A DNA stretch of 38,491 nt from contig JANYIT010000230.1 of NCBI GenBank assembly GCA_025358725.1, positions 1 to 38,491 on the forward strand. Reading direction: 5' to 3'. Every line of letters begins with the position of its first letter. The stretch's first letter is position 1. Below the pieces are notes generated by a model, which saw nothing but the letters and a program-made list of their open reading frames with translations, did not search any database and was not told where the DNA came from. Both the position numbers and the translations under genes were made by a program. Positions 1 through 38,491 of the stretch are shown here, piece by piece. The stretch is from Chamaesiphon sp. GL140_3_metabinner_129_sub (GTDB lineage Bacteria; Cyanobacteriota; Cyanobacteriia; Cyanobacteriales; Chamaesiphonaceae).

Positions 1-168
1 TCGTTACTTGTCGTTTCGATCTGAACTGCCCTTTCGCGACACCTACCCGACATTAACCTGTCGCGACACGTCTAACCACTTGACATTTAACAATCCTGAT
101 GGACACTGCACTTGTTGCGAATTGCATCAATTAAATTGCCAGAAGTTTACCAGATCTCAAGCTTGAAA
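1..168. other. Intergenic, no gene seen
   Basis: No convincing reading frame is visible on either strand. The only structure I see is a 9-base direct repeat, tcgcgacac, at 34-42 and 61-69, each copy containing the palindrome TCGCGA. It lies downstream of the anti-sigma factor gene, and what stands to its left is outside the window. Confidence 0.5.
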
Positions 169-666
169 TTAATCTGCATTAACTTCAGGAGAAGACATTG
201 GCAACTCCATTAATTGTTCGCTCTTGGCGGGAATAGACAAAATTGGGTCATTTAATGCCACCATTAATGGTGCAGGGGTGTTGGCTTTATTCGCTGCAAA
301 TTGCAGTTGAGGACTGTTATCACTAAATAAGCCACCCAAGCCAGCTAACGCTGCTACTAGCGTCGCTGCAATTGCGCCACCGCCAATCCAAGATAGTTTA
401 CGGTTGCGATGACGATCGAGTTTAGCAAATACTCCCGCTGATAAAGCTTCAGTAGACTGGCTACTGGGTACCATCATGTGCGGAAATGCCACGTGAAGCT
501 GTTGCATCTGGCGATACTGGTGTTGAAATGCCCGATCGTTCGCGAGCCATGCTTCTACTTGTTGCCGTTCAGTAGTTGTCACTTCACCATCAAGATAGGC
601 ACTTAGTAACTCAAACCGTTCGTCTAAAATGGCACCAGATCGCTCCCCATCGAAGTTGTCTATCAT
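169..666 (-). CDS. Anti-sigma factor, membrane-anchored, partner of SigG-like sigma factor
   Basis: A 165-residue protein with the layout of a one-helix anti-sigma factor. Residues about 15-58 match the RseA-N/zinc-finger-like sigma-binding helix bundle (LLSAYLDGEV, then a Glu/Gln-rich helix with AWLANDRAF). A single membrane segment follows at about 93-114, and then a short extracytoplasmic tail. I see no CxxC zinc site, so binding would be of the zinc-free RseA type. It lies 117 bases downstream of the ECF sigma factor gene on the same strand. In Synechocystis the sigG gene is likewise followed by its anti-sigma gene. By inference it holds the sigma factor at the membrane until a stress signal releases it. 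The family fit is good; the signal is unknown. Confidence 0.8.
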   Translation of the reverse strand: MIDNFDGERSGAILDERFELLSAYLDGEVTTTERQQVEAWLANDRAFQHQYRQMQQLHVAFPHMMVPSSQSTEALSAGVFAKLDRHRNRKLSWIGGGAIAATLVAALAGLGGLFSDNSPQLQFAANKANTPAPLMVALNDPILSIPAKSEQLMELPMSSPEVNAD

Positions 667-783
667 GTTCCGATCCTCAATTACCCTGTGTGTGTCCCAA
701 ATTTAAATATTTTTTCATTTTAGCTAGCCGAGTAGGAGCTAAATATTAATATATTGCGAATATTCCCAGTTGGGGAAATTTAG

Positions 784-1449
784 TTACGATTCAAAATAAC
801 CAGTCAACTGAGATTGTAATCCCGCTCTTGCTCTAGCAATCCGTGATTTCACTGTCCCGATCGATACTCCAGTGGCATCAGCAATCTCTTCGTATGACAA
901 TCCTTCGATTTCTCGTAAGACGATCGTTGTCCGAAAAGCGGCTGGTAGATTGGCAATTGCTGATCTCAATTGATCGTAAAATTCAACCGTACTGAGATGT
1001 TCCGAGGGATTGGGTGTATCAGAAGCAATATCCCACTCGATCGATCCATCTTCGACATTAATCGGTGCATCTAGAGACAGTGGTGGAGCTACCCGTTTCC
1101 GTTTGCGTAACTCATCGTAAAACAGATTGGTGGCAATCCGACTCAACCACCCCCGAAACTTTTCGGGTTCATTGAGACTTTTGATATTTTTGTACACCCG
1201 AATCCATACTTCTTGAGCTAGATCTGCCCGATCTTGCCAGTCTGGAGCCAAGTGATACAAAATCCGATCGACATGAGACTGATGACGACGCATCAGTTCG
1301 GCTAAAGCTGCTCGATCTGAGCGCAAGCCGGACTGCGCGAGCAAAATCAGCTCATTGTTCGGTAGTTTATCTAGTTTATCTACTTGCACTCTGGTTCGAG
1401 GGAGGTTTTCCTCAAGCTGGGACCAAGATAGGGAAAGTGATTGGCTCAT
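784..1449 (-). CDS. sigG: ECF-type RNA polymerase sigma factor, SigG-like
   Basis: A 221-residue group 4 (ECF) sigma factor. Region 2 is clear at about residues 55-120 (LAQEVWIRVYKNI, then FRGWLSRIATNLFYDELRKR), for -10 recognition and core binding. Region 4 is at about 165-215 with a helix-turn-helix (LSYEEIADATGVSIGTVKSR) for -35 recognition. There is no region 1.1 or 3. The N-terminal 35 residues are an extension before region 2. The ATG is the only good start. The anti-sigma gene follows on the same strand, as in the SigG pair of other cyanobacteria, where SigG is linked to light and oxidative stress. Autoregulation is likely but no operator is evident. Confidence 0.88.
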   Translation of the reverse strand: MSQSLSLSWSQLEENLPRTRVQVDKLDKLPNNELILLAQSGLRSDRAALAELMRRHQSHVDRILYHLAPDWQDRADLAQEVWIRVYKNIKSLNEPEKFRGWLSRIATNLFYDELRKRKRVAPPLSLDAPINVEDGSIEWDIASDTPNPSEHLSTVEFYDQLRSAIANLPAAFRTTIVLREIEGLSYEEIADATGVSIGTVKSRIARARAGLQSQLTGYFES

Positions 1450-1557
1450 GGTGAATACGGTTGTTCAAACATCCTAACTACCATGACAATCATCGATCGA
1501 ATGATGTTCCCAAATTGATATTTGAGTATTTGGGGTGAGAAAATTTACAGCACAGAT

Positions 1558-2085
1558 CTATGCTTTGATCTTCAACAGCTCTACATCAAAGATCAGTGTT
1601 GCATTAGGGGGGATCACTGTCCCCGCACCTCTAGCACCATAACCCAAATCTGCAGGAATAATCAGCTTGCGACGACCCCCAACTTTCATCGTACTGAGTC
1701 CTTCATCCCAACCTTTGATCACTTGACCTTCACCAATTTGGAACTCAAAGGCTTGATTGCGATCGCGAGAACTGTCAAATTTCTTGCCACTTTCTAGCGT
1801 ACCAGTATAGTGAACAGAGACAGTTTGCCCTTTGGTGGGGGTATCACCTGTGCCTTCAGCAATCTCAACGTATTTTAATCCTGAAGCGGTGGTAATTTGA
1901 TTTTCGGTACTATCCATAGCAATTGATTTAGAAGGAGCGGGTGTGGATGAACTGACAACAGCAACTGATTCCAACTGAGACATCGATCCCGCATTGGCAT
2001 CTGGTGTCTTTGACATAAATTGAAAAGCTAGGACTAGAATACCGCATCCGAGCATCAATCCTAAACTAACTAAAATTTCTTTCAT
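1558..2085 (-). CDS. FKBP-type peptidyl-prolyl cis-trans isomerase, membrane-anchored
   Basis: The ATG at 2085 gives 175 residues; the frame opens slightly upstream only with a TTG. An N-terminal hydrophobic segment (about residues 4-24, [18 protein letters not shown]) is a signal anchor. A Ser/Thr/Ala-rich linker follows. The C-terminal 105 residues are a complete FKBP domain: [50 protein letters not shown]. The active-site aromatic and Asp residues (Y, F, D, W) are present. It should catalyse proline isomerisation of proteins in the periplasm or thylakoid lumen. A 13-bp hairpin stands just upstream of its start. Confidence 0.9.
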
Positions 2086-2100
2086 ACTCAATTCAATTTA

Positions 2101-2132
2101 AACCACCATCTGATTATAGTCAGATGGTGGTT
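2101..2132 (-). terminator. Hairpin between phasin-like gene and FKBP gene
   Basis: A perfect 13-bp inverted repeat (aaccaccatctga at 2101-2113, tcagatggtggtt at 2120-2132) with a 6-base loop. On the minus strand it is followed by TTTAAATTG, so it could be a weak intrinsic terminator for the upstream phasin-like gene, or a leader hairpin of the FKBP mRNA, whose ATG is 15 bases away. Confidence 0.5.
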
Positions 2133-2189
2133 AGTGGCTAGTGGAATAGAAATATAATTTCAGATTTTGAAATAAATATCCCTAATTGC

Positions 2190-2513
2190 CTATTTCCATA
2201 ATTTATTTTCTAGTTCTCGGATCTGGCGTTCGAGCCTGTCGATCCGTCCGCGCAACTCGTCCATTTCCGCCTGTCTAGGCACGCCTAGATCCTGCATCGT
2301 ATTCCGGATCATCCGCTGCATCTGAAGTTCAAAGTTAGCAGGATCTAACTTCATCTGCCCCATCAGGTCATCAACAAATGATTTAGCTTGGTCGGGATCG
2401 ATTTTACCGTCTTTGACCCACTGTTCGCTGACTTCGCGGACTCGATCGGCAACTAATGAGGTTGTGCCGATTCCCAGCATTAAAATCTGTTGCAGCCAGT
2501 TGTTGTTATCCAT
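2190..2513 (-). CDS. Phasin-family-like small protein
   Basis: A 107-residue protein without signal peptide. The first half carries amphipathic helices (LMLGIGTTSLVADRVREV, then a DGKIDPDQAKSFVDDLM segment). The last 30 residues form a charged coiled coil (MDELRGRIDRLERQIREL) ending in a basic tail. This pattern is that of the phasin / polyhydroxyalkanoate-granule-associated family (COG3937 type) common in cyanobacteria. Members coat polymer granules or act in oligomeric regulatory assemblies, but no PHA genes lie nearby, so the role here is open. A start at the ATG at 2513 is well supported by the conserved N-terminus. Confidence 0.6.
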   Translation of the reverse strand: MDNNNWLQQILMLGIGTTSLVADRVREVSEQWVKDGKIDPDQAKSFVDDLMGQMKLDPANFELQMQRMIRNTMQDLGVPRQAEMDELRGRIDRLERQIRELENKLWK

Positions 2514-2700
2514 AGCCTATATTGCATCACTATCCCTATTTTATGCGGGAGGGTCAGGATCGATCGGGGAGATATCCGAATATTCAGCGGGTATGTAGCG
2601 AAACTTAATAGTAGAGATCGCCTCTCATGCCGCCAAGAGCGAGGCTGCGCCAATGGCTATCGCTCACTGAGCAAAGGCTCAAGGGTAAGCTCAGCAACAT

Positions 2701-3066
2701 TTACTTGAGCCAATAATCTGGTAGCAGAAAAATTTGCCAACACCCGTTGGGTGGTTTAATTCCAATCGAGAACTGGACAACTGTCTCTGGCCAAATCCAG
2801 CGAATTTCATTAGCAATTTTTTGGTGTTTTTGGACTAGCCGTTTATAGATGATTTGATTTTCACACAGAATCTCTAAACTAGTCACCGCAGAGTTTTCTT
2901 CAGTTTCTTGAAATAGTGCATCGTCTAGCAATGCACGGGTACTGCTATTGAACTGATTGTAAAAAAGTCGCAACCTGTCGCCAAAAGTCTCTTCAGTATA
3001 CAAACCATCCAAAGCCAAGGATCGGCAAAATAAATAATCTTCTTCTTCTGGCTCTAGAGAATTCAT
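2701..3066 (-). CDS. Conserved-looking hypothetical protein, 121 aa
   Basis: I do not recognise this protein. It is soluble and acidic at the N-terminus (EPEEEDYLF). It is rich in aromatic residues, with RLRLFYNQFN in the middle and a C-terminal stretch ending in WQIFLLPDYWLK. No signal peptide or membrane segment is seen. Codon use and composition match the neighbours, and the frame is closed by flanking intergenic DNA, so it is probably a real gene. It stands alone on the minus strand, 187 bases from the phasin-like gene, with a GC-richer repeat-like stretch (about 2630-2700) downstream of it. Confidence 0.55.
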   Translation of the reverse strand: MNSLEPEEEDYLFCRSLALDGLYTEETFGDRLRLFYNQFNSSTRALLDDALFQETEENSAVTSLEILCENQIIYKRLVQKHQKIANEIRWIWPETVVQFSIGIKPPNGCWQIFLLPDYWLK

Positions 3067-3235
3067 ACAAAAGATTGAATGTTGATGCGAAAATATTTGG
3101 ATTGGAAGACATACTTTATGACCTCAATTTATCTTCGATCAATGATGAGCGGATTGAATCGGACTTTTGTATGAGATTTCATAGTCAAATTAACGACTTT
3201 TCTCTGAAATTGAGCTGGATGAGTGAGGAAAAACT

Positions 3236-3793
3236 TTAATTGTCAACCGCAAATCTGGCGGCAAGGATGCCGCTCAAAAAACCAAACAGATGTCCTTCCC
3301 AAGAAATGCCAGGTAGAGAGGGTAGAACGCCCCATAAGACGCTGCCATAGCTAAAACCAACAAATAGCGCAATGATGCCAGAACTGAGGCGGCGATCGAA
3401 ATAATAGCGGGCGAGTAGAAAACCGAGATAGCCAAAAATCACCCCACTTGCACCGATATGTAGAGCAGTAGCACCAAATAGCCAAGTGCCAAAACCACCC
3501 ACCAACATACAGATGATTGACACAGTTACAAAGTTACTGATACTTTGAGCCATAATCAACCAGCCCAGGACGATGAAGGGAACAGTATTTGCTGCTAGGT
3601 GAGCAAAACTACCATGTAGAAATGGTGCAAACAGAATGCCGCGCAAACCAATCGCCTGACGGGGTAAAATTCCCAAGGTGTCGAGTCCATGCCTAAAAAC
3701 GAATGTATCGAGGATCTCCAAACCCCACATGATCCCTACCAGCGTCGCTAGAATTAAAACCTGATTTCTGATTTCACCAACCACTTCCTTCAT
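3236..3793 (-). CDS. Rhomboid-family intramembrane serine protease
   Basis: A 185-residue polytopic membrane protein with about six helices. The catalytic serine lies in GASG (Ser116) and the catalytic histidine in EGHLFGFLSG (His168). The conserved HLAANT element of helix 2 is at 65-70. This is the minimal six-helix bacterial rhomboid core with both dyad residues, so it should be active and cleave membrane-spanning substrates within the bilayer. No substrate is suggested by the neighbours. An ATG start at 3793 precedes a short cytoplasmic segment and the first helix (QVLILATLVGIMWGLEIL). Confidence 0.9.
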   Translation of the reverse strand: MKEVVGEIRNQVLILATLVGIMWGLEILDTFVFRHGLDTLGILPRQAIGLRGILFAPFLHGSFAHLAANTVPFIVLGWLIMAQSISNFVTVSIICMLVGGFGTWLFGATALHIGASGVIFGYLGFLLARYYFDRRLSSGIIALFVGFSYGSVLWGVLPSLPGISWEGHLFGFLSGILAARFAVDN

Positions 3794-3860
3794 AACTTCT
3801 ACTGAGTTCTAACTGACGATCGATCTGAGCTACATTCTCTAGGTTAACAATTCCGGCTTA

Positions 3861-3893
3861 AATTTACCCATTACCCATTACCCATTACTCCCC
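3861..3893. repeat. Short tandem repeat, TTACCCA type
   Basis: Consecutive heptamers of the form ttaccca (ttacccattacccattacccattac) lie directly downstream of the GNAT gene stop. Heptamer tandem repeats (STRRs) in gene-flanking DNA are a known trait of cyanobacterial genomes. Confidence 0.7.
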
Positions 3894-4370
3894 AATCTCT
3901 CGCATCATCGAAATCGATCGAGATTGATAACCCAATTGCTGATATAAATCGATCGCTGGTTGATTAGCGGTAAATACCTGTAAACCGATCTGAACATATC
4001 CTTGCGCTTTTGCCCAAATTTCAGCATGTTTCATCAATGCACGGCCAATCCCTTGGCGACGATAAATTGGATCGACATAGATCAGAAAAATATTGGGATG
4101 ACGAATTCCAGTGATTTGGTCGATGGCGATGCCGATCCACAAACAGGCAATCTTCTGAGGGCAATTCTGTGCGGATGTGGTGACAAACCAGACTGGAGTC
4201 TCGGCACTAAAATATCGAGCGATTGTAGATTGTAAATGCCGATAATCTTGTTGCTGGGGATATAGTTCTTCATAGGTAATCTGAAGAAATCGCAACAGAG
4301 CAGGGCTATCGATCGTCGTCCCGATGACTAATGGGTATTGAGTAAGCGTGGGGGATAAATAAATAGTCAC
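3885..4370 (-). CDS. GNAT-family N-acetyltransferase
   Basis: A 161-residue protein with the acetyl-CoA binding signature (YVDPIYRRQGIGRALMKHAE, R/Q-x-x-G-x-G/A type) at about 107-126. The following beta strand and helix read LQVFTANQPAIDLYQQLGY, typical of GCN5-related acyltransferases. The start appears to be GTG at 4370; no in-frame ATG precedes the conserved region. The acceptor (amine, peptide N-terminus or small molecule) cannot be told from sequence. It follows psaK on the same strand, separated by a strong hairpin that probably ends psaK transcription. Confidence 0.82.
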   Translation of the reverse strand: MTIYLSPTLTQYPLVIGTTIDSPALLRFLQITYEELYPQQQDYRHLQSTIARYFSAETPVWFVTTSAQNCPQKIACLWIGIAIDQITGIRHPNIFLIYVDPIYRRQGIGRALMKHAEIWAKAQGYVQIGLQVFTANQPAIDLYQQLGYQSRSISMMREIGE

Positions 4371-4388
4371 ATAGTTTACATTATGTCG

Positions 4389-4435
4389 TAAGATATCCCT
4401 CGACCATAAATGTAGAGTAGTCGAGGGATATCTTA
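4389..4435 (-). terminator. Perfect 16-bp hairpin after psaK
   Basis: Inverted repeat taagatatccctcgac (4389-4404) and gtcgagggatatctta (4420-4435) with a 15-base loop, 17 bases past the psaK stop. It has no run of T on the minus strand, so it may act as an mRNA 3'-end stabiliser or a weak terminator rather than a classic intrinsic one. Confidence 0.6.
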
Positions 4436-4452
4436 TGATTGAGGAAATTGGT

Positions 4453-4692
4453 CTAAATCACACCAATACCAGTTAAGCCCAGGATTGCACCCGCACCGAG
4501 AACATGCCCAAAACAAGTGCCACCAATTATTTGACCGATCGTTAAACCACCAACTAAAGCGGGACCAGCTTTTTTGGAAGACATCGCCGCCAAGACACCC
4601 ATAACATTGCAAACAACCATCACAATCGCGATCGTTGGCGACCAAGCTTGGCTCATGGGTACAGCAGCAAGTAACAGGCTAGAATGTAACAT
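4453..4692 (-). CDS. psaK: Photosystem I subunit PsaK
   Basis: A 79-residue protein of the PsaK family with two membrane helices. The N-terminal segment (MLHSSLLLAAVP) is followed by helix 1 (SPTIAIVMVVCNVMGVLAA), a stromal loop with SKKAGPA, and helix 2 ending in FGHVLGAGAILGLTGIGVI. The conserved FGHxLGxGxxLGL motif identifies the family. PsaK sits at the periphery of PSI and takes part in antenna attachment and energy transfer. The ATG at 4692 has a good Shine-Dalgarno element (AGGAGT). A second, divergent psaK copy lies 150 bases upstream on the same strand. Confidence 0.93.
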   Translation of the reverse strand: MLHSSLLLAAVPMSQAWSPTIAIVMVVCNVMGVLAAMSSKKAGPALVGGLTIGQIIGGTCFGHVLGAGAILGLTGIGVI

Positions 4693-4842
4693 GATTTACT
4701 CCTGAAAATTAAATATCTAAACAACAGCTTAAAGTATTTTATCTACATTCAATGACAATTTTGGTGAAGAGTTAAAAATTACTCCGCCAACAAGGTCGAA
4801 GGTGTAGACTCAGTAGACTAAATTGAACCCTCTTGAGAACTA

Positions 4843-5133
4843 TTAAATCACACCTGCATTGGTTAATCCGAGAATCAATCCAACTCCGAGAATATGTCCA
4901 AAACTCATAGTAGCTAGTAATTCGGGTAAGTTAAAATTCCGAAATAGATCTGGTTTACCCACAGGTAAGTCCGGACCACCACCAGGATTGGCGATCGCAA
5001 ATCGACCGATCGCGACAGCGACTAAGTTGCAGAGAATCATTACCAATGCGGTGCTAAATCCCCACGGTTCGGTATGGGGAATTGCCGCAATAATCAAGTT
5101 ATTTAACAAAGATTTACGTTTCCATATTTTCAA
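4843..5133 (-). CDS. psaK: Second photosystem I PsaK-type subunit (PsaK2-like)
   Basis: Up to 96 residues, homologous to the neighbouring psaK. Helix 1 is FSTALVMILCNLVAVAIGRF and helix 2 ends MSFGHILGVGLILGLTNAGVI. The loop is longer than in the first copy (GGGPDLPVGKPDLF). There is no in-frame ATG upstream of helix 1. The open frame begins with TTG at 5133; a TTG at 5109, with GGAAA about 9 bases upstream, is another option. In Synechocystis a second PsaK (PsaK2) is induced in high light and works in state transitions and antenna coupling. A similar division of labour here is inference. Confidence 0.85.
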   Translation of the reverse strand: MKIWKRKSLLNNLIIAAIPHTEPWGFSTALVMILCNLVAVAIGRFAIANPGGGPDLPVGKPDLFRNFNLPELLATMSFGHILGVGLILGLTNAGVI

Positions 5134-5241
5134 AACTTATGCAGCAATTATTAGCTAGTAGGTGTCCCAAGCCCACAATTTGTGCTAAGAATTAACAAAT
5201 ATTGGCAAAATTAGATACATTTCTTGATATTTGGGAAACTG

Positions 5242-5877
5242 ATGCGGATTAAAATTTGTGGAATTACAACTGTCGAACAAGGGATCGCGATCGCGCGGAT
5301 GGGGGCAACGGATTTAGGCTTTATTTGCGTTCCTAGTTCTCCCCGCTATTTGAATCTGACTAAATTACAGCCACTGGTGGCGGCGTTAGGTAGTGAGGCA
5401 AATACGGTTGGGGTATTTGCCGATTTTTCGGTGGCGACAATCGCTCATGTGGTGGCATTGACAGAGTTAAATACAGTTCAGCTCCACGGCAGTGAATCGA
5501 TCGAATTTTGTCAGGAATTGCGCGCAGCTTTACCAGACACAGAAATTATCAAAGCATGGCGGGTACGGAATAGCAGCGATCTGGAATCGATCGCTGCATA
5601 TAGTAAAGTCGTTGATAGTTTGCTCTTGGATGCTTATCATCCTGATGCCTTGGGCGGTACGGGGCAAACGCTGGATTGGAAGCAGTTATCAGCCTTCAAA
5701 CCCCCGATCCCGTGGTTATTGGCAGGGGGATTGACTGCTGATAATATTTGGACGGCATTGAGCCAACTGTCTCCAGCGGGAATCGATCTCTCTAGTGGGG
5801 TAGAAGTCTCTCCAGGCAATAAAAATTTAGAGTTAGTCGATCGATTATTTACCAATTTGCGGAGTAGATTAGGCTAA
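5242..5877 (+). CDS. trpF: Phosphoribosylanthranilate isomerase
   Basis: The ATG at 5242 gives 211 residues starting MRIKICGITT, the canonical N-terminus with the catalytic Cys. A TTG six codons upstream is not needed. This is a TIM-barrel enzyme converting N-(5-phosphoribosyl)anthranilate to the carboxyphenylamino-deoxyribulose phosphate in tryptophan synthesis. Family motifs seen: VPSSPRYL, VQLHGSE, LLLDAYHPDALGGTG (catalytic Asp region), LAGGLTADN, and the phosphate-binding DLSSGVEVSPGNKN. The length is normal. As in many cyanobacteria it stands apart from other trp genes. Confidence 0.95.
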   Translation: MRIKICGITTVEQGIAIARMGATDLGFICVPSSPRYLNLTKLQPLVAALGSEANTVGVFADFSVATIAHVVALTELNTVQLHGSESIEFCQELRAALPDTEIIKAWRVRNSSDLESIAAYSKVVDSLLLDAYHPDALGGTGQTLDWKQLSAFKPPIPWLLAGGLTADNIWTALSQLSPAGIDLSSGVEVSPGNKNLELVDRLFTNLRSRLG

Positions 5878-5980
5878 AATAAAGACTCCAGCATTAGTAG
5901 TCATACTCGATCTGACCGAGTAACGGCGATCTGAATTAATTTGAGTTGTATCTAGATTTTAGGGGTCAATAGGCGATCGA

Positions 5981-6823
5981 ATGGATAGTAGTAAAATCAT
6001 CAATGTCGATTTAGCAAACGTTAATCTCATCGCCTTGCGTGCCGAAAGTCTAGCTAAGATCGATCGATTACAAGCAAATTTAACGGACGAACTCAATCTT
6101 GATATTGGAGAAGTTCAAGCAAGACTAAATAAATCCTTTCGGCATTTTCTGTTAGCACAAGAACAAGAACGGATGCCATTTTTACAACGAGTCATGACTT
6201 CCCATGTTGAAAATATGGAAGATGAGCGAGGCTTTCCCCCTCGACATCCAGTTCACTGGTTCAAGTCCAAGTTAGAGTTCAGTTCTACCGGAGTCTTACA
6301 GTTTGATTTCAAAAAAGATGCCGAATTATTTATGGAATCAGCATTAACTCATATCGAAACTGAAATCAAAGAACAACTAACCCAGAAACAACAAGCGACG
6401 ATCAATATCGTAAATCTGAGCATTCAAGAACTACAACAGCATTTAGCTACTGAAATTCAACCAGTAACTAAGACAAGGAGGATAATTAGTACTGAGTATG
6501 TAAATAGTTTTATCCAACTAGATCGACTGATCCTAAAAATTGTCGATCGTTTTTACTTTGTCAGTATGGGAGCAAGATTCAATCCTAAACAGGAATTAAT
6601 CTATAGTGAAGTTTGTGTCCGACCTACAGGTATCTTTGGTAACAGCAAAGATGGAGATAAACCAACCCAATTAAAGTATGCTATCTCCTGCGATCGATTA
6701 TTAGATGTAGTCAATCAATCAATCGATCGATCGATCGGTCAAATTCAAGCACAAACTACAGCATATTTGAATAGTGAGTTAGTAACTCAAATCGATTTAT
6801 TATTTCAAGGTCTAACATCATAG
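5981..6823 (+). CDS. Hypothetical protein, 280 aa, helical
   Basis: I do not recognise this protein. It has no signal peptide or membrane segment. The N-terminal 80 residues and the region 120-165 are strongly helical and rich in Gln/Glu/Lys (for example EIKEQLTQKQQATINIVN, then IQELQQHLATEIQ), which suggests coiled coil. A middle part is more globular (GFPPRHPVHWFKSKLEFSS). A C-terminal region reads FVSMGARFNPKQELIYSEV, followed by CVRPTGIFGNSKDGDKPTQL. Base composition and CGATCG content match the neighbours. It is 103 bases after trpF and 31 bases before a secreted-protein gene on the same strand. Function unknown. Confidence 0.6.
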   Translation: MDSSKIINVDLANVNLIALRAESLAKIDRLQANLTDELNLDIGEVQARLNKSFRHFLLAQEQERMPFLQRVMTSHVENMEDERGFPPRHPVHWFKSKLEFSSTGVLQFDFKKDAELFMESALTHIETEIKEQLTQKQQATINIVNLSIQELQQHLATEIQPVTKTRRIISTEYVNSFIQLDRLILKIVDRFYFVSMGARFNPKQELIYSEVCVRPTGIFGNSKDGDKPTQLKYAISCDRLLDVVNQSIDRSIGQIQAQTTAYLNSELVTQIDLLFQGLTS

Positions 6824-6854
6824 CCTTTCAACGAGGTTTGATATTCTCAAAAAT

Positions 6855-7220
6855 ATGCGTAAGTTACGATCGATTATGCTTATCTCCGGCTTGATGATAA
6901 TTGGATTGAGTTCGAGTGCAAACAGTCAACCACTGATCGAAAAGTTTCGGGTTGTTGGCACTGAACCATTCTGGACATTGAAAGTTAGTCAGCAAGGCTT
7001 TACCTATTCTAATCCAGCAGGTCAGCGAAAAATATCAACTTACGTGCGACCCCTGACAGCTCAAAACCGCAGTGCTGATTCACTGCGAGTCTATCGCTTA
7101 CAGCGAAACACCACATTGATTATCCAAAGAGCAACTTGTATTGAGGGAGACCCCTATCCTTACACCGCAACGTTAATTATGGATCAACAAGTTCTAACTG
7201 GCTGTGCCCAATCCGATTAA
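6855..7220 (+). CDS. Small secreted protein, COG3650-like
   Basis: A 121-residue protein. Residues 1-25 are a signal peptide (basic RKLR, hydrophobic MLISGLMIIGLSSS, cleavage after ANS). The mature part begins with FRVVGTEPFWTLKVSQQGF; the GTEPFW motif is typical of a family of small periplasmic proteins or domains (COG3650 type) often found next to HslJ/META or lipoprotein modules. Two cysteines (ATCIEGD and TGCAQ) may form a disulfide. Molecular function is not established. The gene may be co-transcribed with the unknown 280-residue gene just upstream. Confidence 0.6.
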   Translation: MRKLRSIMLISGLMIIGLSSSANSQPLIEKFRVVGTEPFWTLKVSQQGFTYSNPAGQRKISTYVRPLTAQNRSADSLRVYRLQRNTTLIIQRATCIEGDPYPYTATLIMDQQVLTGCAQSD

Positions 7221-7291
7221 TGTTCGATATTTGGGTATAGGTATCTTTTACCAAATAGCAAGGGTTTAAAGCCCCTGCCTTTAGGCAGATT

Positions 7292-7328
7292 GTTTTTAGG
7301 ACGGAGTTTAAATCTCCGTCCTAAAAAC
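7292..7328. terminator. Bidirectional terminator-like hairpin
   Basis: Perfect 15-bp inverted repeat: gtttttaggacggag (7292-7306) and ctccgtcctaaaaac (7314-7328) with a 7-base loop. It lies between convergent genes (secreted protein on plus, NUDIX on minus) and has T-rich outer arms on both strands, so it can end transcription from both sides. A smaller hairpin, ctgcctttaggcag, precedes it. Its sequence has the look of a dispersed intergenic repeat. Confidence 0.65.
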
Positions 7329-7332
7329 CTCG

Positions 7333-7364
7333 CTTTCAACTTTCAACTTTCAACTTTCAACTTT
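7333..7364. repeat. Short tandem repeat, CTTTCAA type
   Basis: Four to five consecutive copies of the heptamer ctttcaa / tttcaac lie directly against the NUDIX stop codon. The same unit recurs at about 9550-9574 (next to the DsbA-like gene stop) and 21143-21159 (after accA). Confidence 0.75.
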
Positions 7365-7799
7365 TTAACCCCACCATTCGATAAAATCAAGCATAATTTG
7401 TTGATGTACTGCACCTAAAGGACGTTCTGCTCCGGCGATCTCAGAATAGGCAAATCCAGCTTCAATTTGAGCTGGAGTAATCAATCCTAAATCCCAACCT
7501 TCCGTCAAAACTAATTTGTCAATATCGACTGTCAGCGGTGCATAGAAAATATGCCTAATTACCCGCGCATCGTTATAACAGCCGAACTTTTGGGGATTGG
7601 TAAACTGATAGCCGATTTCCTCCAGTACTTCCCGCTCAACAGCAATTTCTGGTGTTTCACCTGCTTCCATATGTCCACCAAATAAGCCCCATAAACCTGG
7701 ATAAAGGATCGTCGGAATATTATCGCGCAATTGCATCAAAAATTTGCCCTCATAGGGCAGGATTGCGAGTGCAACTTCGACAGGTAAATGATCGCTCAT
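7365..7799 (-). CDS. NUDIX hydrolase
   Basis: A 144-residue protein with a complete Nudix box (G-x5-E-x7-R-E-x-x-E-E-x-G) at residues 42-64, within GHMEAGETPEIAVEREVLEE. It should hydrolyse a nucleoside diphosphate linked to another moiety, with Mg2+ bound by the REVLEE glutamates. The substrate cannot be assigned. Its ATG overlaps the stop of the DUF2237 gene by 4 bases (ATGA), so the two are translationally coupled. It is the last gene of the thiE-thiS-DUF2237-NUDIX unit. A role in removing damaged or pathway nucleotides would be inference. Confidence 0.88.
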   Translation of the reverse strand: MSDHLPVEVALAILPYEGKFLMQLRDNIPTILYPGLWGLFGGHMEAGETPEIAVEREVLEEIGYQFTNPQKFGCYNDARVIRHIFYAPLTVDIDKLVLTEGWDLGLITPAQIEAGFAYSEIAGAERPLGAVHQQIMLDFIEWWG

Positions 7800-8176
7800 G
7801 AGGAGATGGCGTGTTGTTGAAGATCTGATAGGAAGACAAAGTTGAGTGCTGCGCTATGGGTTGCAGCTAAGTCTACAGGCGGCGCAACTCCAGCTTCTAA
7901 GGCTTCTTTCCATCTGGATGCACACAAACACCATCGATCGCCTGGATTCAATCCAGGAAAATTGTAGGTGGGAACGGGGGTGCTGAGATCGTTGCCCTGG
8001 GATTTGGTAAATGTCAGAAATTCAGCGGTAATTTGAGCGCAAATTACATGAGTTCCGAGATCTTGAGTTCCGGTGACACAGACTCCAGTGCGAAAAAATC
8101 CAGTCATGGGTGAGGTACAGCAAGTCTGAAGTTCGGTACCGAGGACATTTTTATCAGTATTTGTATTTGTGTTCAT
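7796..8176 (-). CDS. DUF2237 family protein
   Basis: A 126-residue protein of the DUF2237 family, recognised by NVLGTELQTCCTSPMTGFFR and GVCVTGTQDLGTHVICAQIT near the start. The block PGLNPGDRWCLCASRWKEAL follows in the middle, with APPVDLAATH later. Several conserved cysteines (CC, C, C, CLC) could bind metal or form disulfides. Biochemical function is unknown. It starts 2 bases after thiS and overlaps the NUDIX gene, which places it in the same operon as the thiamine genes, although a thiamine role is not implied by the family. Confidence 0.85.
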   Translation of the reverse strand: MNTNTNTDKNVLGTELQTCCTSPMTGFFRTGVCVTGTQDLGTHVICAQITAEFLTFTKSQGNDLSTPVPTYNFPGLNPGDRWCLCASRWKEALEAGVAPPVDLAATHSAALNFVFLSDLQQHAISS

Positions 8177-8178
8177 AA

Positions 8179-8394
8179 TTAGCCACCCCCAACGATCGTC
8201 ACAATTTCCAATCGATCGGCAGTTTTAATCTCTGTCTCTTCCCAAAACTGACGATGCAAGATTTCTCCATTATATTCTACTGCCAGGAGTCGAGGATTCA
8301 GCCCCATCTGTACCAATAATTGGGGTAAAGTCGTCTGTGGCAGACAGATATGAGCTTCGCCATTAACTTGTAACTCGATCGACTCAATCATCAT
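8179..8394 (-). CDS. thiS: Sulfur carrier protein ThiS
   Basis: A 71-residue ubiquitin-fold protein (LQVNGEAHICLP, then LAVEYNGEIL, then DRLEIVTIVGGG). The C-terminal glycine tail is the site that is adenylated and turned into a thiocarboxylate, which donates sulfur to thiazole synthesis by ThiG. The C-terminus reads GGG rather than the common GG. Translation may start at either of two adjacent ATG codons. It follows thiE by 39 bases on the same strand; thiG, thiO and thiF are not in the window. Confidence 0.9.
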   Translation of the reverse strand: MMIESIELQVNGEAHICLPQTTLPQLLVQMGLNPRLLAVEYNGEILHRQFWEETEIKTADRLEIVTIVGGG

Positions 8395-8433
8395 TTATGA
8401 TTTGTAAATTGTTAGCAATTCCTAGAGGATGTT

Positions 8434-9486
8434 TTAACCCCTATTGTACGGAACTCGATTCAATATTGACAGACAAAACTGGACTGCATGAGTAGGATTA
8501 TCTGCGTTCATAATTGCCCGGACGATCGCGATCGCGGGTGCCCCAGCTTGAAGGACATCATTAATATTACTACTATCGATACCGCCGATCGCGAACCAAG
8601 GCACAGTAGCATGTTTGGCTGCATATTGGACGTATTCCAATCCCGCTGCCGCTTTCCCCGCTTTCGTCGGCGTTTCATATACTGGCCCAACGCCAATATA
8701 GTCTGCACCCTCTTTGATCGCGCGAGCCATCTCCTCTGGGTTGGTGGTTGATCGACCAATGATTTTTTGCGATCCGAGGATTTGTCTGGCTAGGGCAATT
8801 GAGATGTCTTGTTGCCCCAAATGCACCCCATCAGCATCGACAGCTAGAGCGAGATCGACTCGATCATTGAGGATAAATAACGCGCCATATTGATGGCAGA
8901 GTTGACACATTTGCTGGGCGATCACCAATCGATCAATATCGTTACTTTGCTTATCACGATATTGAACTAAAGTCAATCCTCCTTGTAAAGCTGCTTCCAC
9001 TCGTGGCAGTAAATCTGGGGCTGAAGATGTGACTAGATACAACTTAGCCCTAGTCAGAAGTTGGCGGCGACGGTAGGTAAGTAAATTACTTTCGAGGGTA
9101 TAAACCTGATACCGCATCTGTTTACAACCACTACTCATGCTAGACGAGTGAAGCTTGCCGTATTCCTCCAGTACTCGCAAAGCCTCCTGGATTCGACAGA
9201 GATTGGCTTGGAGCAGTTGATCGATTCCCGTGCGTTGTTCCTCGCGTGGATGAGTTAGTGCGGTCCCAACATCCCCCACCGTATCCCGTGCCGAGCGAAT
9301 TTCTGGTGTATGCCACATCCCCAATTCCTGGCGCATCTGCTTGCATTCATTCGCCATTGCCGTGTCATTGAGGGCAAATCGACACCATTCTTCAATAATG
9401 CGTAATCCTTCCCGCGCTCGATCGAAATTTGCATCCAAAATTCGCCATACGGCAGGTTGGATTGAAGCTAAAGGAATGTCAGTCAT
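8434..9486 (-). CDS. thiE: Thiamine phosphate synthase, long cyanobacterial form
   Basis: A 350-residue protein. The C-terminal 210 residues are a ThiE TIM barrel ([77 protein letters not shown]). This part couples the pyrimidine pyrophosphate and thiazole phosphate into thiamine phosphate. The N-terminal 135 residues are the extra helical domain of cyanobacterial and some other ThiE proteins ([20 protein letters not shown] and a second similar repeat, [16 protein letters not shown]). The two copies of the R-x-x-E-x-L/LR-x-x-E-E motif suggest an internal duplication. No TPP riboswitch consensus is visible upstream. Confidence 0.95.
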
Positions 9487-9572
9487 GCTAAGGGATGGGG
9501 GCGTGTGGGAGATATGGGGGTGTGGATAGTCAATGAAAAATTAACTATCCACTTTCAACTTTCAACTTTCAA

Positions 9573-10397
9573 CTATTTTTTGACTTTTGCCAAAGCTTGC
9601 TCTAAATCAGCAAGTGAAGCAGCACCAGTGACAACTTCCCCATTGATGATAAATGTGGGTGTACCGTCAATACCAAGTTTGCGCCCTAGTTTAAAATCCT
9701 CAACGATCGCATTATCCGCAATTTTTCGATCGACATTAAATTTATTGAGATCTAGTTTTAAACTAGTAGCCGTTTCTAGATAAAAAGTTTCACCTAACTT
9801 AGCTTGATTGGTATATAAAGCATTATGGTATTCCCAGAATTTACCCTGCTTATTTGCCGCCCAAGCAGCACGAGCCGCAGGTAGAGCTTCAGGATGAATT
9901 TGAGTCAGCGGAAAATATTTGTAGACTAAAGTAACCTTGTCCTTGTGCTTTGCCATAAATTGCTTGACATTTTTGTCAGCAGTTGCACAAAATGGACATT
10001 GAAAATCTGAAAATGCCACCATCACAATCTGACGACTGCTAGCTCCCATGATGGGAGAATCACCAATTAATGCTTTGGTATTTTTCCGAACCTTTTTGAT
10101 TGCGTCAGCTTGAGCTTGTTGTTCTTTTTGTTGTTGATCGATCGCGTACTTCTGCAAGACTTCAAACAATACATCAGGATGTCGGCGCAGTACCTCAATA
10201 ATTTGTTTTTCTAGTTGAGGACTTACTTTCACCGATTGAGCAACTAAGGTTTTATTTGCTGGTAATCGTTCTGAATCAGTAATCTGATTTAGGTCGAATG
10301 CCTGAATTTCTGCGCGTGCAGGTAATGAACCCAAAAACAAAGATAACAGTACTAATGATAAAATCGGAAATCGCCACAAATTGAGTAAGTAATTCAT
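9573..10397 (-). CDS. DsbA-family thiol-disulfide oxidoreductase, secreted
   Basis: The ATG at 10397 gives 274 residues and exposes a signal peptide (NYLLNLWRFPILSLVLLSLF, cleavage after ARA). The C-terminal 170 residues are a DsbA-like thioredoxin fold with active site FQCPFC near the domain start, a long helical insertion (PEALPAARAAWAANKQGKFW) and the cis-Pro loop GIDGTPTFIING. It should oxidise or isomerise cysteines in periplasmic or lumenal proteins. It lies downstream of a solo thioredoxin gene and a VKOR-Trx gene on the same strand. The VKOR protein probably reoxidises it or shares clients with it; this is inference from context and from VKOR-Dsb pairing elsewhere. Confidence 0.9.
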   Translation of the reverse strand: MNYLLNLWRFPILSLVLLSLFLGSLPARAEIQAFDLNQITDSERLPANKTLVAQSVKVSPQLEKQIIEVLRRHPDVLFEVLQKYAIDQQQKEQQAQADAIKKVRKNTKALIGDSPIMGASSRQIVMVAFSDFQCPFCATADKNVKQFMAKHKDKVTLVYKYFPLTQIHPEALPAARAAWAANKQGKFWEYHNALYTNQAKLGETFYLETATSLKLDLNKFNVDRKIADNAIVEDFKLGRKLGIDGTPTFIINGEVVTGAASLADLEQALAKVKK

Positions 10398-10520
10398 CTT
10401 GATAATCGGGGGTGATAGATGCAATTGGAAAAAGTAGACAATTGCTTCTCAGAGAGAAAGTCTGTGCCAAATCGATTGAAGTTTAGTAAATAACCACTAC
10501 TTCCTAAACAGTTTTAGTTC

Positions 10521-11054
10521 CTATTTATGATACTTAAAGTCCATCGAACCTTTGTAACCAGTTAGTACAGCAAGCTCTTGGAGATCGCGGGTGCCAGTGA
10601 GGAATTTACCCTTAATAGCCCAAGTCGGAAACATTTTAATATTCTTGTCTTTACACAACTGTCGCTGAGAATTTTCACCATCGGCAGCACACTCAACATA
10701 TGGTAATTTAGCCGCAGCAGTGTCACCAAACAAAGATTTTTGTTTTTGACAATGGGAGCACCAGTAAGCACCATAGAATTTAACATCACTCGCTGCTAAA
10801 TGTTCTGCTAATGCAGTTTCTGCCGCGCCTGAAACTGTTTCAATCTTCGCACCCAATGCCAGCCCAATCCCATTACGACCGTAACGATGAGGCTTTGTAC
10901 TAATATTTACTGATGGTTGTGGAGCTGCAATGGTTTTTTGGTCATTAGTTGGCAGCAATGGGTTAGCTTGAACTGTGATGACTGAAGCAGTAACAGCACC
11001 AATCGTCATACCAATCGCGGTAGCTGACTGAATTAACTGAATTTTTGTAAGCAT
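10521..11054 (-). CDS. Exported thioredoxin-like protein, paralogue of VKOR C-terminal domain
   Basis: The ATG at 11054 gives 177 residues with an N-terminal signal or anchor (IQLIQSATAIGMTIGAVTAS). The C-terminal 110 residues form a small thioredoxin-like domain with active site FYGAYWCSHCQKQK and the motif MFPTWAIKGK. The domain aligns along its length with the end of the adjacent VKOR fusion: SGAAETALAEHL versus SGAAEIELAKHL, CSHCQKQKSLFG versus CPHCYEQKQLFG, TGYKGSMDFKY versus TGYKGNAAFKY. It is therefore a freed duplicate of the VKOR thioredoxin module. A longer reading frame from a TTG at 11144 is unlikely because the signal peptide begins at the ATG. Confidence 0.82.
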   Translation of the reverse strand: MLTKIQLIQSATAIGMTIGAVTASVITVQANPLLPTNDQKTIAAPQPSVNISTKPHRYGRNGIGLALGAKIETVSGAAETALAEHLAASDVKFYGAYWCSHCQKQKSLFGDTAAAKLPYVECAADGENSQRQLCKDKNIKMFPTWAIKGKFLTGTRDLQELAVLTGYKGSMDFKYHK

Positions 11055-11195
11055 TGGGTAAATTTGAGTGATTGTGAGCGATGTTAAAATATATAGACTA
11101 TTTATGTCGATCGCACAAGTTTTTGACGATCGAATAGACAACAAACGCCTACCGCTCTTTTAATTTAGCCCAAAAACTCAACTATTCAAAGTTGA

Positions 11196-12149
11196 CTATC
11201 TAGCAAACAATCGATCGTACTTAAATGCAGCATTGCCTTTATATCCAGTCATCTCAGCAAGTTTAGCCAGTTTCTTGACTCCAGGATCTACTAATTTGTC
11301 ATTAATCGCCCAAGTTGGAAAACTTTTGATTCCAGCTTTCGTACAAACTTCTGGCTGAGGATTCTTTTTGGCATCAGGAGCACATTCGATATTCGCGATT
11401 TGCGCCCAAGCTTCCTTGCCAAATAACTGCTTCTGTTCATAGCAATGTGGGCACCAGTATGAGCTATACATCTTCACACCTTTCTGACTCAGATGTTTCG
11501 CCAACTCGATTTCCGCTGCTCCAGATGTAGACTTAATTTCCCAACCAATACCTGGTTCGGGCGCAGTAGTGGGCGCGAGAGAATTTATTTCACTACCACC
11601 AATCGCCATGTTATAAAGCACTAGCGATACTAGCAGTGATAACAGAGCTGCTGCCATGCCTGTAAAAATTACTTGCCCAACATCTTCCCAATCATGTCCA
11701 AAAAGTGTCAGTCCAAAAATTGCAAATGTAAAAATCGCGGAAGCAATACAAAATGGACAAGCCGCTTTAATTACGAAAGCCAGCAAATACATTAGATAGC
11801 CGCTAAATACCGCCATCCCCACTCCAGTCAATAATAGCCCAAGCCAAGTGAGATTATTGAGCTGATTGTGAGCTGCCTTGTTAGTTTTGGGATTAATTAA
11901 TGTCGGCGCAAATGCCATGATAGCAACTGCAACATAACTTAGTAACCCTAAACCAGTCAGCGGAAAGTTGCCCACATTTGCAAATGGACTAGCAAGTACG
12001 ATCTGACAGCCTTCAGTACCACAGACTCCGTTGTGACTAACTTTTACCCATGTCAGGTAAGCTGTAACGCAAATGCCTAAAATCGAGATCGATCCAATCA
12101 GCAATCGTGAGTATTGATAGATCCAGGGAACTTGGCGGCGACGTGTCAT
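11196..12149 (-). CDS. Vitamin K epoxide reductase (VKOR)-thioredoxin fusion
   Basis: A 317-residue membrane protein. The N-terminal VKOR domain has five hydrophobic segments, the quinone-site motif ACPFCIAS and the loop cysteines GVCGTEGCQIV. The C-terminal periplasmic thioredoxin domain carries YSSYWCPHCYEQK and SFPTWAIND. Cyanobacterial homologues oxidise their own Trx domain and pass electrons to quinone, making disulfides in lumenal or periplasmic proteins. All four VKOR cysteines and the Trx CxxC are present. It is followed by a solo Trx copy and a DsbA-like gene on the same strand, forming an oxidative folding set. Confidence 0.95.
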   Translation of the reverse strand: MTRRRQVPWIYQYSRLLIGSISILGICVTAYLTWVKVSHNGVCGTEGCQIVLASPFANVGNFPLTGLGLLSYVAVAIMAFAPTLINPKTNKAAHNQLNNLTWLGLLLTGVGMAVFSGYLMYLLAFVIKAACPFCIASAIFTFAIFGLTLFGHDWEDVGQVIFTGMAAALLSLLVSLVLYNMAIGGSEINSLAPTTAPEPGIGWEIKSTSGAAEIELAKHLSQKGVKMYSSYWCPHCYEQKQLFGKEAWAQIANIECAPDAKKNPQPEVCTKAGIKSFPTWAINDKLVDPGVKKLAKLAEMTGYKGNAAFKYDRLFAR

Positions 12150-12206
12150 GGGCTTTAAGGGGTAAGGTTAGATGTTTGTCAGATGCTAAAGCTATCAAGC
12201 CTAATT

Positions 12207-13055
12207 TCAAGAATGAATTTTCATCGAATCAATCGCCCGCTGCACTGATTGACTTGTCAGATCTTGACGCATGGCTTCGACAAATTGACTGACGCGAATT
12301 GTATCGATCGAGTTCTCGATTTTACCTTGTCTTTTGAGCGAACTCGAAACAATTACGCCATCGGCAAATTGCATTAGGTTACTGATATTACTAAAATCTG
12401 CACCACTACCGATGATGATGGGAGTGCTGCCAGCAGCTTCCTTAGCCTGTTTTAAGTCTTCAATACTAGGGGGACTACCTGTAGCTACACCGGATAGGAT
12501 GATTGCGTCTGCTAGCCCTCGATCGATCGTCTCCTGCACCGCCGTAGTGATATCGCTGGAACTTAGTGGTTGCGCATGTTTGACGAGGACATCTGCAATA
12601 ATTTTAACATCACTACCCAATTCACGCCGATACCTCAGCAATTCGTGAGCGCAGCCTTCAATTAAGCCTTGATCTGTCGCCATTACGCCAGACAAGACAT
12701 TTACCCGAATAAAAGCGGCTCCCGTGCAACTAGCGATCGCCATTGCACTCAAGCTATCATTGCGGAGGACATTGATCCCGATCGGAATCGATACTAATTC
12801 CCGCAATCTTGACACGATCGTCGTCATCGCACTAACTACCGCCGGATCTACCCGACTCTTCGGGAACGGCGCGTCAAAAAAATTCTCGACGATGATGCTA
12901 CTGACACCACCCGAAGCCAAGGCGACTGCTTCTTGTTCAGCTCGATCGATAATTGCACTCAGACTACCACCCCACCGCGCCGAAGTGGGCAGGGGTAAAA
13001 GATGAACTACGCCAATAATCGGCTGAGTGGTGTTAAAAATTTGTTTTAAATTCAC
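12207..13055 (-). CDS. btpA: Photosystem I biogenesis protein BtpA
   Basis: A BtpA/SgcQ-family TIM-barrel protein. A GTG at 13055 gives 282 residues beginning with NLKQIFNTTQPIIGVVHLLP, the usual N-terminus of the family. The frame stays open upstream to an ATG at 13109 and to 13139, so a longer N-terminus cannot be excluded. Motifs: PIIGVVHLLPLPTSARWGG, GINVLRNDSLSAMAIA, ILSGVATGSPPS, IIIGSGADFSN. In Synechocystis, BtpA is a thylakoid-associated extrinsic protein needed for stable PsaA/PsaB accumulation. It stands at the end of the disulfide cluster, 57 bases from the VKOR gene. Confidence 0.9.
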   Translation of the reverse strand: MNLKQIFNTTQPIIGVVHLLPLPTSARWGGSLSAIIDRAEQEAVALASGGVSSIIVENFFDAPFPKSRVDPAVVSAMTTIVSRLRELVSIPIGINVLRNDSLSAMAIASCTGAAFIRVNVLSGVMATDQGLIEGCAHELLRYRRELGSDVKIIADVLVKHAQPLSSSDITTAVQETIDRGLADAIILSGVATGSPPSIEDLKQAKEAAGSTPIIIGSGADFSNISNLMQFADGVIVSSSLKRQGKIENSIDTIRVSQFVEAMRQDLTSQSVQRAIDSMKIHS

Positions 13056-13197
13056 GTTTATTTTTAAACTAGGCGGATCGCGATTGCCGCACCAATTCAA
13101 CTTGGACATGGCTAAACCTTCACCTACTATTATCCACAAATTGGGCTTGAATCACCCATTAATTAACTATGCCTACGATTGAAATCGTGGCTCATGA

Positions 13198-13332
13198 TGC
13201 AAAGTCCGCCTACGCGGACTAAACCGAGATCCCTCTAAATTGTCGAAACCCAGGGTAGGGGCAATTCATGAATTGCCCCTACCCTGGGTTTATGCCTAAA
13301 TATAGATTCAGTCCGCGTAGGCGGACTTTGCA
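13198..13332. repeat. Compound inverted repeat (MITE-like) with inner 46-bp palindrome
   Basis: Outer arms of 23 bases (13198-13220 and 13310-13332, containing aagtccgcctacgcggac and its reverse complement) are perfectly complementary. Between them lies a perfect 46-base palindrome (13246-13291) centred on attcatgaat with arms reading gggtaggggcaatt. The flanks outside the arms (cgattgaaatcgtgg on the left, gcggttttaaccgc on the right) are small hairpins as well. The inner core recurs at 28222-28271. No coding capacity and no transposase; it fits a non-autonomous palindromic element. Confidence 0.8.
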
Positions 13333-13572
13333 CCACTAGCGGCGGTTTTAACCGCTGCCTAACCGATCCGCTGATAAACTGTTACTTCACATCTCGCAAC
13401 ATCGTGCTAGAATATAACGTAACAACTCAAATCTAGCTTTCCATTAGTTTTAACCAAGTTAAAAGTTATCGAAAGCGTTAAATCAGTGAGCAGTTATCAT
13501 CCTGAAAGTTTGAACTGGTAACTGACCAAAGATCGCTGAATTACCGTTGGAGACAACTAAACTCAAGACTAC
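13333..13572 (+). promoter_or_regulatory. Leader region of rimO, no gene
   Basis: About 240 bases without a gene between the compound repeat and the rimO ATG. A possible -10 element lies in tagaatataac (about 13410-13420), which would give a leader of roughly 150 bases. No terminator or riboswitch consensus is seen. The promoter call is weak. Confidence 0.3.
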
Positions 13573-14892
13573 ATGGGCAACAAGCCAACAATTGCAATCT
13601 CACACTTAGGTTGCGAAAAAAATCGAATTGACAGCGAACACATGCTCGGATTGCTAGTCCAAGCAGGCTACGAAGTAGACGCTGATGAAACTTCAGCAGA
13701 TTATGTGATCGTCAATACTTGTAGCTTCATCGATGCTGCGAGAGAAGAATCTATCCGCACCCTAGTAGAACTAGCCGAAGCAGATAAAAAAATTGTGATT
13801 ACTGGTTGCATGGCGCAACATTTTCAGGAGCAGCTACTAGCCGAAATCCCCGAAGCAGTAGCAGTAGTCGGTAGTGGTGACTATCACAAAATCGTTGATG
13901 TCCTCGAACGCAGTCTGACTGGTGAACGAGTCGTAGAAATTAGTCCAGAACCAACTTATATCGCTGACGAGCATACACCTCGCTATCGGACGACGACCGA
14001 AGGTGTCGCTTATCTCCGCGTAGCAGAAGGCTGTGACTATGCTTGTGCCTTTTGCATTATCCCCCACCTACGGGGTAAACAGCGATCGAGAACCATTGAG
14101 TCGATCGTCGCTGAAGCTCAAAGATTGGCAGATGAAGGCGTACAGGAACTAGTTCTGATCTCCCAAATCACCACTAATTATGGTCTAGATATCTATGGTA
14201 AACCTAAACTCGCTGAACTCCTGCGGGCATTAGGCAAAGTCGATATTCCCTGGATTCGGATGCACTACGCTTACCCCACGGGCTTAACTCCCCAGGTAAT
14301 CGCCGCCATGCAGGAAACCGCGAATGTCTTACCCTACCTAGATTAACCATTACAGCATTCCCATCCTGAGATCCTCCGTGCCATGAATCGCCCGTGGCAA
14401 GGAGCTGTAAACGATCGGATTATCGAGCAACTCAAAATCGCTCTCCCCGATGCAGTCATGCGGACAACATTGATTGTCGGCTTCCCTGGGGAAACCGACG
14501 AACATTACCAACATCTGCAACAATTCTTGCAACGGCATGAATTCGATCATGTGGGGGTATTTACCTTCTCCGCCGAGGATGGAACCGCCGCCGCTACCTT
14601 GCCCAATCATTTGCCCCAGGCAATTATGGACGAGCGACGCGATGGCATCATGGCGATGCAACAACCAATCTCACTCAAGCGCAATCAGCTCGAAGTGGGC
14701 AAAACCGTGGATGTTCTAGTCGAACAAGAAAATCCAGAATCAGGGTTGTTGGTGGGCAGGTCTGCCAGATTTGCACCAGAAGTGGACGGACTAGTGTATC
14801 TTAGTGGAAGTGCCCGTCTTGGGTCGATTGTTTCCGCTAAGATTCACGAAGCAGACCATTACGATCTCCACGGTGAGATTGTCTATCAGTAA
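13573..14892 (+). pseudogene. rimO: rimO, ribosomal protein S12 methylthiotransferase, interrupted by one in-frame TAA
   Basis: Two parts in the same frame, 13573-14346 and 14347-14892, together encode a full-length RimO (about 439 residues) except for TAA at 14344-14346. The product would be a radical-SAM enzyme that methylthiolates Asp of ribosomal protein S12. The UPF0004 domain has its three cysteines (LGCEKNR, NTCSFID, TGCMAQ). The radical-SAM cluster is [13 protein letters not shown] domain ends the protein ([20 protein letters not shown]). The stop falls in VLPYLD[14 protein letters not shown], where family members have a hydrophobic residue (LPLQH or IPLQH). A single T-to-A change from TTA would cause it. 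No frameshift is needed. It is either a recent nonsense mutation or a sequence error. Confidence 0.88.
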
Positions 14893-15289
14893 TAATTAGT
14901 AGTAATCGGTTATCCGTCAGTATCAATTTTTAATAATTGATGTTAAGCTGGTAAAAGATTGCTACTAGCAAAATGACTGTTAAATTCAAAGTTTAGAATA
15001 CCTCTGAATTTTGGATTGGAGCGAAGCCGCTAGAACTCAGTAAAAAGACCGATTTATTTCGACAACAATTCACAGCAGAATCTCCGCCTCGCAACTGACG
15101 CGAACATTCTGAAACTATTTGGTATTTCTTTTATCGGTGTAGAATTACAGCTAATTCTCACCCATCCCTAGACTGAATGGTTTGAATATTGGGTACGACG
15201 TTTTCCTTGGTTTGTCTACTGATTAATTCCTAAATATTAGCTCCTAAATTTTCGATTGTAATCATACCGAATCCACTTACATATAAATT
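14893..15289 (+). promoter_or_regulatory. Long leader between rimO and crhR
   Basis: Almost 400 bases without a gene, AT-rich towards the helicase start. In Synechocystis rimO and crhR form one transcription unit that is cut between the genes by RNase E, and crhR expression is cold- and redox-regulated and autoregulated. The unusual length here suits a processed or structured leader with its own control, but I could not identify a defined element. Confidence 0.4.
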
Positions 15290-16903
15290 ATGACCGTTTC
15301 TTTCTCTAGCCTTGGCCTTTCCGATCGTATCGTTACACAATTGGAAGGGATGGGGATTACTGAACCAACCAATATTCAAGAACAAGCCATTCCGTTTCTA
15401 CTATCTGGTAAAGATGTAGTCGGACAGTCGCAAACAGGGACAGGTAAAACCGCAGCCTTCGCACTCCCAATGATCGAGCGGATCGACTGGCAGCGTCCGG
15501 TAATTCAAGCATTAGTATTAACTCCTACTCGTGAGTTAGCAATGCAGGTTTCCGCAGCCATGAAGACCTTCTTAGGTGGCAACGAGCGTCGCTCACCCAT
15601 CTTGACTGTCTATGGTGGACAGGCGATCGACCTCCAAATTCGTCGCTTAGAAAGCGGTGTATCTGCCGTTGTCGGTACTCCTGGTCGGGTAATTGACTTA
15701 ATCAATCGCGGTCATCTTCGCCTTGGACAAGTTGAATGGTTGGTACTAGATGAAGCTGATGAAATGCTCAGTATGGGCTTCATCGACGACATCGAATTGA
15801 TCTTGAGCAAATTGCCTACAGAACGCCAAACCGCCTTCTTCTCGGCGACTATGGCTCCTCCAATTCGCTCATTGGTTAACCGCTTCTTGAAAAATCCTGT
15901 GACTGTCACAGTCGATCAAGTTAAAGCAGCACCTTCCAAAATCAAACAACAAGTTTACTTCATCCCCCGTGGATGGACCAAAGCGCAAGCTCTGCAACCA
16001 ATTCTCGAACTCGAACAACCAGAATCGGCGATTATCTTTGTTCGTACTCGGAAAGCAGCAGCAGAACTCACCAACCAGCTCCAATCTTCTGGACATAGCG
16101 CGGATGAGTATCACGGCGACCTCACTCAAACCCAACGGGAGCGTCTATTAGCACGATTCCGTGGTGACAAAGTTCGCTGGATCGTCGCGACAGATATCGC
16201 AGCACGCGGTCTAGATGTAGACCACCTCAGCCACGTGATCAACTACGATTTACCTGACAGCGTTGAAAACTACATTCACCGGATCGGTCGGACCGGACGT
16301 GCTGGTAAAGAAGGTGTAGCAATCTCCTTGATTCATTCACTCGATCGTCGTAAACTACAAGCGATCGAACGTCGGGTCAAACAGTCCCTCGCAGTCTGTC
16401 AAATCCCTACCCGCTCTCAAGTAGAAGCAGCTCACGTAGGCAAAATTCAAGCGAAAGTCCAAGAAGCTCTCTCCGGCGAACGGGTAGCATCCTTCTTGCC
16501 AATCATCGCTAAAATGGCTGAAGAGTACGACATTCATACCGTCGCAGCAGCAGCACTTCAATTGGTATATGACCAAACTCGTCCAGCTTGGTTAGACATG
16601 GAAGAGCCACAAAATCGCGGTGGTGGTGATTACGATCGTGGAGATCGTGGCGACCGTAACGATCGTGGAGATCGTGGTGGTTACAAATCTCGTGGTGGCG
16701 GTGGCGGCGGCGAACGTCGCGGCGGCAGCGGTGCAACTGGTAAACCTGTACTCCGTGAAGGTAGCAGTGCTGGTGGTGGCGGTGGTCGTTACGATCGTCG
16801 TGAAAGCGCACCTCGCAATGAAAGCAGTCGCTACGAACGCGATAGTCGCGGCGGAAGTGCTGGCGGTGGTCGCGGTGGATACCGCAGCGAAGAAAGAGTT
16901 TAG
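15290..16903 (+). CDS. crhR: DEAD-box RNA helicase CrhR-like, with RGG tail
   Basis: A 537-residue RNA helicase. Motifs in order: Q motif (TEPTNIQEQAIP), Walker A QTGTGKT (48-54), PTREL (79-83), TPGR (130-133), DEAD (154-157), SAT, ARGLDVD and HRIGRTGRAGK. After the two RecA domains and a CsdA/DbpA-like linker there is a C-terminal tail of about 95 residues made of RGD/RGG, GGGG and YDR repeats. This tail is an unstructured RNA-binding region that makes the protein somewhat longer than Synechocystis CrhR. The rimO neighbour matches the known rimO-crhR order. The likely role is unwinding or annealing RNA under cold or redox stress. Confidence 0.93.
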   Translation: MTVSFSSLGLSDRIVTQLEGMGITEPTNIQEQAIPFLLSGKDVVGQSQTGTGKTAAFALPMIERIDWQRPVIQALVLTPTRELAMQVSAAMKTFLGGNERRSPILTVYGGQAIDLQIRRLESGVSAVVGTPGRVIDLINRGHLRLGQVEWLVLDEADEMLSMGFIDDIELILSKLPTERQTAFFSATMAPPIRSLVNRFLKNPVTVTVDQVKAAPSKIKQQVYFIPRGWTKAQALQPILELEQPESAIIFVRTRKAAAELTNQLQSSGHSADEYHGDLTQTQRERLLARFRGDKVRWIVATDIAARGLDVDHLSHVINYDLPDSVENYIHRIGRTGRAGKEGVAISLIHSLDRRKLQAIERRVKQSLAVCQIPTRSQVEAAHVGKIQAKVQEALSGERVASFLPIIAKMAEEYDIHTVAAAALQLVYDQTRPAWLDMEEPQNRGGGDYDRGDRGDRNDRGDRGGYKSRGGGGGGERRGGSGATGKPVLREGSSAGGGGGRYDRRESAPRNESSRYERDSRGGSAGGGRGGYRSEERV

Positions 16904-16912
16904 TAATTGCAG

Positions 16913-16988
16913 TTGTTAGAACAGATTTTAGTTCTAACAATTGTGCTTAATTAATAATCAAAAAAGGTGGGCATTGCTCACCTTTTTT
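16913..16988 (+). terminator. Tandem hairpins ending crhR
   Basis: Two hairpins follow the crhR stop. The first pairs ttgttagaac (16913-16922) with gttctaacaa (16931-16940). The second, at 16960-16988, has a 13-bp stem (aaaaaaggtgggc with gctcacctttttt, one G-T pair) and a 3-base loop ending in six T residues. The second is a typical intrinsic terminator on the plus strand and, by its symmetry, also usable for lipB on the other strand. Confidence 0.85.
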
Positions 16989-17050
16989 GCTGTTGACATT
17001 AACTAATAGCTCGTTATCGCAGTCGCCATAATGCTGACAAGATGGTTCGG

Positions 17051-17728
17051 CTAAATCGATAGTTCTTGCCCATCCAACATCTCAATGTGAAAGATTTCGC
17101 TAAATACTTTGATGATTTGCTGGCGGACTAAGTTAGGATTGATATTCGGAATAAACTCAGCCATACTGCCAACAGATCGATCGACAATGCCACATGGCAC
17201 AATCCGCTCGAATCCTGTCAAATCTGGACATACATTCAGTGCAAAGCCATGCATCGTAATCCAGCTACTGACCTTAATTCCCATTGCGGCAACCTTCCGA
17301 CCTTCTAGCCAAACACCAGTCAAACCATCAATTCTTTCTCCAGTGAGATTATATAAAGCTAAAACTTGCAGGACAACTTCTTCTAACTGCCGTAAATACC
17401 AATGTAAATCTTGTTGATAATAGCGGAGATTGAGAATCGGATAAGCAACTATTTGTCCGGGGCAATGATAAGTAACTTCACCACCACGTTCGACTCGATA
17501 CAATTCATATTCAGTTTGCTGATGATCGAATTTTAAAAATTCTAAGCTAGAGCCAGTACCAAGAGTATAAACAGGTGGATGTTCGAGAATAACTAGCGCA
17601 TCTGATCGATCTGGATTGACAATTCGTTCTTTCTGAAGAGATTTCTGCCAAATCCAAGCAGTTTGATAATCAATTTCGCCATAATTATATAGCGAGCATT
17701 CACGTTTATTAGCTGAATTAAAACCCAT
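17051..17728 (-). CDS. lipB: Octanoyltransferase LipB
   Basis: The ATG at 17728 gives 225 residues, the usual size; the open frame reaches further upstream only with an unlikely cysteine-rich extension. LipB moves octanoyl from acyl carrier protein to the lipoyl domains of 2-oxoacid dehydrogenases and glycine cleavage H protein. Family motifs: [60 protein letters not shown] and the catalytic cysteine in PCGI with the nearby Lys of RKVAA. It is convergent with crhR and shares the terminator region. Confidence 0.93.
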
Positions 17729-17917
17729 TTTTTTGAGACAGTAGCGGTGTAAAGAAAATTGGCAATTCAAAGTTCCTCTCAATTGCGGATATGTGGATCT
17801 ACCGCGATGAAGACAGACGATACACAAATATCCCAGCCAGGAAGACTGGTATAATAGTATACTAGCTAATGGTGTTTGGAGCAGTAGATATTTTGATCTC
17901 GATCGAGGTAAATCACC

Positions 17918-18784
17918 CTAATTTTGGGAGAGTTTAAGATTGAGGAGAGATAGAATGAAGACGATCAGGAATAATACTAAACCGATCGTACAAGCATAGC
18001 TGAGATCGGGATTACTCGAACCAAAACCCTGTTGATACAAGTAATAGACAACTGTTTTAGAACTATTGCGCGGTCCGCCTTGAGTCATCACATAGACTTC
18101 TTCAAAAATTTTTGTCGCTGCAATTGCCGAAATTACTGCAACGAGTAACATGTAGGGTCGCATCAGGGGAATAGTAATATCCCAATGCTTAGTATAACTA
18201 TCGGAACCATCGATCGCGGCGGCTTCATATAAGTCTGCCGGAATCGATTGCAGTCCAGCTAAATAAATGGTCATGTAATAACCCAAGCCTTTCCAAATCG
18301 TCACGACCATCACACTAAACAACGCTAAGCTAGGACTAGTCAGCCAGGGAATTGCGGGAATTCCGGCAACTCTTAGAAGTTGATTGAGCAAACCATTCTC
18401 AGCATAAATAAACTTCCAAGCAATCCCTGCCACCACCATCGAAATAATCACCGGGACGTAATAAGCTGCTCGAAAAAAGCTCATTCCTTTGAGCTTTTGA
18501 TTAACTAAAATTGCCAGTAGCAGCGGTGCAAATACCAGAATTGGCACTACTCCACACAGATAAACTACCGTGTTCCTAATTGTCTGCCAAAACACCTCAT
18601 CTTTGAACAATCGATCGAAATTAGCCGATCCTTGCCAACTAGCCGTGCCAGCAATCGGATCGTAATTTGTAAAGCTCAGATAAAAAGCCTGCAATGCTGG
18701 TAAAAATACCGTTACACCCAGCAAGATTAGTGCAGGTGCCAAGAATAGATAAGGTGTCCAGTTAATGTGACGCAGCCGAACCAT
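17918..18784 (-). CDS. Sugar ABC transporter permease, CUT1 family (MalF/UgpA-like)
   Basis: A 288-residue inner membrane protein with six predicted helices. The EAA loop of binding-protein-dependent permeases (EAAAIDGSDSYTKHWDITIP) at about 190-209 contacts the ATPase. The N-terminal motif YLFLAPALILLGVTVFLPAL and the segment FFRAAYYVPVIISMVVAG are typical of the carbohydrate uptake-1 family. Partner genes (second permease, solute-binding protein, ATPase) are not adjacent, so the substrate cannot be deduced; a sugar or compatible-solute role such as glucosylglycerol or trehalose is only a family-level guess. ATG at 18784. Confidence 0.88.
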   Translation of the reverse strand: MVRLRHINWTPYLFLAPALILLGVTVFLPALQAFYLSFTNYDPIAGTASWQGSANFDRLFKDEVFWQTIRNTVVYLCGVVPILVFAPLLLAILVNQKLKGMSFFRAAYYVPVIISMVVAGIAWKFIYAENGLLNQLLRVAGIPAIPWLTSPSLALFSVMVVTIWKGLGYYMTIYLAGLQSIPADLYEAAAIDGSDSYTKHWDITIPLMRPYMLLVAVISAIAATKIFEEVYVMTQGGPRNSSKTVVYYLYQQGFGSSNPDLSYACTIGLVLFLIVFILSLLNLKLSQN

Positions 18785-18965
18785 AAAAGTTGAGAGTTGA
18801 GAGAGGGCGTTGGGAGTAACTTACGTGAATAAGCGATCCCCTAGTCCCTATTTTGTACTATTGTGTAAAAGGATCGATTTAAACATTCCTGTCATTTACG
18901 ATCCTAACTTCCGATTCCGCAAGGCGGAGGCTCTGCCAACGACAGGCACCATTAGTAAAATCTTC

Positions 18966-19997
18966 ATGTTTGGTCTTATCGGTCATCTTACCAGCTTAGA
19001 ACATGCCCAAGCCGTCGCAAAAGACTTAGGCTTTCCAGAATATGCCGACCAAGGGCTGGACTTTTGGTGCAGTGCGCCACCGCAGATCGTAGATCACATC
19101 AAGGTCACAAGTATTACCGGACAACAGATTGAAGGCTACTACGTCGAGTCCTGCTTTTTACCTGAAATGTTGGCAACCCGACGAATCAAAGCCGCGATTC
19201 GGAAGATTCTCAATGCAATGGCGCACGCTCAGAAACAGGGCATTCACATCACTGCTTTAGGTGGATTTTCTTCAATTATCTTTGAAGAGTTTGATCTCCA
19301 GCAAAATAAACAAGTCCGAAATGTTGAACTAGACTTCGATCGATTTACCACCGGGAACACCCATACAGCTTACATTATCTGTCGGCAGGTAGAAGAGGGT
19401 GCAGCCAAACTAGATATCGATCTTAGTCAAGCTACTGTCGCAGTAGTTGGTGCCACAGGTGATATCGGTAGTGCAGTTTGTCGGTGGATCGATAAACGCA
19501 CAGACATCGCCGATCTACTATTGGTAGCTCGCAACCAAGAACGCCTCCAAGCCCTACAATCCGAGCTAGGGCGAGGGAAAATAGTTACTTTGGAGGAAGC
19601 TTTACACCAGGCAGATATCGTCGTATGGGTCGCAAGTATGCCCAAGGGTGTAGAAATTGATGCGACTAAACTCAAACAGCCCTGCTTGCTGATTGATGGG
19701 GGATATCCCAAAAACTTGGGAACTAAAATTCAGTCCCCAGGCGTATATGTAATGAATGGGGGCATTGTCGAGCATTCTCTCGATATCGACTGGAAAATCA
19801 TGGGCATTGTGGCGATGGACACCCCTGCCCGTCAGCTTTTTGCCTGTTTCGCAGAAGCAATGTTGCTAGAGTTTGAAAAGTTGCATACTAGTTTCTCGTG
19901 GGGACGCAATCAGATTACGATCGAGAAAATGGATCAAATCGGTCAAGCCTCTCTCAAACACGGTTTTCGTCCCTTATTATCATTCGTTGGGGAATAA
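18966..19997 (+). CDS. aar: Long-chain fatty acyl-ACP reductase (AAR)
   Basis: The ATG at 18966 gives 343 residues beginning [18 protein letters not shown], the standard AAR N-terminus; the frame is open 52 codons further upstream only from a TTG. AAR reduces acyl-ACP to fatty aldehyde with NADPH, the first step of cyanobacterial alkane synthesis. The NADPH site is [13 protein letters not shown]. The cysteine of [13 protein letters not shown] near the C-terminus is the likely acyl-binding nucleophile. The following accA, SDR and folE keep the order known in Synechococcus elongatus, but the aldehyde-deformylating oxygenase gene that normally precedes aar is absent; an ABC permease on the other strand stands there instead. 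Confidence 0.94.
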
Positions 19998-20046
19998 TTA
20001 ATTCGGAGGTTGGGTTCAATTCCCAACTCCAACGCCTTTTCAGCTA

Positions 20047-20116
20047 GTAGGGGTGGGCGGGTTTTAAACGACATCGCTGGTTTCGTTTTAGACGAATGGT
20101 ATCAACCCGCCCCTAC
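20047..20116. repeat. Palindromic repeat, GTAGGGG...CCCCTAC family, copy A
   Basis: Between aar and accA, an inverted repeat with ends gtaggggtgggcgggttt and aacccgcccctac. Read on the minus strand its inside contains ataccatt, then ctaaaacgaa, then tttaaaacccgccc. The same order of words occurs at 33282-33344, so the two are copies of one dispersed family. Confidence 0.75.
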
Positions 20117-20118
20117 AA

Positions 20119-20150
20119 AATCTAAAACCTAAAACCTAAAACTTAAAACC
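20119..20150. repeat. Short tandem repeat, CTAAAAC type
   Basis: Consecutive heptamers of the form ctaaaac / cctaaaa lie between copy A and the accA ATG. The same family (ctaaagc, ttaggct) appears at 22703-22736, 22786-22812, 27608-27633 and 32042-32071. Confidence 0.7.
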
Positions 20151-20156
20151 TCCGAC

Positions 20157-21131
20157 ATGGCTGCTCCCACTGAAAAGAAGCCCTTTTTACTAGAATTTGA
20201 AAAACCGTTGGCCGAATTGCAACAACGGATCGACCAAATTCGTGAACTTGCTGAAGAAAGTAGCGTCGATGTTTCCAGTCAGATTCGACAATTGGAGACT
20301 AAATACGTGCAACTGCGCGACGAAATTTTTAGCAGTCTTACCCCATCCCAACGGCTGCAACTGGCTCGTCATCCTCGTCGTCCCAGCACACTTGATTATA
20401 TTCAAGCAATTTGTGATGAGTGGATTGAGCTACATGGAGATCGTCGGGGTAAGGACGATCCGGCATTAGTGGGTGGTGTGGGCAAATTAGCAGGTATTCC
20501 GGTGGTGCTACTAGGGCATCAAAAAGGACGGGATACCAAGGATAATGTGGCACGAAATTTTGGGATGGCTGCTCCAGGTGGCTATCGCAAGGCGATGAGG
20601 CTGATGGAACATGCCCATCGGTTTGGGATGCCAATTATTACTTTTATCGATACTCCTGGGGCTTGGGCAGGGCTTGAGGCAGAGGAATTGGGACAGGGTG
20701 AAGCGATCGCCTATAATCTGCGAGAGATGTTTCGATTAGAGGTGCCGATTATTTGTACAGTAATCGGCGAAGGTGGCTCTGGTGGAGCATTAGGGATTGG
20801 GGTTGGCGATCGACTGATGATGTTTGAACATGCCGTTTATTATGTCGCTAGTCCTGAAGCTTGTGCCTCGATCCTCTGGAAGGATGCAGGGAAAGCTCCT
20901 CAAGCTGCGGAAGTTTTGAAAATTACCGCCAAGGATTTAAAAAATTTGGGCATTCTTGACCAGATTTTACCAGAACCCCTCGGCGGCGCACATGCTGACT
21001 CGATTCGGGCGGCGGAAGTACTCAAGGAGGCGATTGTGAAGAATATCAAGGAATTACAATTGCTCGAACCCAGCAAACTTAAATCGCTCAGATATGATAA
21101 ATTCCGACAGATGGGAGTATTTAATGAGTGA
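20157..21131 (+). CDS. accA: Acetyl-CoA carboxylase carboxyltransferase subunit alpha
   Basis: A 324-residue protein of normal length. AccA with AccD transfers the carboxyl group from carboxybiotin to acetyl-CoA, giving malonyl-CoA. Motifs: helical N-terminus ([20 protein letters not shown]), [48 protein letters not shown], and the oxyanion region [16 protein letters not shown] with [17 protein letters not shown]. It lies after aar, linking fatty acid synthesis to acyl-ACP reduction. ATG at 20157. A heptamer tandem repeat lies immediately upstream of the start and a CTTTCAA repeat follows the stop. Confidence 0.96.
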
Positions 21132-21160
21132 GGGAAGTCGCAACTTTCAACTTTCAACTA

Positions 21161-21193
21161 TTGACTCATCACCATGAAGATAACTGTTATAAT
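21161..21193 (+). promoter_or_regulatory. Extended -10 promoter before the SDR gene
   Basis: A perfect TATAAT at 21188-21193 preceded by TG with one base between (tgttataat) forms an extended -10. A TTGACT at 21161 lies 21 bases upstream, too far for a regular -35. Transcription should begin near 21200, about 50 bases before the SDR ATG. Confidence 0.6.
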
Positions 21194-21249
21194 AAATTCG
21201 TAACAAAAATTTACATACTGCTCTTGACAGGGCAAACCCTCTGGACTAG

Positions 21250-21981
21250 ATGAATTCGATCTCAACAACTAATCGAACGGCATTAATTACAGGAGCGAGT
21301 AGTGGAATTGGCAAAGCCACCGCTTTAGCATTTGCCAAAGCAGGGATAAACCTAGCATTGGTAGGTCGTGATCAGGATAAATTGACAGCCGTAGCGCAAG
21401 CAGCAGCAGATGTAGGTGTGACAGCCAAAACCTATGTGGTAGATTTATCTAAGCTCGATCGAGTGTCCGCTAAAATTGCTGAGATTGCCGCAGCATCTGA
21501 GAATTTAGACATCCTCATCAATAATGCAGGGATGGCTTATACCGGATCGATCGGGGAAAGTCCACTAGCCGATTGGCAACAAGTCATCGACTTGAATTTA
21601 ACCAGCGTTTTTCAATGTGTACAAGGGATCCTACCCCATCTGCGCCAGCGAAAATCTGGTGTAATTGTGAATATTTCCTCGATCGCTGGGAAGCAGGTAT
21701 TTCCGAATTGGGGCATCTACTCCGTGAGTAAATTTGGCTTGATGGCGCTCACTCAAGCCATTGCTGGAGAAGAGCGGGCAAATGGTATTCGGGTGACAGC
21801 TATTTGTCCAGGATCGGTTAATACTCCCATTTGGGACACCGATACCGTACAAGCCGACTTCGACAGGTCTGCTATGCTGACACCTGAAATAGTGGCCGAA
21901 GGCATCCTTTACGCTGTTCTCGCCCCTGCTGGTGCAGTAGTTGAAGAACTGACAATCATGCCCAGTGGTGGGGCATTGTAG
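21250..21981 (+). CDS. Short-chain dehydrogenase/reductase
   Basis: A 243-residue classical SDR. The cofactor motif TGASSGIG is near the N-terminus, followed by NNAG, the catalytic serine in VNISSIAG and the YSVSK pair (Tyr and Lys). The C-terminal PGSVNTPIWDTDTV loop is of the FabG-like type. NADP preference is suggested by basic residues after the second strand but is not certain. Its place between accA and folE is conserved in cyanobacteria (the aar-accA-SDR-folE order), hinting at a role near fatty acid or pterin metabolism; the substrate is unknown. Confidence 0.9.
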   Translation: MNSISTTNRTALITGASSGIGKATALAFAKAGINLALVGRDQDKLTAVAQAAADVGVTAKTYVVDLSKLDRVSAKIAEIAAASENLDILINNAGMAYTGSIGESPLADWQQVIDLNLTSVFQCVQGILPHLRQRKSGVIVNISSIAGKQVFPNWGIYSVSKFGLMALTQAIAGEERANGIRVTAICPGSVNTPIWDTDTVQADFDRSAMLTPEIVAEGILYAVLAPAGAVVEELTIMPSGGAL

Positions 21982-22044
21982 TTCATCACTCATCTACCAA
22001 CAAAAGTTCGATTACTTTTATTTCTAAATCTATTCAGATAAAAC

Positions 22045-22707
22045 ATGACTATCAGCAACGATAAACTTAATATTAATCCTAGGCCTGATCGAAATACCCA
22101 CAATGGTGAACCAGTAACAATTCAAGAACCTGAAGTCAGTCTCGAAGATATGATGGATTCCGTCCGTCAAATCATTTTAGGCGTAGGTGAAGATCCGGAT
22201 CGAGAAGGTTTATTAAAGACTCCCAAGCGGGTAGCCGAATCGATGAGATTCCTGACTAGTGGCTACAAGCAGTCTCTAGATGACATCATCAATGGTGCTA
22301 TTTTTGATGAAGGTCACAATGAGATGGTATTGGTTCGCGACATCAACTTTTTTAGCATGTGTGAACACCATATGTTACCGTTCATGGGCAGAGCGCACGT
22401 TGCTTATATTCCGAACCAAAAAGTGGTAGGCTTGAGTAAACTTGCCCGAATTGTGGATATGTACTCCCGCCGGATGCAGGTACAAGAAAGACTTACCCGC
22501 CAAATCGCTGAAGCACTGCAAGAAGTGTTAGAGCCTAGAGGTGTAGCGGTAGTAATGGAAGCCAGCCACATGTGTATGGTCATGCGCGGCGTGCAAAAGC
22601 CTGGAGCATGGACAGTTACTAGCTCTATGTTGGGCGCATTCCAAGAAGATCAGCGTACCAGAGAAGAGTTCCTCAGTCTGATTCGTCATCAACCATCGTT
22701 TACTTAG
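22045..22707 (+). CDS. folE: GTP cyclohydrolase I
   Basis: A 220-residue FolE. It opens the guanine ring of GTP to make 7,8-dihydroneopterin triphosphate for folate and pterins. The zinc-binding and catalytic motif [19 protein letters not shown] is complete, and [20 protein letters not shown] contains the third zinc ligand Cys. An acidic N-terminal region of about 40 residues ([17 protein letters not shown]) precedes the core. It is 63 bases after the SDR stop and probably co-transcribed. Confidence 0.96.
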
Positions 22708-22709
22708 GC

Positions 22710-22812
22710 TTTAGGCTTTAGGTCTTAGGCTTTAGGATGTTAGAAATTGGGGAATATATTTCAGAACGATGCAAGCGTCTTGAAACCCAAAGCCTAAGAC
22801 CCAAAGCCTAAG
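22710..22812. repeat. Inverted pair of TTTAGGC tandem repeats
   Basis: Heptamer repeats ttaggctttaggtcttaggc (within 22710-22736) and their reverse complement (22786-22812) pair over about 24 of 27 positions, with a 49-base loop. They lie between folE (plus) and the DUF2256 mini-gene (minus) and could form a bidirectional terminator. The stop codon of the DUF2256 gene lies inside the right arm. Confidence 0.65.
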
Positions 22813-22951
22813 ATCTTCTTCTCCGGCATCTGTCGGAACAATATTTAACCTCATCCCAACAATCTTCCCACTTTTTCCGCCAGGTGAAAGAAAGTTGACA
22901 AACAGTACATACTTTGGTGGGAAGATCGGACTTTAATCGATGTTTGGGCAT
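22808..22951 (-). CDS. DUF2256 small cysteine protein, 47 aa
   Basis: A 47-residue reading frame on the minus strand, starting [11 protein letters not shown]. It contains [18 protein letters not shown], then [16 protein letters not shown] at the end. The CxxC...CxxxC pattern with WRKKW and WDEVKYCS is that of DUF2256, a small zinc-ribbon-like family. Function unknown. The ATG at 22951 is 26 bases from the divergent RNA methyltransferase start on the plus strand. Its TAG is made by a TTAGGC-type repeat. Confidence 0.88.
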
Positions 22952-22977
22952 TTTAGTTATCGATAAATAAATTTATA

Positions 22978-23748
22978 GTGAGTAGTTCTCTCGATCGAAT
23001 TCGGATTGTCTTAGTAGAACCAGCGGGTGCTTTAAATATTGGCTCGATTGCGCGGGTGATGAAAAATATGGGATTGACGCAATTGGTAATTGTCAATCCA
23101 CAGTGCGAAGTCTACGGCGAAGAAGCCACTAGAATGGCAGTACATGCGATCGATCTATTGGAAAAAGCTCGAATTGTTCCAGATTTGCCCACCGCTTTAC
23201 AAGGGTGTACGAGAGTTATTGCGACTACAGCTAGAGATCGAGCTATACCTACTCAGCTAGAGACACCCAGACAAGTTTTACCCTGGCTAGTGGAGAATGA
23301 TGAATCGACAGCATTGGTATTTGGGCGCGAAGATAGTGGTTTAACTAATGCTGAGCTGAATTATGCTGGACGTTATCTGCGAATTCCGGTTGGATCTGAA
23401 TATAGCTCACTCAATCTAGCTCAAGCAGTCGGGGTTTGCGCCTACGAATTGCAGATGTGTATGAGTAATATCGATCCTGATTTACCCAATGTTAGATCGC
23501 AGATACCGCAACAATTAGATATTGCACCTGTCGAGCTAGTTGAAGGTTACTATCAGCAATTAGAGACTTTACTTTTGGAAATTGGTTACCTCTTTCCGCA
23601 TACGGCTCCTCACCGGATGGAAAAATTACGTCGTCTCTACAATCGCAGCCAACTTTCACCAAATGAAGTAGCTTTATTAAGAGGAATTTTGAGTCAAGTT
23701 CGGTGGGCACTAAATACTCTTGCTCCGCAGATTGGCAAACGATCTTGA
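22978..23748 (+). CDS. RNA methyltransferase, TrmJ / SpoU family
   Basis: A 256-residue SPOUT enzyme. Motif 1 is IVLVEPAGALNIGSIARVMK, motif 2 LVFGREDSGLTN and motif 3 GSEYSSLNLAQAVGVCAYEL. These form the SAM-binding trefoil knot of 2'-O-ribose methyltransferases. It is closest in layout to TrmJ (tRNA Cm32/Um32), with a C-terminal helical segment (MEKLRRLYNRSQLSPNEVAL) that is typical of that branch. Exact target is inference. The start is GTG at 22978 (SSSLDRIRIVLV); no ATG lies upstream in frame. Convergent with the GDT1-like gene, 6 bases apart. Confidence 0.9.
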   Translation: MSSSLDRIRIVLVEPAGALNIGSIARVMKNMGLTQLVIVNPQCEVYGEEATRMAVHAIDLLEKARIVPDLPTALQGCTRVIATTARDRAIPTQLETPRQVLPWLVENDESTALVFGREDSGLTNAELNYAGRYLRIPVGSEYSSLNLAQAVGVCAYELQMCMSNIDPDLPNVRSQIPQQLDIAPVELVEGYYQQLETLLLEIGYLFPHTAPHRMEKLRRLYNRSQLSPNEVALLRGILSQVRWALNTLAPQIGKRS

Positions 23749-23754
23749 AGGATA

Positions 23755-24129
23755 TTAGAGTTGCACGACATCGCCCAACAAGAGAATCGAAATCACCATC
23801 AATAGCATTCCAGCAGCGATATCTAGAGTTTTAGGCGACAATACCTTGGCTAAATAATGCCCTAATAATACCCCCACCAAACTAGTTGCAATTAAAGCCG
23901 TCCCCGCACCAATAAATACAACCCACGGCGAGCGAGATTGGGCACTCAATAGCAGCGTTGCTAGTTGAGTTTTATCACCCATTTCAGCTAGAAAAATGGT
24001 AATAAATGTCGAAAAGAAAGTAGTCCATACTCCAGATTTTTGATTATCTAATATTGGTGCAGTTTCTAGTATTTCTGCGGCTAGATTGCTGGATGGGATT
24101 TCTGGCTGAGAAGGGCTAGTCACGGGCAA
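23755..24129 (-). CDS. TMEM165/GDT1-family protein, half-size
   Basis: A protein of 122-124 residues starting from TTG (24129) or GTG (24123); no upstream ATG exists. One copy of the signature E-x-G-D-K-T (FLAEMGDKTQLATLLLSAQ) and three hydrophobic segments. The family exports Mn2+ or Ca2+ in exchange for H+. Full-length cyanobacterial members (Mnx type, about 200 residues) contain two such repeats; this protein holds only one. Half-size versions may form dimers with a second half-size protein, but none is encoded next to it. The first 35 residues are a polar extension (SQPEIPSSNLAAEI). Confidence 0.85.
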   Translation of the reverse strand: MPVTSPSQPEIPSSNLAAEILETAPILDNQKSGVWTTFFSTFITIFLAEMGDKTQLATLLLSAQSRSPWVVFIGAGTALIATSLVGVLLGHYLAKVLSPKTLDIAAGMLLMVISILLLGDVVQL

Positions 24130-24194
24130 TCTAAACTATAGTAAAGTTTTCATATATGTTTCATTTTCTCATATCCATCGGCAAAGGTCGAGAT

Positions 24195-24551
24195 TTAGAG
24201 AAAAATCCCCAGTTCTTGATCGAATCGGATTGCCTCTAGACTCCGATCTCCATACACACCCTCGATTTGTTCGCGACAACAAGCGATCGCAAAATCATTC
24301 AAGTCCTCCGGCTCAATCCCAAACATCGCCACAAATGTATCTTCCTGTACCCGACAAAAAGCGGGACGATCTTCATAAATCTGACACACACGAGTATCTT
24401 GATTGAGATTGATACACCAACCATCTTCCCCTACCATGCTCAGATAGATGGCTAATTGCTCCGGTGGCAAGTACTCCTCCAAATCCGGTCGATCGCTTGG
24501 ATCTAAGTTGCAGCAAGCTCCACACTGCTTTACACACTGCCATGTAGCCAT
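24195..24551 (-). CDS. YkgJ-family cysteine cluster protein
   Basis: A 118-residue soluble protein with conserved cysteines: CVKQCGACCNLDPSD, WCINLNQDTRVCQIY, RPAFCRVQ and ACCREQ. This is the CxxCxxCC plus distal cysteine pattern of the YkgJ / UPF0153 family, thought to bind zinc or an iron-sulfur cluster. Cellular role not known. Same strand as the GDT1 gene, 65 bases apart. ATG at 24551. Confidence 0.85.
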   Translation of the reverse strand: MATWQCVKQCGACCNLDPSDRPDLEEYLPPEQLAIYLSMVGEDGWCINLNQDTRVCQIYEDRPAFCRVQEDTFVAMFGIEPEDLNDFAIACCREQIEGVYGDRSLEAIRFDQELGIFL

Positions 24552-24832
24552 ATTTTAGTTCGTCAGTTATTACCTATCCAGTCTATTCGGTATTCAGTAA
24601 ATTCACACTATCATGATTCCCCAGTTAACTTGGAAAGTCCAATGCTCTTCATCAGCAGAACATAATGCGTAGTCAGCTTTTGCGCTTGAATCGGCGGTAC
24701 TCAACCTAACTTTCAATTTTCAATTAATGTACTTTTGTAAACTTAATTAATTTAATCGGGCTAGACATAGGTAAAATTGTATCGCCTAGACTGTAGGCTA
24801 AATTATAAATATAAATTTATTTGAGAGGAAAT
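24552..24832 (+). promoter_or_regulatory. Gene-free stretch before psb30
   Basis: About 280 bases between the divergent YkgJ-like gene and psb30. I see no gene. A small hairpin gcctagactgtaggc lies at about 24784-24798, and the AT-rich sequence aaattataaatataaattt just before the ribosome binding site may hold the psb30 promoter. No defined regulatory site could be named. Confidence 0.35.
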
Positions 24833-24973
24833 ATGGACTTTTTGAGCGGTATTGTTGATAGCGTGCTGGGTATTAACTGGGAAGTAATCGCCCAACTGTC
24901 AATGGTGGCAATGATTATGATTGCTGGTCCAGTCGTGGTATTCTTGCTCGCAGCTCTACGCGGCAATCTGTAG
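24833..24973 (+). CDS. psb30: Photosystem II subunit Psb30 (Ycf12)
   Basis: A 46-residue single-helix protein: a short lumenal part (MDFLSGIVDSVLGINW), helix EVIAQLSMVAMIMIAGPVVV, and the C-terminal FLLAALRGNL. The INWEVIAQL and AGPxVxFLLA...RGNL elements are those of Psb30/Ycf12, a small PSII core subunit near PsbK/PsbZ/cyt b559 that helps stability. A good Shine-Dalgarno (GAGAGG) is 4 bases before the ATG. Stand-alone gene, convergent with dusB 17 bases downstream. Confidence 0.92.
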   Translation: MDFLSGIVDSVLGINWEVIAQLSMVAMIMIAGPVVVFLLAALRGNL

Positions 24974-24990
24974 TAGCGGGTGGCTAGTGA

Positions 24991-26010
24991 CTAAATATTT
25001 GGAATGTGAGTCTCTAGCCGCTGACTCTCTTTACCCAGTAATGCGATCTGTCGATCGATTAAATCCACACCTGCCGCTACGTTCTTAATTTCCTGTAGCT
25101 GCGTACGTAGCTCTGACGCACCGGAAAATCCCTTGGCGTACCAGGTGAGATGCTTTCTAGCTTGAAATATACCTCGATCGCCTTTATATAAGTACAAGTT
25201 TTGTAAATGTTCTTTAGCACATTCTAATCTGTCGATCGAATTCGGCGGTGGTAATAACTCACCCGTTTTGAGAAAATGGTCGATTTCACCGACTAGAAAC
25301 GGATAGCCAAGTGTCCCCCGCGAACACATGACCCCATCGGCTCCAGTTTGCGCTAGACAAGCAACAGCAGATTCTACCGAAAAGATATCCCCATTCGCAA
25401 TGACGGGAATCGATAGTACTTCCTTGACTCGACGAATCCAGTCCCATTTTGCCGTACCACTATAGCCTTGGGCGCGGGTACGAGCGTGAATCGTGATCAT
25501 CTGTGCGCCAGCATCTTCCATTCGTTGGGCGAATTCGAGGATATTGATTTCATCATCCGACCAACCAATTCGCGTTTTGACAGTTACTGGAATATTAACA
25601 GCATTTACGACTGCTTTGACGATCGCGACTGCAATATCGGGATCGCGGAGTAATGACGAACCACCACCATTTTTGGTGATTTTATTCACCGGACAACCCA
25701 TGTTAATATCGATCGTCTGTGCGCCTTGTTCTACAGCGATTTGAGCTGCTTCGCCCAGAAAGTCGGGACGACAATCGAATAACTGAATACTAATCGGACG
25801 TTCATCAGCATCGATCTCCATGATGCGTGGTATTTCCTTGAGATGTCGCAAGCTCGAAGCCTGCACCATCTCGGTATACATCATCGAATCAGGGGCATAT
25901 CGCCGCACCAAGCGACGAAACACCAAATCGGTAACTCCTGACAAGGGCGACTGAAAAACGCGGCTATGTAGCTTGAGAGAGCCGATATTGAGTGGAGTTG
26001 TGAATTTCAA
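24991..26010 (-). CDS. dusB: tRNA-dihydrouridine synthase, DusB family
   Basis: A 339-residue FMN-dependent TIM-barrel enzyme that reduces uridine to dihydrouridine in the tRNA D-loop. Motifs: RVFQSPLSGVTDLVFR (FMN), MYTEMVQASSL, catalytic cysteine in DINMGCPVNKITKNGGGSSL, TIHARTRAQGYSGTAKWDWI, VIANGDIFS and DGVMCSRGTLGYPF. Normal length, ATG at 26010. The C-terminal part is the helical tRNA-binding domain. A run of gggtaaag repeats lies directly upstream of the start. Confidence 0.93.
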   Translation of the reverse strand: MKFTTPLNIGSLKLHSRVFQSPLSGVTDLVFRRLVRRYAPDSMMYTEMVQASSLRHLKEIPRIMEIDADERPISIQLFDCRPDFLGEAAQIAVEQGAQTIDINMGCPVNKITKNGGGSSLLRDPDIAVAIVKAVVNAVNIPVTVKTRIGWSDDEINILEFAQRMEDAGAQMITIHARTRAQGYSGTAKWDWIRRVKEVLSIPVIANGDIFSVESAVACLAQTGADGVMCSRGTLGYPFLVGEIDHFLKTGELLPPPNSIDRLECAKEHLQNLYLYKGDRGIFQARKHLTWYAKGFSGASELRTQLQEIKNVAAGVDLIDRQIALLGKESQRLETHIPNI

Positions 26011-26205
26011 GGGTAAAGAGTAAGGGGTAAAGGGTAAAGGCGCGTTGCCCTATGCTACTAGTATCTACTCTCAACTCCCAACTAAATTAAATACAGTCGA
26101 TCGGGGTCACAGCATCATGTAGAATTCAACATAACTATGCCCAAATTAACTGAGGGCAAGAATAAATTAGTTGACTCTCGACTTTACCGATCTCAAATTA
26201 TCTCA

Positions 26206-27606
26206 ATGAAGCGTCGCCAATTTCTGCAATATAGTACTCTCACCGCAGCAGGTTTAACCTTTGCCGCTTGTACCAATCAGGGAAGTACTCATTTTACTCA
26301 GCCACCAGTTAACTTTGGGAAGTTGGAAAAAACCGATCTCAAGATTGGAATTGTCTCTGGTTTGGACTGTCTACCGCTGGTAGTCGCCAAAGAGAAAGGA
26401 ATGTTCAAGAAATATGGCTTGGATGTCACACTTGTCAAACAACCAACTTGGGAGCAAGTACAACAGGAATTGCATAGCGGTAAATTAGATGCAGCACAAA
26501 CCCTCTTTGCGATGCCGCTATGGGAATATTTTAGTAGCAAAGGTGGTAAATCGCGAGAGCAGGATGAAGATAGCGATAGAGAGAAGAAAAGTCGCGACAA
26601 GGATCGAGTTAAGAGCAAAAGTAATGCTAATACCGTTGCTTTAATGGGGCTAAATATTAACGGTAATAGTATTAGTTTTAGTGAGGCTGCTTGGCAGGCT
26701 GGATTAAGACCTCGCCAAGTTTATAATAGTCTTGAGGAATTACAACAAGGGTACAATAAGTTTTTTCGCGAGTTGAAGAAACCGCCAGGATTTGCGATCG
26801 CTCATCCCGCAGCAATGGCAAACTATACTACTAGGTATTGGCTGGGAACGATGGGAATTGATGCCGAGCGAGATCTAAAGTTTCAGGTATTAGCCCCCAA
26901 TGATATTACAGCAGGATTGGATAGTGGTAAGCTGATTGGGTATGCCACTGATGAATTATTTAACCAACAAACGATCGCCGATAAAAAATCATTTACAGCT
27001 TATCTCGATCGAGATATTTGGCATGGACATCCCGAAAAAATTCTCGCCAGTCTAGACACTTGGCTCAAGGATTATCCGATTACTGCTAGTGCAATGATGG
27101 CAGCAGTATTAGAGGCTTGCCAGTATTGTGATAACCAAGAGAATGTGCCTAAACTTGCACCAATTTTAAGCAAATCTGAATATACCGATCCAGGGACTAA
27201 CAAAAATTGGCAAAAGATTCTTGCAGGTAACTATAATTATGGTGGATTTGATGATAAACCGTTGATGCTGAAAGTTCCTGATTTTCAGGTCTTTCATTTT
27301 CAAGCAACTAACTATCTCAAACAACCAAATCATGCTAACTTTCTCTGGCACTCTCATGCTGTCTGGGTGCTGACACAGATGGTACGCTGGCATCAGCAGA
27401 AACTTACGGATTATCCCAAAAATGCTGATGCTATAATTAAACAACTATATCCCACAGAAACTTATGCAAATGTGGCTAAATCTTTTTGGTTGAATATGCC
27501 AAAAGGACAACTCAAAATCGAGCAGCCAGAGATGTTTATCGATCGAGTCGCTTTCGATCCCAATAAACCGATGGAATATCTAAATGGGTTTGAATTGCGG
27601 GCTTGA
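26206..27606 (+). CDS. ABC transporter substrate-binding lipoprotein, NrtA/CmpA/SsuA-like
   Basis: The ATG at 26206 gives 466 residues with a Tat-type signal (KRRQFLQYSTLTAAG) and a lipobox-like cysteine at residue 22 (TFAAC). The frame is open from 26137, but that start would bury the signal. The mature part resembles the nitrate/bicarbonate/sulfonate-binding family: LKIGIVSGLDCLPLVVAKEK, KYGLDVTLVKQPTWEQV, LDAAQTLFAMPLWEYF. A strongly charged stretch at residues about 111-141 (REQDEDSDREKKSRDKDRVK) interrupts the fold where relatives have a short loop. No permease or ATPase lies beside it. Ligand unknown; a sensor-like orphan binding protein is possible. Confidence 0.82.
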   Translation: MKRRQFLQYSTLTAAGLTFAACTNQGSTHFTQPPVNFGKLEKTDLKIGIVSGLDCLPLVVAKEKGMFKKYGLDVTLVKQPTWEQVQQELHSGKLDAAQTLFAMPLWEYFSSKGGKSREQDEDSDREKKSRDKDRVKSKSNANTVALMGLNINGNSISFSEAAWQAGLRPRQVYNSLEELQQGYNKFFRELKKPPGFAIAHPAAMANYTTRYWLGTMGIDAERDLKFQVLAPNDITAGLDSGKLIGYATDELFNQQTIADKKSFTAYLDRDIWHGHPEKILASLDTWLKDYPITASAMMAAVLEACQYCDNQENVPKLAPILSKSEYTDPGTNKNWQKILAGNYNYGGFDDKPLMLKVPDFQVFHFQATNYLKQPNHANFLWHSHAVWVLTQMVRWHQQKLTDYPKNADAIIKQLYPTETYANVAKSFWLNMPKGQLKIEQPEMFIDRVAFDPNKPMEYLNGFELRA

Positions 27607-27664
27607 TTTAGGCTTTAGATATTAGGCTTTAGGCTAATAAGTTAAGTAATGAGTAATAAATAAC

Positions 27665-28213
27665 ATGATTAAACTTTATGGTGGTGCTAGAAGTCGGGCT
27701 TCGATCGTCCGCTGGTATTTAGAAGAATTGAAAATTCCATATGAATTTATCCTGCTGGATATGTCAACAGGTGAACATCTTCAGCCAGACTTTCTGAAAT
27801 TAAATCCATTTGGAAAAGTACCGACAATTGTTGATGGAGATTTTGCTCTATTTGAATCTGGTGCGATCCTACTATATCTCAATCAAAAATATGGTGGAAA
27901 AGAGTTATCAATAGAACAACAAGCAATCCTCTCTCAATGGACATTGTTTGGTAATTCGACTCTGGCAACTGGAATTTTTGTCGAAGCAAGTCGAGCAAAA
28001 GAACTACCGAAGTTAATGGCTCCTTTAAATGAGCTATTGAGCAAACATGCCTATATTTTAGGTGATGAATTTAGTGTTGCCGATATTGCAGTCGGTTCGA
28101 TTTTGATATATATTCCGTTGATGCTGAAACTAGATTTAGCTGCGTATCCAGCTATCGTTAATTACATTCAGGCATTATCTAATCGTCCGGCTTGTAAAGT
28201 GGGAATGTCTTAA
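27665..28213 (+). CDS. Glutathione S-transferase family protein
   Basis: A 182-residue protein with both GST domains. The N-terminal thioredoxin-fold half begins MIKLYGGARSRASIVRWYLE, where the Ser/Arg of SRAS is the likely glutathione-activating position. It contains KLNPFGKVPTIVDGDFALFESGAILLYL (SNAIL-like ESGA). The C-terminal helical half holds the family motif FSVADIAVGSIL. It may conjugate or reduce with glutathione; substrate unknown. Same strand as the NrtA-like gene, 58 bases after it, with a TTAGGCT repeat between. Confidence 0.9.
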   Translation: MIKLYGGARSRASIVRWYLEELKIPYEFILLDMSTGEHLQPDFLKLNPFGKVPTIVDGDFALFESGAILLYLNQKYGGKELSIEQQAILSQWTLFGNSTLATGIFVEASRAKELPKLMAPLNELLSKHAYILGDEFSVADIAVGSILIYIPLMLKLDLAAYPAIVNYIQALSNRPACKVGMS

Positions 28214-28221
28214 CACGCACT

Positions 28222-28271
28222 CAAAACGAATGGTAGGGGCAATTGATGAATTGCCCTTACCATTCGTTTTG
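28222..28271. terminator. 23-bp inverted repeat after GST gene (repeat-derived terminator)
   Basis: Arms 28222-28244 and 28249-28271 pair at 22 of 23 positions around a 4-base loop (gatg). The outer part is caaaacgaatggta and the inner part is taggggcaatt, the core also found in the palindrome at 13246-13291. It can form a long hairpin between convergent GST and J-domain genes and may end transcription for both. Confidence 0.7.
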
Positions 28272-28310
28272 CGTTGATAAATTGAGATGTAGCTGACGTT
28301 ATTTTAGGCT

Positions 28311-28745
28311 TTAGGATAATTCACCTCGGAGAATGCCAATTGAGATTGCTAAGACTAAACAACCGATGAATGTTACGCCTAGCATGAACAGAGCAGCAAT
28401 TTCACCACCAGAAAGTGGTCGATCTGTCGGATCGAGATATGCTGAAGAGCGATAATTATCTGGACGCGGTGTCAGGGTGTGAAAAGGGTTAGGTTGCACG
28501 ACAACTACTCGTGAGTAGCCAATTTCTAGATCGTATATCGATCGACGCTCAGGATGACTAATAGCGGCATAAGCTTCATTCAAAGCCTGAAATTTAACTG
28601 TCGCTGTTGCAGTGCTTAACTGAGTAGTGTCAGGATGATATTTTTTGCTCAATTCTCGATAAGCACGCCGAATTTCGATCGCCGATGCACTTGGATGCAC
28701 GCCCAATAAATCATAGTAAGTTTGCTGTTTATTATTCAAAGGCAT
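28311..28745 (-). CDS. J-domain protein with C-terminal membrane segment
   Basis: The ATG at 28745 gives 144 residues; a longer frame to 28784 begins with TTG and overlaps the upstream gene. An N-terminal J domain (YYDLLGVHPSASAIEIRRAY, HPD motif in KKYHPDTTQ, FQALNEAYAAISHPERRSIY) should stimulate an Hsp70. A proline/arginine linker follows, then one membrane helix near the C-terminus (IAALFMLGVTFIGCLVLAI). No zinc domain. A type-III DnaJ that recruits DnaK to a membrane is the likely role. It sits 13 bases after the upstream O-antigen-ligase-like gene, so it is probably in the same unit. Confidence 0.88.
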   Translation of the reverse strand: MPLNNKQQTYYDLLGVHPSASAIEIRRAYRELSKKYHPDTTQLSTATATVKFQALNEAYAAISHPERRSIYDLEIGYSRVVVVQPNPFHTLTPRPDNYRSSAYLDPTDRPLSGGEIAALFMLGVTFIGCLVLAISIGILRGELS

Positions 28746-28758
28746 TCCCAACTCACCA

Positions 28759-30093
28759 CTATCGATTGGACTTGGCGCGATCAACTATGCCCCAAATACT
28801 CGCTAAAATTAGCCAAGCATGAGTATTTAGGCGTAGCTCTAATGCAGTTACATCAGTGATATTAAATATCATAAACCCAGCAAAGGCAACTAGGTAAGTA
28901 AAAAAGATTGTCCGTTCCGATCGCCATTGGATCGGAAAATTGAGAAATAGGATCGTAGATTGCGCTAAAATCCAACCAACTAAACCAAATAGCCCGAGCG
29001 TGGCTGGAATGCCTAAATTGGCGGATAGCATCAATAACAAATTGTGAGGATAACCCAACCACAAATGAGCATACTCTTGATACAGAGAGCCAAAACTCTG
29101 TAATCCCCAACCAGTCACTGGACGAGATTGCGTCAGATTCCAGGCAAATTTCCACTGAGACAAGCGAGTAAGTGCCTCTGGTTGACGTGGGTACATGTCA
29201 TCATTAATTCTCGCCCACAAATAACGTGGCACGATCGATCTCAGCGGTTGTTTGAATGGTGATGGAGCATAAGCAGCACTTAAAGTGATTGTCCCGATCG
29301 CCGTGACGATCCCCAAGATCCAGTACCAGCCCTGATAAACTGTAAATACCAAGCTACCGAAAATTGCCCCACTCCAAGCACCACGAGAACTAGCGAGAAT
29401 TAATGACACGCCACAAATTACCAGAACCGAAGCCAGCCACCAGAGAACAGGAGATTTCCACAGTCTCGCCCTCCCGCCTTGTGCAACTTGATTTAGCTCC
29501 TGTTGGTAACGATCGACAAATAAACCTAAAGTAAAAATAAACACCATTTGGAGGTAAGCCCCCAGGGAATTGGCATATCCAAATACCGCAGACATTCGTC
29601 CTAAAGGATTGCCATGTGGGTATAGTTCCCAGAGATATATCGCTGTACCTGGAACTGATAAAGTCCCGCCAAAACCCAACATTTGGCAGCATCCCAATAA
29701 CATAATCGGCAAAGCTGCGATCTGAACAATCCAAGCTAATTGCCGCAATTGTTCGGGTGACTGAATCAGAATACTATAGGCAACAAAAAATCCAAAGAAT
29801 GGTAGAAAATTGACTAAGCCCAATAAGGCATCACCAGGTTGAATTCCAAATAACGATACGAGAATCAACCAAAGTGCCAGCAATGCAAATCCCCAATTCA
29901 ATCGCTGTTGGTTGATTTCGGCTCCACAGTGTTGCCATGTTTTCACTAATCCGACGAAGATGAATACTGCCCCAAACAGTGGGAACAAGGGAAAGACGAC
30001 AAAGCCGATCCGTGCAGAATTCCAGGCTAATTGCAATCGAGGGTTTGGGTGTTTCCAGGTAGATCCAGGCAACAGAGAGAGGATATTCGGCAT
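28759..30093 (-). CDS. O-antigen ligase / IctB-like polytopic membrane protein
   Basis: The ATG at 30093 gives 444 residues; the frame also opens at a TTG ten codons earlier. About 10-12 hydrophobic helices with a large loop before the last third containing SQWKFAWNLTQSRPVTGWGL and YPHNLLLMLSANLGIPATLG. These are features of the Wzy/WaaL (O-antigen ligase) superfamily: PHN and the preceding arginine-containing loop. It is a paralogue of the IctB gene immediately upstream, sharing the SRGAW-type motif (LASSRGAWSGAIFG). It may polymerise or attach glycans; function not proven. Confidence 0.85.
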   Translation of the reverse strand: MPNILSLLPGSTWKHPNPRLQLAWNSARIGFVVFPLFPLFGAVFIFVGLVKTWQHCGAEINQQRLNWGFALLALWLILVSLFGIQPGDALLGLVNFLPFFGFFVAYSILIQSPEQLRQLAWIVQIAALPIMLLGCCQMLGFGGTLSVPGTAIYLWELYPHGNPLGRMSAVFGYANSLGAYLQMVFIFTLGLFVDRYQQELNQVAQGGRARLWKSPVLWWLASVLVICGVSLILASSRGAWSGAIFGSLVFTVYQGWYWILGIVTAIGTITLSAAYAPSPFKQPLRSIVPRYLWARINDDMYPRQPEALTRLSQWKFAWNLTQSRPVTGWGLQSFGSLYQEYAHLWLGYPHNLLLMLSANLGIPATLGLFGLVGWILAQSTILFLNFPIQWRSERTIFFTYLVAFAGFMIFNITDVTALELRLNTHAWLILASIWGIVDRAKSNR

Positions 30094-30133
30094 GATGGGG
30101 TTGATGGAGTTGATGGGTAGCAACTTGGGCTAA

Positions 30134-31561
30134 TTACGAGTTGATATCCTGAACTAGATCTGTTGCTTGCTGTTCGTGAACCACCAGTCCTCTGTAAAAA
30201 CTAGCAATGATGCCAACTGTCAACCACCACAGAATTTGAATATCAGGACGATACCAGACAGTATCAACAGTACCTTGACAAATCGTCGCAACCATTGAAA
30301 CGATCGCGGCTATCAACCAAAAAGCTTGAGCATCTCTGGCTTGGCGCAATCGCTCTAAGCCTTGAACGCCACAATTGAAAGTTACCAAAATCATCCAGAG
30401 GAAGCAGGTAAGTCCAACATAACCAACTTCCACGATCGTTTCGAGAAACACAGAGTAGGCTCCAAGGGCACTGAAGCGGGGGCTACTTTGATAAATAGGG
30501 TAAACCTTCTTAAACACTCGATCTCCAGGCCCAAAGCCCAAAATGGGGCGATCTTGAATCATTTTGCGGACAGCAGTCCAGACTTCGATCCGAAAATTGT
30601 TGCTACTATCTTTCCGATCGCTAAAAATGCTCAAGGCTCGATCGCGCAAACTAGGAATCAGTAGAATTGCGACTCCACCAACAGCTAATATACTTCCTAA
30701 GACGATCGGCAATGCCCACGATTGCCAAAACTTGGGCAGTCTTGGGCGCAACCAGTAATAAATCAACCCAGCAGCAACAAAGATCCCGACAATTGCCCCA
30801 ATCCAAGCACCACGGCAGTATGTCACCTGCAAGCAATAAGTGTTCACCACCACCATCACAACTGCTAGAGTTTTTTGCAACCGACCGCGCCAGACAAAGC
30901 AGGCGGCTATACTAAAGGCGATCGCTGGCAATAAATAAGCCGCCAACTCATTTGGATTATTGATATAACTATATACTCGCGTCGTCTTCGCTAGCGTAGA
31001 TTCGGCATCTACCCAAGTTGCCAACTGTTTGGCACCATAAATCGACTGATGAACACCATAAACGCTGATGAATAGTGCGGTATGTAGATACATCGCAATC
31101 AACCAATTCCGAATTCGACTTGATCGACACAACCGCGCTAGCATCACAAACAATAGCAGATACAAGCTCAGTTTACTCAAGCCCCCAATTGCCGCATCTC
31201 TTGCTGGTGATAAACCTGCTGAGATCGCCGAAATCGCCCAAAAAACTAGGACGGTAACGTGAATAGGTGTCACCCCGCCGCTTCGTTTGTCAGCAAGTGT
31301 CAGTAATACCCAAAAAGCAGCCACTCCGCCTAATAGTAACCCGATCGTTTCTGTAGACAGTCCCGGTATAGACTTTTCAAACGGCGATAGGATAAACACC
31401 AGGGAAGTCAAGATTGCCCCAATTTCATCACCCCACTGCATCAGCCAGCTCTGCTGTCGCCAAGATTGCAAGCTGCCTACCCAGCGATGAATATAACTAG
31501 CATCAATCCATCGATTTAAGGATAAGTCCGATAATGTCAGGCGTTGCCAAAAAGAATACAT
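30134..31561 (-). CDS. ictB: IctB family protein
   Basis: A 475-residue polytopic membrane protein matching cyanobacterial IctB: N-terminus WQRLTLSDLSLNRWIDAS then IHRWVGSLQSWRQQSWLMQW, STLAKTTRVYSYINNPNELA, LQVTYCRGAWIGAIVG, FSDRKDSSNNFRIEVWTAV, DRPILGFGPGD, SALGAYSVFLETIVEVGYVG. IctB was named for inorganic carbon accumulation in Synechococcus, but the protein belongs to the O-antigen ligase superfamily, and bicarbonate transport is disputed. It is followed by a paralogue and a J-domain gene on the same strand. Confidence 0.92.
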   Translation of the reverse strand: MYSFWQRLTLSDLSLNRWIDASYIHRWVGSLQSWRQQSWLMQWGDEIGAILTSLVFILSPFEKSIPGLSTETIGLLLGGVAAFWVLLTLADKRSGGVTPIHVTVLVFWAISAISAGLSPARDAAIGGLSKLSLYLLLFVMLARLCRSSRIRNWLIAMYLHTALFISVYGVHQSIYGAKQLATWVDAESTLAKTTRVYSYINNPNELAAYLLPAIAFSIAACFVWRGRLQKTLAVVMVVVNTYCLQVTYCRGAWIGAIVGIFVAAGLIYYWLRPRLPKFWQSWALPIVLGSILAVGGVAILLIPSLRDRALSIFSDRKDSSNNFRIEVWTAVRKMIQDRPILGFGPGDRVFKKVYPIYQSSPRFSALGAYSVFLETIVEVGYVGLTCFLWMILVTFNCGVQGLERLRQARDAQAFWLIAAIVSMVATICQGTVDTVWYRPDIQILWWLTVGIIASFYRGLVVHEQQATDLVQDINS

Positions 31562-31620
31562 TTAATTAGTGGAAAGTTGAATTTATGCAAGATAATGATG
31601 ATCTAAACGACCTTGATAAA

Positions 31621-31932
31621 TTACCACTTCAGCAGATTAAATGCTTCCATATCGACAGTATCACGGTTGCGATAAATCGATAGGACGATCGCTAGTCCTA
31701 CAGCCGCTTCTGCCGCCGCGATCGCAATGACGAATACTGTAAATACTTGTCCTTTGATTTCGCCTGGATCAATATAATTAGAAAAGCCCATTAGGTTTAA
31801 ATTAACGGCATTTAACATCAACTCTATCGACATCAATACCCGTACAGCATTTCGACTAGTAATTAATCCATAAATACCGATACAAAACAGCGCAGCAGCT
31901 AAAACTAAAAAATACGATAATTGTAATGCCAT
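31621..31932 (-). CDS. ndhE: NDH-1 subunit NdhE (NuoK homologue)
   Basis: A 103-residue protein with three membrane helices and the conserved glutamates of NuoK ([16 protein letters not shown] and [17 protein letters not shown]). It is part of the proton-pumping membrane arm of the cyanobacterial NDH-1 complex, used in respiration, cyclic electron flow and CO2 uptake. It is the last gene of the ndhAIGE operon. The 138 bases separating it from ndhG contain an unusual heptamer repeat. Confidence 0.96.
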
Positions 31933-32070
31933 CTGAATATTTATTATTATTTATTGAAGATTATCGAATATCTATATAACGCCCTTCTTTCCTATTTTAT
32001 ATGGTTAGGCTAATCATATAAGTTGCCGATCGTTCTTTTTGCCTAAAGCCTAAAACCTAAAGTCTAAGAC

Positions 32071-32661
32071 CTATTTTCCCGCTAATTCACGCGGACGTTC
32101 GGGCAGAGTGAGACTATCTTGGGTCGAAGTTTCTCCAGAGATATTATCGGGCATAAAGTCTCTACGAGCAAGAATAATTGCACCTACCATTGACATTAAT
32201 AAGAGAATAGAAGCCAGTTCAAATGGCAACAGAAAATCAGTAAAAAAGTGTTTAGCTAGTGGGACAACCGAGCTTGCCAGGGGAGTTATTGTTGAAATTT
32301 CCCAGGGAGTAACGATCGATACAGTACTCAAGAGTGCAAACAAACCAGCACAAACTAATGCTGTTGACCCCTGTTTGAGCCAACTATTTTTCAGTGGTGT
32401 AAAGTCTTCACGTTTATTTACCAACATGATCGCAAACAAGATTAAGACATTCACCGCCCCGACATATACCAAAATTTGGGCAGCAGACACGAAATCAGCA
32501 TTGAGGAGGATATAAATTCCCGCCATACTAATAAATACCCCACCCAATAGAAAGGCAGAATAAACAATATTAGCAAACAGAACTACACCCAGAGCTGTTC
32601 CCAACATTAGCAATGAGAGAATTCCGAATGTAACTAACTGAACACCTTCAGCGATTTGCAT
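32071..32661 (-). CDS. ndhG: NDH-1 subunit NdhG (NuoJ homologue)
   Basis: A 196-residue membrane protein with five helices (GILSLLMLGTALGVVLFANI, FLLGGVFISMAGIYILLNAD, LVYVGAVNVLILFAIMLV, ...). Motif NADFVSAAQILVYVGAVNVL is typical of NuoJ/NdhG. It is part of the NDH-1 membrane arm. The C-terminal tail is polar and longer than in bacterial NuoJ, as in other cyanobacteria. Spacing to ndhI is 33 bases. Confidence 0.96.
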   Translation of the reverse strand: MQIAEGVQLVTFGILSLLMLGTALGVVLFANIVYSAFLLGGVFISMAGIYILLNADFVSAAQILVYVGAVNVLILFAIMLVNKREDFTPLKNSWLKQGSTALVCAGLFALLSTVSIVTPWEISTITPLASSVVPLAKHFFTDFLLPFELASILLLMSMVGAIILARRDFMPDNISGETSTQDSLTLPERPRELAGK

Positions 32662-32694
32662 TTTTGTTATTAATTAAGAGATTTTTCGAGTTAT

Positions 32695-33252
32695 TTATTT
32701 ATTGCTGTTAGCACGTTGAGAACCTGCAGGTAAATCGTGAGGATCCATGACACCTTTAGGTAGATAAGCAAGTGTGCGTAGAGCTGTAACCATCGGATCG
32801 TCAGTAACTTTGGTGGGTAGACGACCGAGAGCCACGCTATCATAATTTAATTCGTGTCGATCGAATGTTGCCAGTTCGTACTCTTCAGTCATCGACAGAC
32901 AATTAGTCGGGCAGTATTCCACGCAGTTACCGCAAAAGATACACACCCCAAAATCGATACTATAACTATTGAGTTTCTTTTTCTTGCTAGCTTTGTCAAA
33001 TTCGTAGTCAACTACAGGTAGATTAATCGGACATACCCGCACGCAGACTTCACAAGCGATACATTTATCAAATTCAAAATGAATTCGTCCCCGAAAACGT
33101 TCCGAAGGAATTAGCTTTTCATAAGGATATTGAACCGTCACCGGACGACGCTGCATGTGATCGAACGTCACCGCTAATCCTTGCCCAATATACTTCGCAG
33201 CCTGGGCAGTTTCTTTACCGTAATCGACAACTTGTTTGAGAAATTTAAGCAT
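32695..33252 (-). CDS. ndhI: NDH-1 subunit NdhI (8Fe-8S, NuoI homologue)
   Basis: A 185-residue protein carrying two 4Fe-4S motifs, [12 protein letters not shown] and [12 protein letters not shown], which form clusters N6a and N6b near the quinone site. The N-terminal helix ([20 protein letters not shown]) attaches it to the membrane arm. The C-terminal tail continues past the clusters ([20 protein letters not shown]) as in plastid NdhI. It is flanked by ndhA upstream (with a palindromic repeat between) and ndhG downstream. Confidence 0.97.
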
Positions 33253-33281
33253 GAGGAGTTGAGAGTTGGGAGTTGGGAATC

Positions 33282-33344
33282 GTAGGGGCGGGTTTATACC
33301 ATTAACTAAAACGAAGCTAAAAATTTAATTTAAACCCGCCCGCC
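33282..33344. repeat. Palindromic repeat, GTAGGGG...CCCGCC family, copy B
   Basis: Between ndhA and ndhI. It begins gtaggggcgggtttatacca, contains ctaaaacgaagc, and ends tttaaacccgcccgcc. It matches the reverse complement of copy A at 20047-20116 in word order, with several differences. It lies inside the ndh operon, so it is transcribed with it. Confidence 0.72.
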
Positions 33345-33366
33345 TTAATAGCAGCGCAGAGGATAG

Positions 33367-34485
33367 TTAGCCCCCAAAAGCTGTCGGAAAAGCTAGTTTA
33401 AGTGCTGCCGTAATCAACAAGTTGGCAAGAGCAATGGGGAGGAGAAATTTCCAGCCCAGATTCAGCAGTTGGTCAATCCGCACGCGAGGTACAGTCCAAC
33501 GAGTGAGGATGGCTAAGAAGACTAGAAAATAAGCTTTGAGAACAGTCATCGCAATTCCCAATGAGGCATCAACGACCTGAACCCAAGACGTAGCAGGGTC
33601 AACACCGATTAAATTACTTAGTAACTCGATCGGAATCGGACTCGACCAACCACCCAGATAAAGGATAGCAACCATCAGTGCCGATAGTACGAGGTTCACA
33701 TAGGAACCCACATAAAAGAGCGCGAACTTCATTCCCGAATATTCCGTCTGATAACCAGCTACCAGCTCTTCCTCAGCCTCTGGAAGGTCAAAGGGAAGAC
33801 GTTCGCATTCGGCGAGAGCCGCAATCCAGAAAATCACGAAGCCAACAGGTTGTCGCCAGACATTCCAGGATAAAATTCCGTAGCCTGCCTGTTGTTGGAC
33901 GATATCGATCGTACTGAGACTATTAGACATCATCACGATCGCCAGCACCGACAAAGCTAGCGGAATTTCATAACTAATCGACTGTGCCGCAGCCCGTAAA
34001 CCACCAATCAACGAATACTTATTATTAGAAGCATATCCCGCCATCAGCAAGCCAATCGGGACGATACTAGACAAAGCAATCCACAAAAATATCCCCGTAT
34101 TAATATCCGTAATTACCAGATTCTGTCCAAAGGGAACAATTAGATACGAAAGAAATACTGGCATCACTACCAGCACTGGCCCCATTGTGAAGAGGAACGG
34201 GTCAGCTTTTGCGGGTAGGATGTCTTCCTTAAAGACAAGTTTGAGACCGTCCGCAACTGGTTGCAATACACCTAATGGGCCAGCATATTCAGGGCCGATC
34301 CGCTGTTGAACCGCAGCAGAGATTTTGCGTTCTAACCAGACATTGACTAGTACACCTACTGTTGCTCCAATGAGCATCAGCAACATCGGAAACGGCATCC
34401 AGATAACTTTAGCTAGCTCGGCTGAGATACCAAAGTCACTGAGGGATTGGATAAAAGTTCCTTGGAGGTCAATACCTGAATTCAT
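33367..34485 (-). CDS. ndhA: NDH-1 subunit NdhA (NuoH homologue)
   Basis: A 372-residue membrane protein with eight or more helices. Conserved stretches near the quinone site: [112 protein letters not shown]. First gene of ndhA-ndhI-ndhG-ndhE, the order conserved from cyanobacteria to chloroplasts. Its upstream region (34486-34678) would hold the operon promoter; the citrate synthase gene found there in some relatives is absent. Confidence 0.97.
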
Positions 34486-34678
34486 ATGTCCCTTGGCTAT
34501 TCACGACGGTAAAAGTTTGTCCCTTCGGCTTGGTTTTGCTTCCAGTGATTTTCCACAGAAGCGGCTGTGCCAACGAGATCAATATTAGTACGATTTCCCT
34601 AATAGTATATCGCGGTGCGGGTATTAGGGCTAACTCTAGCTGATACTCAGGCTGAGCAAGGCAGAGATCTTGAAAATC

Positions 34679-34984
34679 TCAGCGTCCCCGTCGGTAGAGA
34701 CTACAGACAATATTGCCATCCTTGCGCGATCGAAAGGATGACATAGTACCATCAGGATCGGTAATTAATCGATCTCGACAATCATAAGATGCCGCTGGTT
34801 GTTTTACCCCGTTAATGCTCACGGCAGCCTGGTATTGCCAATAATTATTCGCACTCCGCTCGATGTTGATAATACAAATTCGACGATCTTCAACTTGACG
34901 ACAAAACGCCGCACGAGCTGGAGTCAAAGTCATCAACCACATCAATAACCCGATTGAAAATAATTTGATTAGAAATCTAAACAC
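34679..34984 (-). CDS. Small secreted protein, 101 aa, unknown
   Basis: The N-terminus is a signal peptide (FRFLIKLFSIGLLMWLMTLT, cleavage after ARA). The mature 75 residues contain four cysteines (FCRQVEDRRICIINIERS, then YDCRDRLITD, then IVCSLYRRGR), probably two disulfides, and a YWQYQAAVSINGVKQP segment. I do not recognise the family; it looks like a conserved cyanobacterial exported protein. It is separate from both ndhA and rpiA. Its disulfides would be clients for the kind of oxidative-folding set found at 9.6-12.1 kb, but this is inference. Confidence 0.65.
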   Translation of the reverse strand: MFRFLIKLFSIGLLMWLMTLTPARAAFCRQVEDRRICIINIERSANNYWQYQAAVSINGVKQPAASYDCRDRLITDPDGTMSSFRSRKDGNIVCSLYRRGR

Positions 34985-35089
34985 CTTCTACTAACTGGCG
35001 TAGCCTTGCCTCTGAAACATCGATTAGGATATGGGTAGCAACTTAGGTTATGTAGCAATCCTATTTGAGTTCATCGTAGTAACGTTAAC

Positions 35090-35126
35090 CTGTAGGGGCG
35101 GTGCTTCATGCCCGCCCTCTAGGGGT
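35090..35126. terminator. GTAGGGG-type hairpin after rpiA
   Basis: The sequence taggggcggtgcttcatgcc followed by cgccctctag forms a GC-rich hairpin (aggggcgg with gcccgccct) just past the rpiA stop on the minus strand. The ends relate it to the GTAGGGG repeat family; it probably serves as the rpiA terminator. Confidence 0.55.
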
Positions 35127-35136
35127 TAAGCTGCTC

Positions 35137-35835
35137 CTACATTTCCTTGATGATGACTTGATCGCCTTGAACTTCTCCAACTAATACCAAGTCTGTAACA
35201 CCGACAAAAAGACCGTTTTCGAGGACTCCAGGAATATTATTGAGCGTCTTTTCTAGCTCAGCGGGATTATCGATCGAGTCAAATTTTACATCAATCACTA
35301 AGTTACCCTGATCTGTGACAACTGGGCCAGCTTTTTTGATGCCCATGCGGAGTTGTGGTTTGCCACCAAGCTTTTCAATCGCTTTCATGACGGGAGTTAC
35401 CGCCATTGGGATTACTTCTACAGGTAGCAGGAAAGTGCTTCCCAGTCGATCAACTAGTTTGGTATTGTCTACGACTACGATAAACTGTGCAGCAAGCGCA
35501 TCGATGACTTTCTCTTGGGTGTGAGCTGCACCACCGCCTTTAATCAAATTTTTGTGAGGATCGACTTCATCGGCACCATCGATCGCGATGTCGATGCGAT
35601 CGACTTCATCTAGAGTAGTCAAAGGGATCCCATATTGCTTCGCCAACACTCTCGCTTGAAAAGATGTCGGAATGCCTTTGACATTGGTAATCTCTCCCGC
35701 AGCTAGTCGTTTGCCGATATACTCGATCGCAAAAGCAGTCGTCGAACCTGTTCCCAATCCGACGATGGAATTAGACTGTACTCGCGCCGCAGCAGCTTTT
35801 CCAACTTCCTGCTTCATCAAATCTTGTGGTGTCAT
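35137..35835 (-). CDS. rpiA: Ribose-5-phosphate isomerase A
   Basis: A 232-residue RpiA that interconverts ribose 5-phosphate and ribulose 5-phosphate, a step of the Calvin cycle and pentose phosphate pathway. Motifs: [18 protein letters not shown] (phosphate loop), [20 protein letters not shown] with the catalytic Asp and Lys, [12 protein letters not shown] and the C-terminal [18 protein letters not shown]. Normal length, ATG at 35835. A strong hairpin terminator and a structured RNA gene stand upstream on the same strand. Confidence 0.96.
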
Positions 35836-35971
35836 TATCTTATTAATCTCATTCGATATCTTTAGATACCACTCTATCAGTCAATTAAGCACAGAATCTA
35901 CACCCTCACGCCAGAAATCACCTCAATTTTTACCAAAGTGAGCACCAAATCAAAATTTCTCCCTATCCCCT

Positions 35972-36025
35972 TTTTTAAAAACCAGAACCCCCAACACGAA
36001 TGCTGGGGGTTCTGGTTTTTAAAAA
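35972..36025 (-). terminator. Strong terminator of the 6S-like RNA
   Basis: A 22-bp perfect stem: arms 35972-35993 and 36004-36025 with a 10-base loop. It contains ccagaaccccca paired with tgggggttctgg and ends in T runs on both strands. On the minus strand it begins 3 bases after the closing stem of the RNA at 36029-36220 and lies 137 bases before rpiA. No other gene ends nearby, so the RNA is its natural target. Confidence 0.85.
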
Positions 36026-36028
36026 TTT

Positions 36029-36220
36029 AGGTCAACCGCAACGCCGTCTTACCTCAGTTTATGACCTGGTTAAAACCAGGTGGGTACCGGATGTTCGCGC
36101 ATAAAGTTTCTGAATACAAAAGTTCAGTCTACTGCCGCTAGAACTACATGGGTTCCCGTAAAAAATTCAAGCATAGATCAAAAAACGTTATTGGCAGTCA
36201 CCAACGCCGCAGCCAGACCT
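36029..36220 (-). ncRNA. Structured RNA, likely 6S RNA (SsaA/SsrS type)
   Basis: A 192-base stretch on the minus strand between a promoter and a strong terminator, without a convincing gene. Its ends pair into an 18-bp closing stem (36202-36220 with 36029-36046; one bulged base, seven G-U pairs). Further pairings: ggg-a-acc (36151-36157) with ggt-a-ccc (36082-36088), tip hairpin ctgaacttttgtattcag (36110-36127), and a hairpin on the 3' side, acctggttttaaccaggt (36064-36081). Closing stem, large central bubble with a 3'-side hairpin, and an apical arm is the 6S RNA plan; 6S binds RNA polymerase holoenzyme. Identity is inferred from fold and size, not from sequence match. Confidence 0.62.
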
Positions 36221-36227
36221 TCTCTAC

Positions 36228-36257
36228 ATCTTACGGGAAAGACACTCGATCGGTCAA
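36228..36257 (-). promoter_or_regulatory. Promoter of the 6S-like RNA
   Basis: On the minus strand: -35 TTGACC (36252-36257), an 18-base spacer, -10 TAAGAT (36228-36233), then 7 bases to an A at 36220, which is the first base of the RNA closing stem. The agreement of the predicted start with the structure supports both calls. Confidence 0.62.
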
Positions 36258-36383
36258 GTCGTCTAAACTATTGGAATTGAATTATGGCTTGAATCATTTG
36301 CCAGATATTCTTCAATATAATCAAGTCATCATCCAAATAAGCGCAATCGGCACTAATTGAACGATCAAACTTGTTTTAAATTC
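36258..36383. other. Gene-free stretch downstream of the alpha/beta hydrolase
   Basis: About 126 bases between the hydrolase stop and the RNA promoter. On the minus strand a short open stretch without a start codon reads SISADCAYLDDDLIILKNIW (about 33 codons in all) and ends at a stop. Its CAYLDDDLIILKNIW part faintly recalls the C-terminus of bacterial sugar transferases. I regard it as too short to call a gene or a remnant. Confidence 0.4.
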
Positions 36384-37394
36384 TCATAAAAATGCTCGAT
36401 AATTATCGTTGTTTTTAGATAAAGTAGCAACAGCATTAACGATCAGATCTGGTTGGTCAATCCAGACAAAATGACTACTATGATTAGCTAATATTTGCTG
36501 ACAGTTTTTAGATAATCCAAGTAAGTCAATGTGAATCCGATCACGAACTTGATCGGCTGCTGGTAGTGACAAGAATTTAATTCCTAATAAAGGGCGGAGA
36601 AAAGTTTGCGATTTGATACTAATTATTGGGAGATTTCCTAAATTATCGGCTGTCTTTAATTGTCTACCGCTAGTATCTAAGCTCCACATTTCTTGACCCA
36701 TTGTGAACCAATGACGGGCAGAATAAAAAGATCGTTTGACATGCTGAAGATCGATCGCCGCAAATTCTTTCAGTTCAGGTTTAATTAGCTCGAATAGGCC
36801 TAATGTGCCGCATAGTCTAACAATACCTAATGCTGCGGCGATCGAGACGAAGCCAAAACTAAGAGTAAAAAATATTTTGAGCAATTGCACACTCAGCGGC
36901 AAAGATAACATCGAACGCTCATGTAATCCGTCGGTTAGCACTAATCCCAAAACTGAACCGGGAAATTGATGTGCATACAGTCGCATATTATAACTGCCAA
37001 AGGAATCTCCAACTAAAATATATGGAGGTGGAATCTGCGCGATGGTTAATAATTCATCCAATTCATTCACAATCTGTTGACTAGTACGTGACTTCAATGA
37101 ACTCTCACTCCAGCCATAGCCAGATCGATCGTAAATACAAACTTGATTTAACTTAGCCAGTTGATTAATTAATAAATATCCTTCAACTCCACCCAAACTA
37201 GCATCGACAATCACCGTAATATCACCTGACCCACAAATTTGTAAGTGTCGGACTTTACCATCAGCAATAGTAACTAATTTTCCTGGAGGCACTGTGTTTT
37301 TGCGATCGAGATAACTATCAATCTGATGATAAATTGCCGTAGCAGTCAGCGCAATAATCTCAATTGATTGTAAGGGTGATAAGCTATTAAACAT
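36384..37394 (-). CDS. Alpha/beta hydrolase
   Basis: A 336-residue alpha/beta-hydrolase. The nucleophile elbow is YILVGDSFGSYNMRL (Ser131). An earlier strand reads VCIYDRSGYGWSES (oxyanion/HG-like region), and the C-terminal catalytic histidine is probably in NHSSHFVWIDQPDLIV. A hydrophobic stretch near residues 165-195 (LLKIFFTLSFGFVSIAAALG) could be a lid or a membrane contact. Substrate unknown. Transcribed divergently from pgeF, with start codons 33 bases apart. Confidence 0.87.
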   Translation of the reverse strand: MFNSLSPLQSIEIIALTATAIYHQIDSYLDRKNTVPPGKLVTIADGKVRHLQICGSGDITVIVDASLGGVEGYLLINQLAKLNQVCIYDRSGYGWSESSLKSRTSQQIVNELDELLTIAQIPPPYILVGDSFGSYNMRLYAHQFPGSVLGLVLTDGLHERSMLSLPLSVQLLKIFFTLSFGFVSIAAALGIVRLCGTLGLFELIKPELKEFAAIDLQHVKRSFYSARHWFTMGQEMWSLDTSGRQLKTADNLGNLPIISIKSQTFLRPLLGIKFLSLPAADQVRDRIHIDLLGLSKNCQQILANHSSHFVWIDQPDLIVNAVATLSKNNDNYRAFL

Positions 37395-37427
37395 AAATAG
37401 TGATAACTATAAATCGAGTATTAATTT

Positions 37428-38207
37428 ATGTGGCAGTGGCAAACTTGGTCAGGATTACCCTATTTAACCTGTGATTTACTCGCTGACTGGCAGCATGGCT
37501 TTTTTACCCGTCAGTTTGCCCCGCGAGAACCCCATGAGATTACCCCTGTTTTATCGGCGACTGCAAGTACTCACCGTCTCAAGCAAGTACATGGCAATAT
37601 TGTCCTGACTCCCACTGAAATATCTACTACTGCGGATGTAGAAGCAGAGACTGGTAATGCTCTCGCCGATGGAGTATTGACCGAACAACACGGGCAAGCC
37701 GTCTGGGTTGCTAGTGCTGATTGCAACCCGATTCTCATCGCCAATCGCAACACAGGCAATGTAGCGGCTGTCCATGCGGGCTGGCGGGGTACCTCCCTGA
37801 ATATTGCTACGGTGGCAGTAGCACGATTATTGGCAGAAGGAGGCTGTTTAGCTGATATTATCGTGGCAATTGGGCCAGCGATCGATGGTGAAGTCTATCA
37901 AGTGACTACTCAGGTTGGATTGGAAGTATGTGCATCGATCGCCCTGAAACCGCTCTCTGGCGATCGAGAAGCTGATTTGACCAGTTTACAATCGATTGCT
38001 AATTCACCCCTGTTGCCAGACGCGCAAGCTGGAAGAGTGCGGCTAGATGTAAGGCGGGTTAATCAACTTCAACTCGAACAATTAGGCGTAGACCCTCACC
38101 AGATTTCGATTGCCCCTCACTGCACCTATCAAGAACCTGAAAACTTTTTCTCCTACCGCCGCGAAAAACTCAAAAAAATTCAATGGTCGGGAATTGTCAG
38201 CACCTAG
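37428..38207 (+). CDS. pgeF: Peptidoglycan editing factor PgeF (YfiH/DUF152 family)
   Basis: A 259-residue protein of the YfiH/PgeF family, purine nucleoside phosphorylase-like, sometimes called multicopper polyphenol oxidase. Motifs: HRLKQVHGN, the metal-site strands VASADCNPILIANR and AAVHAGWRGTSL, IGPAIDGEVYQVT, VRLDVRRVNQLQLEQLGV and the C-terminal FFSYRREK. PgeF removes mis-incorporated L-Ser from cell wall precursors in E. coli; adenosine/inosine phosphorolysis has been reported for relatives. Metal-binding Cys and His residues are present. ATG at 37428. Confidence 0.92.
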   Translation: MWQWQTWSGLPYLTCDLLADWQHGFFTRQFAPREPHEITPVLSATASTHRLKQVHGNIVLTPTEISTTADVEAETGNALADGVLTEQHGQAVWVASADCNPILIANRNTGNVAAVHAGWRGTSLNIATVAVARLLAEGGCLADIIVAIGPAIDGEVYQVTTQVGLEVCASIALKPLSGDREADLTSLQSIANSPLLPDAQAGRVRLDVRRVNQLQLEQLGVDPHQISIAPHCTYQEPENFFSYRREKLKKIQWSGIVST

Positions 38208-38491
38208 ACAATTTGATACAATCTGTATTATCACCGTCGCTCCGCTCCGATCGACGGTGCCAACCAATAATTTTTAGATATAATAAACGAAAGCAGATCG
38301 CTCTGAGCGGAATGTCCCTATCTTTAGGGGCAAATAAAGTTAATCGCCGAATTTGTTCGACTAACCAAAATATTTAAAATCTCATGTACTTATCCAGTTG
38401 GCATCGATTTAGAATCTAGCAAGTAATAATGCCCAGTTGAGGGCAATAGATCGGTCGATGCTTACTCACTTTTCACTATTAGATTGCTAAG
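38208..38491. other. Intergenic region at window end
   Basis: No gene seen in 284 bases. A hairpin of caccgtcg (38232-38239) and cgacggtg (38252-38259) lies just past the pgeF stop and may help end its transcript, although no T run follows. The remainder is AT-rich and featureless to my eye. Confidence 0.45.

Follow-up and report, generated by a model that had tools for sequence, protein, structure and literature searches.

The 6S RNAs are a family of RNAs that mimic an open promoter: they bind the RNA polymerase holoenzyme and are released through the synthesis of pRNA. In Escherichia coli the 6S gene, ssrS, is transcribed with ygfA. Among cyanobacteria, deletion in Synechocystis slowed recovery from nitrogen starvation and altered the recruitment of SigA, and in vitro the cyanobacterial 6S RNA is active on E. 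coli polymerase (PMC5721685). In Synechococcus, Synechocystis and the marine picocyanobacteria the gene lies downstream of purK (PMC1242208). A literature search for 6S RNA together with Chamaesiphon found no mention of the pair.

The locus described here lies on the minus strand near one end of a 38,491-nucleotide stretch of DNA (the window) from a Chamaesiphon metagenome assembly. It is almost certainly the single-copy 6S RNA gene of this Chamaesiphon species, with a sigma-70-type promoter, an RNA of about 190 nt and an open-promoter-like fold. Its architecture and family are shared with E. coli ssrS, and its genomic neighbour is different. Compared with the 6S RNAs of other cyanobacteria it belongs to the same family, is similar in length and follows the usual pattern of one gene per genome; theirs, however, stand downstream of purK (PMC1242208), whereas the Chamaesiphon gene stands upstream of rpiA. 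This setting is its one mildly unusual feature.

The locus and its match to the 6S family

Along the minus strand from 36257 to 35972, a promoter is followed by a structured stretch of 192 nt and then by a terminator, with rpiA beyond:

36252..36257, minus strand: -35 element TTGACC, read from the sequence; 7 Chamaesiphon loci carry TTGACCGATCGAG unchanged
36228..36233, minus strand: -10 element TAAGAT, read from the sequence; the pattern TARRAT occurs in 7/7 Chamaesiphon loci
36029..36220, minus strand: 6S RNA (ssaA/ssrS homologue), from the Rfam match and covariation; start predicted at about 36220
36202..36220, minus strand: closing stem, 5' strand; 18 pairs with one bulge; helix 1 covaries in 8/14 counted pairs
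36158..36174, minus strand: central bubble, 5' side (approximate), from the Rfam alignment and conservation; the conserved TTTTTTGATCTATG leads in
36082..36157, minus strand: apical arm, with a GGG...CCC base and a covarying terminal hairpin; helices 3-5
36062..36081, minus strand: 3'-side hairpin ACCUGGUUUUAACCAGGU, from the minimum free energy (MFE) fold; helix 6
36029..36046, minus strand: closing stem, 3' strand, from folding and covariation
35972..36025, minus strand: intrinsic terminator hairpin of 25 pairs with a 4-nt loop and T5, from folding; a hairpin is present in 8/8 loci, its sequence variable
35137..35835, minus strand: rpiA, the downstream neighbour, outside the RNA gene; Pfam PF06026, 230.5 bits

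A scan of the whole window with Rfam 15 returned one match in total, to the 6S RNA model RF00013. It lies on the minus strand at 36029-36218, scores 83.5 bits against a curated gathering score of 46.4 (E 3.2e-15 for the whole window) and covers model positions 1-187 of 187, which is the full length. The scan found no RF00013 match on the plus strand of the locus, whose fold is also the weaker of the two, and no other Rfam family above its own gathering score in the 6S region. Weak microRNA-like and ohsC-like matches, below their gathering scores, are explained by the terminator hairpin. Like the RF00013 consensus, to which it matches over the full length, the Chamaesiphon RNA has a closing stem, a central bubble and an apical arm; it departs from the consensus by small insertions and a 4-base deletion. 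Its predicted length falls in the range of about 180-200 nt that is expected of the family, and at sequence level it has its own promoter and terminator, elements that are conserved in the genus. When the assembly (408 contigs, 93% complete) was searched with the RF00013 model, no second 6S copy was found at E <= 1.

The initial annotation, made from the sequence alone, had named the 6S RNA of this cyanobacterium and had gene, strand and stem exactly right. It had proposed an Infernal scan with the Rfam 6S model, and the result is the minus-strand match given above. It had also held that a clear 6S gene elsewhere, with this locus not conserved, would speak against the assignment; the match is instead the only one in the genome, and the locus is kept across the genus.

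Fold and covariation

Two properties of the single sequence carry little weight. The promoter match by itself is not significant (3 found versus 1.8 expected in shuffles), and the folding energy of the 192-nt RNA is not exceptional (z -1.42). Neither is significant alone; the case for 6S RNA rests on conservation and covariation. In an alignment of 35 cyanobacterial 6S sequences, the consensus fold has 41 pairs; standard pairs fill 95.2% of the pair cells in a count on the fixed structure, and 24 of the 41 pairs show double compensatory changes, on both sides. The covariation score was 0.345, versus 0.05-0.09 with the 3' partners slid 1-3 columns out of register and 0.169 with shuffled letters. 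The tested structure came from the same alignment, which gives it an advantage over the slid versions, but this has no bearing on the Rfam match. The predicted 6S fold, with its long closing stem, central bubble and apical arm, is established by covariation among the aligned relatives.

Direct folding of the window's own sequence gives the closing stem and the terminator hairpin. Positions 36220-36202 and 36046-36029 form a duplex of exactly 18 pairs (5+13) around one bulged U, at -24.1 kcal/mol, and this stem is contained in the MFE fold of the 192-nt RNA. Seven of its pairs are G-U, which makes it strand-dependent. The terminator hairpin begins 3 nt past 36029 and has a predicted energy of -39.0 kcal/mol; a simple terminator scan reported no terminator at the locus, though direct folding gives the 25-pair hairpin.

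Most of the structural detail in the initial annotation survives this comparison. Its TTGACC, 18-base spacer and TAAGAT are all present at their minus-strand positions (the spacer is 18 nt), its 18-pair closing stem is exact by both duplex folding and the MFE fold, and its count of seven G-U pairs, from which it had called the stem strand-specific, is borne out. The apical arm and 3'-side hairpin it described reappear as helices 3-5 and as the MFE hairpin of helix 6, and the covariance in relatives that it had asked after is seen in the closing stem. Its terminator does start 3 bases after the RNA; the stem, given there as 22 bp, has 25 pairs by folding.

Setting beside rpiA and distribution in relatives

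By their rpiA proteins, the closest named genomes are Chamaesiphon metagenome assemblies, with 94-98% protein identity. Seven Chamaesiphon loci conserve the -35 element, the -10 element, the 6S RNA and its position immediately upstream of rpiA, and all eight Chamaesiphon genomes with a readable junction have the RNA in that position, on the same strand as rpiA. The placement in the initial annotation is right: PF06026 confirms rpiA, and the order is kept in the genus. Genes upstream of the RNA vary by species: the window has an alpha/beta hydrolase there, and other genomes have other genes (the latter identified by eye). At 35870-35905 of the window, upstream of rpiA, a promoter-like stretch, TTGACTGATAGAGTGG (TTTTGCTGATAAAGTGG in relatives), shows conservation within the genus; it may be the promoter from which rpiA itself is transcribed.

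RF00013 matches were found in 37/40 near relatives and in 254/292 genomes drawn from the phylum, 156/292 being above the gathering score. Two Chamaesiphon assemblies have no scored match, and in both the contig stops near rpiA: one contig end cuts inside the RNA, with the 3' part retained (G008), and the other contig stops 146 bases upstream of rpiA (G002), so that its missing match is uninformative. A near relative (G034) has three full-length matches, two of them weaker, which could be either true copies or contamination. In one genus of the order (G019, G096, G231) the match is weak (about 35 bits) or there is none, which suggests a divergent 6S RNA.

Across the wider order, where positions were compared, 6S RNA is commonly found just downstream of purK, in many other families. 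In the sister genus of the same family it comes right after a trpB-like gene (L198:2490-2675, L199:1726-1911; trpB identified by eye). Its position thus differs between the two genera of Chamaesiphon's own family, rpiA-side in one and after trpB in the other; most likely the gene moved away from purK, in one step or two, on the lineage that gave rise to that family.

The constant order in Chamaesiphon could be read as a sign that the structured region regulates rpiA in cis, as its leader (a riboswitch or attenuator), and is not a separate RNA, given that it sits directly upstream, on the same strand, in all those eight genomes. We consider this very improbable: the RNA is a full-length 6S match, a strong terminator and the conserved promoter-like stretch stand between it and rpiA, and the reading is rejected because the RNA is found without rpiA in other genera, many times beside purK and in the sister genus beside trpB. 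The fragmentation and incompleteness of the assembly leave room for another idea, that the locus is a decayed copy with the working gene elsewhere; with no other 6S match in the genome, an intact closing stem, and a promoter, RNA and terminator that are kept throughout the genus, there is scarcely any chance of this. As for the 6S gene itself, its place beside rpiA is a lineage trait, most likely with no regulatory meaning. A regulatory link in which some 6S transcripts read through into rpiA is quite unlikely; if it were true, pentose-phosphate metabolism would track 6S expression.

Proposed action

By analogy with described 6S RNAs, the sigma-70-type promoter would drive an RNA of about 190 nt, ending before or at the terminator hairpin, whose long closing stem, central bubble and apical arm would give it the likeness of an open promoter. 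The Chamaesiphon RNA would then bind polymerase carrying the housekeeping sigma factor and alter transcription when growth conditions change, and it would come free once polymerase copies a short pRNA from the bubble; we infer both holoenzyme binding and pRNA synthesis from the known members. TTTTTTGATCTATG is near-invariant in the 35-sequence alignment and leads into the central bubble on its 5' side, and by analogy with E. coli this stretch is probably the pRNA template.

This ordinary 6S RNA gene adds a genus to a well-known family, and it illustrates a 6S RNA that stays constant while its genomic location shifts between cyanobacterial lineages.
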